57,557 bases of DNA from Gammaproteobacteria bacterium (GTDB lineage Bacteria > Pseudomonadota > Gammaproteobacteria > Pseudomonadales > Porticoccaceae). The stretch's first letter is position 1, and the number at the start of each line of letters is the position of its first letter. The stretch lies in contig JAGPUW010000013.1 in assembly GCA_018069465.1 (NCBI GenBank), positions 1 to 57,557 of the forward strand, written 5' to 3'. A program made the position numbers and the translations under genes. Under the pieces are notes generated by a model. The model was not told the DNA's origin. It saw nothing but the letters and a program-made list of their open reading frames with translations, and ran no database searches. Shown in pieces: positions 1 through 57,557 of this stretch.

Positions 1-62
1 TTGAGGCCGCTAGCCTTAAACTCTTGAAAAAGGTCGAGCCAATCTTGTTTTGATCTGCGCAT
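1..62 (-). CDS. IS66-family TnpA-like accessory protein, N-terminal 20 residues only
   Basis: The ATG at 62-60 is preceded by AGGAG at a good distance. It opens a frame beginning MRRSKQDWLDLFQEFKASGL, which then runs off the window. The W-x-x-L-x-x-E-F-x-x-SGL pattern is that of the small IS66 TnpA proteins (helix-turn-helix, first ORF of IS66 elements). The position just inside the left terminal repeat fits that role. Only the first 20 codons are present, so whether the element is intact cannot be judged. Confidence 0.55.
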   Translation of the reverse strand, partial: MRRSKQDWLDLFQEFKASGL

Positions 63-140
63 GTCATTGCTCCTGATTAAAGCCAAGAGCATAAGCATCG
101 GGTATCAAGGTGACTAGGGTGTGGTTGAATTGGCGCTTAC
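1..140 (-). mobile_element. End of an IS66-family insertion sequence (partial)
   Basis: Read on the minus strand, the element begins at 140 with GTAAGCGCC, the terminal motif typical of IS66-family inverted repeats. About 78 bases inside, a short ORF starts with the sequence of an IS66 accessory protein. The element continues leftward out of the window, so the other end and the transposase are not visible. The eight bases outside the tip, GAATAAAT at 141-148, would be one copy of the 8-bp target duplication usual for this family; the second copy lies outside the window. Confidence 0.6.
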
Positions 141-397
141 GAATAAATCGCCAAATCAGGGAAAATAAGCGTAGCCAATATACGGGGCAAGCACAGCACA
201 CCGATAGTCACCATTAATTGACGCGCCAGCGCCCAGCTGATCAATGGCAGGTCTTCCACCCGCTGCTATGGGGACTTGGGATCAGCACTTTCTGGCGCTT
301 TTAGAAAGAATAATTGGGCTTGGCCATAAGGCGTCTCAATTGAGCTAGTAACAGGATTGGTCGGCAAGATTACGGGATTTGCCGCAGCATTGCGCGC
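140..397 (-). pseudogene. Possible decayed coding fragment cut by the IS66 end
   Basis: One minus-strand frame is open from 397 to the IS junction except for a single TAG at 268-266. It reads ...SSIETPYGQAQLFFLKAPES before the stop. After the stop it gives a hydrophobic stretch (about 25 residues around VTIGVLCLPRILATLIF) that could be a membrane segment. The frame ends in a TAA made at the IS boundary. A second frame is also open for part of the distance, so a frameshift reading is equally possible. I do not recognise the protein. Open stretches of about 43 codons can occur by chance. The remaining bases up to 460 show nothing clear. Confidence 0.22.
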
Positions 398-460
398 ACC
401 TTATCTTTAACTACCCCAATGCATTGAAAACACAGGGGCAATTATTCTGAGATAGGGGTA

Positions 461-3400
461 TCAGCCGCTGGCCTGGGCTCGCAGCCCGAAGCCTTTCATC
501 AGCATGGGAATGACCGTCAAAATAGGCGCCATCAGTGCAATACCGCCATTTAGTTCCTCAGTCGCCACCACTAGCAGAACCGCTACAGGAACAAACAAGA
601 GGAACAGAAAGGGCACACGCAAGGCTTGCCAGGCCCCCTTCTCCTGCTCATCATTTTGCCAATGCTGGTATGTTTCAGGTGTCTCAGCCTCACGAATAAA
701 CTCGGCAAAACTATCGTTGACCAGGCTGAGAGAAGGTTCCATTACCAACAGGCCGCGACGCATCAAATGGCTAATAATCTCTACATTGAGCGTGTTTACA
801 CAACGTCCAGCGGCTAGCGCGTGCAATAGAACGCGCTCGTTATGGGTGCACTCCTCCCATAGTTGTCGGTAATAAGCACCACCAAGCTCACCAGCCAGGG
901 CAATAATATCCTCTGCAGGGATATCGTCATCGTCACTGAATAAGCCCTCCTTTCTGGCATGTAAAAACTTTTGCTTCAGTAAAGCCTCAACTTTACTTTC
1001 TTCGTGAAAAATCCGCATTTCTCGCGCACAGGTTAAATCACCTTCCCTGTCTTTGTTCTTCCAGTCTAACCAGTCAAGGTTATCTCGTGGCGTCCACGCG
1101 TACTCTTTGGCAAACCTTGACAGCAAACCACTCCAGCGCAGACTTTCGTTATCCCTCACAATCGCACCATCCACACTCGTATTATCACGATAGGCGTCTG
1201 GACGTGTTAAGCGATAAAGCGGATTAAAATCTGCATAAAGTGTTATTTTAGTATCAGAGTTTTCTTTAACTAGAGACTCCAAAAGAGGAAGTATTATCTG
1301 CCGCTGCTCCAGATCATGAATCAAAACTGACAAGTGCAAAACCTTTACTTCTACACATGGGTCCCCATTAAGTATTTTTTGAAGCCGAAGAAACTCAGGC
1401 TCACTGGCCGTATCCAACTTCAATATTTCACATTGACCAGAGGGGGATTGAGACTCCTTTGTGTAAATATGTCGATCTGAGGCGCGCAGCACCAATCGGT
1501 GCTTAAAAGATAAATCGTCGAAGTTAACCTTGCCGTAATTAGGCCGACGTTTACCTGAACGATGCAATATAAAGGGAATCTTTGTCCCCCCCAGTCTTGC
1601 ACCCGTAATACTGACCTGAAAATACAAAACACCAATATAAAGAAACATAACGAGTACAAAAACAGCAATATAATATATTGATTGCTGATGAAACACACTA
1701 GAATCTAACTCAAAAAATACCCAGTTATTAGCATTATCGCCACCGCCAGGAACTCCATTTCTAGTTAAATAATTAAGGGCAACACCAGGGCCATCGACGT
1801 TTTCGTGCCAATACCACCGACGATCATCGGAGCACGTTACTTGAGCCAGATGAAGACGAGCCATACGCTCATCTACCGGAAACACATGACTGACGATAAA
1901 AGAAGCCAGACCAGGAATACTATTTCCTCTACTGTCAGCAGAGCATTTTGAGAGCGTTTTGCCACTGCTATAGTTAAGCCGCGAGCTTGGGGCATCATCG
2001 CTACGAGCCGTTAACAGGCTGCCATTCAAGAATACCCCTAGATCTTTTTCATCACCTGAAAAATTACTGCCTTTCGTCCAGGAAAAACCGCTGCCCTCAC
2101 TCTTCTTCTGGCGAAGTGAACCTATATAGCTTCTAAGATCGCCCACTCTTTGATCAAGACCTGCGGCTGCATCTATTGCGCTATGACGGAAAAGTAAATC
2201 CATATACCTTACATAGGAGTCTTTAAAGGCAGCCCCCGCAGGTAAACCACCAAACATCAACAAACATAGAACACCTGCACTTACATGGCGAAAGCGTCGC
2301 AATGATTCGGGAACAATCAGCTTACTCGTTGTATTATCAGACTGCTCATTTTCAAGAGTATTATCTTCATCACATGACAGACCTGGCTTGGGTTTTTCCC
2401 AAATTTCCTGTAGTAATTTAGGCACACTACCAATTAATACGACCAATAGAGTAGCGGATATAACACAGTACAAAGCGATACTGGCGGCACTAGCGAAAGA
2501 CATTTCAGCGTATTTAATATGTACCAACATTCCCGCAACAAGCAATAGCGCTAATACAATGACTGCAGGCGTTCGCCAACGACGATGCTGTAAGGATTTA
2601 ACATCAAAGGGCTGAGCAGAAACGAGGTACATTAAATGGGCACCCGAAAGCATAACGACCGATATCCAGAAGATTAACCAAAACCCACTAAAACTCAAGA
2701 TAACGATAACACCAACTATCAGCACCACTGACAAGGCAATGTTTGCCACCCAAAAGATTGACGAATGACAGTCAAATATATTCCTGCGCATGGGCCATAA
2801 CCATGTCCATGGATCCCGGCGCCAAAAAATAATCGTAGCAAAAATACAAATACCGATTGCCATAGAAATAAGTAAAAACTCGCCTAATGCAATCGCCGCA
2901 ATTTCAAAACGAGCCATTTGCACTAATGTTTTGTCTTGTATAACAACGATACTCCAGGGCACACCTGCGATGGCACGGGTATAAAATAAACTTTGTCGGC
3001 CATGGTATTTTCCATGGAAGAGATGACTCTGGCGGCGTTTGACCAGCGCACGTAGTTGAGGATTATCATCAGCCTCACGGTAAAAGTCTTCTACCAATAC
3101 TCGCCCGGCGTTGTCATGGGCGATAACAAGGCCGCTATCGTCTTCAATAATGGCAAAATGAAAACCGCTCGGTAAAACCGGTGCTGCCAGGCTTTGCAGC
3201 GGCCCACTAATAACACCAACTTTAGCTTTACCTAGAGGACCATCCCGTGCAAAGCCTTTTGCCGGAACGGCTATAGCGGTAGAAAGCGAGCCGGTGCTGT
3301 AACTCATAATTCGCTGTATGGCAAAGGCTGGCAGGTCCCCAACGCCTTCAGAATTATTTTGGAACTTATTCAATGCCAGTCCGTTGACATTCGCTTGCAT

Positions 3401-4861
3401 AAAATAATGACGGCCTGATACATCCACGTTTTTAAGTGGGGTATCGCGATAATCAAAGATATACTTAGCATCTTTATCGATGCTTTTACCATCCTTATCA
3501 ACGAAAAACATAACTCGATAAGGTGGTCTCTCACTGAGCGGAAAACCCGGCGCAGGCACAGGGCAATCTTCCCTATCCCCTGTCTTCGTTGACATCTTGA
3601 CAGCTTTGTCCCTCAAGCAGTCATAGATCTCCAGCATTCCTATTAATTCGCCGCGAACATCTTCTTCAATATTAGCGGCCACTTTATCAGCTGTGTGCTC
3701 ACTGGTTTCGAGGATGCTACGACCTAAGGTTGCCCACAGAATTAATATTATGGTGATACCCGTACTGAGAACCCCAGCGCTGAGTAAATAACCCGTAAAC
3801 AGTCGACTAACCGAAGCCAGTGGGCCACCGAGAGCAATTCGCAGGTAGGGCGCCAGCAACAAAGCAATGAGTACAAATAGAGCAATGCCCGCTACTACGT
3901 TTGGAGGGATGCGTTGAACTCGCTCACTAAAACGGCTGGCATCAACCACACCAACTATATAACCGGCCTCTTCACTCCCTTTATTAGCAGCATTACAATC
4001 GTTCGTTGTAAAATCACAAAATAACTTTTCTTGCCGTGGTGTATAGGGCTGAAAAAAAACTAACTTCTTTGTATCACCGACCTTCATTTCAATAAAGGCA
4101 GCTTGCCCCAGAGTAATTTCACTGCCACAAGGCTTATCGGCCTTAGATTTATCACCATTTTTTTTCAACTTGCAGTTTGCCAATTGCAGCAGGTGTTTGA
4201 AATTGCGATAGTGCTTTGTGCGCGACACGGCCTGCCCCCCAAGACGGCCAGAGGAGAAGCCTGAACGCGCTGTCTCCGCGCTATAGAGGACATCGCCATC
4301 GGGGCGCACTAGCGCAATAACATCAAACTCCCTCCGTCGCCGTAGATCAGCTAACACCGGGTCAAGCGAAACCGTACTTTTAATCAGACGTGGAACCTTG
4401 TCAGTTTCAGACTCAGCGCTCGTCTCCACACAAAACTCTTTTACTAACTTAATATGCCCCTGATCGCGCTTAAAACCAAACTTATCAGCTTCACCGAAAG
4501 AGCAGCTCGGCGCATTTTCTGCAGGTAATAGTGTAAAGTTAATATCTGAAAAAATAGGGTTATTCTTTATGGCGGAAGATTTTTCATCCATCCAGACTTT
4601 CAGGGTCTCTTCAACTGGCGCTATATTTTCGGTTTTGGGGCGCAAGCGGGCAAATGCCGCCACATTTCTATCGAGGAGACGCCCCGCCTCATCGAGAGCC
4701 CTGAATGCTCTCTTTTGGTGGTAGCCAGTTTGACTTTGCAGATTAAAGTAATACGCCGTTGTCGCCGGAATAATGATAACCAGCAAACTAAAAATATAAG
4801 GACCGAGACCGCTTGCTCGCGAAGGTTTACGGATTTTAGCTGCAACTGTATTATCGCTCAC
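461..4861 (-). CDS. Giant membrane sensor-like protein with Cache-type modules and a degenerate NTPase-like region
   Basis: 1466 residues starting at a GTG, with AAGGA 9-10 bases upstream. I see about 12 hydrophobic segments: near residues 21-39, 320-342, 356-380, 652-680, 702-722, 725-748, 765-782, 788-812, 857-877, 1062-1085, 1413-1432 and 1438-1456. Three large extracytoplasmic parts lie between them: 42-318, 381-650 and 878-1060. The second resembles a double Cache sensor (GRHYFMQA near 483 and FYTRAIAGVPWSIVV near 626), and the first has a PAS/Cache-like DVIALVRPDGDVLYS. The cytoplasmic part (1090-1410) has a Walker-B-like strand (VLHLSVLIHDLE), a YADFNPLYRL strand and a winged-helix-like region (NERVLLHALAAGRCVN...HLMRRGLLV), in the order seen in STAND-like NTPases. 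No GxxxxGK[ST] P-loop is present where expected (LVLRASDRH). Function unknown; a signal receptor is inferred. No partner gene is adjacent except the IS element. Confidence 0.75.
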   Translation of the reverse strand: MSDNTVAAKIRKPSRASGLGPYIFSLLVIIIPATTAYYFNLQSQTGYHQKRAFRALDEAGRLLDRNVAAFARLRPKTENIAPVEETLKVWMDEKSSAIKNNPIFSDINFTLLPAENAPSCSFGEADKFGFKRDQGHIKLVKEFCVETSAESETDKVPRLIKSTVSLDPVLADLRRRREFDVIALVRPDGDVLYSAETARSGFSSGRLGGQAVSRTKHYRNFKHLLQLANCKLKKNGDKSKADKPCGSEITLGQAAFIEMKVGDTKKLVFFQPYTPRQEKLFCDFTTNDCNAANKGSEEAGYIVGVVDASRFSERVQRIPPNVVAGIALFVLIALLLAPYLRIALGGPLASVSRLFTGYLLSAGVLSTGITIILILWATLGRSILETSEHTADKVAANIEEDVRGELIGMLEIYDCLRDKAVKMSTKTGDREDCPVPAPGFPLSERPPYRVMFFVDKDGKSIDKDAKYIFDYRDTPLKNVDVSGRHYFMQANVNGLALNKFQNNSEGVGDLPAFAIQRIMSYSTGSLSTAIAVPAKGFARDGPLGKAKVGVISGPLQSLAAPVLPSGFHFAIIEDDSGLVIAHDNAGRVLVEDFYREADDNPQLRALVKRRQSHLFHGKYHGRQSLFYTRAIAGVPWSIVVIQDKTLVQMARFEIAAIALGEFLLISMAIGICIFATIIFWRRDPWTWLWPMRRNIFDCHSSIFWVANIALSVVLIVGVIVILSFSGFWLIFWISVVMLSGAHLMYLVSAQPFDVKSLQHRRWRTPAVIVLALLLVAGMLVHIKYAEMSFASAASIALYCVISATLLVVLIGSVPKLLQEIWEKPKPGLSCDEDNTLENEQSDNTTSKLIVPESLRRFRHVSAGVLCLLMFGGLPAGAAFKDSYVRYMDLLFRHSAIDAAAGLDQRVGDLRSYIGSLRQKKSEGSGFSWTKGSNFSGDEKDLGVFLNGSLLTARSDDAPSSRLNYSSGKTLSKCSADSRGNSIPGLASFIVSHVFPVDERMARLHLAQVTCSDDRRWYWHENVDGPGVALNYLTRNGVPGGGDNANNWVFFELDSSVFHQQSIYYIAVFVLVMFLYIGVLYFQVSITGARLGGTKIPFILHRSGKRRPNYGKVNFDDLSFKHRLVLRASDRHIYTKESQSPSGQCEILKLDTASEPEFLRLQKILNGDPCVEVKVLHLSVLIHDLEQRQIILPLLESLVKENSDTKITLYADFNPLYRLTRPDAYRDNTSVDGAIVRDNESLRWSGLLSRFAKEYAWTPRDNLDWLDWKNKDREGDLTCAREMRIFHEESKVEALLKQKFLHARKEGLFSDDDDIPAEDIIALAGELGGAYYRQLWEECTHNERVLLHALAAGRCVNTLNVEIISHLMRRGLLVMEPSLSLVNDSFAEFIREAETPETYQHWQNDEQEKGAWQALRVPFLFLLFVPVAVLLVVATEELNGGIALMAPILTVIPMLMKGFGLRAQASG

Positions 4862-5167
4862 AAGCCCATTCCTTTGATGCTTATTTATAGATGCTTATTG
4901 ATTCACTGGCGTGTTCAGTTGATTAATAATCGTTCAATACCAGTAAATTACTGCCTGTTGGCAACTGTTGAGAGGGCCTTTTGATGGTTTCAATTAACCT
5001 TAATTATTACCCGCGAGCAGTGGCGGTCGTCAGTAAATATTTATTGTTATTCCTTCAATCCCGCACAGTATAGTTTTTAATCTCGAAACAAACCAATACC
5101 CCAGCTCTGCGTGCTTTATCAGGATCTAAAAGTAAAACCCCGCCTGCTGAGTAATTATCACCACCAC
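4862..5167. other. Gene-free stretch with a 10-bp direct repeat
   Basis: 306 AT-rich bases separate two minus-strand genes. A 10-bp direct repeat, GATGCTTATT, occurs at 4876-4885 and 4890-4899 (14-bp pitch), just upstream of the ribosome binding site of the large membrane-protein gene and therefore probably in its 5' leader. I see no convincing sigma-70 promoter, no ORF and no clear terminator for the transporter gene that ends at 5168. Confidence 0.4.
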
Positions 5168-6103
5168 TCAGTGCTTGTCAGTTGTGGATGTAGCCAACGC
5201 CGGTGCCCGCATCACGGCAGACAAACCACCATAAAAACTACCCAACAGCACTAAAGTAGCGCCTATTACATCGCTGCGACTCAATGTAGCATCGAGTAAA
5301 AACACCGCTAGCACAATCGCGTAAACAGGTATCACATTGAGGTAGAGCGCGGCCTGACTGGCGCCAATCAGTTGCACACCACGATTCCACCAAAATAACG
5401 ACAGCACGGTTGGCCCGATACAGACAAAGGCTAACACCGCGACCACCAGGCCATTAACTTGTGGTTTGATAAAGAAGAAGCCTTCAACCGTGGCCAGGGA
5501 CAGGGCTGGAATAACCGATAAAAACAGGCCGATTGCCGTGGTTTCCAGGGCGCTCATGGTGAGCATTACCCGCCGTCCCGCCATGCCGTAAATACTCCAC
5601 GACAAAACAGCGAGCAACATCAGCATATCGCCGATATTGAGATCCAGGGCGAGCAACACCGATAAATGACCGCCACTGAGTATCCAGCCGACACCGACCA
5701 CGGTAAGGGCTGCCGCCAACCACTGGCTGCGCTGTAATTGTTCACGGAGGAAAATGGCGGATAACAAGGCCGTTGCCAGCGGTGTTAAGGCATTCATTAA
5801 ACCGGCATTAATTGGCGTGGTGTAGCGCAAGCCAAGATAGAGGAAAATTTGAAAGCCGAGCACGCCGCTAAGGGACATCAGTAGCAGCAGCGGCCAACTT
5901 TTGACACCGCTTAAAATATCGCGCTGGCCATTGAAAAGAATGACGACAATAAAAATGGCGCTACCCGCTAGCGCTCGCGAGGCGACAATAAATCCGGGGC
6001 CGACATAATCGCGTAGCACACTGCCGGCAATCAGGTTGCCCGCCCAGAATAAGCCCGCTAAATTCAGTAAAAGTACGGCTTTAAAATAATCATTTTTGTG
6101 CAA
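5168..6103 (-). CDS. EamA-family (DMT superfamily) transporter
   Basis: 311 residues with about ten hydrophobic helices arranged as two EamA repeats (roughly residues 8-137 and 155-292). The first repeat opens with LAGLFWAGNLIAGSVL, and the motif RYTTPINAGLMNALTPLATALLS is characteristic of the family. These inner-membrane proteins export or import small metabolites; the substrate cannot be told from sequence. It is the downstream end of a minus-strand cluster of metabolic genes, 28 bp after the SnoaL-like gene, so it may move a substrate or product of that cluster. That link is inference. Confidence 0.85.
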   Translation of the reverse strand: MHKNDYFKAVLLLNLAGLFWAGNLIAGSVLRDYVGPGFIVASRALAGSAIFIVVILFNGQRDILSGVKSWPLLLLMSLSGVLGFQIFLYLGLRYTTPINAGLMNALTPLATALLSAIFLREQLQRSQWLAAALTVVGVGWILSGGHLSVLLALDLNIGDMLMLLAVLSWSIYGMAGRRVMLTMSALETTAIGLFLSVIPALSLATVEGFFFIKPQVNGLVVAVLAFVCIGPTVLSLFWWNRGVQLIGASQAALYLNVIPVYAIVLAVFLLDATLSRSDVIGATLVLLGSFYGGLSAVMRAPALATSTTDKH

Positions 6104-6131
6104 TAGATAAAACCCGTGCTTTTACAGCTCC

Positions 6132-6527
6132 TTATCCAATCGCTGGACCACCTTTGTCGGCCCAGGTTTTTAAATCGAAATACTCACGCCAGTGACTAAT
6201 TTTGCCCTCGCCATTAAACTCAAAAATGCCCAGCACTGGCAATTGTGAGAGTGTATTGTCGCCTAGCGTAAAACTGTCGAGTCTCTCAGTGACAACGCAC
6301 TGCTCATCGGCGACCACGGTGAGAATTTCAAACTGACAGGCACTGGCCGCACCGAGAAATGCCGAAAGAAAGGCGCGAATTTGTGCCTGCCCCACCAGAG
6401 GTTCCAAAGGTACATTGTGATAAATAGCATCGCTACTCATCAAGCCAAGTACTGCCTCAATATCGAGGTTCTCCCAGGCCTGACAAAAGTCTGTAACCGT
6501 TTTTTTATGTTGCTCTGACATAATCAT
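6132..6527 (-). CDS. SnoaL-like / limonene-epoxide-hydrolase-type protein
   Basis: 131 residues, the normal size for a single NTF2-like alpha+beta barrel domain. The Arg-x-Asp of epoxide hydrolases of the limonene-1,2-epoxide type appears in TERLDSF, and a further Asp follows in WREYFDL near the C-terminus, so the Asp-Arg-Asp triad of that family could be complete. Related folds also serve as ketosteroid isomerases and polyketide cyclases. The second ATG (6521) has the better-spaced ribosome site and may be the true start. It lies between the deazaflavin-type reductase and the transporter, in what looks like one operon. Substrate unknown. Confidence 0.75.
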   Translation of the reverse strand: MIMSEQHKKTVTDFCQAWENLDIEAVLGLMSSDAIYHNVPLEPLVGQAQIRAFLSAFLGAASACQFEILTVVADEQCVVTERLDSFTLGDNTLSQLPVLGIFEFNGEGKISHWREYFDLKTWADKGGPAIG

Positions 6528-6548
6528 TCGCCCTTTTAAATAGCTAAT

Positions 6549-7061
6549 TTATTTGGCTGTTGAAACTGGCCGCATTGCAAAAATCGGGATATGGCGATCA
6601 CCGACACGGCGCTTGTAGTGGGGGAAGCCCATATAGGTATCGAGGGCATAGCCCCAATAGCGCTGATACTCATCACCCTCCAACTCCGTAGCCACGTAGA
6701 CCTGCCTCTGCCCGCGCAAAGTGCAGTTGGCCTCGGGGTTCGCCTTGAGATTGTAATACCAGGCTGGATTGTGACTTTGACCAAAGTTCGAGGCGATAAT
6801 GGCAAACACACCGGGCTCGGCTTCGTCTTCAATACAGAGCAAGGGGATATCGCGAATCACGCCACTTTTTGCGCCCTTGGCAGACAAAACCACCACCGCT
6901 AGACCGGTCAGCACACCGGCCATGGTGGTGCGACCACCCGACAGCTTAAAAAAAATGCGGTCGAGATGGTGCTGGGTGCGCGCCATAAACCAGGCCCCCG
7001 CGCTACTGGAGGCAAATTTATGCATCAGGGTATGAAATGCTGATAATTTTTTAGGCGGCAT
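6549..7061 (-). CDS. Nitroreductase-family deazaflavin-dependent oxidoreductase
   Basis: 170 residues. The core reads GAKSGVIRDIPLLCIEDE...FAIIASNFGQSHNPAWYYNLKANPEA (about residues 62-112), the signature of the Ddn/F420-dependent split-barrel family, which uses F420 or sometimes FMN. The N-terminal helix (TLMHKFASSS...RTQHHLDRIFFKLSGGR) is also family-typical. These enzymes reduce activated double bonds or nitro groups. It sits 75 bases after the isopropylmalate-dehydrogenase-like gene. Members of this family are best known from actinobacteria but also occur in marine proteobacteria. Which flavin it uses cannot be read from the gene. Confidence 0.82.
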   Translation of the reverse strand: MPPKKLSAFHTLMHKFASSSAGAWFMARTQHHLDRIFFKLSGGRTTMAGVLTGLAVVVLSAKGAKSGVIRDIPLLCIEDEAEPGVFAIIASNFGQSHNPAWYYNLKANPEANCTLRGQRQVYVATELEGDEYQRYWGYALDTYMGFPHYKRRVGDRHIPIFAMRPVSTAK

Positions 7062-7136
7062 TTTATTTCTCTTTGTTATTTTTTATATTGACCGTTAAAA
7101 CCCAGGACATGCCCAGGCTCACATTGGCACTCAGGC

Positions 7137-8240
7137 TCAGCTCGATTGCGCCTCAAGTTTTGCCACAACGCGCTCACCAAATTCCTGGGTGCTAATCATC
7201 TGCACACCCGAACCGGGCTTGCTGAGGTCGGCCGTTGAATAACCATCAGCAAATACGCCCTGCATGGCAGCCCAAACATTTTCCGCTTCGTCGAGCATGT
7301 CGAAGCTGTTTTCAAGCATCATCGCCACCGAGCCAATCATCGAATAGGGGTTGGCAATGTTCTTCCCGGCGATATCGGGTGCGGAGCCGTGAGAGGGCTC
7401 GTAATAAGCCTTGTCCGGCCCGATACAAGCGGAGGGCATCAAGCCGAGGGAACCGAGAATACCGCCAGCCTGATCACTGAGAATATCGCCAAACATATTT
7501 TCCATCACCATCACGTCAAACTGGGTCGGGTTTAAACACAGCAGTGTTGCAGCGGCATCGACCAGGATGTGGACAACCTTTACTTCGGGATATTGTGGGG
7601 CGATTTCTTCAATAATCTCGTTCCACAGAACACTGGATTTCAGCACGTTGCTCTTGTGAATATTGTGCAGCACTTTCTTGCGGCGCATGGAAATTTTAAA
7701 CGCTTCGTGGAGAATACGACTGATCTGCCCCTCGTCGTATTCGAGCGTTTCACGCACATAGCGCAAACCGTCTGCGTTAACGCCCACTTCTTTTTCACCA
7801 AAATAGAGACCGCCAACCAGCTCGCGCACGATAATTAAATCGATACCTTCACCAATAATTTCTTGCTTGAGCGGTGAAAAATGAGCCAGCTCTTTGGGTA
7901 GTGACACCGGGCGGAAGTTGGCAAAGGTGTTGTAGCGGCGGCGCATGGGCAACAGCGCAGCGCGCTCGGGCAACATGTCGACGGGGATTTTTTGCGAGGC
8001 CTCATGGCTTAAGCCAATGGGTCCTTTAAGAATGGCATCTGCCGCATCGCAAATATCGATAGTCCCTTGCGGAAAGGGGTGGCCACACTCGAAATAAGCG
8101 TTGGCGCCAAAAGGCGCAGGCATCAGTTCAAAGCTCACATCGTTGCGCGCCTCGATTACTTTCAACACTTTAAGTGCTTCGGTCATAATTTCTGGGCCGA
8201 TTCCATCACCGGCCAAAACTGCAATTTTAAAGCTTTTCAC
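7137..8240 (-). CDS. Isocitrate/isopropylmalate dehydrogenase-family protein (LeuB-like)
   Basis: 367 residues covering the whole beta-decarboxylating dehydrogenase fold. GDGIGPE is at residues 10-16, the substrate Arg cluster is in RRRYNTFANFRPV, the catalytic Tyr-containing part is RELVGGLYFGEKE, the metal site is in MENMFGDILSDQAGGILGSLG, and YEPSHGSAPDIAGKNIANP forms the cofactor loop. The length and these motifs fit 3-isopropylmalate dehydrogenase, but leuC, leuD and leuA are not adjacent. The gene is instead embedded with a thiolase-like gene and a DUF35 gene. It may therefore act on another 2-hydroxy-3-carboxyl acid. LeuB proper remains possible. Confidence 0.8.
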   Translation of the reverse strand: MKSFKIAVLAGDGIGPEIMTEALKVLKVIEARNDVSFELMPAPFGANAYFECGHPFPQGTIDICDAADAILKGPIGLSHEASQKIPVDMLPERAALLPMRRRYNTFANFRPVSLPKELAHFSPLKQEIIGEGIDLIIVRELVGGLYFGEKEVGVNADGLRYVRETLEYDEGQISRILHEAFKISMRRKKVLHNIHKSNVLKSSVLWNEIIEEIAPQYPEVKVVHILVDAAATLLCLNPTQFDVMVMENMFGDILSDQAGGILGSLGLMPSACIGPDKAYYEPSHGSAPDIAGKNIANPYSMIGSVAMMLENSFDMLDEAENVWAAMQGVFADGYSTADLSKPGSGVQMISTQEFGERVVAKLEAQSS

Positions 8241-8299
8241 TGAATACCTACCATTACACTATTAACAAAAAAATCGATAACACCAAAGCCTCAGGCCAT

Positions 8300-8722
8300 T
8301 CAGGCCGGTGCAAAAAACGGTACAGCCGTACCCTCGCCCGTGTCGATAAATGCCACTTTTACCGGCTGGCCGATTTCGAGCTTATCGAAATCACAGTCGA
8401 TTAAATTGGTCATCATGGTCGGGCCTTCGTCGAGAGTCACATAGGCGATTGCCCATGGCTCTTTGGCTCTGCGCATCACACTGTAGGTATAAATTGTGCC
8501 GCGCCCTGCTGTTTCTAGATACTCGGTGTCGTCACTGAAACAAAAGGGACAAAAGGTGCGGGGATAAAAATGGTTTTCACCACAGCTATTGCAGTGTTTA
8601 ACCAGTAATTTACCTTCGCCGGTAGCCGCCCAAAAACCTTTGGTTTCATCGTTCACCCGGGGCACTTTCACTTTGCTGGGGCGATTTTTACCGGCTTCAT
8701 TGTTTGCTGTTAAATCACTCAT
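8300..8722 (-). CDS. Zn-ribbon/OB-fold (DUF35) acyl-CoA-associated protein
   Basis: 140 residues. Four cysteines at about 44, 47, 58 and 61 (CNSCGENHFYPRTFCPFC) form the rubredoxin-like zinc ribbon, followed by an OB fold (TYSVMRRAKEPWAIAYVTLDEGP...). DUF35 proteins pair with thiolase-fold enzymes, and in steroid and other CoA pathways they form a complex with them. The start codon overlaps the stop of the upstream thiolase-like gene by four bases (ATGA), so the two are probably translated together in equal amounts. A partner role for that enzyme is well supported by context. Confidence 0.9.
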   Translation of the reverse strand: MSDLTANNEAGKNRPSKVKVPRVNDETKGFWAATGEGKLLVKHCNSCGENHFYPRTFCPFCFSDDTEYLETAGRGTIYTYSVMRRAKEPWAIAYVTLDEGPTMMTNLIDCDFDKLEIGQPVKVAFIDTGEGTAVPFFAPA

Positions 8723-9891
8723 GCGTCTTCACCTCCGATAATCAAAGTCGCACTGCCCATGCGTGAACCGAGCAATCCGCCCGTGCCGTGAGCCAGGGCA
8801 ATATTACAATTTGGCACCTGTACTTTGGGGTGAGCTTCGCCGCGCACCTGGCGCACCGCCTCAATCACCTTGGTAATACCGCCTCTGTCTGTGGGATGGT
8901 TGTTGCACAAACCGCCGCCATCGGTATTGAAGGGCAGCTTGCCAACGCCGGATATTAAATTGCCATCGGCGACAAATTTACCGCCATCGCCCTTGGCACA
9001 AAAGCCGAGGTCTTCGAGTGTTTCCACCACGGTGATGGTGAAGGAGTCATAAATAGAGGCGTATTTAATATCTGCCTGGCTCACGCCCGCCTCTTCAAAA
9101 GCCTTTGGACCAGACCAGCGCGCGCCGGAGAAGGTAAGGTCGACCTTACCGCCATTGAGGTGTTTTACCGCTTCGCCAGCACCGAGCACTTTGACACTGG
9201 GGCGCTTTAACTGGGCCGCGATCTCGGGAGCAACAACAATCACCGCACCGCCGCCATCACTCATGACACAGCAGTCGAGACGGTGCAGCGGGTCGCTAAT
9301 CATCGGTGAGTTAAGTACATCCTCAACCGTCACTACATTGCGCAACATGGCGTGCTCGTTGTGTTGCGCATGGTGAGAGGCGGCGACTTTCACCCAGGCT
9401 AGCTGCTCGCTGGTGGTGCCATATTCGTGCATGTGACGCATCGCCGCCATGCCGTACATATTGGTGACAACCGGGCGAAAAGGGGCTTCAAAGGCATAGT
9501 CTGCAGGCGGACCACCGCCGGGGCGAACGAAATATTTTTCCTTGGCATCGGCGCGTGGGCGTCCGGCCAGGGTAATCAATGCCACTTTGCAATGGCCCAT
9601 GGCGATGGCCTGAGCCGCGTGATTAACGTGGGCCACATAGGACGAGCCACCCACTTCGGTGCTATCGAACTGGCGCAGGTTCAAGCCCATGTACTCGGCC
9701 TGATTCAGCGGTCCCAGTCCGGGCACGTCACCGGCACAATAATAGGCGTCGATGTCGTCCTTGGTCAGGCCCGCATCTTCTAACGCACCCTTGGCGACCT
9801 CGGCATGTAACTGGGGGACCGTTTTGCCGGTGGCCTCGCGCAGCGGGTGTTCATAAACCCCCGCTATAAAGGCTTTTCCTCTAATACTCAT
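8719..9891 (-). CDS. Thiolase-fold protein of the SCP-x/lipid-transfer type, apparently without the acyl-accepting Cys
   Basis: 390 residues, full length for the family. The start is preceded by AAGGAG. The loop that carries the nucleophilic Cys in classical thiolases here reads EVGGSSYVAHV (residues about 79-89), with Ser and no Cys. Downstream motifs are kept: GGGLCNNHPTDRGG (about 322-335) and ALAHGTGGLLGSRMG near the C-terminus. Family members lacking the Cys and paired with DUF35, such as Ltp2, are retro-aldolases acting on steroid side-chain CoA esters rather than thiolases. The adjacent, overlapping DUF35 gene supports that reading. The exact substrate is unknown. Confidence 0.82.
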   Translation of the reverse strand: MSIRGKAFIAGVYEHPLREATGKTVPQLHAEVAKGALEDAGLTKDDIDAYYCAGDVPGLGPLNQAEYMGLNLRQFDSTEVGGSSYVAHVNHAAQAIAMGHCKVALITLAGRPRADAKEKYFVRPGGGPPADYAFEAPFRPVVTNMYGMAAMRHMHEYGTTSEQLAWVKVAASHHAQHNEHAMLRNVVTVEDVLNSPMISDPLHRLDCCVMSDGGGAVIVVAPEIAAQLKRPSVKVLGAGEAVKHLNGGKVDLTFSGARWSGPKAFEEAGVSQADIKYASIYDSFTITVVETLEDLGFCAKGDGGKFVADGNLISGVGKLPFNTDGGGLCNNHPTDRGGITKVIEAVRQVRGEAHPKVQVPNCNIALAHGTGGLLGSRMGSATLIIGGEDA

Positions 9892-10000
9892 AGCTCACTC
9901 CTTTTTTATAATCGTTATGTTATTTTTGGGGCGCCCTATTGTTTTTGACCCTGTCGTATTGGCCTTTTCTCTTCAACACTAATAGTTAGACAGTGATGAA

Positions 10001-12516
<2,516 letters not shown>

Positions 12517-12535
12517 ATCTATCTATTCACCTAAA

Positions 12536-12727
12536 CTACTTCACCACAAACAGCAGGCCGGCACCCAGCAACATGCTAATCAAACCCAGCAAGCGAATGT
12601 TTTTGTCATCAGTTTGGGCCAGCGTCAGCATCATATTGCGCCAGGCGGAAGGTGCCACAAAGGGCAGGAGACCTTCAATAACCAGAACTAAACACAGCGC
12701 CGCAAGAAGGTCTTGAACCATTACCAT
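12536..12727 (-). CDS. DUF2065 small membrane protein (YjeT type)
   Basis: 63 residues with two predicted membrane helices (about 3-24 and 44-62), separated by a short polar part with the family's RNMM...QTDDKNIRLLGL. The function of this family is not known. It is almost always found between hflC and hisZ/purA, as here, 19 bases upstream of hisZ. It begins after the hflC terminator hairpin, so it may be transcribed from its own promoter or by read-through. Confidence 0.88.
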   Translation of the reverse strand: MVMVQDLLAALCLVLVIEGLLPFVAPSAWRNMMLTLAQTDDKNIRLLGLISMLLGAGLLFVVK

Positions 12728-12766
12728 TGCCTATCAAAAACCCGTCAGTTAGCCCGCAACAGTCGC

Positions 12767-12789
12767 AAAAAAACCGGGCAGCCCCGGTT
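12767..12789 (-). terminator. Rho-independent terminator after hflC
   Basis: On the minus strand AACCGGG and CCCGGTT pair around a four-base loop, and a run of seven T follows. It lies about 100 bases past the hflC stop (12889) and just before the DUF2065 start (12727), so it would end or reduce hflKC transcription. Confidence 0.8.
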
Positions 12790-12888
12790 CTTCCGCTATA
12801 TTACCACCCGGGGCAATCGGCGGCTGTATTTTTTACCGCGATCGTCCCGCCAAAGGCTTTGCCACCGAGCTGGCTTAACAGCCCCTTA

Positions 12889-13767
12889 TTACTTAACCGT
12901 ACCTTTCGAATTCTTCAAGTAACGGAAAAACTCGCTATCGGGCTCAACCAGCATAATATCGCCCTTCGATGAAAACGCACTTTTATAGGCTTTCAGGCTG
13001 CGTGTAAAGGAATAAAACTCAGCGTCTTTACTGAAAGATTTAGAGTAAATCGCCGTGGCATCTGCGTCTCCGGCACCGCGTAATTGCTCGCTTTCCTTGT
13101 AAGCATTAGCGGCAATAATGGTTTCCTGCCGATCCGCATCGGCGCGAATTTCTTCTGCCGCTTCCTTACCGATTGAGCGCAGTTCACGGGCTTCTTTTTC
13201 CCGCTCCGCCTTCATACGACGGAACACTTGCTCGCTGACCTCAGAGGGTAAATCGATGCGTTTAACACGCACATCGACCACCTCGACACCCAGTGATTCG
13301 GTGACGGTTTTGTTCAGCTCTTCGGTGATATTGTGCATCAGCACATCGCGCTCACCGGAGACCACTTCGTGGAGGGTGCGGGTACCAAACTGGTTGCGCA
13401 GACCGTCGTTGACACGATCGCCAAGACGGGCGTGAGCAACAGCTTCATCACCACCGGTCGCCTTGTAGTAAGCCTCGACGTCCTTGATCTTCCACTTGGC
13501 AAAAGCATCGACGATCAAACGCTTTTTCTCGCGAGTCAAAAAGCTTTTCGGCTCGGCATCGAGGGTGAGAATACGCGCATCAAATTTATGCACCTTGTCG
13601 GCCATAGGCCATTTCAGGTGTATGCCCGGGGGAATGTCCGCTTCGGTAATGCTACCAAAATGTAGCTTAACGGCCCTTTCCGTTTCCTTAACAATATAAA
13701 TACAGCTATTGCTAAAAACAATGGCGAGGACAACAAGCACTAAAAAGCCTGGAAATCTCTGGTTCAT
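12889..13767 (-). CDS. hflC: HflC, SPFH-domain subunit of the FtsH modulator
   Basis: 292 residues. One N-terminal membrane helix (about 6-24) is followed by the SPFH/band-7 domain (IVKETERAVKLHFGSI... onward) and a long charged helical region rich in Ala, Glu and Arg (about 190-250). With HflK it forms a large cage-like complex in the inner membrane around FtsH, limiting FtsH proteolysis of membrane proteins. The hflK stop and hflC start abut or overlap at 13767, showing co-translation. Confidence 0.96.
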   Translation of the reverse strand: MNQRFPGFLVLVVLAIVFSNSCIYIVKETERAVKLHFGSITEADIPPGIHLKWPMADKVHKFDARILTLDAEPKSFLTREKKRLIVDAFAKWKIKDVEAYYKATGGDEAVAHARLGDRVNDGLRNQFGTRTLHEVVSGERDVLMHNITEELNKTVTESLGVEVVDVRVKRIDLPSEVSEQVFRRMKAEREKEARELRSIGKEAAEEIRADADRQETIIAANAYKESEQLRGAGDADATAIYSKSFSKDAEFYSFTRSLKAYKSAFSSKGDIMLVEPDSEFFRYLKNSKGTVK

Positions 13768-14909
13768 TAGCGCGACTCCCGGCGTTGACTGTTGGAAGAC
13801 TGATTGCGAATCCTTTCAATCACCGCTTCCGTAATAAGGTTGACATCAGCTGAGGTGAGCGACTTCATTTGACTCGATCCGCTAACGCTCGACGTTTGCT
13901 GCTGCATAATTTTGTCCAGCGGCAGGTAGAGCATGTTATTACCGCCCTCAACATCCACCAGTATCTTCGAGCTGTTTTCCATCACTGATTGCATGGTGTC
14001 GAGATAGAGCCGCTGACGGGTGACTACGGGAGCTTTTTGATATTCGTGCAACAATTTATCAAAGCGCTCCGTCTCACCTTCGGCATCGGCAACAACGCGA
14101 GCCTGATAGCCTTTGGCTTCTTCGAGAACCCGCTTCGCTCGACCCCGCGCCTCCGGCACGATGCCGTTGGCGTAGGCCTGAGCCTCGTTGATCACGCGCT
14201 CTCTATCTTCTCGCGCCTTGATCACATCATCGTAGGCAGCCTTTACCGCAGAGGGCGGCTTCGCTTCGAGAATGTTCACTTTGACAACTTTGATACCCGT
14301 ACCGTAACTGTCGAGATAGGTCTGCAGACGCTCTTTAACGTCAATACTTAACTGCTCGCGGCCGGTCGATACCACTTCGTCGAGACCGCTGCTACCCACC
14401 ACATGGCGCAGAGCGCTGTCGGTGGCGTGACGCAAGCTGTGTTCCGGCGCTTTAACATTGAGCACAAAATCTTTCACCGACTTAATGTTGTAGTGCACGG
14501 TCAAGGGCAGCTCAACAATATTTTCATCTTCGGTGAGCATTTGCCCGCGAGTCTGATACTGGCGCTCTTCCGTGACGCGAACCCGAGTAACAATATCGAC
14601 CAGGGGCGGGTTCCAGTGCAGACCATCGCCAATAATTTCATGGAACTTGCCTAAACGCAGTACCAAAGCCTTCTCTTTTGCGTCGACCTGGTAAAAACCC
14701 AATAAAGCCCAAACCACTAAGACAATTGCCAGAAGGCCAATGATGGCCACGCCACCAATGCCGCCACCACCTCCGGAGCCACCGCCAAAGATTTTACCAA
14801 ACTTGTCACCGATATCTTTCAGAGCTGCGTCGAGATCGGGCGGATTGCCGCCCTTACCACTACCGCTACCCCAGGGATCTTTGCCGCCACCCGGTTCATT
14901 CCAAGCCAT
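13767..14909 (-). CDS. hflK: HflK, SPFH-domain subunit of the FtsH modulator
   Basis: 380 residues. The Gly/Ser-rich N-terminal cytoplasmic tail (MAWNEPGGGKDPWGSGSG) is typical. It is followed by a Gly-rich linker, a membrane helix at about 52-72, and the SPFH domain (VDAKEKALVLRLGKFHEIIGDGLHWNPP). A charged coiled-coil part follows (about 230-300) with a Ser/Gln-rich end. It partners HflC in the periplasm-facing cage around FtsH. A 176-base gap separates it from hflX; nothing definite is visible there, so a promoter for hflKC may lie in it. Confidence 0.96.
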   Translation of the reverse strand: MAWNEPGGGKDPWGSGSGKGGNPPDLDAALKDIGDKFGKIFGGGSGGGGGIGGVAIIGLLAIVLVVWALLGFYQVDAKEKALVLRLGKFHEIIGDGLHWNPPLVDIVTRVRVTEERQYQTRGQMLTEDENIVELPLTVHYNIKSVKDFVLNVKAPEHSLRHATDSALRHVVGSSGLDEVVSTGREQLSIDVKERLQTYLDSYGTGIKVVKVNILEAKPPSAVKAAYDDVIKAREDRERVINEAQAYANGIVPEARGRAKRVLEEAKGYQARVVADAEGETERFDKLLHEYQKAPVVTRQRLYLDTMQSVMENSSKILVDVEGGNNMLYLPLDKIMQQQTSSVSGSSQMKSLTSADVNLITEAVIERIRNQSSNSQRRESR

Positions 14910-15085
14910 TACTCACTCCAGTGAAAGTACAGGGCGCAAATTCTATCAAGCCCTGATTGAAAAGCCAGCAAACATCAGCAACTAGCATCAATGAAAAAGA
15001 AATATGAAAACCTAAAAACCACTCTGTGCCAGGACCGCGCCCAGCTCAAGCGCCATTATGTAATAGAAGGGCCTTTAAACTCCCG

Positions 15086-16435
15086 TTAATTATTAATATT
15101 ATTTGTCTCTGGCGGTGAGTCTTGTCCCGCCTTGCCCGGCATCGCAGGCTGAAACAGCACTTGCTGCGGCGTCAAAGCCGCTGCTTTCAATAAGCGCTGC
15201 CACTCAGCTTGAGGCAGGCGCACCTCGAGCAAACTGCTCCCATCGTCCTGACTAGTCTCTGTAAGCACGGCACCGGCCTGAAACAATTGCGCCCGAAAAC
15301 GCCCCAGCTCGTGGCCCAATGTGCAGACACCGTGAATTTGATCATGGGCTAATAACTCGCGCAGTGCCACCGGCAATAAGTCAACGCCAAGATTGTCCTG
15401 GGCCGACAACCAGATGGTGATGGGTCTGGCGTCGCCGTCGCGCTCGATGCGCGGCTCAACGCCTTCGAGCAAATCGATCTTGTTATAAATTTTCAGCACC
15501 GGAATATCACCGGCACCAATTTCGTTCAACACCTTGTCAACTTGATCTATATTCTCGTGGCACTGCTCCGAACTGGCATCAATAATGTGCAGCAACAACG
15601 TTGCATTGCTCGCCTCCTCGAGAGTGGCGCGAAAAGCTTCGACCAGTTTGTGGGGCAAGTGGCTGATAAAGCCCACCGTGTCGGCAAAAATAACCGAACC
15701 CACCTCGGGGACTTTGAAAGCGCGCATGGTGGGATCGAGAGTCGCAAACAGCTGGTCGGCCGCGTAAACATCGGCACCCGTAAGTCGGTTAAACAGGGTC
15801 GATTTACCGGCATTGGTGTAACCCACTAATGCCACGGTGGGCACTTCTGCGCGCCGCCGTGAGCGCCGCCCCTGTTCACGCTGCACGCGCACTTTTTCAA
15901 GGCGCTTGAGAATGGATTTAATGCGTACGCGCAACAAGCGCCGATCGGTTTCGAGCTGGGTTTCACCCGGGCCGCGCAAACCAATGCCGCCCTTTTGCCG
16001 TTCGAGGTGAGTCCAGCCACGCACCAGGCGAGTGCTCATATGCTCAAGCTGGGCGAGCTCCACCTGCAGCTTACCCTCGTGGGTTTGCGCGCGCTGGGCA
16101 AAGATATCGAGGATTAAACCGGTGCGATCGAGCACCCGGCAAGAGAGCGCATGTTCAATATTGCGCTCCTGGCTCGGTGATAAATTGTGATTAAAGATGA
16201 CCAGGCCGGCGCCGCTGCTCTCGACTTCCTGCTTTATTTCTTCGAGTTTACCGGTGCCGACAAAGAATTTTGCAGTGGGCACATCGCGCTTGCCGGTTAT
16301 AAAGGCAATCGGATCACCACCGGCAGAAATCGCCAGCTCTTCAAATTCTCGGGGGTCTTCCGGTTCGCGCTCGCTGTTTAAATTCAGATGGACCAGTACA
16401 GAGAGCTCACCGGATTCGGGGCGGTCAAAAAACAA
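15086..16435 (-). CDS. hflX: GTPase HflX
   Basis: 449 residues. The HflX-specific N-terminal domain (about 1-190) contains the glycine-rich segment HLERQKGGIGLRGPGETQLETDRR. The GTPase domain follows: P-loop GYTNAGKST near 205, DTVGF switch II near 253, NKID specificity motif near 320. HflX binds 50S/70S ribosomes and splits stalled ones. The start is a TTG (16435) with GGGGG a few bases upstream, and MFFDRPESGE matches the usual beginning. It lies 8 bases after hfq, the usual hfq-hflX pairing. Confidence 0.97.
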   Translation of the reverse strand: MFFDRPESGELSVLVHLNLNSEREPEDPREFEELAISAGGDPIAFITGKRDVPTAKFFVGTGKLEEIKQEVESSGAGLVIFNHNLSPSQERNIEHALSCRVLDRTGLILDIFAQRAQTHEGKLQVELAQLEHMSTRLVRGWTHLERQKGGIGLRGPGETQLETDRRLLRVRIKSILKRLEKVRVQREQGRRSRRRAEVPTVALVGYTNAGKSTLFNRLTGADVYAADQLFATLDPTMRAFKVPEVGSVIFADTVGFISHLPHKLVEAFRATLEEASNATLLLHIIDASSEQCHENIDQVDKVLNEIGAGDIPVLKIYNKIDLLEGVEPRIERDGDARPITIWLSAQDNLGVDLLPVALRELLAHDQIHGVCTLGHELGRFRAQLFQAGAVLTETSQDDGSSLLEVRLPQAEWQRLLKAAALTPQQVLFQPAMPGKAGQDSPPETNNINN

Positions 16436-16443
16436 ACAGCCCC

Positions 16444-16692
16444 CTAATCGTCCGCATCCTCTTCACCGGGCACGGCCATAGGCAGCTTGACAGGGCGCGA
16501 AGGCACTACTGTCGAAATGGCATGTTTATAAACCATCTGACTGACGGTGTTTTTAAGTAGCACAACAAACTGATCAAAAGACTCGACCTGGCCCTGCAAT
16601 TTAATGCCGTTGACCAGAAAGATTGATACAGGAATACGCTCTTTGCGCAAGACGTTGAGGAAAGGGTCTTGTAGATTATGCCCCTTTGACAT
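16444..16692 (-). CDS. hfq: RNA chaperone Hfq
   Basis: 82 residues. Sm1 ([31 protein letters not shown]) and Sm2 ([12 protein letters not shown]) motifs are complete, including Gln8, Phe42 and Lys/His of the proximal face (YKHA). Hfq is the hexameric matchmaker for small RNAs and mRNAs. The short acidic tail (EEDADD) is like the C-terminal tips that regulate RNA release. Canonical order miaA-hfq-hflX. Confidence 0.98.
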
Positions 16693-16855
16693 GGTTTTTC
16701 TCCAAAAGGTTGAGCGACGAAAAGTGTCTCACTAAAAAGCTCGATCTCTACATTAAAGAAGAGTCTAGCAGCAGACGCAAATAACATATGACGATGGTAA
16801 TAATACTGGGCCAAATAGCCCGTTCCACCAGCGCCAAACTGAGCCGCGCATGATA

Positions 16856-17983
16856 CTACCCAACGGCATTTTTGTATACGGCACTATTTTGTAAAATTTC
16901 CAGCGCCCGCGACAAAACATCGTCGCCAGACTGGGCCTCATCAGCCTGATTAAAACTGAGCTCCAGGCGATGCAGTTCAGGCCAGCCCCGCAACCAGGTT
17001 AATTGGCGTTTGGCCAACTGGCGCGTCGCGGCGACACCACGCGCGAACATTTCATCGTAAGTGCATTCGCCCTCGAGATAAGCCCAAATTTGCCGATAGC
17101 CAACGGCGCGCACTGCCGGCAAGTCGGCATGCAGGTCGCCGCGCTGGCGCAGGGTTTTCACCTCATCGACAAAACCTGCATCGAGCATGGCTGTAAAACG
17201 CTGTTCGATGCGCCGGTGGAGGGCCGCCCTGTAAGTGGGTATTAGCGCCAACTGGACAATACGGTAGTCATTTTCTAGCGACGGCACACCGCAGCCCTTT
17301 TCCAACTGCTGCTGTATAAGCTGCGACAGGGGCTGACCGCTGACACGATAGACCTCGAGCGCCCGGGCAATGCGCTGGGAGTGATTGGGGTGAATGGCCG
17401 CCGCACCCTCGGGGTCGACCTCTGCCAGTAGAGCATGTACAAAGGGCCAGCCCTTCTCGGCAGCCTGTTGCTCTATCTCCGCTCTCACCGCCTCATTGGC
17501 GGGCGGCAGATCGGCAATGCCTTCACGCAGCGCTTTGAAATACAGCATAGTGCCGCCAACCAGCAGGGGGATGCGCCCGGCGGCGCTAATCTCGTCGATC
17601 TCGCGGCGCGCATCACGTAGAAATTGACCCACGGAATAGGCCTCACCCGGATCGCAAATATCAATCAAGCGATGGGGCGAAGCGCGTAAAACCTCTGGCT
17701 CGGGCTTGGCGGTACCGACATCCATCGTGCGGTACACCTGGGATGAATCGACGCTGATAATGTCGCAGGGCAATCTTTTGCACAGCTGTATGGCGAGCTC
17801 AGTTTTACCCGAGGCCGTCGGGCCCATTAAGAAAATCACTGGCGGGCGCTGATCTACCGCTGCCTGATCTGCCGTTGTCTGCTCCGCCACTAATTGATCG
17901 ACCACCGCTAACGCCCCCGCATAAACAGTGCGTCGAGCTCGGTCATCGACAGCTGCGTCCAGGTGGGACGACCGTGATTGCAC
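16856..17983 (-). CDS. miaA: tRNA dimethylallyltransferase
   Basis: It transfers dimethylallyl to A37 of tRNAs reading UNN codons. The P-loop is [11 protein letters not shown], followed by [16 protein letters not shown] and [15 protein letters not shown]. The longest reading frame gives 375 residues, but the first 50 or so are not typical, and 25 of them overlap mutL. A GTG at 17905, just past the mutL stop at 17908-17910, would give 349 residues. The usual family length is about 310-325. I therefore consider a start at 17905 or later more likely. The enzyme core is intact. Confidence 0.95.
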
Positions 17984-19767
17984 TGGCCACTGCGCTCTGT
18001 AATTTCCATTTCACGCAGCAGAGCGTTCATTTCTGTCAGTGTTAGTTGGCGACCCGCACGCACCGAGCCATGGCAAGCCATGGTCGATAAAATTGCGTTG
18101 ATTTGCTCTTCAATACGCCGCGTAGTGCCGTGGGTCAGCAGATCGGCGAGAACATCTCTAATCAAGGGTTCAATATCGGCGCCGCGCAACAGGGCCGGTA
18201 CTGCGCGCACCACCAGACTCTCCGGCCCGGCTCGCTGCAGGGTGATGCCCAGAGATTCAAACAAGGCTAAATGACTGTCGGCACAATCTGCTTCTTTTTC
18301 GCTGACCGCCAGCGCCTCGGGCACCAGCAGGGGTTGAGCGGCGACACCGACACTCTCGTAGGCCACTTTCATTTGCTCATAGGTAATACGCTCGTGGGCG
18401 GCATGCATATCGACCAGCACCAGGCCATCGCGGTTTTCAGCAAGAATATAAATACCCCTGAGTTGCGTCAGGGCATAACCCAGAGGTGGGATTTCAGCGG
18501 ACTCAGCCGCAGCACCGTGGGCCGCACTATCCGATGCGAGCCCTGCTGGCCCAGCATTTTCTGGCAACTGATAAACAGCCAACTGCTCACGCACCGACGC
18601 CCGCTCACGGGCGGGAAAGGCAACGCGGTGCTGATAGGGTGGCGACGGAGCACCCGCGCCAGCTTGTACCCCTACCCACGCCTCGCCAGACGCCCCCCCA
18701 GCGATACCGACAAGCGGCACGCCCGCGACAACACCTTGTGATGACTCTTCTTCACTCTTGCCCGGCCCCATTTCCGCGACAATGCGCGACAGTGAGCCGT
18801 AGAGAAAACCGTGCACGCTGCGGCTCTCGCGAAAGCGCACTTCGTGCTTGGTGGGATGGACATTGACATCGACATCGGTGGCGGGCAATTCAAGAAATAA
18901 AACATAGGCCGGGTGGCGACCGTGATAGAGCACATCCTGATAAGCCTGACGCACGGCATGGCTCACCACGCGATCGCGAATGCTGCGCCCGTTGACAAAA
19001 AAGTACTGCAAGTCGGCCTGACTGCGCGAAAACGTCGGCGCCCCCAGCCAACCCCATAAGCGCAAGTCGCCACTCTCGGTATTAAAGAAACGCGCCTGCT
19101 CCATAAACGCCGGGCCGCAGACGGCAGCGACGCGACGCTCCTGTTCTAACTGCGTAGTAGCTGCGGGAAAGCGGTGTGCGGGCTTATTGTTGTGGCGCAG
19201 ATTAAAGCTCACATCGAAGTGACTGAGGGCCAATTTTTTGACCACATCGTCAATACGAGAATACTCGGTTTTTTCAGTGCGCAGAAATTTGCGTCGCGCC
19301 GGCGTATTAAAGAACAGGTCGCGCACCTCAACGCTAGTGCCCTGGGGGTGGGCTGTCGGCTCAACGGCCACCGTCATATCCCGCCCTTCACAACGGGCCA
19401 GCCAGCCAGGGCCTTCGCTGTGAGTATTACTACTCAGCGCTAGCCGCGAAACGGAGGCAACACTGGCCAGGGCCTCGCCGCGAAAGCCGAGCGTGCCCAC
19501 CGCTTCGAGATCTTCCAGAGCAAGAATTTTACTGGTGGCGTGGCGACTGATGGCCAGGGGCAGGTCATTCCTGGCGATACCGCAGCCGTTATCGCGAATC
19601 CTCACCCGCTTAATACCGCCCTGTTCAATATCGATCTCGATATTGTCGGCGCCGGCATCGATGCTGTTTTCAAGCAGTTCTTTAACGACGGAGGCCGGTC
19701 GCTCGACGACCTCCCCGGCGGCGATTTGATTCGCCAGACGGGGGCTTAACAAATGAATACGTGGCAT
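17908..19767 (-). CDS. mutL: DNA mismatch repair protein MutL, with endonuclease motif
   Basis: 619 residues. The N-terminal GHKL ATPase is complete: [33 protein letters not shown], and [11 protein letters not shown] variable linker covers about 335-430. The C-terminal dimerisation domain holds [12 protein letters not shown], which fits the DxHA(x)2E(x)4E metal-binding nuclease motif, along with CNHGRPT near the end. Escherichia coli MutL lacks this motif. Pseudomonas-type MutL has it and nicks DNA itself, so repair here is probably not MutH-dependent. It lies between amiC and miaA as usual. Confidence 0.97.
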
Positions 19768-19782
19768 TTAACGATATAAGAC

Positions 19783-21186
19783 TCAGGTGGAAACGGGGAT
19801 TTTAATACGCTGACCAATTTTGATACGCGTGGATTTAAGACGATTATGGCGGCGTAAATCGCTTATCGACACGCGATAGCGATGGGCAATATCCGACAGC
19901 GTGTCGCCCCGTGCAATAACATGCACCACACCAGATTTACGTTTGTTTGCGGCCAGCAGAGTGCCGACTGGGGGGCGCTGTTGAAAATGACGTTTGACGC
20001 CACTAAAGATCGCCTTCGCCATTTTCTGCTGATAGGCCGGCTGAGACAGGCGACGCGCTTCTTTGGGGTTGGAAATAAAGCCCGTCTCAATCAGAATCGA
20101 GGGAATATCCGGTGATTTCAAAACCACAAAGCCCGCCTGCTCAACCCGTTTTTTATGCAGCCGGGCAACACCGCCGACCGACTTCAGCACCTGGCTACCA
20201 ACATCCAGACTACTTTCCAGAGTGGCCGTCATCGACAAATCCAGCAACACCCCGGCCAGCACTTTATCTTTGTCGACCAGGCTGACACCGCCGACACCGC
20301 CGATCAAATCGGCACGGTTTTCTCGCTTCGCCAGATAGCTCGCAGTCTCACTGGTGGCGCTGCGAGTCGACAGGGCGTAGACGGAGGCACCGTTCGCCGA
20401 GGCCTGATTAAAGGCATCGGCGTGAATGGAAATCATCAGATCCGCGCGATGTTTGCGAGCGATGTCGGTGCGTTTGCGCAGGGGAATATAGTAGTCGCCA
20501 TCGCGCACCATCACCGCGCGAAAGCCCACCTCTCGGTCGATCATGCCCTGCATGGCTCGACTGATAGCCAGCACCACATTTTTCTCACGCAGGCGTTTGG
20601 GGCCGAGAGCGCCCGGATCTTCACCGCCGTGACCGGCATCGATGGCAATCACAATGTCGCGCATTTTTTGACCGGCCAGCACATCGCTAACAGTTTTTGC
20701 CGTTTGTTTATCGCGGTCGTATAAATCAATAACCAGGCGATCGCCATATTGCTCATTGCGCGCCAAGATAAAGCTGCGGGGGTTAATTTTTTTCTTTAAT
20801 TCGAGAACGATGCGCAGGCTGTCCTGGTCAAATTTAGCACTGCGCAATTCGGCAATGGGCGTGTTGGCCAGTTTTAAACCCGATGAACTGGTAGCCAGAG
20901 CCGCATGTTTTAAGTCGATCACCAGCCGCTCGGGATTTTCGAGGGGGAATACTTTGTGTTCGACCATGGCCGATAAATCGAGCACCAGCCGGGTGTGATC
21001 CGGCGCGCGCCACAGGCGAATGCCCTCAACATTTGTTGTCGTCGCAGCTGGGGCCGCAGCCAAAACAGGCTGCGCAAGCCATAAAGCACTCAAGCACAGC
21101 AGCAACAAAAATACCGCCCGACACAGGCCGACACGGCCCACCGTTTTGCAGGCAGTGTAGCTCCCTCTTTCAGTTAAGCTCAGCAT
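19783..21186 (-). CDS. amiC: N-acetylmuramoyl-L-alanine amidase with AMIN and LysM domains
   Basis: 467 residues. A signal peptide ends near residue 43 (PVLAAAP), the AMIN domain for septal targeting is at about 52-160, Amidase_3 is at about 178-395, and a single LysM is at about 420-465 ([19 protein letters not shown]). Zinc and catalytic residues are visible in [23 protein letters not shown] and LIETGFISN. It cuts stem peptides from glycan strands in the periplasm during cell separation. The C-terminal LysM is the AmiB-like arrangement of Pseudomonas-type enzymes, so amiB is an equally fair name. The start overlaps tsaE. Confidence 0.94.
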
Positions 21187-21713
21187 TGCGCTTCCTTACT
21201 GATGGTTATACCGACAATACTACTCTCTACAGGGCTGGCGCGCACCCCAGCTACCATAGTTTCACCCTGAGCGGTATGCGCTATCAAGCTCACGCGCCGC
21301 CCGCCAGTAATCACCGAAATAGTAATATCCAGATCCGCTGCCTGCAAAATACCCCGCCCCCTATCCGGCCACTCAATCAGGCAAATATTACCCGGCCCAA
21401 AATAGTCCCTAATGCCCATGTATTCCAGCTCCTCTGGATCGCCGAGGCGATAGAGGTCAAAATGAAAAACAGTGATGGCCGCTAATTCATAGGGCTCAAC
21501 TAAAGTGTAGGTCGGACTTTTCACCGCCCCACGGTGGCCACAGGCCTGTAGCACACCGCGACAAAGGGTGGTTTTGCCTGCGCCCAGATCGCCCTGTAGA
21601 TAAATAACGACTGCCCTCTGACCGCTCAGCGTCGAGAAGACATCACCCAGCGCCTCACCAAAAGCGACCATGGCCGCTTCGCAATCGACGTCGTAGGCAC
21701 AGGCTGTGCTCAT
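21180..21713 (-). CDS. tsaE: tRNA threonylcarbamoyladenosine biosynthesis ATPase TsaE
   Basis: 177 residues, with P-loop [15 protein letters not shown] near 38-52, then [13 protein letters not shown] and [22 protein letters not shown], all hallmark TsaE sequences. It is the ATPase that works with TsaB and TsaD to make t6A37 in ANN-decoding tRNAs. It overlaps nnr by four bases upstream and amiC by seven downstream, so the three are translationally coupled. Confidence 0.96.
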
Positions 21714-23317
21714 CGAGCATTGACCAAATGTCGCAGCGGGACAAACAGGTCACTGGCCAGCAAACCCTTTTCACCATGCTCACCAGCCGCTCTATCTGCC
21801 GCCACACTGTGCAAGCAGGCGCCCAGACAGGTCGCCATTGAGGCATTCAGCCCCTGAGCCAGCAAGCCGCCGATAATGCCCGCCAGCACATCGCCCATGC
21901 CGCCACTGGCCATACCGGGATTGCCATAGGGACAGAGCCACAGCGGCAGCACCGCGCCACCCTCTTTTTCACTCTTCACTGGTGCGCCAGAAATTAAAGT
22001 GCCGGCACCTTTTAATAACACCGTGGCCGAATATTTTGCAGCGATGTTTCGGCAGGCCGCCAAACGGTCGGCCTGAATATCACCATTGCTACAGGCCAGC
22101 AGGCGCGCGGCTTCACCGGGGTGGGGGGTCAGCACCCAATTGCTGGCATCGGCACCCGCTCCCACCCGGCCCTCGCTAAGAATATTCAGGGCGTCGGCAT
22201 CGACCACCATCGGCAGGCCGCTGCCAATGGCCTTTTGCAGCATTTGCTCCGACCAGGGCGAGCGCCCCAGCCCCGGCCCAATAACAATCAGCGTTGGGCC
22301 CTCGAGATGGGGTTCTAACTCCTGCCCCGAGGCCACACCTTTGACCATTAATTCCGGGCGCCGCGCCAACAATGCCGGCACATGCTCGGGGCGAGTGGCG
22401 ACACTGACCAGACCGGCACCGACCCGCAGCGCTGCTTCCGCCGCCATCGCCACCGCCCCGCCGTAGCCCTTATCCCCGCCAATCACCAGCACGTGGCCAA
22501 AGCGACCCTTGTGGGCATCGCGCTCGCGTTGCGGAAAAGCCGCCAGCAAAGTATCGAGCTGCAATCGCTCGGCGGCGACGGGCAGCGGCTCTTGTGCTGC
22601 CGCACTGTTAGCAACAGCATCCCCATAAACGACCTCGGGCACCCCGAGATCGCGATACAGCACGTCGCCCGCCAACGCTGGCCCACGGCCAGTCAACAGG
22701 CCGACCTTGATGCCGATAAAGCTCACCGTAATATCGGCCTGCACGGCCACGCCGAGTACCGCGCCGGTATCACTGCACAAACCGGAGGGAATATCGGCGG
22801 ATAAAACGGGCGAACCCAGCTGATGAATATGCTCAATGGCCTGTCGGTAGTCGCCGCGCACTTCGCCACTCATACCCGTGCCCAACAAGGCATCAACCAC
22901 AATACCGCTGGCAAACTGAGTTTCAGTCGGCGAATCGCTATTTGTATTACTAGCTGAATCGCTACGGGAATAGCTCTGCCATGAGCGCATCGCCACCCCA
23001 GCTTCACTGGCAAAGGCCCAGGCTCGCCGTGCGTCGCCCTTTAGTTTCTGTGCATCGGCCAGCTGGACAATTTCAACCGGAATCAACATTTGCTGGGCCA
23101 GGCCAGCCATAATGTAGCCGTCACCGCCGTTATTACCACCGCCACAAAACACGGTGATTTTTTCAGGCGCGGGCCAGCGCGCCAATAGCGCATCGAGGGC
23201 CGCGCGTCCGGCGCGCTTCATCAGTACAATACCGGCAATGCCCTGCTCTTCGATGGCCCGGCGGTCCAATTCCCGTACCGCCTGTGCCGTGTACAGCCTG
23301 TTTGAAATTTTTATCAT
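21710..23317 (-). CDS. nnr: Bifunctional NAD(P)H-hydrate epimerase / ADP-dependent dehydratase
   Basis: 535 residues. The N-terminal YjeF_N epimerase domain (about 1-225) has [14 protein letters not shown]. The C-terminal ribokinase-like dehydratase domain (about 245-530) has [35 protein letters not shown] and [24 protein letters not shown]. Together they repair hydrated NADH and NADPH. It starts a run of overlapping minus-strand genes and is divergent from queG, with only 55 bases between them. Confidence 0.96.
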
Positions 23318-23372
23318 TCGCTTTTCCCTGAGATCTGGCAGAATTATACGTTAACCGGAGTACGCTGCCACG

Positions 23373-24482
23373 ATGCCCGTTCCACCCGCCACCCCTCCCA
23401 ATACTGCACTGCCCGATGCTAATTCAGCAGCGGCACTGCAAGCCGACATTCGCCGCTGGGGTCGCGAGCTGGGTTTTCAGCAAGTGGGCTTTACCCATAT
23501 TGATCTCGAGCAGGCCGGGCAACGACTGCAGCAGTGGCTGGCCCAAGGCTTTAACGGCTCGATGCAATGGCTGGGCGAGCACGGCGAGAAGCGCTGGCGA
23601 CCCGAGCAATTACTGCCCGGCACGGTTTCCATTATCAGCGTCAGAATGGATTATTTATCCCCCGACACCGACATGATCGCGCGCCTTAAAGACGGCGACA
23701 GCGCCTACCTGTCCCGCTATGCCCTGGGCCGCGACTACCACAAACTAATCCGCAAACGACTGGCGACACTGGCCAAACGCATAGAGCAACACAGCCAGCA
23801 GCCAGTGATTCAACGGCCCTTTGTCGACAGTGCTCCAGTGATGGAAAAGCCCATTGCCGAACAGGCTGGGCTCGGCTGGATCGGCAAAAACACTCTAGTA
23901 CTCAATCGCGAGGCCGGCTCGTGGTTTTTCCTCGGCGAGCTATACACTAGCCTGGCATTACCCGCCGACACGCCCGCCACTGAAAAACAGTGTGGCAATT
24001 GCCGGGCCTGCCTGAAAATCTGCCCGACCAATGCCTTCCCCGAGCCCTATGTGCTGGACGCCCGGCGCTGTATTTCCTATCTGACTATCGAAAACAAAGG
24101 CCCCATTGCCCTGGAATTTCGCGAGGCCATCGGCAATCGGGTATTTGGCTGCGACGACTGCCAGATTATTTGCCCCTGGAATCGCTTCGCCAAAGCGACC
24201 AGTGAAGACGACTTTCGCCCCCGCCACAGCCTCGACAACATAAAACTCCTCACCCTGTTTCAGTGGACAGAGGAAGAATTCTTGCGCCTCACCGCCGGTT
24301 CACCCATTCGCCGTATTGGCTATGAGCGCTGGCAGCGCAACCTCGCCATTGGCCTCGGCAATGCACCGAGCTCCCGTGAAATCATCGCCGCTCTCGAACA
24401 GGCACTGCCCCAGTCCTCGGCTTTAGTCAGCGAGCACATTCAATGGGCACTGGACCAGCAGCACAAACGCGCAGGCTCCTAG
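23373..24482 (+). CDS. queG: Epoxyqueuosine reductase QueG
   Basis: 369 residues. Two 4Fe-4S clusters are visible: CGNCRACLKICPTNAF (near 206-221) and CDDCQIICPWN (near 257-268). Family motifs such as FVDSAPVMEKPIAEQAGLGWIGKNTLVLN also appear; these carry the catalytic Asp and the cobalamin-binding region. It performs the last step of queuosine synthesis in tRNA. The C-terminal HEAT-like end is shortened compared with some bacillus versions but usual for proteobacteria. It is divergent from nnr, as in Escherichia coli. Confidence 0.97.
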   Translation: MPVPPATPPNTALPDANSAAALQADIRRWGRELGFQQVGFTHIDLEQAGQRLQQWLAQGFNGSMQWLGEHGEKRWRPEQLLPGTVSIISVRMDYLSPDTDMIARLKDGDSAYLSRYALGRDYHKLIRKRLATLAKRIEQHSQQPVIQRPFVDSAPVMEKPIAEQAGLGWIGKNTLVLNREAGSWFFLGELYTSLALPADTPATEKQCGNCRACLKICPTNAFPEPYVLDARRCISYLTIENKGPIALEFREAIGNRVFGCDDCQIICPWNRFAKATSEDDFRPRHSLDNIKLLTLFQWTEEEFLRLTAGSPIRRIGYERWQRNLAIGLGNAPSSREIIAALEQALPQSSALVSEHIQWALDQQHKRAGS

Positions 24483-24485
24483 CTA

Positions 24486-24514
24486 TTGATATAAGTTGCA
24501 CCCCACTGTAAAAT
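24486..24514 (+). promoter_or_regulatory. Sigma-70 promoter of rpsT
   Basis: TTGATA at 24486-24491 and TAAAAT at 24509-24514 are separated by exactly 17 bases. This places the transcript start about 38 bases before the rpsT GTG codon. Strong match for a highly expressed ribosomal gene. Confidence 0.7.
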
Positions 24515-24559
24515 CCCCGACCTCGAAATCAGACTCAACTTATTACGGAGCAACGCCCG

Positions 24560-24829
24560 GTGGCCAATTCACCCCAAGCACGCAAGCGCGCCAAACAAAA
24601 TGAAAAACGACGTCAGCACAACGCCAGCATGCGTTCTATGGCTCGCACCTATTTGAAGAAAGTGACTGTCGCGATTGAATCCGGCGATGTCGAAGCCGCC
24701 AAAGCAGCTTACATCGCTGCAGTACCCGTTATCGACCGTATTGCCGACAAGGGTGGCGTCATGCACAAAAACAAAGTTGCCCGGCACAAAAGCCGTCTCA
24801 ACATCAAAATTAAAGCGATGTCTGCTTAA
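24560..24829 (+). CDS. rpsT: 30S ribosomal protein S20
   Basis: 89 residues, very basic, with [25 protein letters not shown] at the start and the [13 protein letters not shown] motif. It binds the 5' domain of 16S rRNA early in assembly. The start codon is GTG with ACGGAG upstream. S20 genes often use rare start codons (UUG in Escherichia coli), which is linked to autoregulation of translation. It is monocistronic, with its own promoter and terminator. The last codons take part in a predicted RNA stem (see the structure at 24811-24881). Confidence 0.98.
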
Positions 24830-24881
24830 AGTCAGCTCTTCAGTTTTCGTTGTTCGTCAAACGAAACTGAACATCGCTTTA
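24811..24881 (+). promoter_or_regulatory. Nested RNA stem spanning the rpsT stop codon
   Basis: TAAAGCGATG (24811-24820, inside the last codons) is perfectly complementary to CATCGCTTTA (24872-24881). Between them 24839-24851 pairs with 24860-24871 (TTCAGTTTTCGTT with AACGAAACTGAA, one bulged T). The stop codon lies in the internal loop. No T-run follows, so this is not a simple terminator. It could protect the 3' end, feed back on translation or be processed into a small RNA. The role is inferred. Confidence 0.5.
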
Positions 24882-24976
24882 GCACCGCGTTGTTAAGCGC
24901 AAGCTGTCAGCGTTAAAAGCCGATGCACAAAACGCAGCTTTCGTTTTCGACTGTTGCCATTGATGTTTCAGCTGCC

Positions 24977-25014
24977 AATAAACCCTGCTCTTTGAAGCGG
25001 GGTTTATTGTTTGT
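24977..25014 (+). terminator. Rho-independent terminator of rpsT
   Basis: AATAAACCC (24977-24985) pairs perfectly with GGGTTTATT (25000-25008) and is followed by GTTTGT. It is placed about 150 bases past the rpsT stop. Confidence 0.7.
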
Positions 25015-25067
25015 GGCCCGTCGAAAACACACCGACCTCAACGACACCCCGCAAAATAAGCTGCCAT

Positions 25068-25101
25068 AAAAAAACCCGCGTTAGTTAACGCGGGTTTTTT
25101 T
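25068..25101. terminator. Bidirectional terminator between rpsT and the enoyl-CoA hydratase gene
   Basis: CCCGCGTTA (25075-25083) pairs with TAACGCGGG (25086-25094) and is flanked by seven A on the left and seven T on the right. It therefore terminates transcription from both sides. The minus-strand hydratase gene ends at 25129, 28 bases away. Confidence 0.9.
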
Positions 25102-25128
25102 AGTGTCGCTAATATTACTCAGCGTTTA

Positions 25129-25932
25129 CTAGCCTTTCTTTGCAGAAGGGAAAACCGCTGGGCGCTTTTCCTTCACTGCGGCAATACCTTCAGCGGCATC
25201 TTCACCGAGAAAGCAGAGCATTTCCATACGCAGAGAGTTATCAAAAATAGGTGAGGCCATCTGCATCCAGCCGTTGAGCGACGACTTGGTACCGCGAATT
25301 GCCTGCTGGCTGCCCGCTGCCAGCTTATCGGCAATTTCCATCGCCTTGGGCAGTACTTCGTCAGCCGGTTTGCACATGGTCACCATACCCATACGCTCAG
25401 CTTCTACGCCGTTAATAAATTCTGCTGTCATCAGGTAGTACTTGGCTTTTGCCATGCCGCAGAGTAGTGGCCAGATAATCGCCGCGTGATCACCGGCGCC
25501 AACACCCAGCTTAACGTGGCCATCGGTAAACTTGGCAGTTTCGGACATGACACTGATATCAGCCATCAAAGCGACAGCCAGACCAGCACCAACGGCGACA
25601 CCGTTAATGGCAGAAATGACGGGCTTTTCCAGTGCCAGTAAGCGGTAGACAATATCGGCCGCCTCTTTCTGGATTCTTTGTACACCGGCAGCATTACCTA
25701 CCTGGCCTTCGACCCAGTTCAGGTCGCCACCAGCGGAGAAGGCTTTACCAGCACCCGTGACCACGACAACATTGGTGTCATCGTCTTTGGCTACCGTATC
25801 CCAAACCTGTGTCAGCTCCCAATGCAGGCGCGCATTGGTGGCGTTCATCACTTCGGGGCGGTTGAGGGTAATGGTTAATACACCATTGGGCTTAAGGTCA
25901 AATAATAGGTGTTCGTAATCTGCGTATTCCAT
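25129..25932 (-). CDS. Enoyl-CoA hydratase/isomerase family protein
   Basis: 267 residues of the crotonase fold. The two oxyanion-hole loops are visible as GAGKAFSAGGDLNW (about 59-73) and NGVAVGAGLAVALMADISVMSE (about 110-131). At the usual catalytic positions the sequence has VKLGVGAGDHAAIIWPLLCG, where classical hydratases have Glu residues, so the catalysed reaction may differ from simple hydration. The C-terminal helical part is complete. It lies next to a carboxymuconolactone-decarboxylase-like gene on the same strand, and both may serve acyl-CoA or aromatic catabolism. Confidence 0.88.
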   Translation of the reverse strand: MEYADYEHLLFDLKPNGVLTITLNRPEVMNATNARLHWELTQVWDTVAKDDDTNVVVVTGAGKAFSAGGDLNWVEGQVGNAAGVQRIQKEAADIVYRLLALEKPVISAINGVAVGAGLAVALMADISVMSETAKFTDGHVKLGVGAGDHAAIIWPLLCGMAKAKYYLMTAEFINGVEAERMGMVTMCKPADEVLPKAMEIADKLAAGSQQAIRGTKSSLNGWMQMASPIFDNSLRMEMLCFLGEDAAEGIAAVKEKRPAVFPSAKKG

Positions 25933-26014
25933 GGTGCTTCCTCTATAACGACTTATTGTTTAAGGCTACCCAAAGGCGACCTGAAAAGTAATGGACCGGC
26001 TTGCCTCGCTAACG

Positions 26015-26578
26015 CTAGCGCACCAGGTCGGGGTCGAGGGTCATACCCTCATCGAGCTGAACACCCAGGGTGTTCAAAGCCATCGACACCAGGTTGTACT
26101 GCCCTGCAGTAAACACGATGTCCATAATTTGTTGGGTATTGTAATGTTCGCACAGACCCTGCCAGGTCTCATTGCTAATAAAAGCATCGCCGTGTAGCTC
26201 GTCGGTGGCTTTAATCAGCAACGCTTCGTTTGGCGTCCAGTGCGCGGCGTCAGCACCTTCTTTGATGAGTTCCATCTCTGCATCAGTCATGCCGCACTCT
26301 TTGCCGATGAGGACATGCTGGCCCCACTCATAGCCCGACTTACACAGCCAGCCGATGCGCAGGATGACGATTTCTCGGTCGCGCAGGCTGATCTCAGACT
26401 TGCCCATAATGTGGTTGGCAAAGACCATCCAGCGCTTGGCCAGACCGGCATGATTGGCGAGGGTTTTAAAAATATTCAGCACCCGACCGCCCATTTGCGC
26501 TTTGCCAAGGGCTTCTTTTTGCGCCTCATTCCACTCTTCGACCGGTACCGGGTGTACCCGTGGTGTCTTCATTCTCAT
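26015..26578 (-). CDS. Carboxymuconolactone decarboxylase-family protein
   Basis: 187 residues, helical. The core LRDREIVILRIGWLCKSGYEWGQHVLIGKECG (about 62-93) is the conserved segment of a CMD/AhpD-like subfamily. Only one Cys of the possible CxxC pair is present, so it is unlikely to be a peroxiredoxin-reductase of the AhpD type. Related proteins are commonly found beside acyl-CoA genes without a proven activity. It is 82 bases upstream of the enoyl-CoA hydratase gene, same strand. Function not established. Confidence 0.82.
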   Translation of the reverse strand: MRMKTPRVHPVPVEEWNEAQKEALGKAQMGGRVLNIFKTLANHAGLAKRWMVFANHIMGKSEISLRDREIVILRIGWLCKSGYEWGQHVLIGKECGMTDAEMELIKEGADAAHWTPNEALLIKATDELHGDAFISNETWQGLCEHYNTQQIMDIVFTAGQYNLVSMALNTLGVQLDEGMTLDPDLVR

Positions 26579-26630
26579 CGTCTATTCCCCATTTCTTTAT
26601 TATTTATGCTGCTGCCTTAAAACCTCAGGC

Positions 26631-27107
26631 TTAGCCGTGAGAGACATCATCAATTTCATATTGAACGTCACCCGAGGGCGTTTTCACGACCACCACATCG
26701 CCAATTTGCTTGCCCATTAAGGCGCGAGCGATGGGCGATTGATAGGAAATTTTGCTCTGCTTAATGTCGGATTCATCATCGCCAACGATGGTGTAAGTGA
26801 CGGTGACATCGCTATCGAGATTGATGATGGTGACAGTCACGCCAAAAATAACTCTATCACTGGCAGGTATTTTACTGATATCGATCACCTGAACATGGCT
26901 GAGCTTGCTTTCAACTTCTTGAACCCTGCCCTCGGTAAAACTTTGCTCATCCCTGGCGGCATGATATTCAGCATTTTCTTTTAAGTCACCGTGGGCGCGA
27001 GCTTCGGCAATTGCAGCGACAATACGTGGGCGCTGAACTTTTTTCAGATCTTCAAGCTCCGCTCGCAGAGTGGACTCACCCAGTACTGTCATTGGTACTT
27101 TATTCAT
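26631..27107 (-). CDS. greA: Transcription elongation factor GreA
   Basis: 158 residues. The N-terminal antiparallel coiled coil (about 1-75) bears the acidic tip segment [16 protein letters not shown], which reaches into the RNA polymerase secondary channel and stimulates cleavage of backtracked transcripts. The C-terminal FKBP-like domain ends with [23 protein letters not shown]. It overlaps carB by four bases, as in Pseudomonas (carA-carB-greA). Confidence 0.98.
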
Positions 27108-30100
27108 ACTATTTTGCCTTTGTGAATTTCCTGTAATACCCGCACCCGCATCTCACCTTTGTGCCGCAGGGCCATACATACCGCGTTGCCACCGGCCATT
27201 GTCGTGGTGTAATAAACACCTTTCGCTTCAGCGCTGGAACGAATCGTCGACGAGTCGGCGACCGCGACGCGCCCCTCAGTGGTATTGACGATTAAATCAA
27301 CCTTGCCATTTTTGATCATATCGACAATATGTGGCCGACCTTCTTTCACTTTATTGACGATATCGACGTCAATACCGGCATCGAGAATGAGCTGCCCGGT
27401 ACCGCGAGTCGACACCAGTTTAAAACCGATTTCGGCAAGCTGGCGAGCGACACCGACGACCTCGTTTTTATCGCGCTCGCGAACACTTAAGAACGCCGTG
27501 CCCTTTTGAGGAATCTCATCCCCCGCGCCGAGCTGCGCTTTGGCGTAGGCCTCGGCAAAGGTTTCACCGATGCCCATCACCTCACCAGTAGACTTCATTT
27601 CTGGGCCGAGAATGGGGTCGATGCCGGGGAATTTATTGAAGGGGAAAACCGCCTCTTTAACACTGAAGTGCTTAGGCACAATTTCCTCGGTAAAACCCTG
27701 ACTGGCCAGACTCTGACCCGCCATGCAACGGGCGGCAACTTTGGCCAGTGATACGCCGATACACTTGGAGACAAAGGGCACAGTACGCGAGGCTCTGGGG
27801 TTGACCTCAATGACATAAATTTTGTCGTCCTGCCAGGCCAGCTGCACGTTCATCAAGCCCTTAACCTGAAGCTCTCGGGCCATGACTTTGACCACCTCCT
27901 TCATCTGCTCCTGCACCTCGGCGGGCAAACTATAGGGCGGCAATGAACAAGCCGAGTCACCGGAGTGAATACCCGCCTGCTCAATGTGCTGCATCAGCGC
28001 GCCGATGACGACTTCTTCACCATCGGACACGGCGTCAATATCCAGTTCGATCGCCGATGACAGGAAGTAGTCGAGCAACACCGGGGAGTCGTCCGAGACT
28101 TTCACCGCTTCATGCATATAGCGCAGTAGCTCGTCTTCAGCGTAAACAATTTCCATGGCGCGACCGCCGAGCACATAGGAGGGCCGCACCACCAGCGGAT
28201 AGCCAATGTCTGTTGCCTTTTCCAAAGCCGCATCGACCGAGCGCACCGTGGCGTTGGGCGGTTGCAGCAGGCCGAGCTTTTCAATCATTTGTTGAAAGCG
28301 CTCGCGGTCTTCGGCGCGATCGATGGCATCGGGCGTGGTGCCAATAATCGGTACACCTTCGGCCTCAAGTGCCCGCGCTAACTTGAGCGGCGTTTGGCCA
28401 CCAAATTGTACGATCACTCCCACCGGCTTTTCGAGAGCGACAATTTCCAGCACATCTTCCAGCGTCACCGGTTCAAAATAGAGGCGATCAGAGGTGTCGT
28501 AGTCGGTGGATACGGTCTCGGGGTTACAGTTGACCATAATGGTCTCGTAGCCATCTTCACGCATCGCCAATGCCGCATGCACACAGCAGTAGTCGAACTC
28601 GATGCCCTGACCAATGCGATTGGGGCCACCACCGAGCACCAGAATTTTATCCCGATCGGTCGGTGCCGCCTCACACTCCTCCTCGTAGGTGGAGTACATA
28701 TAGGCGGTATCGGTGGCGAACTCCGCCGCACAGGTATCGACGCGCTTGTAGACGGGCTTAATATTCAATTCGCGACGGCGGGTTCTGACCACCGTCTCAT
28801 CGACGCCGAGCAAGTCGGCAAGTCGCCGGTCGGCAAAACCCTTGCGCTTAAGGGCATACATCGATGCCCCGTCGAGGCTGGCGACATCGCTGCCCACCAG
28901 TGCTTGCTCGGTCTGGACGAGATCGGCGATTTGCACTAAAAACCAGCGGTCTATATTGGTCAGCTCGAACACGTCGTCCAAACTCAAGCCCGCCCGGAAG
29001 GCGTCTGCTATAAACCAGACGCGCTCAGGCTGGGCCGAGGCCAGTTGCTCGCGAATAATACCTTCGGCACCATCGCTGGCGAGATCAACATGGGGATCAA
29101 AGCCTGCAACGCCAACCTCGAGACCACGCAGGGCTTTTTGCAGCGACTCCTGAAAAGTGCGGCCAATGGCCATCACCTCGCCGACTGATTTCATCTGGGT
29201 AGTCAGTACCGGGTCGGCCTTGGCAAATTTCTCAAAGGCAAAACGCGGTATTTTGGTGACGACGTAATCAATGCTCGGCTCAAAGGAAGCCGGTGTCGCA
29301 CCGCCGGTAATATCGTTTTTCAACTCATCGAGGGTGTAGCCCACTGCCAACTTGGCGGCAATTTTGGCAATCGGAAAGCCCGTTGCCTTAGAAGCCAGCG
29401 CCGAGGAGCGGGACACCCGTGGGTTCATCTCAATAACCACCAAACGGCCATCTTCTGGGTTGACGCCAAACTGTACGTTGGAGCCACCGGTCTCAACGCC
29501 GATCTCGCGCAGCACGGCAACCGAGGCGTTGCGCATCAACTGGTATTCTTTATCGGTCAGGGTTTGCGCCGGGGCGACGGTGATCGAGTCTCCGGTGTGA
29601 ATGCCCATCGGGTCGAAGTTTTCAATCGCGCAGACAATAATGCAGTTGTCGTTCTTGTCCCGCACCACCTCCATTTCAAACTCTTTCCAGCCAATCAGCG
29701 ACTCATCAATTAACAGCTCACTGGTCGGCGACAGGTCGAGGCCGCGCTTACAAATCTCTTCAAATTCTTCGCCGTTATAGGCGATGCCACCACCGGAGCC
29801 ACCCATGGTAAAGGAGGGGCGGATAATGCAGGGGTAGCCAAACTGATCGGGCACCTGCAGAGCTTCTTCCAAACTGTGGACGATGTAGGAGCGCGGCGTC
29901 TCCAGGCCAATCGCCTTCATCGCCTTATCGAAGCGCTCTCTGTCCTCCGCTTTGTCGATGGCATCAGCACTGGCGCCAATAAGCTCGACACCGAATTTTT
30001 CAAGCACCCCCTCCCTCGCCAAATCGAGGGCGCAGTTAAGCGCGGTCTGCCCACCCATGGTTGGCAGCACGGCGTCGGGGCGCTCCTGTTCGATAATTTT

Positions 30101-30325
30101 CGCCACCGTGCGCCACTCGACGGGCTCGATGTAAGTGGCATCGGCCATCGCCGGGTCGGTCATGATAGTCGCCGGATTTGAGTTCACCAGCACTACCCGG
30201 TAGCCCTCTTCACGCAGCGCTTTACACGCCTGGGCGCCGGAGTAGTCGAACTCACAGGCCTGGCCAATCACAATCGGGCCGGCACCGAGAATCAAAATAC
30301 TGTGTATGTCAGTGCGTTTTGGCAT
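27104..30325 (-). CDS. carB: Carbamoyl-phosphate synthase large subunit
   Basis: 1073 residues, full length. Two homologous synthetase halves each have an ATP-grasp: the first begins [24 protein letters not shown], and the second begins [25 protein letters not shown] near 555. The C-terminal methylglyoxal-synthase-like allosteric domain (about 940-1073) is where UMP and ornithine regulate the enzyme. It makes carbamoyl phosphate for arginine and pyrimidines with CarA. It is separated from carA by 41 bases. Confidence 0.99.
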
Positions 30326-30366
30326 AAGTGTTTATCGCGCCTGTTTAGTCAGCCTCTATCGAGGCC

Positions 30367-31530
30367 CTATGTGTTGGAAGAGTGTTGTGACATCAAATCG
30401 AAGAAATGATCAAACAAGGGGGCCGCATCGTGGGGGCCGGGGCTGGCCTCGGGATGACCCTGAAAACTAAAGGCCGGCTTGTCGGTGCGGTGAATGCCCT
30501 GCAGCGAGTCGTCAAACAACGAGCGGTGAGTGGCGCGCAAAGTCGCCGGCAAGCTCTTTTCATCGACCGAAAAGCCGTGATTCTGGCTGGTGATCAGCAC
30601 CGTCTTGTCATCGAGGTTTTGCACTGGATGATTGGCGCCGTGATGGCCGAACTTCATTTTCAGGGTTTCAGCACCCGATGCCAGAGCCAGCAACTGGTGG
30701 CCGAGGCAAATGCCAAACAGGGGGATGCCCGCATCGAGCAAGTCATTAATCGCCGCAATGGCGTAGTCGCAGGGCTCGGGGTCACCGGGGCCGTTGGACA
30801 AAAATACGCCATCCGGGGCCATCGCCAGTACCGCCGCAGCGGGGGTTTGCGCGGGCACGACGGTCAACTGGCAACCGCGATCAACCAACATGCGCAGAAT
30901 ATTGCGTTTTACACCAAAATCGTAAGCCACCACTTTATAGGGTGGGCGCTCAGGCGTGGCTTGTGTCGATGAAGAAGCGGCAGCGCTGGCCAATTGCCAG
31001 GAGGCTTCACGCCATTCATAGGGCTTGCTGACGGTGACTTCTTTGGCCAGGTCCAGACCCTTTAAACCACCAAAGGTCTGGGCGGCGGCCAGTGCCTGTT
31101 CGACATCGACATCACCGGCCATCAGGCAGCCATTCTGCGCACCTTTACTGCGCAATAAGCGCGTCAGTTTGCGGGTATCAATATCGGCGATACCGACAAC
31201 ACCGCGCTCTTTAAGGTAGTCGTCAAGATTCTGCTGACTGCGAAAATTACTGACCAGTAAGGGTAGATCGCGAATTACCAGCCCGCCAGCCCAAATAGCC
31301 GTGGACTCTTCATCGTCGGCATTAACACCGACATTGCCGATATGGGGATAGGTGAGAGTAACGATTTGGCGCGCGTAAGACGGGTCAGTAAGAATCTCCT
31401 GATACCCGGTTAAGGCCGTATTAAAGACCACTTCGCCACTGGAGATGCCTTCGGCACCGATAGATGTGCCTTTAAAAACAGTACCGTCCGCGAGTACGAG
31501 AATGGCGGGGCGACGGGCAGGCAGATTCAA
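30367..31530 (-). CDS. carA: Carbamoyl-phosphate synthase small subunit
   Basis: 387 residues from a TTG at 31530, which has GAGGAG six bases upstream. A TTG six codons earlier (31548) lacks such a site. The N-terminal small-subunit domain starts [14 protein letters not shown]. The class-I glutamine amidotransferase domain carries the nucleophile in [12 protein letters not shown] and the His-Glu pair in [14 protein letters not shown]. It supplies ammonia to CarB. A 470-base leader with a terminator-like hairpin separates it from dapB. Confidence 0.97.
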
Positions 31531-32002
31531 TACAGACTCCTCTATCAACGAAAATGAATAAAACGAGATAACCTGCCGGCAAGGTGTCGAACTATCGAGT
31601 CGAACTTAGGCCTGTATCGGGAAATGACTTTTCTGCGGCTGTAAAAAAACGAGATGAACCAGTCGTTCCATCTCGTTTAGTCGCGCATTCTGTAGGTCAT
31701 TTCACCTCTTAGATACAGGTCTTCCGGGCAGTGGAAACCTGAGTCGGAATTTTAGGAGATTACAAGCATTGTGTCCAGCACCACGCTTGCTCTATCTTAA
31801 ATGAATCTGCGGGCAGAGGGCACAGAAGCCAGCCACCGGGAAAACCACCGCAAGAAAGAAAACCAAAAGAGATACAAGCCTTTACAGCGATGTCACAGGG
31901 GAAAACTTGACCTCGCCTCACCTGGTTTAACGCAGCCATGTGAGGCGCAACGTGCGTTTTTTTGGCGACTTAAATCAACGCTGCATCAAGACCGCCAGCC
32001 AA
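31531..32002 (-). other. Gene-free region between dapB and carA
   Basis: About 470 bases without a convincing gene. It contains a terminator-like hairpin at 31643-31678 (separate entry) and an inverted repeat, GCCTCAC at 31915-31921 with GTGAGGC at 31940-31946, downstream of dapB. A plus-strand frame starting at 31801 overlaps dapB and looks spurious. The promoter and any arginine or pyrimidine control of carAB should lie here, but I cannot name specific sites. Confidence 0.4.
31643..31678 (-). terminator. Terminator or attenuator hairpin upstream of carA
   Basis: On the minus strand AAACGAGATG pairs with CATCTCGTTT around a 12-base interval, followed by a run of T. It lies about 325 bases past the dapB stop and about 110 bases before the carA start. 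It may end the dapB transcript or act as an attenuator in the carA leader. Confidence 0.6.
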
Positions 32003-32839
<837 letters not shown>

Positions 32840-32890
32840 TCACGAGCCCCTTAAGCTAACTCAAGCTTAAGATTTAGCCAATATTAAGGC

Positions 32891-33997
32891 TTAACCACTA
32901 AAACTATCGAAGAAACTCTTTACGCCCTTAAACCACGAGGTGCGCCGAGGCGAGTGTTTGTCGTGTTGCAGAGACTCGTTCAGCTCACGCATCAACTCTT
33001 TTTGTTTGGCGCTGAGTTTAATGGGCGTTTCGACGGTGACGCGACACAGCAAATCACCCGGCCCACCACCTCTAACCGGGGCAACACCCTTGCCGCGCAT
33101 GCGGAACAGCTTGCCGGTCTGTGTTTCAGGGGGGATTTTCAGTTTAACGCGCCCATCCAGAGTCGGCACTTCCAGTTCACCACCCAGGGCGGCATCGGCA
33201 AAACCAATCGGTACTTCGCAGTAGAGGTTGGCGCCATCGCGCTGGAAGATGGCGTGATCACGCACCACGATCTGCACGTAGAGGTCACCAGAGGGACCGC
33301 CGCCGGGGGCGCCTTCACCTTCACCGGAGAGGCGAATACGATCGCCCGTATCAACACCGGCCGGCACTTTCACCGACAGGGTTTTCTGTTCTTCCATCTG
33401 GCCACTGCCATAACACTTGCCACAGGGATCGGCGATCATTTTACCGCGGCCACGACACTGGGGGCAGGTTTGCTGGACGGAGAAAAAGCCCTGGGAAACC
33501 CGCACCTGTCCAGCCCCGTGACAGGTGGTACAGTTGATCGGCGACGTGCCCTTGCGCGCACCGCTGCCCTTACATTCGCCGCAGTTAACTTTGACTGGCA
33601 CGCGAATAGTGGTTTTACAGCCTTTGGCCGCCTCTTCGAGATCGAGCTGCAGGTCGTAGCGCAGATCAGCACCACGAGCCGGGCCACGACCGCGGCCACC
33701 GCCGCCAAAAATATCGCCGAAGACATCGCCAAATACGTCGCCGAAACCGCCACCGCCCGCTCCAGCCTGAGCATTAACCCCTTCATGACCGTAGCGATCA
33801 TAGGCGGCGCGTTTTTGTTCGTCGGATAAGACTTCGTAGGCCTCGCTGGCCTCTTTGAATTTTTCCTCGGCACCTTCATCATCCGGGTTTCTATCCGGGT
33901 GATGTTTCATCGCGACTCGGCGATAGGCTTTCTTAATATCCTTCGCATCCGCGTCTTCCGACACGCCTAGTATTTCGTAGTAATCCCGCTTCGACAT
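32891..33997 (-). CDS. dnaJ: Chaperone DnaJ
   Basis: 368 residues. The J domain (about 1-70) has HPD in MKHHPDRNP. The Gly/Phe-rich linker (about 77-107) is followed by four zinc-binding CxxCxGxG repeats ([32 protein letters not shown]) and C-terminal substrate-binding domains. It delivers clients to DnaK and stimulates its ATPase. It is 106 bases downstream of dnaK and probably in the same heat-shock transcript. Confidence 0.98.
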
Positions 33998-34103
33998 AAT
34001 TTACTCATCAATTTATTACTGCGCCACGCAGCACAAAACGCAGGGGCTTAAACCTGCGTTTTGTGGCGTACCTAAGGTCGGGTTATCTCACCCGAACAAG
34101 CTG

Positions 34104-36026
34104 CTATTTTGCGTCTTTTTCATCGACCTCTTCAAACTCGGCATCGACCACATCTTCGCCGTCGTCAGCCGCTTCACCCGCGCCTTCACCATCTGCTTGC
34201 GCCTGCTCAGCTTCGGCGTACATTTTTTGCGCCAGAGTTCCAGAAACGTCTGACAACTTGGCAGCAGCGGCATCAATGGCTTCTTTATCATCAGCCTTAA
34301 CCGCTTCTTCCACCTCTTTAATAGCCGCTTCAATCTGCCCTTTCTCTTCGTCAGTCGCCTTGTCACCGGCTTCATCGAGAGTTTTTTGCGCCGCGTGAGC
34401 GAGGCCGTCGGCTGTGTTGCGCGCCTGAGCCAGCTCTTCAAACTTGCGATCGCTGTCGGCATTGGCCTCGGCATCCTGAACCATTTGTTCGATTTCTTCA
34501 TCGGACAAACCGGAGCTGGCCTTGATAATAATCGACTGCTCTTTGCCCGTGGCCTTGTCTTTGGCCGACACGTTCAAAATACCGTTGGCGTCGATATCAA
34601 AAGCCACTTCAATTTGCGGCACACCGCGCGGTGCTGGCGGAATATCGGCCAGGTCAAAACGACCCAGTGATTTATTGCTCGCCGCCTGCTTGCGCTCGCC
34701 CTGAACGACGTGAATGGTCACCGCGCCCTGATTGTCATCGGCTGTCGAGAAAATCTGCGACTTGTTGGTTGGGATAGTCGTGTTCTTCTCAATAACCGGG
34801 GTGGCAACACCGCCCATGGTTTCAATACCCAGGGTCAAGGGCGTTACGTCAAGCAACAGCACGTCGGTAACATCACCGGACAATACGGCACCCTGAATGG
34901 CGGCACCTACGGCAACGGCTTCATCGGGATTCACATCGCGACGCGGCTCTTTACCAAAGAAGTCGCTGACTTTCTTTTGCACCAGCGGCATGCGCGTTTG
35001 CCCACCCACCAGAATCACGTCATCAATCTCAGAGGCCGACTTGCCGGCATCTTTCAGCGCTGTTTTCAAGGGCGCTAGTGAGCGCTCAACCAGGTCTTCG
35101 ACCAGAGACTCCAGCTTTGACTGGGTCAGCTTAACAACCAAGTGCTTAGGCCCGGTCGCATCAGCGGTAATGTAGGGCAGGTTGACTTCGGTTTGCTGGC
35201 TGGAAGACAGGGCGATTTTCGCGCCCTCTGCGGCTTCTTTCAAACGCTGCATGGCCAGTGGATCGCCCTTCAGGTCAACCGAGTTGTCCTTTTTAAACTC
35301 GTCGACCAGGTATTCGATCAAACGCATGTCGAAATCTTCACCACCGAGGAAGGTGTCACCATTAGTCGACAGTACTTCGAACTGGGTTTCACCGTCGACA
35401 TCGGCAATTTCAATAATCGAAATATCGAAGGTGCCGCCACCGAGGTCGTAAACAGCAATCACCTGATCACCGCTGCCACTGTCCATACCGTAGGCCAGTG
35501 CTGCAGCCGTGGGCTCGTTAATAATGCGTTTTACATCAAGGCCAGCGAGCTTGCCGGCATCTTTGGTTGCCTGGCGCTGGGAGTCATTAAAGTAGGCGGG
35601 GACGGTAATCACCGCTTCGCTAACACTCTCGCCGAGATAGTCTTCAGCTGTCTTTTTCATCTTGCCGAGTACTTCGGCAGAGATCTGTGGCGGCGCTTTT
35701 TTGTCGCCATCAATCTCAACCCAGGCATCACCGTTGTCGGCTTTAGCGATGGTGTAAGGCACCATTGCAATGTCTTTTTGCACGACGTCATCTTCAAAAC
35801 GACGACCAATTAGGCGTTTAACCGCAAACAGGGTCTTGGTGGGGTTGGTCACGGACTGGCGTTTTGCCGACTGTCCAACCAAGGTCTCACCCTCTGCGGT
35901 GTAAGCGACAACCGAAGGTGTTGTGCGGGTACCCTCTGAGTTTTCAATCACTTTGGGCTTGTCGCCCTCCATCACAGCAACACAAGAATTCGTTGTGCCC
36001 AAATCAATTCCAATAATCTTACCCAT
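34104..36026 (-). CDS. dnaK: Chaperone DnaK (Hsp70)
   Basis: 640 residues from the ATG at 36026, which has GGAGAGG six bases upstream. Start codons further upstream (36041, 36032) lie on or before that ribosome site. [18 protein letters not shown] begins the ATPase domain, the linker is [15 protein letters not shown] near 385, and a substrate-binding domain and acidic tail (EVDEKDAK) follow. It works with DnaJ and GrpE. Confidence 0.98.
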
Positions 36027-36140
36027 GCCCATCCTCTCCAAACCGCAATTCGTTAATGTCGTTACTTCTAGTACAGCGCTGCTATGCGCCTATATATTGT
36101 CCCGAGGCTGGTAAATTCAACCCCGGGAGCGACTAATTAG

Positions 36141-36698
36141 TTATTCGCTACCCTTCGAGACCACCACCATGGCGGGTCTAACCAGACGATCATTCAAGGT
36201 ATAGCCTTTTTGAAAGACCTCCATCACCGTGTTGGCCGCCACATCCGGGTTGGGCAGCATCGAGATCGCCTGGTGGAAATCGGGATTAAAGACTTCACCC
36301 GTGGGCTCGACCTGCTTCACTTTATGGCCTTCGAGCACCCCGTGAAAACTTTTCAGGGTCAGCTCAATACCCTCTCGAACGGAGGCCAGATGACCTTCAT
36401 CAGAGTCGATAGCCGCTAGCGCTCTCTCCAGATTATCGACCACCGGCAGCAGCTCACCGACAAACTTTTCGAGGGCAAACTTGTGGGCGTTTTCAACATC
36501 GCGGTCTACCCGGCGACGCAGGTTTTGCATTTCAGCCTGGGTGCGCAGGGTTTGATCCTTCGCCTGCTGTAGCGCTTCGCTTAAAGCACCAGCATCAAGT
36601 TCGGCAGCACCGTCTTCACTCTCTGCTGCGGCTGCTTGCTCCAGTCGTTCTTCTGGCTCCTGCTCTGAGCCCGGCTTTTCTTGATCTTCAGTGGCCAC
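36141..36698 (-). CDS. grpE: Nucleotide exchange factor GrpE
   Basis: 185 residues. An acidic, low-complexity N-terminus is followed by a long coiled coil (about 40-95) and the beta-domain ending (PTGEVFNPDFHQAISMLPNPDVAANTVMEVFQKGYTLNDRLVRPAMVVVSKG), which is diagnostic. It releases ADP from DnaK. It is the first gene of the heat-shock cluster and has a sigma-32-like promoter. Confidence 0.98.
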   Translation of the reverse strand: MATEDQEKPGSEQEPEERLEQAAAAESEDGAAELDAGALSEALQQAKDQTLRTQAEMQNLRRRVDRDVENAHKFALEKFVGELLPVVDNLERALAAIDSDEGHLASVREGIELTLKSFHGVLEGHKVKQVEPTGEVFNPDFHQAISMLPNPDVAANTVMEVFQKGYTLNDRLVRPAMVVVSKGSE

Positions 36699-36732
36699 GT
36701 TTTACCAACCCTCAATAATGACTTCCCCGGCT

Positions 36733-36761
36733 ATATTGGGTCGAAGAGTGGAGCTTTCAAG
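36733..36761 (-). promoter_or_regulatory. Sigma-32 (RpoH) promoter of grpE-dnaK-dnaJ
   Basis: On the minus strand CTTGAAA (36761-36755) and CCCAATAT (36740-36733) are 14 bases apart, close to the RpoH consensus CTTGAAA and CCCATnT. It sits 35-63 bases upstream of the grpE start, in the grpE-recN divergent space. Confidence 0.8.
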
Positions 36762-36780
36762 TCAGATCTTGCACAGATAA

Positions 36781-36810
36781 TTGCAATTGTTAGTGGCAGT
36801 TCTGTATAAC
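36781..36810 (+). promoter_or_regulatory. Possible recN promoter
   Basis: TTGCAA (36781-36786) and TATAAC (36805-36810) are 18 bases apart, about 33 bases before the recN GTG. CTGTATA at 36802-36808 resembles one half of a LexA box, but the other half is not recognisable, so SOS control is only a suggestion. Confidence 0.35.
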
Positions 36811-36842
36811 TGCGTTTTATTAAAATAATTGGCGACGCCCCA

Positions 36843-38522
36843 GTGCTTACAGCTCTTACCATTAAACAGTTCACCCTGGTTGAGTCTATGGATGTGGAGT
36901 TTAGCTCCGGGCTGACCACCATTACCGGCGAAACGGGTGCCGGCAAATCCCTGGTGCTCGACGCTCTGGGCCTGGCACTGGGCGATCGAGGCGATACCGA
37001 TCGCATTCGCCTCGGCGCAGAGCGGGCAGAAGTCTGCGCCAGCTTTGCCGTGAGCACGGACTCTCCAGCCAGCCAATGGCTGACAGATAACGATCTCGAC
37101 AGCGCCGGCGACTGCCTGTTGCGCCGCATACTCACTCGCGACGGGCGCTCCCGAGGCTATATCAACGGCCAACCGGCGACCATGACCCAACTGCGCACAC
37201 TGGGCGTGATGCTGATCGACATTCACCATCAGCACGAACATCAATCACTGCTCGCAAAAGAGCATCAGCGCACCCTGCTCGATGAGTTCGGCGGCCACCA
37301 AAAACTGCTCAAGCAGGTCGCAGAAGACTACAAAAGCTGGCATTTGGCTCAAACTCGACTGGCAGACATTGAACAGCGCGCCGATGAAACCCTGGCCCGC
37401 AAAGACTTGCTCACTTTTCAATCACAGGAGCTCATTGAACTCGACCTGCAGGCTGGTGAAATTGAGGCGCTGGAGCAAGAACAATCCCTGCTCGCCAATG
37501 CCGACACCATCCTTTTCGACAGCCATCAGGTGCTCGCCCTGTGCGATGGCGAGGCGCCGTCGCAACTCACCGTTCTGCCCGCCCTGAGCCGGGCCAGCCA
37601 GTTACTCAGCGCCATTGACCAACCTGGCCCAGCCCTGAAAGAAGCCCTCTCTCTTCTGGATAGTGCCCATATTCAAGTTGAAGAAGCACTGGGCGAACTA
37701 CAGACCTATATCGCTCAGGTAGAGCCCGATCCCGCGCGCTTACAGCGGGTCGAAGATAGGCTTTCTAGCGCCTATCAACTGGCCCGCAAGCATAAAGTGA
37801 AGGCCAATGAGCTACCCGAACTGTGCGCACAATTGCGCACCGAACTCGTCAGCCTTTGTGCCGATGACAACGATGTCGACGCCCTGACCGAGCGACTTAA
37901 AGCACTCGCTGCCAGCTACCAAAGCCAGGCTAAAAAACTATCTGCTTCAAGAAAGAAAGCGGCCAAACAATTCGAGCAGAAAATTAATCAACAACTGCAA
38001 GCACTGGCGATGGCCGATGCCAGCCTGCAAATTGCACTGACACCCCTGGCTGGCAATTACAGCCAAAAGGGGCTTGAAAGCGTTGAGCTGCTGATCAGCA
38101 CCAACCCCGGGCAGGCCCACCGATCGCTCAACAAGGTCGCCTCCGGTGGCGAGCTGTCACGGGTCAGCCTGGCGATTCAAGTGGTGGCCGCCCACAACTC
38201 CACCATACCGGTGCTGGTTTTTGATGAAGTCGATGTCGGCATCGGCGGCGCAACGGCAGAAACCGTCGGCAAACTGCTGCGCGAACTTGGCGACCATGGC
38301 CAGGTGATTTGCATCTCCCACCTGCCCCAGGTAGCCAGCTGCGCTCACCATCATTTATTGGCGAAAAAGCAAAAGGGCGAAACATCCAATCAAAGCCATC
38401 TCGTCGCCTTAGACGCGAAACAGCGCATAGCAGAAATTGCGCGCATGCTGGGGGGCGAAAAAATCACCGCAAAAACCCGCTCCCATGCGGAGGAAATGCT
38501 TGGCGCGGCAGTGACTGGTTAA
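36843..38522 (+). CDS. recN: DNA repair protein RecN
   Basis: 559 residues, an SMC-like protein. The Walker A is GETGAGKSLVLDALG near 31-45, the long central coiled coil covers about 150-390, the ABC signature is VASGGELSRVSLAIQV near 430, and the Walker B is PVLVFDEVDVGIGG near 457. It acts in double-strand break repair. The start is GTG with a weak ribosome site. It is divergent from grpE, as in Pseudomonas. Confidence 0.97.
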   Translation: MLTALTIKQFTLVESMDVEFSSGLTTITGETGAGKSLVLDALGLALGDRGDTDRIRLGAERAEVCASFAVSTDSPASQWLTDNDLDSAGDCLLRRILTRDGRSRGYINGQPATMTQLRTLGVMLIDIHHQHEHQSLLAKEHQRTLLDEFGGHQKLLKQVAEDYKSWHLAQTRLADIEQRADETLARKDLLTFQSQELIELDLQAGEIEALEQEQSLLANADTILFDSHQVLALCDGEAPSQLTVLPALSRASQLLSAIDQPGPALKEALSLLDSAHIQVEEALGELQTYIAQVEPDPARLQRVEDRLSSAYQLARKHKVKANELPELCAQLRTELVSLCADDNDVDALTERLKALAASYQSQAKKLSASRKKAAKQFEQKINQQLQALAMADASLQIALTPLAGNYSQKGLESVELLISTNPGQAHRSLNKVASGGELSRVSLAIQVVAAHNSTIPVLVFDEVDVGIGGATAETVGKLLRELGDHGQVICISHLPQVASCAHHHLLAKKQKGETSNQSHLVALDAKQRIAEIARMLGGEKITAKTRSHAEEMLGAAVTG

Positions 38523-38573
38523 GATGCCAAATAGTCGCGAATAAAACACGGCAGACGTCTTTTCAGCGGACAT

Positions 38574-38597
38574 AAAAAAGCCCCTTGCGGGGCTTAG
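38574..38597 (-). terminator. Terminator hairpin of repeat unit 1 (also at the recN 3' side)
   Basis: AAGCCCC (38578-38584) pairs with GGGGCTT (38589-38595) with a four-base loop. The T-run (six T) is on the minus strand; the plus side has only scattered T, so it would end recN transcripts less well. Confidence 0.7.
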
Positions 38598-38710
38598 TGC
38601 TTGTGGCGGTGAGGGAGGGCTTGATAATAAGCGCCTGTGGCCCCTATCACCCCTGCGGGGCACAGCGTAGCCCACGAAGTGCTTTGGCTAGCGTCGCTAT
38701 GCTCCTCGTC

Positions 38711-38730
38711 TAAATTCGTGGCCGAATTTG
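38711..38730. repeat. Covarying stem-loop, unit 1
   Basis: AAATTCG (38712-38718) pairs with CGAATTT (38723-38729) around TGGC. In unit 2 the matching stem has a C-G pair where this one has T-A, and its closing pair also differs in a way that keeps pairing. Confidence 0.65.
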
Positions 38731-38770
38731 TCGAACGGGTTCAAATCCAAATCCCCCGCACCCATAAACC

Positions 38771-38800
38771 AAAAAACCCCCTTTCGGGGGTTTGTTGTTT
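38771..38800 (-). terminator. Terminator hairpin of repeat unit 2
   Basis: AACCCCC (38775-38781) pairs with GGGGGTT (38786-38792). On the minus strand a run of six T follows. On the plus side TTTGTTGTTT follows, so it may work in both directions. Confidence 0.75.
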
Positions 38801-38881
38801 ATGGCGGTGAGGGAGGGATTGATAATAAGCGCCTAGGGCCCTTATCACCCCTTCGGGGCTTGCGTCGCTGCGCTCCTCGTC

Positions 38882-38901
38882 CAAACTCGTGCCCGAGTTT
38901 G
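38882..38901. repeat. Covarying stem-loop, unit 2
   Basis: CAAACTCG (38882-38889) pairs with CGAGTTTG (38894-38901) around TGCC, an eight-base perfect stem. Compared with unit 1 the fifth pair of the shared stem changes from T-A to C-G, with both sides altered together. Confidence 0.65.
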
Positions 38902-38941
38902 TCGAACGGGGTTCAAATCCAAACCCCCTTCCCCAACAAGC

Positions 38942-38974
38942 AAAAAACCCCATCGCCTTTAGGCGACAGGGTTT
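38942..38974 (-). terminator. Terminator of tRNA-Ser
   Basis: On the minus strand AAACCCTG-TCGCC pairs with GGCGA-TGGGGTTT around TAAA, with TTTTTT following. It starts nine bases past the CCA end of the tRNA. Confidence 0.8.
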
Positions 38975-38982
38975 GTTGCTTA

Positions 38983-39072
38983 TGGCGGTGAGGGAGGGAT
39001 TCGAACCCTCGATACCGATCAAGGTATACTCCCTTAGCAGGGGAGCGCCTTCGGCCACTCGGCCACCTCACC
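38983..39072 (-). tRNA. tRNA-Ser (anticodon GCT)
   Basis: 90 bases including an encoded CCA. The acceptor stem GGTGAGG/CCTCACC is intact, with discriminator G and then CCA. The anticodon GCT (39038-39036) lies in the loop CCTGCTAAG, and there is a long class-II variable arm (TATACCTTGATCGGTATC) and a normal T-arm (GGTTCGAATCC). It reads AGC and AGU codons. It lies downstream of csrA, as serV does in Escherichia coli. Confidence 0.97.
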
Positions 39073-39298
39073 AGAAACTTTACTGACTCAACTCACTTGC
39101 CAACACTTACTTTTATCAACACTCATCCGCTAATCCCCGATTGGCTCGAATTTGAGCAAACCCAGAACCCACGTGATTGATCAGGTGATATTCTAGCTAT
39201 TCAGAAAGTACAGCCAGAGCGCCTATAAAGACGCGAGAAACTGACAGCCCGCTTCTGAGGGCGGGGATAATACCATACTGCCAGTAAAAACAAAGGGG

Positions 39299-39490
39299 CT
39301 ATTCAGCCCCTGTACCACGTTCTTTTTCATCTTGTATGCGTTGGTAGATTTCCTCTCTGTGCACTGAAATTTCTTTCGGTGCATTGACCCCGAGACGAAC
39401 TTGATTACCTTTAACGCCCAGCACTGTCACTGTCACGTCATCACCTATTACAAGGGTCTCTCCAACACGCCTTGTTAAAATAAGCATCAC
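39299..39490 (-). CDS. csrA: Carbon storage regulator CsrA/RsmA
   Basis: 63 residues. [51 protein letters not shown] is the complete CsrA dimer fold with the RNA-binding Arg44. It binds GGA motifs in mRNA leaders and represses or stabilises them. It lies in the conserved alaS-lysC-csrA-tRNA-Ser order, 231 bases downstream of lysC. Confidence 0.98.
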
Positions 39491-39721
39491 TTTTCTCCTT
39501 GCCTGTACAATTAATGCCGCAACCTCTCATGCAGTCACGGCGCCTCCAAGATATCGGCGAGTATTTTTTATTTCCGATACAACCTTCGCTAGTACTACGT
39601 AACGACCGCGCATTCTACCTTTGTTGGAGGTTTTTTTTAATAACTATTTGTTAGCCGCTTAAACCTATTTGCTATTACCCAAAGAAACACACCTCCCTAA
39701 AGCAAATATAGGTCATATTTG

Positions 39722-40948
39722 CTATTTTGCCTCCCCCTCCAAATCAAAGGCCGAGTGCAGTGCGCGCACTGCCAGCTCCAGGTATTTTTCCTCGATCACC
39801 ACAGCGATCTTAATTTCGGAGGTGGTGATCATCTGAATATTAATATTGTGCTCAGCCAGGGCGGTAAACATGCGCGAGGCAACACCGGCGTGAGAGCGCA
39901 TGCCGACACCGACCAAAGACACTTTGGCAATATGGTCATCGGTGACCACGGAGCGTGCTTTTAGCTCCATGGCGATACCCTCTAACAAACCGCGGGCGCG
40001 GTTGAGGTCGCTGCGGTGTACGGTAAACGTCAGGGATGTTGTGCCGTCTTCGGAGACATTTTGAATAATCACGTCGATTTCGACGTTGGCCTCGCCAATG
40101 GGCGCGAGAATCCGCGATGCCACGCCGGGTGTATCGGGAATACCCTGAATCGTCAGCTTGGCTTCATCACGATTAAACGCGATGCCGGAAATTATGGGTT
40201 TTTCCATGCTGTCATCATCCTCAAGGGTAATTAATGTGCCGGGGCCGTCTTTAAAACTCGACAGCACTCGCAGCGGCACTTTGTATTTGCCGGCAAATTC
40301 TACGGCGCGAATTTGCAGTACTTTCGAGCCCTGGCTGGACATCTCCAGCATTTCTTCGAAAGTGATTTGCTCAAGCCGACGCGCGCCTTCAACCACGCGG
40401 GGATCGGTGGTGTAGACACCATCGACATCGGTATAAATCTGGCATTCATCGGCCTTTAAGGCAGCGGCCAGTGCAACGGCGGAAGTATCGGAACCACCGC
40501 GCCCCAGGGTGGTGATATTGCCCTGGCTATCGACACCCTGAAAACCCGCCACTACCAGCACTCGGCCCCGCTTTAAATCGGCCTTCATGCGCTCGACATC
40601 GATCTCTTCAATGCGCGCTTTAGTGTGGGAGTCGTCGGTGAGTATTTTCACCTGGGCACCGGTGTAGGAGCGAGCCTCACAGCCGATCTTATTCAGCGCC
40701 ATGCTCAGCAGCGCAATCGTGACCTGCTCGCCGGTGGACACCAGAACGTCAATTTCGCGCGGCGTGGGCGTCTCGCTGATGGTATCGGCGAGGCCCAGCA
40801 GGCGATTGGTTTCACCGCTCATGGCCGAAACCACAACCACGATATCGTCACCACTGGCGCGACAGGCGGCGACTTTTGCGGCCACAGCTTCGATTCGCTC
40901 GACAGAACCTACCGAGGTGCCACCGTATTTTTGAACAATTAAACTCAT
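39722..40948 (-). CDS. lysC: Aspartate kinase
   Basis: 408 residues. The kinase domain starts VQKYGGTSVGS, with FQGVDSQGNITTLGRGGSDTSAVALA near 136-160. Two C-terminal ACT domains (about 265-340 and 345-408) sense lysine and/or threonine. It makes aspartyl phosphate for lysine, threonine and methionine. As in Pseudomonas-type genes, a second in-frame start may give a separate regulatory subunit, but I could not confirm one. Confidence 0.97.
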   Translation of the reverse strand: MSLIVQKYGGTSVGSVERIEAVAAKVAACRASGDDIVVVVSAMSGETNRLLGLADTISETPTPREIDVLVSTGEQVTIALLSMALNKIGCEARSYTGAQVKILTDDSHTKARIEEIDVERMKADLKRGRVLVVAGFQGVDSQGNITTLGRGGSDTSAVALAAALKADECQIYTDVDGVYTTDPRVVEGARRLEQITFEEMLEMSSQGSKVLQIRAVEFAGKYKVPLRVLSSFKDGPGTLITLEDDDSMEKPIISGIAFNRDEAKLTIQGIPDTPGVASRILAPIGEANVEIDVIIQNVSEDGTTSLTFTVHRSDLNRARGLLEGIAMELKARSVVTDDHIAKVSLVGVGMRSHAGVASRMFTALAEHNINIQMITTSEIKIAVVIEEKYLELAVRALHSAFDLEGEAK

Positions 40949-41130
40949 CTTTCTAACTCATTCCTCTAACTCAAGATCTAACAGTGCGGATGGGTCTTGC
41001 AACATCGCTTCTCGCCAGGGGTTCCCAGCAATGTTAGTACACCGCAATTTGCGCCCATCGACGAGGGCGCGCAAATGTACACTAATCAGCCAAAAAGAGA
41101 AACCTGATTAAGTTGAATAAGGCCTAGCAT

Positions 41131-43743
41131 TCAAGCACTTAAGTGCTCTTCAACCCAGGCGTAAACAGATTCGAGTGCCGCCGGTAGTGCCGCGCTATCC
41201 GTACCGCCACCCTGAGCCATATCCGCACGACCACCACCCTTGCCACCGATCTGAGGCGCGACGAACTGCATCAAAGCCCCCGCCTTAATATCGGCGGTGA
41301 GATTTTTGCTGACGCCAGCGCTCAAAGCGATTTTGCCATCGCTCTCCGCCGCCAGCATTATCACGCCTTTATCCATGCGCGAACGCAGTTGGTCGAGCAT
41401 ATCGCGCAGCGTTTTGGCATCGGCGCCGTCGATCTTTTTCGCCAGCACGGCGACACCGGCAATGGTTTTTGCCTCGTCGAGTAAGTCGCCACCCGAGGCG
41501 CTAGCCAGCTTCACTTTCAGCGCGTCCAGTTCTTTATTTAAGGCGCGATTGCTATCGACCAGCGCTGCCGCCTTGTCGAGCACATTGGCGCGCCCGGCTT
41601 TCAAGGTCGCCGTGACTTGATCGAGGGTTTGCTCAAGCTCTTCAAACCAGGCCAGAGCAGGGACACCGGCCAGCGCTTCAACACGACGCACGCCAGCGGC
41701 AACACCCGACTCGGAGGTAATGTGGAACAGGCCAATATCGCCCGTGCGCTGGGCGTGAGTGCCGCCGCAAAGCTCGACAGAAAAACCTTCACCCATCGTC
41801 AGCACGCGCACACTGTCACCGTACTTCTCGCCAAACAGGGCCATTGCGCCGCTGTTCTGCGCCTCGTCCATGGACATTTCTTGCGTTTGCACGGCGCTGT
41901 TGTCGCGAATCTGGCTATTCACTAACGCTTCAACCGCCTTAATCTCATCCGCCGTCATCGCCTGCGGGTTGGCAAAGTCAAAGCGCACACGCTCGGCATC
42001 AACCAGCGAACCCTTTTGCACCACGTGCTCGCCCAGCACTTTGCGCAAAGCCGCATGCAATAGATGAGTCGCCGAATGATTAAGCGCTGTTGCCTGTCGT
42101 TTGTCGCTATCGACCTGAGCATTGACTGCCTCACCGAGGCGCATTTCACCCTCGACCAGCTGCCCACAGTGAAGGTGATTGTCACCCTGCTTCTGACAGT
42201 CGCTAACGACAAAACGGCCACCCGCAGTGAGTAGCTCGCCACGGTCTCCGGCTTGCCCGCCGGACTCGGCATAAAAGGCGGTGTTGTCGAGTACCAACAT
42301 TGCCTCGTCACCGACATTCAGGGCTGCAACCGCAGTACCTTCGCGAAACAGGCCGGTAATTTGCGCACTAGCATTGAGGCTTTGATAGCCAACAAATGCC
42401 GTTTCGCCCGTTATTTCCAGCTGCGCTGTGTAATCGACACCGAAACGACTCGCCGCACGCGCCCGTGTTTTTTGCTCTTCCATGCAGCTTTCGTAGCCCG
42501 CTGTGTCTAATTCATAACCCTGCTCACGGGCAATATCGTTGGTTAAATCGAGGGGGAAACCATAGGTATCGTAGAGTTTAAACACGACTTCGCCCGGTAT
42601 CACTTTGCCAGACAGGTCGGCCAGCGCCGTTGTTAGCACGCCCATACCTTTATCGAGGGTTTTACTGAATTGCTCTTCTTCGGCCAGCAGCGCTTTTTCA
42701 ACCAGCTTTTGCTTGGCCGCCAATTCAGGATAGGCCGCGCCCATTTGTTCCACTAGCGGCGCAACCAGGCTATTAAAGAAAATGCCGTCCATGCCCAGGT
42801 TGTGGCCGTGGCGCAGTGCACGGCGAATAATGCGCCGCAGCACGTAACCTCGTCCCTCATTCGAGGGCAGCACGCCATCGACAATTAAAAAAGACGCGGA
42901 GCGAATGTGGTCAGCTATCACTCGCAGTGAATTGTGTTCCAAATCATCACCACCCGTCGCCTCGGCCGCCGCTTTAATCAGGTGCTGAAACAGGTCAATT
43001 TCGTAGTTGCTGTGCACGCCCTGCATGATGGCGGCGATACGCTCAAGACCCATACCCGTATCGATGGAAGGCTTGGGCAGCGGTGTCATCACACCATCGC
43101 GGTCACGCTCGTACTGCATAAACACCAGGTTCCAGATTTCGATATAGCGATCGAGATCGTCATCGGAACTTCCCGGCGGGCCGCCCGGCACATCGGCACC
43201 GTGGTCGTAAAAGATTTCCGAGCAGGGGCCACAGGGGCCGGTGTCGCCCATTTGCCAAAAATTATCTTCATCGAGGCGGGAAAAGCGCTCGGCACTGACA
43301 CCCATTTCTTCGAGCCAGATTTTTTCCGCCTCGTCATCGGAAATATGCACGGTGATCCACAGGCGCTCTGCGGGCAGACCCAGCACCTCGGTGAGGAAGG
43401 TCCAGGCCAGCTTGATGGCATCGCGCTTGAAATAGTCACCAAAGCTGAAATTGCCGAGCATTTCAAAGAAGGTGTGGTGGCGGGCGGTGTAACCGACATT
43501 TTCTAAGTCATTGTGCTTACCACCGGCGCGCACACAGCGCTGGGAGCTGGTGGCTCGCTGGTAGTCACGCTGCTCGGCGCCGAGGAAAACATCCTTAAAC
43601 TGCACCATGCCGGCATTGGTAAAGAGCAGCGTTGGGTCATTGCCCGGCACCAAAGAGCTGCTGGCGACGACGCGATGGTCGCGCTCGGCAAAAAAATCCA
43701 GAAAGGCCTGGCGGATGTCCGCACTCGATTTTACGTCTAACAT
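41131..43743 (-). CDS. alaS: Alanyl-tRNA synthetase
   Basis: 870 residues from the ATG at 43743 ([18 protein letters not shown]); a GTG eight codons earlier is a poorer start. The class-II aminoacylation domain contains [15 protein letters not shown] and [13 protein letters not shown], the editing domain has [16 protein letters not shown] and the [11 protein letters not shown] zinc-like motif, and the C-Ala domain ends with [15 protein letters not shown]. Full length. Confidence 0.98.
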
Positions 43744-43801
43744 AAGAGTCCCGCAGCCAGTGGCCACATTGATAATTTAAAGAATAAAAGGAGGCTTAAA
43801 A

Positions 43802-44152
43802 TTAAAAGCCTAATTGGGATTCAGAAAAGCCTTTGCCACCCAGGATGTGTATATGCAGGTGGAATACCGTCTGTCCGGCACCGGCACCATTGTTCACAAT
43901 CAGGCGGAAGGCATCGCTGACACCCGCCTGCTCGGCAATTTTGCCGGCGGCTAGCATTAAATGCCCGAGCAGAGCTTGATCCTCTACCTCGGCATCGATA
44001 ATCCGCGGAATGATTTTCCGGGGAATCACTAAGAGGTGTACAGGCGCCTTCGGGGCGATGTCATTAATGGCGATGCAATGCTCGTCTTCATAAATAATAT
44101 CAGCCGGAATTTCACCCTTAATAATTTTACTGAACAGCGTTTCTTCTGTCAT
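43802..44152 (-). CDS. hinT: HIT-family protein (HinT type)
   Basis: 116 residues. The histidine triad HLHIHILGGKGF is near the C-terminus and TLFSKIIKGEIPADIIYEDE at the N-terminus. It hydrolyses adenosine phosphoramidates and similar nucleotides in the cytoplasm. It is on the same strand as, and about 58 bases upstream of, alaS. The physiological substrate is uncertain even in well-studied bacteria. Confidence 0.95.
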   Translation of the reverse strand: MTEETLFSKIIKGEIPADIIYEDEHCIAINDIAPKAPVHLLVIPRKIIPRIIDAEVEDQALLGHLMLAAGKIAEQAGVSDAFRLIVNNGAGAGQTVFHLHIHILGGKGFSESQLGF

Positions 44153-44192
44153 ACATCCTCATCCTCTACTATTTATGGCGCGTTAAAATGCA

Positions 44193-44390
44193 TCAGCGCT
44201 TGCGGCCCTGCTCTTTTTCCTCGGTGCTCAGCTCCCGCGCTTCACTTTCCAGCATCACCGGAATGCCATCGCGAACGGGGTAGGCGAGACCACTGGCATA
44301 GCAAACCAGCTCTTCACGCTCACGGTCGTACTCGAGAGGCGCCTTGGTAACAGGGCAAACCAGAATACTCAGCAGCTGTTTATCAATCAT
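44193..44390 (-). CDS. Trm112-family zinc-ribbon-like small protein (YcaR type)
   Basis: 65 residues from the ATG at 44390 ([22 protein letters not shown]). Ten additional codons are possible from a GTG at 44420 but are not family-like. The sequence [38 protein letters not shown] is the UPF0434/Trm112 pattern, with Cys before Pro. Bacterial members may assist methyltransferases, but the partner here is not known. It lies between the M23 peptidase and hinT. Confidence 0.9.
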
Positions 44391-44551
44391 AGTTTTCATC
44401 CAGAGCGCAGGCCCATTCACAGGCGGTGGATTTTAAGGCAATGCCAGCCCTAACACCATGCTTGCGAAGCGCGGATCAACAACATCGTGAAAAGGCGGGG
44501 GGACTGCACTCATCGAGCCCCTCGCTAAATAAGAAATAAAACCGCCAGCCG

Positions 44552-45400
44552 CTAGTGAGGGGCTGGGAAATACGCCAACACCAGTGCCGGGTCGAGGCGC
44601 ACACCAAACCAGTTAACGCGCCAATCCAGATGGGGCCCGGTGGCGCGGCCAGTGCTGCCCACTTTGGCAATCGCATCGCCCGCCGCCACTCTATCCCCTT
44701 CGTTGACCAGCACACCACTCAAATGAATGAAGGTAGAGCTCAGCCCATAGCCATGGTCGAGCACCAGAGTGCCACCGGAATAATACATATCCTCATACAC
44801 CAGTTTGACAATGCCCGGCGCCGGTGCAATCACCACCGTGCCTGTGGGGCGGGCGATATCAAGGCCGTAGTGGGGGTTTTTCGGCACGCCGTTGTAAACC
44901 CGCTGGCTACCGTAAACGCCGGTAATTGGCCCCTCTAGGGGCTTGATAAAACCCTGGAGAAAATCTTCACGCCGATCATTATCGGCCCGTGCCTCGCGCA
45001 CCAAACGAGCTTCGTGGCGAATGCGCTTGAGCACCTCGGCGGATGGCGGCGTCACCGTGCGCTGGGGTACGCCATCGACGCGCTGAATCTTGTATTCGCG
45101 CTGCGCAACCGGATAACTAAACTGCTCGCTATCTTTGCCATTGCCCACCGCCACCACGACCGGCCCTTTTACATCCCGGCCCAGGCCAATCACGAAGCTG
45201 CCCTCGGGGGTCAGGCTCACAGTGCGACCCTGAAAAACCACTGTGTTGCCGGGCTCTGTGTGGCCCACCAGCATCGCGCCCTGTTGCCAAATACCCTGAA
45301 ATTCCAGGGCCGATGCCAGCGGGCTAGCCAGTGCAGCACAAAAGCAGAGCAACAAAAACTGTAAACTGCGCTGCACTTTTCTTGCTATCGTCTCACTCAT
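44552..45400 (-). CDS. Exported M23-family metallopeptidase (LytM/EnvC-like)
   Basis: 282 residues from the ATG at 45400, where MSETIARKVQRSLQFLLLCFCAALASPLASA gives a signal peptide. The longer frame to 45619 has no signal and overlaps recX. The C-terminal peptidase domain starts near 175 (PITGVYGSQRVYNGVPKNPHYGLDIARPTGT) with zinc ligands H and D in HYGLDIA and the HLDWR motif near 265. It may cut peptidoglycan cross-bridges in the periplasm; the HxH pair appears as HLDW, where one ligand is uncertain. It lies between recX and the Trm112 gene. Confidence 0.88.
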   Translation of the reverse strand: MSETIARKVQRSLQFLLLCFCAALASPLASALEFQGIWQQGAMLVGHTEPGNTVVFQGRTVSLTPEGSFVIGLGRDVKGPVVVAVGNGKDSEQFSYPVAQREYKIQRVDGVPQRTVTPPSAEVLKRIRHEARLVREARADNDRREDFLQGFIKPLEGPITGVYGSQRVYNGVPKNPHYGLDIARPTGTVVIAPAPGIVKLVYEDMYYSGGTLVLDHGYGLSSTFIHLSGVLVNEGDRVAAGDAIAKVGSTGRATGPHLDWRVNWFGVRLDPALVLAYFPAPH

Positions 45401-45467
45401 ATTTCGACTCAATGACTGTCCAAAGCTGTTATTTATTATCGAGCGACTAGCGCTATACCGAGGGCTG

Positions 45468-45953
45468 CTATTGACCGAGAGCGGCGCGAATTTGCTCACC
45501 ATTAAAACCTCGATACTGCAAAAAGCGCATCCGTTTGGCCCGCTGTTTAAGATCGCTAGCCGGTGCCTCACCAAAGCGCTTGTTCGCCACCTCGCCCGCC
45601 AGCGCAAACCAGTCAACACCGCAGGTACTTAAGGGGGCATCAGCATCGACACCGCGCTCGCGCAAGGCAGCGCGAATCCTTACCGGGCCCTGCCCTTTAC
45701 CCACCCGCCAGCGCACAAAGGCTTCACTAAAGCGCTGGTCCGATAAAAGATCATCGGCAACCAGTTTGTCGAGTACGGTATTAAGCAGCTCACTATCGGG
45801 GGCAAACTTCTGCTGTAATTTATCAGACACTTCTTTGCGCGAGTGTTCCCGGCGCGCCAATATATTCATCGCGCGAAGGCGCAAGTCCTTTGCCGACAGG
45901 ATTTTTTCTGGCAGTGGATTAGCCCTTAGAGCACTGTCATGTTGTTGGTTCAC
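45468..45953 (-). CDS. recX: Regulatory protein RecX
   Basis: 161 residues made of repeated three-helix modules: LRAMNILARREHSRKEVSDKLQQKF, NTVLDKLVADDLLSDQRFSEAFVRWRVGKGQGPVRIRAALRERGV and the C-terminal RMRFLQYRGFNGEQIRAAL. RecX inhibits or modulates RecA filaments. In most relatives it directly follows recA. Here its upstream neighbour is a DUF4126 gene eight bases away, and recA is not in the window. Confidence 0.95.
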   Translation of the reverse strand: MNQQHDSALRANPLPEKILSAKDLRLRAMNILARREHSRKEVSDKLQQKFAPDSELLNTVLDKLVADDLLSDQRFSEAFVRWRVGKGQGPVRIRAALRERGVDADAPLSTCGVDWFALAGEVANKRFGEAPASDLKQRAKRMRFLQYRGFNGEQIRAALGQ

Positions 45954-45961
45954 AAGCCTAA

Positions 45962-46708
45962 TTACCGGTCTTTAAAGGGCGAGCCAATGCCCGGTTTTGG
46001 CGCAGGCTCAGCGCTAGTGGCGGCTTGCGTCGCGACTGGTTCAACAGCAGCACCCGCCAGCAGTGCATCCCGGCCGTCAGCAGCATCGGCTGGCTGCTTT
46101 TTGACAATGCCCAGCCAGCCGCCAATACGCCGAAACACCGCACATACCACGCGCCACAATTTCGGCAGCAACCAAATCACCAGCACAATGAACACCAGCA
46201 TCAAACCGAGGAACAGCCCGGGCTGATTGAGCATCGCCCAAAGGCCGCCAAACACCAGTAAGTCTTCACTAATAGAGGCGCCCCAATTGCTAAAGGGCTC
46301 TGGCGAGGTATTGATCAACAGCCGCGTTGAGGCCTTGGTCAAGTGGCTGCCCATGGCCATTGAGCCACCGACCAGCCCGGCGCCAATTTCAAAGGCCGGG
46401 GTCACATCGCCAACCGCACCCGCCGCCAGCAGGGCGCCAGCGGGAATGCGAATAAAGGTATGTAAAGTATCCCAGGCAGTATCGACACCCGGCGTTTTAT
46501 CGGCGAAAAACTCGACCACATACATCAGGCAAGCGATACCGATAACCAGCGGGTCTTGCAGAGTTTCAAGCCCTGCGGGTAGTTCGATATTGCCACTGGC
46601 ACCGGCGATACCCAGCACCGCAACGGCGGCGTAGAGGTTGATGCCGCTGGCCCAGCCGACACCCATCACCAGAGCCAGGGTCGAGATTAACTGCTGATAG
46701 GTATCCAT
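45962..46708 (-). CDS. DUF4126 membrane protein
   Basis: 248 residues, with hydrophobic helices and a Gly-rich core (MGVGWASGINLYAAVAVLGIAG, LLAAGAVGDVTPAFEIGAGLVGGSMAMGSHLTKASTRLLIN) and a long C-terminal pair of helices (about 170-210). DUF4126 proteins are of unknown function. It ends eight bases before recX and may be cotranscribed with it. Confidence 0.85.
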   Translation of the reverse strand: MDTYQQLISTLALVMGVGWASGINLYAAVAVLGIAGASGNIELPAGLETLQDPLVIGIACLMYVVEFFADKTPGVDTAWDTLHTFIRIPAGALLAAGAVGDVTPAFEIGAGLVGGSMAMGSHLTKASTRLLINTSPEPFSNWGASISEDLLVFGGLWAMLNQPGLFLGLMLVFIVLVIWLLPKLWRVVCAVFRRIGGWLGIVKKQPADAADGRDALLAGAAVEPVATQAATSAEPAPKPGIGSPFKDR

Positions 46709-46802
46709 ATTACTTCTCCTGCCAAGTTACAGTGCCCAGATTATCCTCCCTGATTCTTCATCCCCTGGAGCAAGGTATTGAGACGCACAGTCCTGTAAAA
46801 CC

Positions 46803-47630
46803 TTATTTTTCAACCTGGATGTCGCGCAACTGGCCGTGGGCATAACGCACCAGTTCATATTCAAAAGGCGAGCCGGTTTCGTAGTAGCGAAATGCCGTAT
46901 TCTTGCGCGTATCAACCACGTTTAACAGTCCCAGCCCCAGACGAATATCATCCTTGTTCGCATCGTCGTTCAAATTCAGCAGGTCGACCTCAGTATTGAC
47001 GGCATAATCAACACCCAGACCAGCGGCATCACGCAGGCTGGATGGCCCGAGAAATGGCAATACCAAATAGGGACCACTGCCCACGCCCCAGTAACCCAGA
47101 GTTTGGCCAAAGTCTTCTTGCTGCTCATACAGACCGAACTTGGACGCCGGATCCCACAACCCAGCCACCCCCACGGTGCTATTGACCACAAAGCGCCACA
47201 GCGTAATACCGCTCGACTTCAATTGCAGCTGAAAAACATTATTGATGAAATTATTGACCTCCCCCAGGTTGGAGAAGAAATTCGTCACGCCAGACTCGAC
47301 GATATCTGGGGTAACAGCGCGATAGGCCTTCACAGTCGGCAGGAAGATAGCTCGATCAAAGCGCGCATTAAAATTATAAATACCCCGGTTCATCGGCTCC
47401 CAGGGGTCGTAAATCAACAGCGCCTTTTCAGGGATTTCTGGCCTGACCCGGCGCTGCACCTCGCCACTCGCGGGCATCTGTTCTTCCATCTGCGCCTCGA
47501 CTTTCTCGGCACTGGCTTGATCAGCTGCTTTCTCTATTACGTTCTCTGCTACTTCCTCGGCAAAAACATTGCCCGTCGAAAAAGCCAGACTCAGGACAAG
47601 GGCAGCGCAACACTTCAAGTTAGCCTTCAT
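46803..47630 (-). CDS. mlaA: MlaA (VacJ) outer-membrane lipid-asymmetry protein
   Basis: 275 residues. The signal peptide is about 1-24 (cleavage after NVFA). The core DPWEPMNRGIYNFNARFDRAIFLPTVKAYRAVTPDIVESGVTNFFSNLGEVNNFINNVFQ is diagnostic. MlaA removes mislocalised phospholipids from the outer leaflet together with MlaC and MlaFEDB. Escherichia coli MlaA is a lipoprotein; here I see no lipobox Cys, so it may be a soluble or otherwise anchored periplasmic form. Its start overlaps the stop of the upstream hydrolase by four bases. Confidence 0.95.
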   Translation of the reverse strand: MKANLKCCAALVLSLAFSTGNVFAEEVAENVIEKAADQASAEKVEAQMEEQMPASGEVQRRVRPEIPEKALLIYDPWEPMNRGIYNFNARFDRAIFLPTVKAYRAVTPDIVESGVTNFFSNLGEVNNFINNVFQLQLKSSGITLWRFVVNSTVGVAGLWDPASKFGLYEQQEDFGQTLGYWGVGSGPYLVLPFLGPSSLRDAAGLGVDYAVNTEVDLLNLNDDANKDDIRLGLGLLNVVDTRKNTAFRYYETGSPFEYELVRYAHGQLRDIQVEK

Positions 47631-48946
47631 GATTTCTCTCCCTTCAAAAAGGCCACCATGTCTGCCACGTTTTCCTTACTATCGATATTGCCGCAGTGCC
47701 CACCGTGGGCAAACACTTTTATTCGCTCACCCAATAAACCTTCCATGTAGGCCAGCTCCCCCGGCGCTAAAATAATTTCATCGCGATTAGTCACTACCCG
47801 CAGCTGCGCATTGCCCGCCATAAAGGCTTCAATATGATGAAGGCTCGCCTCCTTAAGTAGCTGCTCGCGACTTTTGTCAGGCTGCTTTTGCTGTAGATAG
47901 GGAATAATCATGTCATCCACATACTCGGTGAATTTCACCACATGACTCGCCTTGGCGTAGTAATCGAGCCTCTCCCGCCGCCCAAATTCAGTGCCGGGCG
48001 GAATGATGTAGGCGGAGTGCGACATCAGGTCTGCGGCAAAAACAATATTCGCCGAACTGAGGCGAAAAGATGTTGCGATCAGCGCTGCGGCACCATTGCG
48101 CCCCTCGGGGCCAGTGCCACGTTTCGAGAGATCCCAGGATGAATAGGCCTTATAGAGAAAGTCACCGTCAAAGTGCATGCCCTCCTTAGGCTCATAACTG
48201 GCGGCCAGACGATTCAGTGCGCGGTCTAGAAACACCCCTACGCCCTGTAGCCCACCCTCCACATTGGCCTCCAGCATGTGGTCAAAAATATCGACCGAAT
48301 GATAAAGATTCACGGGGGGGTTAATCATATACACCTTCTGTAAATCAAAGACCTTTCGTCGTTGATCCAGCTCGGCAACAAAGGCCGCATGCGCTGCCCC
48401 CAGGCTGTAACCCATAATATGAAAGGCACTCACCTCGACATCACCTTCGATCTGCTTATAGGCCTGCTCCATCACCCGGTAAATGTCTTTGGCGTCCTCT
48501 GGCAAAAAACCCGGCAAATTGGATTGCGAGGCATTGATCAGGAAGTTGAGGTAAGTGGGCGACGATATATTGATGACATGGAAGCCCGCCTGATACAGGG
48601 CTTTTTGCAAGGCCAGCATCTTTTGGGACTTATAACCTGCACCCGTGCCAGCGATATTAAAAACCAGGGGAGCGCGACCCTTTTGTAGAGCGGCCGAAAA
48701 ACGTAAACCCTCGCTGTACCAAAACAACTTGGGCACTGGATGCAAACCGGGCAGGGTGTACTCTTTGACGGGTATTTCGGCGGGCAGCTCAGCTTTGTAG
48801 GCGTGAGGGGTGCCGATAACCGTCGCGGCAAACCTGTCCTCGATGGGGTACTGAGCCTTCGCCAACGCTTCACTGGCAATAACTCCCGAAGCATTGAGGG
48901 CGAGCCCTGTCACCCACAGTCCTATAATCGTTAACCGCTTGAACAT
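47627..48946 (-). CDS. Exported alpha/beta-hydrolase-like protein coupled to mlaA
   Basis: 439 residues. The signal peptide is about 1-25 (ends GVIASEA). A lipase-type nucleophile elbow, GYSLGAAHA, has Ser near 181. A candidate acid lies in TNRDEIILAPGE (Asp near 389) and a candidate His in AHGGHCG (near 414-417). NIAGTGAGYKSQKMLALQKALYQAGFHVINI near 97-127 is the oxyanion/core strand region. The predicted place is the periplasm or outer membrane. ATGA overlap with mlaA suggests an equal-level partner, perhaps a phospholipase or esterase. No known family name is certain. Confidence 0.78.
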   Translation of the reverse strand: MFKRLTIIGLWVTGLALNASGVIASEALAKAQYPIEDRFAATVIGTPHAYKAELPAEIPVKEYTLPGLHPVPKLFWYSEGLRFSAALQKGRAPLVFNIAGTGAGYKSQKMLALQKALYQAGFHVINISSPTYLNFLINASQSNLPGFLPEDAKDIYRVMEQAYKQIEGDVEVSAFHIMGYSLGAAHAAFVAELDQRRKVFDLQKVYMINPPVNLYHSVDIFDHMLEANVEGGLQGVGVFLDRALNRLAASYEPKEGMHFDGDFLYKAYSSWDLSKRGTGPEGRNGAAALIATSFRLSSANIVFAADLMSHSAYIIPPGTEFGRRERLDYYAKASHVVKFTEYVDDMIIPYLQQKQPDKSREQLLKEASLHHIEAFMAGNAQLRVVTNRDEIILAPGELAYMEGLLGERIKVFAHGGHCGNIDSKENVADMVAFLKGEKS

Positions 48947-49189
48947 TTTGCCACCTCCCGTAGCCAGACTTCTCCAGAAAACCTGAAGAATTAATCCTTA
49001 CACCTGTGCAGGTGCAAGTTATCACAACTGAGCGCAAGCGTTAATGACAAGCTGTTTCTAGCCCATCTTTTATTCCCCCTAACGACAGAGGTCAACTGCG
49101 CAGGGCGAACAATCCCAGAAAGAATTGGGGTAAGATCGACAACGAAATAATAATTAAACCAATCTTCAAACGACAGGAGCTATCTGACT

Positions 49190-50065
49190 ATGACTGACCG
49201 ACGCTACGAACAACTGAGCTGGAAAATTGGCGACGTTTCCATCACCCGCCTGGTAGAGGTGGTGCTCAAAGCCCCCATCGGCTCCCTCTTCCCCGAGCGC
49301 AGCGCTGAGGAGCTAGCCGCTTACGACAGCTGGTTGCGGCCCAATTTTCTCGATGATGACGGCGATATGATCTTGAGCATCCACGCCTTTTTAATTCGCG
49401 CTGGCGACCTGAATATTATTGTCGACACCTGCGCAGGCAACGGCAAAAAACTGCCTTTGTACGATGAGTGGAATGACCTCAACACACCCTTTTTGGAAAA
49501 CATGGCGAAACTGGGCTTTCCCGCCGATAAAATCGACCGCGTGCTCTGCACCCACCTGCACTTCGACCACGTTGGCTGGAATACCCACTTAGTCGATGGC
49601 AAGTGGATTCCCACCTTTCCCAACGCCCGTTATTTATTTGGCGCCGCCGAGTGGGAATTCTGGAAAGACGAGGACGACCCCTACGAGAGCCACGCCCTCG
49701 ACCACGCCCTGCAACCTGTTTTTGATGCCGAGCTAGTCGATCTGGTGCAGTCTACCCACAAAATTAACGACGAAATCAGCCTTATCCCCACCCCCGGTCA
49801 CACCCCCGGCCACGTCAGCATTCATATTCAATCGAAAGGTGAAGAAGCCGTCATTACCGGCGACATGTTCCACCACCCCCTGCAGATGGCCCAACCGGAC
49901 TGGATTGATGGCGCCGATGTCGAAAGCAGTCTGGCTGAAAAAACCCGCATTGAATTTATGCAGCGCTTTGGCGACACCCCGGCCACCGTTCTAGGCACCC
50001 ACTTTGCGACACCCACAGCGGGCAAAATTGTCAGCGACGGCAAAGGTTATAAGTTCGAAAGTTAA
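49190..50065 (+). CDS. Metallo-beta-lactamase-fold hydrolase
   Basis: 291 residues. Zinc-binding HLHFDHVGW near 123-131, TPGHTPGHVSIH near 204, the bridging Asp in TGDMFH and the last His in GTHFATP are all visible. The pattern is that of the lactonase/parathion-hydrolase-like subgroup of MBL enzymes, which act on esters, lactones or phosphotriesters. The substrate is not known. It is divergent from the hydrolase gene, with 243 bases between. Confidence 0.9.
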   Translation: MTDRRYEQLSWKIGDVSITRLVEVVLKAPIGSLFPERSAEELAAYDSWLRPNFLDDDGDMILSIHAFLIRAGDLNIIVDTCAGNGKKLPLYDEWNDLNTPFLENMAKLGFPADKIDRVLCTHLHFDHVGWNTHLVDGKWIPTFPNARYLFGAAEWEFWKDEDDPYESHALDHALQPVFDAELVDLVQSTHKINDEISLIPTPGHTPGHVSIHIQSKGEEAVITGDMFHHPLQMAQPDWIDGADVESSLAEKTRIEFMQRFGDTPATVLGTHFATPTAGKIVSDGKGYKFES

Positions 50066-50089
50066 ACGTAGACCTCGCTACAAGCCACT

Positions 50090-50119
50090 GCCCGGCAGCA
50101 AGTCTGTTTGCTGCCGGGC
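50090..50119. terminator. Strong 12-bp hairpin after the MBL gene
   Basis: GCCCGGCAGCAA (50090-50101) pairs perfectly with TTGCTGCCGGGC (50108-50119) around GTCTGT. No T-run follows on the plus strand, so it is not a classical terminator; it may end or stabilise the MBL transcript. It begins 24 bases past the stop. Confidence 0.5.
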
Positions 50120-50203
50120 TCCGATACTTATCGCTAGCCCTTAGTCAGCCATAGCTCCATCTATTCAGCACACTCCCCCTAACAATAAAAATTGAGAAAC
50201 AGC

Positions 50204-51331
50204 ATGAAGCGCGCACTCGTTATCGGCGGCACCGGCCCCACCGGCCCGCATATTTTGCAGGGCCTTATCGACAGGGGCTACGAAACTACTATTTTCCATC
50301 GCGGCGCCCACGAACCACCGGGCTTACCCGACGTCGAACACATCCACGGCGATCCCCACTTTCAGGAAACTATCGACGAGGCACTAAAAGGCCGCGAGTT
50401 CGATTTGGTAATCGCCACCTATGGGCGTATTCATTTACTCGCCGATACCTTTGCCAAACAGTGCGAGCGCTTTCTGGCGATCGGCGGCATGCCGGTTTAC
50501 GCGGGCCTGCTCGACCCGGCGAGCCGCCACCCCTTCGGCTTAAAGGTTGGCACCGCCGAGAGCGATCCACTGGTCTCGGAACCGGGCGCATCGAAAGCTT
50601 CGCGCTTTGCCCATAAAATTTACACCACAGAGCGCCATGTGCTCGACCTTGGACTTGCCGGGGCCTTTAACGCCAGTTACTTTCGCTACCCCGCCATCTA
50701 CGGCCCACGCCAGCCCAACCCCATGGACTGGTCGGTGATCAAACGTGTATTGGATGGGCGACGTCAAATCATACTGCCCGAGAGCGGCATGATGATCGCC
50801 TCGCGCTGTGCCGCCCGCAATGCCGCACAACACTTGCTACTGGCAGTGGATCAGCCCGAGGCGAGTAAAAATCAGGTGTACAACTGTGTTGACGAAGACC
50901 AGTTTAGCCTGCGCCAATGGGTCGAACTGGTGTCGAGCTTCGCCGGGCGCAAACTCGACATTGTGTCCATGCCCAAAGAGCTATCGGAGCCAGCAGAACC
51001 CCTCACCCGACTGATGGATGTCAGCACTCACTGCCTGCTCGATGGCAGCAAAGCCATCCGCGAGCTAGGTTATCGGGATGCCATTCCCGCCCTGCAGGCG
51101 ATTGAGGAGACCACCGCCTGGTATCTGCAACACCCGATTACCGAAGAGGCATACCCCCACTACCCCGACCCCGACCCCTTCAATTACGCGGGTGAAGACA
51201 CCTTGATTGACGCTTATCAGCGGGGGATCGCGGCGATAAAAGCACAAGCCCCCTTCGCAAAACCCGTGTATTCCCATTCCTATGCCCACCCTAAACAGCC
51301 GGGTAAAGGCACGGATCATCGCGGCCGCTAG
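50204..51331 (+). CDS. NAD-dependent epimerase/dehydratase-like protein
   Basis: 375 residues from the ATG at 50204 (MKRALVIGGTGPTG); a TTG four codons earlier is a poorer start. The Rossmann loop GGTGPTG is at 8-14, with RYPAIYGPRQPNPMDWSV near 165-182 in the substrate region. The usual YxxxK pair is not obvious, so the reaction may not be the classical SDR one. The stop codon TAG shares its last base with the first base of the 162-bp foldback element. Confidence 0.82.
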   Translation: MKRALVIGGTGPTGPHILQGLIDRGYETTIFHRGAHEPPGLPDVEHIHGDPHFQETIDEALKGREFDLVIATYGRIHLLADTFAKQCERFLAIGGMPVYAGLLDPASRHPFGLKVGTAESDPLVSEPGASKASRFAHKIYTTERHVLDLGLAGAFNASYFRYPAIYGPRQPNPMDWSVIKRVLDGRRQIILPESGMMIASRCAARNAAQHLLLAVDQPEASKNQVYNCVDEDQFSLRQWVELVSSFAGRKLDIVSMPKELSEPAEPLTRLMDVSTHCLLDGSKAIRELGYRDAIPALQAIEETTAWYLQHPITEEAYPHYPDPDPFNYAGEDTLIDAYQRGIAAIKAQAPFAKPVYSHSYAHPKQPGKGTDHRGR

Positions 51332-51492
51332 GAGCCTGTCGGACTTAGGATTAATCTACTGCGGAAAAGTCGAATTTGGCCAGATCTTTCGGTTAGTCTC
51401 GTTGAATAGCTAGCTATTCGCCTCAAATAATCGAAAAATCTGTCTCAAATCGCCCTTTCCCTCGCTACGATCACCTAAGTCCGACAGACTCC
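51331..51492. mobile_element. 162-bp symmetric foldback (MITE-like) element
   Basis: The ends are GGAGCCTGTCGGACTTAGG (51331-51349) and CCTAAGTCCGACAGACTCC (51474-51492), 18 of 19 bases inverted-complementary. The centre is the perfect palindrome GAATAGCTAGCTATTC (51404-51419), exactly in the middle (81 bases per arm). The arms keep imperfect complementarity throughout, so the whole element could fold on itself. No coding capacity. No clear target duplication is visible. Confidence 0.72.
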
Positions 51493-51536
51493 CAAGCCTT
51501 AAAAAACAACTTAAACTAAGGTAAAAGGAGAACAAC

Positions 51537-52301
51537 ATGAGTGGACTGGTAGCAAATAAAGTGGCTCTGATCACCGGCGCAGGTTCCGGTATTGGCCGTG
51601 CATCGGCGCTGGCCTTTGTCCGCGAGGGCGCGAAAGTCGTGCTCGGCGATGTCAACGATGCCGGCGGCGCGGAAACCGTAAAACTTATCGAGCAAGCGGG
51701 CGGCGAAGCTGTCTTCCTGCACTGCGACATTAGTCAAGAAGCCGAGGTAGAAGCACTCGTTGCCAAAGGTGTCGAAACCTTTGGCCGCATCGACTGCGCC
51801 CACAATAATGCGGGCGCACCGGGTGAAGGCTTTTCCATCGTCAACGACACCGTGGAAAACTTTGATTTCAACTACGCGGTCAACCTCAAGGGTGCCTGGC
51901 TGTCGATGAAACATGTCGCCCGGCAAATGATTGCCCAGGGCGATGGCGGCGCGATTGTCACCACTGCTTCTTACGCCGGCCTGGTCGGCATTCGCAATAG
52001 CGGTGCCTACGTCGCCGCCAAGCACGGTGTCGTTGGCCTGACTAAAACAGGGGCGATAGAACTGGCCTCGAAAAACATCCGCGTCAACGCCGTCTGCCCC
52101 GGCCCCATCGGCACACCGCTGCTGATCAGCGCCATTGGCGATAACGATGCCGCCCGCGACCATATGCAAAACCTCGCCCCAATGCGCCGCTTTGGCGAAC
52201 CCAATGAAATTGCCAATGCAGCGGTGTGGCTGTGCTCCGATCAGGCCTCTTATTTAACCGGGGTTTCCCTGCCTGTCGACGGCGGCATGGCGGCGACTTA
52301 A
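51537..52301 (+). CDS. Short-chain dehydrogenase/reductase
   Basis: 254 residues. TGAGSGIG (12-19) is the cofactor loop, NNAG near 90, and the catalytic Ser, Tyr and Lys lie in SYAGLVGIRNSGAYVAAKHG (near 143-162). C-terminal SYLTGVSLPVDGGMAAT is typical of classical SDR enzymes. AAGGAG precedes the ATG. NAD preference is suggested by an Asp (GDVND) after the second strand. Substrate unknown. Confidence 0.92.
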   Translation: MSGLVANKVALITGAGSGIGRASALAFVREGAKVVLGDVNDAGGAETVKLIEQAGGEAVFLHCDISQEAEVEALVAKGVETFGRIDCAHNNAGAPGEGFSIVNDTVENFDFNYAVNLKGAWLSMKHVARQMIAQGDGGAIVTTASYAGLVGIRNSGAYVAAKHGVVGLTKTGAIELASKNIRVNAVCPGPIGTPLLISAIGDNDAARDHMQNLAPMRRFGEPNEIANAAVWLCSDQASYLTGVSLPVDGGMAAT

Positions 52302-52320
52302 ATAGCGACATAAGCCTTCC

Positions 52321-52911
52321 ATGAGCGCTAGCTTTGTCCGTCTATATAGCGACATTCACGCTTGCCAACTGTGCCGGGCGGAGCTACCGCTGGATCCCCG
52401 CCCGGTGCTACAGGTGTCGAACGAGGCACGCATCCTTATCGCCGGACAAGCGCCGGGGCTGAAGGCCCATCAAAGTGGCATCCCTTTTGACGACCCCAGT
52501 GGCGACCGGCTGCGAGAGTGGCTAGGTATTGATACAAACACTTTCTATAACCCCGAGCTGATCGCCCTGCTACCGATGGGCTTTTGTTACCCCGGGCGCG
52601 GCAAGTCGGGTGACCTGCCGCCGCTGGCACGCTGCGCCACCACCTGGCGTCAGGCACTGCTTGAACAGATGCCCAACGTTGAGCTGACCCTGGTCCTCGG
52701 CCAATACGCCCAGCGTTGGCATTTACAGACACGAGAGAAAACGCTGACGGCGACGGTGGGCAACTGGCGGGCTTACGGCGCCGGGCTGATACCTCTGCCC
52801 CACCCCAGCCCGAGAAATAATGGCTGGCTGAAAAACAATGCCTGGTTCACAGCCGAACTGCTGCCCGAGTTACAGCGAAGAGTGGCGCTGATATTAAATC
52901 GGGCCCTTTAA
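52321..52911 (+). CDS. Uracil-DNA glycosylase-family protein
   Basis: 196 residues. IAGQAPGLKAHQSGIPFDDPSGDRLREWLGI (near 40-70) is the water-activating loop region, and LPHPSPRNNGWLKNNAWF (near 160-177) is the HPSxRN minor-groove motif of the family. An N-terminal CxxC (CQLC) is present, but a complete iron-sulfur set is not. It may remove uracil or act on nucleobases in another way. It begins 19 bases after the SDR gene. Confidence 0.85.
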   Translation: MSASFVRLYSDIHACQLCRAELPLDPRPVLQVSNEARILIAGQAPGLKAHQSGIPFDDPSGDRLREWLGIDTNTFYNPELIALLPMGFCYPGRGKSGDLPPLARCATTWRQALLEQMPNVELTLVLGQYAQRWHLQTREKTLTATVGNWRAYGAGLIPLPHPSPRNNGWLKNNAWFTAELLPELQRRVALILNRAL

Positions 52912-52960
52912 ATAGAAGCTTTTAAACAGAGGCCCTTGAATAGCCCCTATTAAAAATAGC

Positions 52961-53194
52961 CTAGCCCCTGCGAATAAAATAAATATAGTGATCGTCATGC
53001 TCGCTAGAGCTGATTAATTCGTGACCGAGAAACTGGCAAAACTTAGGGATATCGCGGCTCGTCGAGGGATCAGTCGCAATGACTTTAATCACCCCCCCGG
53101 CCGACACATCGCGCACCGCACCGTGCAGCAGCATCACCGGTTCTGGGCAGAGTAACCCGCAGGTATCGAGCAAGAGATCAAAGGATAAATTCAT
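52961..53194 (-). CDS. tusA: TusA-family sulfurtransferase
   Basis: 77 residues from the ATG at 53194 ([30 protein letters not shown]), the usual family size; a longer frame to 53281 has an unrelated leader. The CPxP motif with the catalytic Cys is CPEP near 14-17. It passes sulfur for thiolation of tRNA or cofactors. It lies divergent from the ABM-like gene. Confidence 0.9.
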
Positions 53195-53300
53195 AGGTGC
53201 TATTTTCTCAGAAGCCAGCGGACAGGAAAAGGGCGAGGGCGTATAATAAATTTTCGTTTGACACTTTCCCAATCGACACAATGGAGCTCAATACAGAGCC

Positions 53301-53588
53301 ATGATCACCGTATTAATCGAACGCCATATCGCCCCCGGCATGGCCACTACCTATGACAATTTCGCCCGCAAAATCCTCCAGGCCACTGTCACCGCACCCG
53401 GCTTTATTTCGGGGGAGTCATTAAAAGGCATTACCGACCCCAACGTGCGTTTTATTATGATCAAAATGCAAAGTCAGCAAGACTGGCAGGCCTGGCTCAC
53501 CTCAAGCCAGCGCCGGGAAGTGGTTTCGCTGCTGCACTCTATTCTGGTGCTGCCGGAAAAAATCACCCTGCTCAGCCACGGTGGCTAA
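53301..53588 (+). CDS. Antibiotic-biosynthesis-monooxygenase-like (ABM fold) protein
   Basis: 95 residues, a single ferredoxin-like dimeric alpha-beta domain: MITVLIERHIAPGMATTYDNFARKILQATVTAPGFISGESLKG. Members range from quinol monooxygenases to heme-degrading enzymes. No activity can be assigned from sequence. It lies between tusA and pgeF. Confidence 0.7.
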   Translation: MITVLIERHIAPGMATTYDNFARKILQATVTAPGFISGESLKGITDPNVRFIMIKMQSQQDWQAWLTSSQRREVVSLLHSILVLPEKITLLSHGG

Positions 53589-53611
53589 ATGATAGCGAGC
53601 TGCCTACTGGC

Positions 53612-54379
53612 TCAGTTTTCTATCCAGATCAAGCTCGCCATACGCCCTGTTCGTTGCCCCTCGCGACGGTAGGAATAAAAGCGTTCGCCATCGCCATACG
53701 TACAGAAGCCACCCCCATAAATCCGCCTGACACCCAGGCGGCGTAGCTGAATCCGAGCCAGCTGGTAGAGGTCAGCATAAAAGTGACCCGGACGAGCCTT
53801 TGAGTGAATAAAGCAGGCCTCAGTCAACACCTGATCAGCGCTCTCACCCTTAGCCAGAAAAGCCGCTCTCACCTCGGCACCGACTTCAAAGTGCTGTTGA
53901 CTAATGGCTGGCCCCAGATAGGCAGAAATCGTCGCTGCTTCAACGTCCATTGCCGCCACCGTTGCCGCCAACACGCCCGCGACCAGCCCGCGCCAACCGG
54001 CATGGGCCGCAGCCACCACTGAGCCGGCGTCATTGCACAACAATACGGGCAGGCAGTCGGCAGTCTGTATCACGCAGGCCAGCCCCGGCACACGACTGAC
54101 ACAGGCATCGCCATTGAGTGGGGGCGGCTGTTTTATTGCCTCAGCGGCATCGTGCACGCTAATACCATGCTCCTGAACCAACCAGGGCGGGGGCTGATCT
54201 AAGCCCAGCTGCACCAGCAGGTCACCCCGATTGCGCCACACTTGTTGGCGGCACGCGTCGCTGTCATCGAGGAAATTCAACAACTTGCCCTGAGCGCCAT
54301 GCGGCTGACCCTGACAAGTTGTGATCACGCTTCTGACCCCGCGCGGCAGGGGCCAGTCCGGTATTAAGTACTGGTACAT
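53612..54379 (-). CDS. pgeF: Multicopper-type purine nucleosidase/peptidoglycan-editing factor PgeF
   Basis: 255 residues from the ATG at 54379 (MYQYLIPDWPLPRGV); a longer frame to 54463 overlaps rluD and has an atypical leader. Metal-binding residues are visible as QEHG, TADCLPVLL (Cys) and AAHAGWRG (His). YfiH/LACC1 relatives have purine nucleoside phosphorylase, adenosine deaminase and peptidoglycan-editing activities. It follows rluD closely, as usual. Confidence 0.92.
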   Translation of the reverse strand: MYQYLIPDWPLPRGVRSVITTCQGQPHGAQGKLLNFLDDSDACRQQVWRNRGDLLVQLGLDQPPPWLVQEHGISVHDAAEAIKQPPPLNGDACVSRVPGLACVIQTADCLPVLLCNDAGSVVAAAHAGWRGLVAGVLAATVAAMDVEAATISAYLGPAISQQHFEVGAEVRAAFLAKGESADQVLTEACFIHSKARPGHFYADLYQLARIQLRRLGVRRIYGGGFCTYGDGERFYSYRREGQRTGRMASLIWIEN

Positions 54380-54383
54380 CGCG

Positions 54384-55370
54384 CTAGCCAAGTAAGGGGT
54401 CGCGCTGCAAAATAGCCAGCAAGTGCTGCATATCGTCGGGCAAGTCAGACTCCCACTCAACAATTTCGCCCGAGTGGGGGTGGATAAAACTCAGCCGCAA
54501 AGCGTGCAGCGCCTGGCGTGGAAATTCACTCAGCGCCAGCGATAATTCGGCGCTACTGCCAGCACTTAGACGCAAGCGCCCACCGTAGACTACGTCGCCC
54601 ACCAGCGGATAGCCCAAATGCGCCATATGCACGCGAATCTGGTGGGTGCGGCCCGTCTCTAGCGCGACCTCAAGATGCGTGTGTTTGGCAAAACGCTCGA
54701 CCAAACGATAGTGGCTAATCGCCTCCCGGTAGCGGCTGCCCGCCTCCCGTCCCGGCCGCAACACCGCCATCCGCGTACGGCTGGTCGGGTGTCGACCTAT
54801 CGGCACATCAACCTTGCCGCCGCCGGTCATCACCCCTTGCACAATGGCCCGGTAGTGACGTTTGACGCTGCGCTCTTTGAGCTGTGTGCTCAACGAATGG
54901 TGGGCCTCCAAAGTTTTCGCCACCACCATCAAACCGCTGGTGTCTTTATCGAGGCGATGGACGATACCCGCACGGGGCACTGTGGCCAACTGTTCGCAAT
55001 GGTGGAGCAAGCCATTGAGCAGGGTGCCGTCGGGATTACCCGCCCCCGGATGCACCACCAGCCCCGCTGCTTTATTGACCACGATGACGCTGTCATCTTC
55101 AAACACGATATCGAAGGGCACCGGCTGGGGTTGCCAATCCCCCTCCGCTTCCAGCTTGGCTTTGAGGGTCAGGCATTCTCCCCCCAGCAATTTTTCACGG
55201 GTCTTGCCGGCTCGACCATCGACCAACAGAAAGCCATCGCGTATCCATTGCTGTAGACGCGTGCGGGAATACGTTTTAAATAACTCGGCGGCGGCCTGAT
55301 CCAGGCGCGCGCCACTTAAGCTGGAGGGAACCTCAGCCTGTAAAGAGATTTCACTATGATCGGAGGGCAT
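54384..55370 (-). CDS. rluD: 23S rRNA pseudouridine synthase RluD
   Basis: 328 residues. The S4 RNA-binding domain is at about 16-75, and the catalytic domain has GIVHRLDKDTSGLMVVAKT (near 135-153) with the essential Asp, and HQIRVHMAHLGYPLVGDVVYGG. It modifies U1911, U1915 and U1917 of helix 69 in 23S rRNA. It ends four bases before the pgeF start and is divergent from bamD. Confidence 0.97.
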   Translation of the reverse strand: MPSDHSEISLQAEVPSSLSGARLDQAAAELFKTYSRTRLQQWIRDGFLLVDGRAGKTREKLLGGECLTLKAKLEAEGDWQPQPVPFDIVFEDDSVIVVNKAAGLVVHPGAGNPDGTLLNGLLHHCEQLATVPRAGIVHRLDKDTSGLMVVAKTLEAHHSLSTQLKERSVKRHYRAIVQGVMTGGGKVDVPIGRHPTSRTRMAVLRPGREAGSRYREAISHYRLVERFAKHTHLEVALETGRTHQIRVHMAHLGYPLVGDVVYGGRLRLSAGSSAELSLALSEFPRQALHALRLSFIHPHSGEIVEWESDLPDDMQHLLAILQRDPLLG

Positions 55371-55499
55371 TCGGTATTTAGCTTCTCGCTACGCTATGGT
55401 TAAATGTCGATTCTACAGGGCCATGCCCAACACGCAATATCACTGTACAATCCCTCCTCATTGAACGTTTGACCCCAACCAACCGGATCCTCTTTAACC

Positions 55500-56519
55500 A
55501 TGCGTTTTTCAGCCCTTCTAATAATAAGTTCTCTGTTGATTTCCGCCTGTTCGTGGATGCCCTTTGTCGACTCTGAAGAAGAGCAAGCCGAACAAACGGA
55601 AGAAGAGGCCATGCAGCTGAGTGAGCAGCGGCTGCGGAATAAAATACGGGGCAACCTCGACGCCCGCAACTGGTCAGATGCCATTGTCAATCTCAATGCC
55701 TTCGAAGCCCAGTTCCCCTTTGGCAACTACGCCGATCAGGCCCAGCTAGAATTGATTTACGTCTACCACGAGTCTACCGATCACGAAGCGGCCATGGCGT
55801 CGGCAGAGCGTTTTATTCGCCTCCACCCACGCCACCCCAGTGTCGATTACGCCTACTATATGAAAGGTCTGTCGGCGGCCCTGCAAAACAAGGGCTTGTT
55901 CAGCAACCGCTCGCCCATCGACATGACAAAGAGAGACCCCGGCAGCGCGCGCTCGGCCTTCGCCACCTTTAGTGAACTGATCAATCTATACCCCGATAGC
56001 GCATTCGCCGCCGATGCTCGCCAGCGCATGCTCGAGCTGCGCAATCGTTTAGCGCGGCACGAAATTCACGCCGCCAATTACTATTTCAAGCGCGGCGCCT
56101 ATTTGGCCGCAGCCAATCGCGGTCGCTATGTGGTTGAAAACTTTCAGCAGACACCCGCCATGCCCGACGCTCTGGCGGTGATGGCTCAGGCCTACCACTT
56201 GCTCGCCCTCCCCGATCTTGCCGCAGAGGCCGAGCGCACATTGGTCGCCAATTACCCCCGCCACCCTTCGCTCAACGAGCAGGGCGAATTTCAATACCAG
56301 GCGGCGGGCAGCGTTGATCAAGCTGCCTGGTTAAGTCGACTGACCTTTGGCTTCTATGTGCCCGAAGATCCAGCCTTCTTTGATAGCAGAGAAATCTACA
56401 ATAATCCGATGGCGGCCATCCACGGCGAGGAAGACTTGTCGGCAACACCCAATAGGGCCGCAGCACCTGAAGCCGAACGGTCTTTGTTCGATAAAATGAC
56501 TTTTGGCGTGTTTAACTAG
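55500..56519 (+). CDS. bamD: Outer-membrane assembly lipoprotein BamD
   Basis: 339 residues. The lipobox LLISAC puts the lipid-bearing Cys at 17. TPR-like repeats fill about 45-240 (LNAFEAQFPFGNYADQAQLELIYVYHESTDHEAAMASAERFIRLHPRHPSVDYAYYMKGLS). About 90 residues at the C-terminus extend past the Escherichia coli length. It is part of the BAM complex that inserts beta-barrel proteins. A 19-bp tandem repeat starts at its stop codon. Confidence 0.97.
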   Translation: MRFSALLIISSLLISACSWMPFVDSEEEQAEQTEEEAMQLSEQRLRNKIRGNLDARNWSDAIVNLNAFEAQFPFGNYADQAQLELIYVYHESTDHEAAMASAERFIRLHPRHPSVDYAYYMKGLSAALQNKGLFSNRSPIDMTKRDPGSARSAFATFSELINLYPDSAFAADARQRMLELRNRLARHEIHAANYYFKRGAYLAAANRGRYVVENFQQTPAMPDALAVMAQAYHLLALPDLAAEAERTLVANYPRHPSLNEQGEFQYQAAGSVDQAAWLSRLTFGFYVPEDPAFFDSREIYNNPMAAIHGEEDLSATPNRAAAPEAERSLFDKMTFGVFN

Positions 56520-56587
56520 ATTTTGAGGGCTTAACTAGACTTGGAGTGCTTAACCAGATCTGGTGTGCGTAACTAGATTGCCTGGGG
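56512..56587 (+). repeat. Four 19-bp tandem units over the bamD stop codon
   Basis: Units start at 56512, 56531, 56550 and 56569 with no slippage: TTAACTAGA-TTTTGAGGGC, TTAACTAGA-CTTGGAGTGC, TTAACCAGA-TCTGGTGTGC and GTAACTAGA-TTGCCTGGGG. The first unit contains the last codon and stop of bamD (AAC TAG), so the repeat grew out of the gene's tail. Confidence 0.75.
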
Positions 56588-56632
56588 ATAAGGGCCAGAA
56601 CTAAGCGTCACCAGCCCCCTCCTCACTCGGTA

Positions 56633-57557
56633 CTATTCGCCAGAGCGCCAGCCATTGGTAATCGGATAACGGCGATCGCGACCAAAGCCCCGCTCAGTAA
56701 TACGCAGCCCAATCGGTGCCTGGCGACGCTTGTATTCATTGATATCCACCATGCGCAAAATGCGGTGCACATCGTCTTCATCAAAGCCCCGGGCAATAAT
56801 ATCCAGCGCCGCCATATCTTCTTCAATATACAGCTGCAGAATCTGATCGAGTATCTCATAGGGTGGCAGGGTATCTTCATCGATCTGATCCGGTGCCAGC
56901 TCCGCAGAGGGCGGGCGAATAATCACCGACTCAGGGATAACCTGCGAGAGCGTGTTGCGATAGCGGCAGAGATCAAAAACCAGCACCTTTTTGACATCTT
57001 TAAGCACGTCGAGACCACCGGCCATATCGCCGTAGAGGGTCGCATAGCCAACGGACATTTCACTTTTATTGCCCGTGGTTAATACCAGTGAACCCTTTTT
57101 GTTGGAGATAGACATCAGCAGCACACCCCGTGAGCGGGCCTGCATATTCTCTTCCGTCTTATCCGCATCCAGCCCGGCAAACTCGTCGGCGAGGGCCTCA
57201 CTAAAGGCATTGTAAATGGGCTCGATGCCAATCACTTTATACGTCACGCCGAGAATATCGGCCTCTGCCTGAGCGTCATCGAGACTCAGCTGAGAGGTGT
57301 AGCGAAAGGGCATCATCACCGCCTCCACCCGCTCCGGGCCCAGGGCTTCAACAGCTATTGCAAGGGTCAGGGCGGAATCAATGCCCCCAGACAGACCCAG
57401 CACCACACCGCGGAAGCGATTTTTATTAACGTAATCGCGCACCCCCAACACCAGGGCGCGCCAGATTGCCTCCATCTCGTCCAACGGTGGGTACACTTTG
57501 GATCCACAAACTTGCGCTGGCGCACTGGAGAAATCCAGCTGCAGCCAATACTCACCC
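56633..57557 (-). CDS. nadE: Glutamine-dependent NAD+ synthetase, C-terminal part (runs off the right edge)
   Basis: The frame is open through the window edge, with upstream residues GEYWLQLDFSSAPAQVCGSK before the first possible internal start (GTG at 57496), so the N-terminal part lies outside. The ATP-pyrophosphatase domain is visible: GLSGGIDSALTLAIA (P-loop), TGNKSEMSVGYATLYGDMAGG, RPPSAELAPDQIDEDTLPPYEILD. It amidates deamido-NAD. The length before the edge suggests the usual two-domain enzyme with an N-terminal glutaminase; a single-domain form is less likely. Confidence 0.93.
   Translation of the reverse strand, partial: GEYWLQLDFSSAPAQVCGSKVYPPLDEMEAIWRALVLGVRDYVNKNRFRGVVLGLSGGIDSALTLAIAVEALGPERVEAVMMPFRYTSQLSLDDAQAEADILGVTYKVIGIEPIYNAFSEALADEFAGLDADKTEENMQARSRGVLLMSISNKKGSLVLTTGNKSEMSVGYATLYGDMAGGLDVLKDVKKVLVFDLCRYRNTLSQVIPESVIIRPPSAELAPDQIDEDTLPPYEILDQILQLYIEEDMAALDIIARGFDEDDVHRILRMVDINEYKRRQAPIGLRITERGFGRDRRYPITNGWRSGE

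Follow-up and report, generated by a model that had tools for sequence, protein, structure and literature searches.

The window, a 57,557-nt stretch (positions 1 to 57,557 of contig JAGPUW010000013.1, assembly GCA_018069465.1) from a gammaproteobacterium of the family Porticoccaceae, contains an intact tRNA-Ser(GCT) gene that has csrA as one neighbor and a convergent recN-like gene as the other, and the tRNA gene is followed in the direction of transcription by two tandem units of 181 and 198 bp (Table 1). The initial annotation had noticed three copies of TGGCGGTGAGGGAGGG at this place, the last being the 3′ end of tRNA-Ser itself, and these do start at 38604, 38802 and 38983 on the plus strand, with spacings of 198 and 181 and with the 38983 copy forming the 3′ end of tRNA-Ser(GCT). 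The repeats that flank the tRNA-end copies are 79% (95 nt) and 83% (88 nt) identical. It had also given each copy its own terminator hairpin, which we can confirm, as each minus-strand terminator hairpin comes after a CCA in the direction of transcription; terminator-like hairpins were matched five times over both strands compared with a mean of 1.1 in shuffled sequences.

Table 1. Features of the tRNA-Ser(GCT) locus and its two tandem units, in window coordinates
Feature	Position	Strand	Basis or remark
recN-like gene, convergent, other neighbor of the tRNA locus	36843-38522	plus	RecF/RecN/SMC domain
Terminator hairpin 3′ of the last tRNA-end copy	38578..38595	-	
Unit 2 (198 bp)	38604..38801	-	
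Unit 2, direct copy of the tRNA-Ser 3′ end, 19 nt	38604..38622	-	one mismatch
Unit 2, T-loop half and hairpin module	38623..38736	-	model R1 match 38618-38736, 69.7 bits
Unit 2, extra hairpin TAGCCAAAGCACTTCGTGGGCTA within the module	38668..38690	-	also in the tRNA-Ser(GGA) unit
Unit 2, inverted relic of the tRNA T-arm	38737..38748	-	
Terminator hairpin of unit 2	38774..38793	-	
Unit 1 (181 bp)	38802..38982	-	sequence comparison
Unit 1, direct copy of the tRNA-Ser 3′ end, T-loop to CCA, 19 nt	38802..38820	-	perfect
Unit 1, T-loop half GTTCGA and hairpin module	38821..38907	-	model R1 match 38816-38907, 92.2 bits
Unit 1, hairpin H3	38823..38847	-	
Unit 1, hairpin H2, CCCC-GAA-GGGG	38848..38858	-	
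Unit 1, hairpin H1b, GGAGC-GCA-GCGAC	38864..38876	-	tandem G.A mismatches
Unit 1, hairpin H1, CAAACTCG / CGAGTTTG	38882..38901	-	
Unit 1, inverted relic of the tRNA T-arm, GGATTTGAACCCC	38908..38920	-	inverted part tracks its own tRNA over 144 loci
Terminator hairpin of unit 1, directly 3′ of the tRNA CCA	38945..38974	-	
Intact tRNA-Ser(GCT) gene	38983..39072	-	ARAGORN; Rfam RF00005, 60.2 bits
csrA, neighbor of tRNA-Ser(GCT)	39299-39490	minus	CsrA, 8e-27

Read in the direction of transcription, a unit consists of a terminator hairpin, an inverted relic GGATTTGAACCC, GTTCGA, a hairpin module and a sequence running from AATCC to CCA. The module spans 80-110 nt, comprises four hairpins and lies within the T-loop (GGTTCGA^AATCC), and since the direct copy of the tRNA end starts only after it (AATCC...CCA), the copied T-arm is interrupted within its loop. 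The T-arm-like motif described previously, GGTTCAAATCC, is present on the plus strand, however, what it represents is an inverted T-arm relic, the direct T-arm being the split one (GTTCGA...AATCC). Similarly, the hairpin regarded as UNCG-type is common to both units, but its CCCTTCGGGG loop exists only on the plus strand and the tRNA strand reads CCCC-GAA-GGGG. The second stem claimed to stay paired through double changes does so, with AAACTCG/CGAGTTT and AAATTCG/CGAATTT in the two units, thus the paired changes are real; the tandem G.A mismatches of H1b give way to T-A and C-G pairs in some relatives. Open reading frames of 65-105 aa run across the units. When the window was scanned against Rfam only the tRNA family passed, with sX4, psRNA14 and others below their cut-offs (E up to 5), and the RNA of unit 1 (38802-38932) folds with a z of -2.3 relative to shuffled sequences. 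The inverted relic, the split T-arm, a second locus in the same genome and a kinship with E. coli rtT had no place in the initial annotation.

That second locus lies 3′ of tRNA-Ser(GGA) on contig C21 of the source genome, where unit 2 finds a match of 89% over 217 nt (E 1.8e-73) that shares its extra hairpin, a feature which unit 1 lacks. Taken together, the match and the common hairpin suggest that sequence passes between the two tRNA-Ser loci. Among seven genomes compared within the genus of the window, tRNA-Ser(GCT) has a unit in five, while at tRNA-Ser(GGA) a recognizable unit was seen by eye in three and a decayed remnant in two. Integrase-like frames were seen beside two such tRNAs, one at tRNA-Ser(GGA) in a genome whose congeners have a unit there (L085, G004:C1:503600-504500; Phage_int_M, E 2.8e-19) and one at tRNA-Ser(GCT) (L069, G023:C61; DUF6538). 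Inverted matches at L015 (G041:C140, near a contig end) and G005:C73 are either assembly palindromes or true inverted copies. In one genus (g10), taking one unit per locus from five genomes, modules at the same tRNA in different species have a median identity of 0.79 (n=18) compared with 0.65 for modules at different tRNAs of one genome (n=135, five genomes pooled). As same-tRNA modules are more alike than same-genome modules, most copies are passed on in place and movement between tRNAs is rare, an example of exchange being the Ser(TGA) and Ser(GGA) modules of two species with an identity of 0.86.

The expectation that a covariance model would find many copies in relatives, along with further compensatory changes, was borne out on both counts. 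With both units as queries, blastn gave matches in 45 of 97 genomes including the source genome, some of which cover only the tRNA end and the start of the terminator. In an alignment of 21 split-T-arm modules double changes occur in 19 of the 28 named pairs and 88.3% of cells pair, a level reached by 0 of 500 shuffles and compared with 33-47% in slid controls; the structure was named from these same sequences and the counts are inflated by their relatedness. Model R1 detects the module in 51 of 84 Porticoccaceae genomes (E <= 0.001), with up to 22 copies per genome. At the level of the class, 59 of 235 genomes and 52 of 187 genera match (E <= 1e-4), and a phylum search with a further model, R2, gave matches in 35 of 298 genomes, 12 of them outside the class. 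The matches listed from a pattern scan of named genomes (80 of 120 loci) include Serratia, Buttiauxella, Klebsiella, Aliidiomarina, Alishewanella, Rheinheimera, Endozoicomonas, Woeseiaceae, Lysobacterales and others. The window units have no blastn match in phage or plasmid records, and judged by eye one of three pattern matches on viral contigs (L319) looks like a true module and the other two like chance matches in coding sequence. The same-genome match at the other tRNA-Ser and the recurrence of the module at tRNA genes of many genomes indicate that the window units did not arise by chance.

Some further observations concern the modules themselves. They can stand in tandem without tRNA parts, and in one genome (G120; L117, L118, L124 and L125) a different short palindromic repeat, GATCCTTCGGCTTCGCTCAGGATGACA, recurs with close variants 3′ of the units. 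Outside the family, many H1 and H3 loops (modules L170-L197) have GGA or AGGGAUG-like letters, which the window H1 and H3 loops do not. Letters of this kind resemble CsrA sites. The idea that the H1 and H3 loops are CsrA sites was dropped on inspection by eye, the window loops having no GGA.

Almost all copies of the module sit at tRNA genes. Of the 54 copies in three complete genomes, 45 are at most 800 nt 3′ of a same-strand tRNA, for an expectation of about 0.5%, and the remaining nine comprise three inside interrupted copies of tRNA-Cys, two on the 5′ side of tRNA-Ser(GCT), one at a distance of 969 nt, two far from any detected tRNA (L136 being beside a tRNA-end relic) and one weak match on the opposite strand. 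When one locus was taken from each of 29 of the 58 other matching genomes of the class, all 29 had a same-strand tRNA (28) or tmRNA (1) within 1.5 kb; one of these (L179) is of the 5′ type discussed below, and one (L183) was clipped and its match placed by hand. Thirteen of 16 further loci from the phylum search also have a same-strand tRNA or tmRNA within that distance, the exceptions being L322, L325 and L327. Pattern matches, of which there are 137 in 123 loci, fall within 1 kb 3′ of a tRNA or tmRNA in 88 cases, 74 of these at 32-94 nt (median 72), with another 8 at contig edges and 41 elsewhere, several of which look like chance matches in coding sequence. The module follows tRNAs of 23 anticodons in addition to tmRNA, and the host tRNAs include those for Ser, Arg, Leu, Lys, Pro, Val, Phe, Asp, Ala, Gln, Gly, Tyr, Asn, Met and Glu.

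The sequence on either side of the module depends on which tRNA it follows. This was scored at loci with a regex-found module 40-115 nt after a tRNA (144 loci, 142 for the right arm), not all of which are independent. The right direct copy matches its own tRNA with a score of 14.4, compared with 6.6 for tRNAs that carry other amino acids (Wilcoxon p 2e-24, n=142), and is in the top 5% in 113 of 142, while the left inverted part scores 8.0 against its own tRNA and 5.6 against others (n=144, p 1e-17) and is in the top 5% in 64 of 144. In the controls, the left region compared with direct ends gave 5.0 v 4.8 (p 0.03) and the module body compared with direct ends 4.9 v 5.2 (p 0.999). Many units keep only the T-stem part of the right copy, the acceptor part having drifted. 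From these scores, one module is framed by tRNA-specific arms. Each unit is a second tRNA 3′ end in which one homologous four-hairpin module interrupts the T-loop, with an inverted relic of that tRNA end before it. The initial description of the repeats as derived from the tRNA-Ser 3′ end was thus correct and is general, with the tRNA-derived parts following the adjacent tRNA at 142-144 loci.

Copies of a mirror type also occur, in which the 5′ body of a tRNA runs to GGTTCGA and is followed by the module and then by a partial 3′ part, the whole lying 5′ of an intact tRNA. Thirteen such pattern loci, with no tRNA within 1 kb upstream and one within 600 nt downstream, all carry the body of their own tRNA (13/13; scores of 26-73 compared with 9-23 for the best tRNA of another amino acid), several of these bodies being letter-perfect and three (L232, L233 and L242) partial. 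At L133 (G032:C1:1549200-1551400) three tandem near-whole tRNA-Cys copies, each having its acceptor end broken and its T-loop occupied by the module, are followed by intact tRNA-Cys. Four genomes have, as judged by eye, the module or a near relative of it at the D-loop of a 5′ fragment of tRNA-Ser (L067 and L068 in G023, L075 in G007, L079 in G026 and L118 in G120), followed by an inverted stretch like the tRNA segment after the D-loop. The tRNA-Ser(GCT) of G023, apparently twice interrupted, was considered as an intron-bearing essential tRNA and rejected as such, since an intact copy follows on contig C66. A split sole copy of a tRNA was found neither in G023, nor for the tRNA-Cys of G032, nor at any of the 13 mirror loci.

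The closest known counterpart is the RtT RNA or rttR of E. coli, the 178-bp repeats of tyrT-tyrV (RF00391), which like the window units lie 3′ of a tRNA gene and each end in its 3′ end. The K-12 repeats follow the same plan, with an inverted GGGGAAGGAT, GGTTCGA, four hairpins of which the third is CCCGAAGGG, and AATCCTTCCCCCACCACCA, so that here too a T-arm split as GGTTCGA...AATCC goes with an inverted tRNA-end relic. The window units differ from them in following tRNA-Ser, in their strong terminators and in a different H1, and their homologs follow many tRNA species, unlike the tyrT/tyrV repeats of RF00391. The window has no match to RF00391 at the gathering score (45 bits) and none up to E 5, and among 12 sources other than E. 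coli the family reaches its cut-off at two loci, L184 after tRNA-Tyr (63.1 bits) and L201 at a Serratia tRNA-Ser (46.6 bits). Model R1 did not find the K-12 rtT repeats at E 0.01. Model R2, built from 134 matches, none of them from the only E. coli locus among the sources (L036), ranks the four K-12 repeats first with 27.8, 26.2, 23.7 and 21.9 bits (E 1.1e-7 to 7.4e-6), the next match having 10.7 bits (E 0.022). We call the window copies RtT-like because they fail RF00391 and yet are homologous by model, and the R2 ranking implies an RtT-like superfamily wider than the Rfam family. Judged by model homology, the window units belong to a large RtT-type superfamily of tRNA-linked repeats of which only parts have been described before.

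Gain or loss of single units can be seen in E. coli. K-12 carries a single unit in the tyrT-tyrV spacer, where it sits between the tyrT CCA and TCTCAAGCATT, and another three beyond tyrV; strain 142 has no units and in its spacer CCA meets TCTCAAGCATT directly, hence in this one pair of alleles the spacers differ by exactly one unit between tRNA-end copies. By megablast 4680 of 5426 E. coli genomes match rtT, in 1-9 places each, and 746 have no match. The K-12 spacer unit (L036, 1878-1955) reads GAGGAGCGAAGCGACGA, close to the letters of the window family, and the three units after tyrV differ from it. The E. coli copies carry the RefSeq label “RtT sRNA,” and RtT RNAs have been described as genuine transcripts in E. 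coli and Pasteurellaceae, with Northern blots confirming expression of the RtT-family sRNAs Arrc20 and Arrc21 in Actinobacillus pleuropneumoniae (PMC4986893). These two are RtT homologs 5′ of Asn- and Lys-tRNA genes and can be compared with our mirror type; the accessible text of the paper describes them as sRNAs and does not describe a split tRNA end, tandem units or tRNA tracking (PMC4986893). A 175-bp VNTR of rtT RNA has been reported in Salmonella (PMC2658671). In the open-licence literature, as far as its accessible text extends, the split T-arm, the tRNA-specific arms and the spread over many tRNAs were not found described as one family.

Does selection act on the hairpins as RNA or as DNA? 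If RNA shape were selected, G-U should exceed A-C on the transcribed strand, and tRNA stems at the same loci, scored at fixed positions in 123 CCA-ending tRNAs of 127 representatives, have 83 G-U, 4 A-C and 1999 Watson-Crick pairs. For the module, wobble pairs were scored as mismatches in the first test and could be trimmed, and the test was repeated with neutral scoring (145 module representatives in both) and on a model-fitted alignment (88). H1 has 1 G-T and 3 A-C in the first test, 5 and 11 with neutral scoring (1205 Watson-Crick) and 5 and 6 in the model alignment, where H1b has 2 and 2 and H2 has 0 and 3. The corresponding counts for H3 are 5 and 7, 54 and 36, and 20 and 5 (p 0.004). A control on tRNA arms under neutral scoring gave 17 and 0 for the T-arms but was not a fair one, because the anticodon-arm ran into its loop (33 G-T, 89 A-C) and the pooled arms thereby lost their excess (50 G-T, 89 A-C), hence our use of fixed positions. 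With no G-U excess, H1, H1b and H2 behave like DNA palindromes. The three are near-perfect Watson-Crick palindromes and DNA-like, and H3 leans to RNA, an indication of moderate and not decisive weight. The suggestion in the initial annotation of selection on RNA or DNA shape is thus partly supported, in that the paired changes are real but RNA shape is not clearly favored, and of the roles that it offered a mobile repeat that uses tRNA ends comes closest.

We favor, with a probability of roughly 0.55, an element of chromosomal DNA that recombines by way of tRNA ends and leaves the tRNA intact, with RNA as a by-product or co-opted. The unit would act as DNA, and its gain or loss would come about through recombination at the T-loop-to-CCA sequence, in the manner of a very small integrative element with the tRNA end as its attachment core. 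One intact tRNA gene would remain after such an event, and arrays could grow and shrink as their repeated tRNA ends recombine with one another. The perfect palindromes may be kept because they fold in single-stranded DNA, or may themselves be the recombination substrate, and the hairpin module would mark the joint. Read-through from the tRNA promoter could then give an RtT-like RNA, as a by-product or secondarily put to use. Integrases that target tRNA genes usually have the tRNA 3′ end, T-loop to CCA, as their core, and their integration leaves the tRNA intact. Integrative elements of this sort share with the window units the copied T-loop-to-CCA block beside an intact tRNA, and direct tRNA 3′-end copies at both junctions, an intact tRNA and, in the one E. 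coli allele pair, a precise empty site were all found. However, the units are about 180 bp long with no recognized gene, and have mirror 5′ counterparts; at 170-200 bp the units are too short to contain an integrase gene. The DNA-element reading is weakened by the lack of a recombinase or transposase linked to the module, in a search that covered Y1, as well as by the G-T excess of H3, the in-place inheritance, the reported RtT transcripts and the copies far from a detected tRNA. Presence or absence between direct repeats could also reflect ordinary homologous recombination or slippage, in which case no dedicated mechanism would be involved.

The main rival is a structured RNA, in which the units give rise to RtT-type small RNAs that tRNA processing frees from the tRNA transcript and that are selected for their shape as a regulator, a modulator of the stringent response or a decoy for tRNA processing. 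The covariation, the G-T excess of H3, the folding of unit 1 RNA and the RtT RNAs detected in E. coli and Actinobacillus all speak for it, but H1, H1b and H2 are without the G-U excess of tRNA stems, a terminator stands between the tRNA and unit 1 with another at the start of unit 2, units are missing or decayed-looking in congeners and absent by megablast from the 746 E. coli genomes, and the module also occurs in interrupted copies 5′ of tRNAs, so that we consider such an RNA rather unlikely to be what maintains the units. A palindromic element of the REP/BIME or IS200 kind, whose insertion into tRNA loops would be due to a transposase of the Y1 type (RAYT) working on single-stranded DNA, is an improbable source. 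The spread of REP sequences is tied to RAYT. REP and BIME sequences are short palindromic intergenic hairpins, as in the window units, but are not tied to tRNA genes. The hairpins near both tips of the module, its insertion after TTCGA, GGCTGA or GATCA and the tandem modules free of tRNA parts that were seen by eye fit such an element, as do an rtT-like sequence reported in BIMEs (PMC2965389) and the listing of rttR as REP-bearing (PMC12306157), both in the accessible text of these sources. Y1 (PF01797) is also somewhat commoner in module-bearing genomes of the family (22/51 vs 7/33, Fisher p 0.06), but 29 of the 51 have no match, including G032, G119, G110, G011, G048 and G118 with 13-19 copies each. 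A resident Y1/RAYT transposase as the driver was rejected, being not required in these 29 carriers and only weakly associated. One genome (G000) has four Y1 matches, which are candidates for the RAYT type.

Two other explanations seem very improbable to us. In the first, the extra T-loop-to-CCA copies would be decoy attachment sites, a harmless target for tRNA-targeting integrases. Each unit does recreate the usual core, and the integrase fragment of G004 stands where its congeners have a unit; the acceptor part of the copy is nonetheless lost in many units, phage and plasmid records hold no match and the mirror 5′ copies would go unexplained. Passive tandem duplication of the tRNA end followed by decay, with an incidental likeness of the hairpins, agrees with the tandem arrangement and the mostly locus-bound inheritance but is contradicted by the common module, one homologous sequence at 23 anticodons and tmRNA that extends outside the class (12 of 35 matching genomes), and by the strong covariation. 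Returning to the DNA element, a broader form of it can be put forward tentatively, in which gene-less minimal DNA cassettes may enter tRNA and tmRNA genes at the T-loop and in some cases at the D-loop, act via folded single-stranded hairpins and regenerate their target, building 3′ or mirror 5′ arrays of which E. coli rtT would be one member.

The repeats call for care in annotation, as copies of tRNA ends and tRNA bodies that are split can pass for tRNA genes or peptides. Thus far rtT has been best known as an oddity of E. coli tyrT. Seen as one case of a Proteobacteria-wide superfamily at more than 20 anticodons and tmRNA, its origin and function become a comparative question. If the units are indeed DNA cassettes that break up tRNA genes and restore them, they would count as some of the smallest elements directed at tRNAs, and would preserve a natural record of T-loop recombination.
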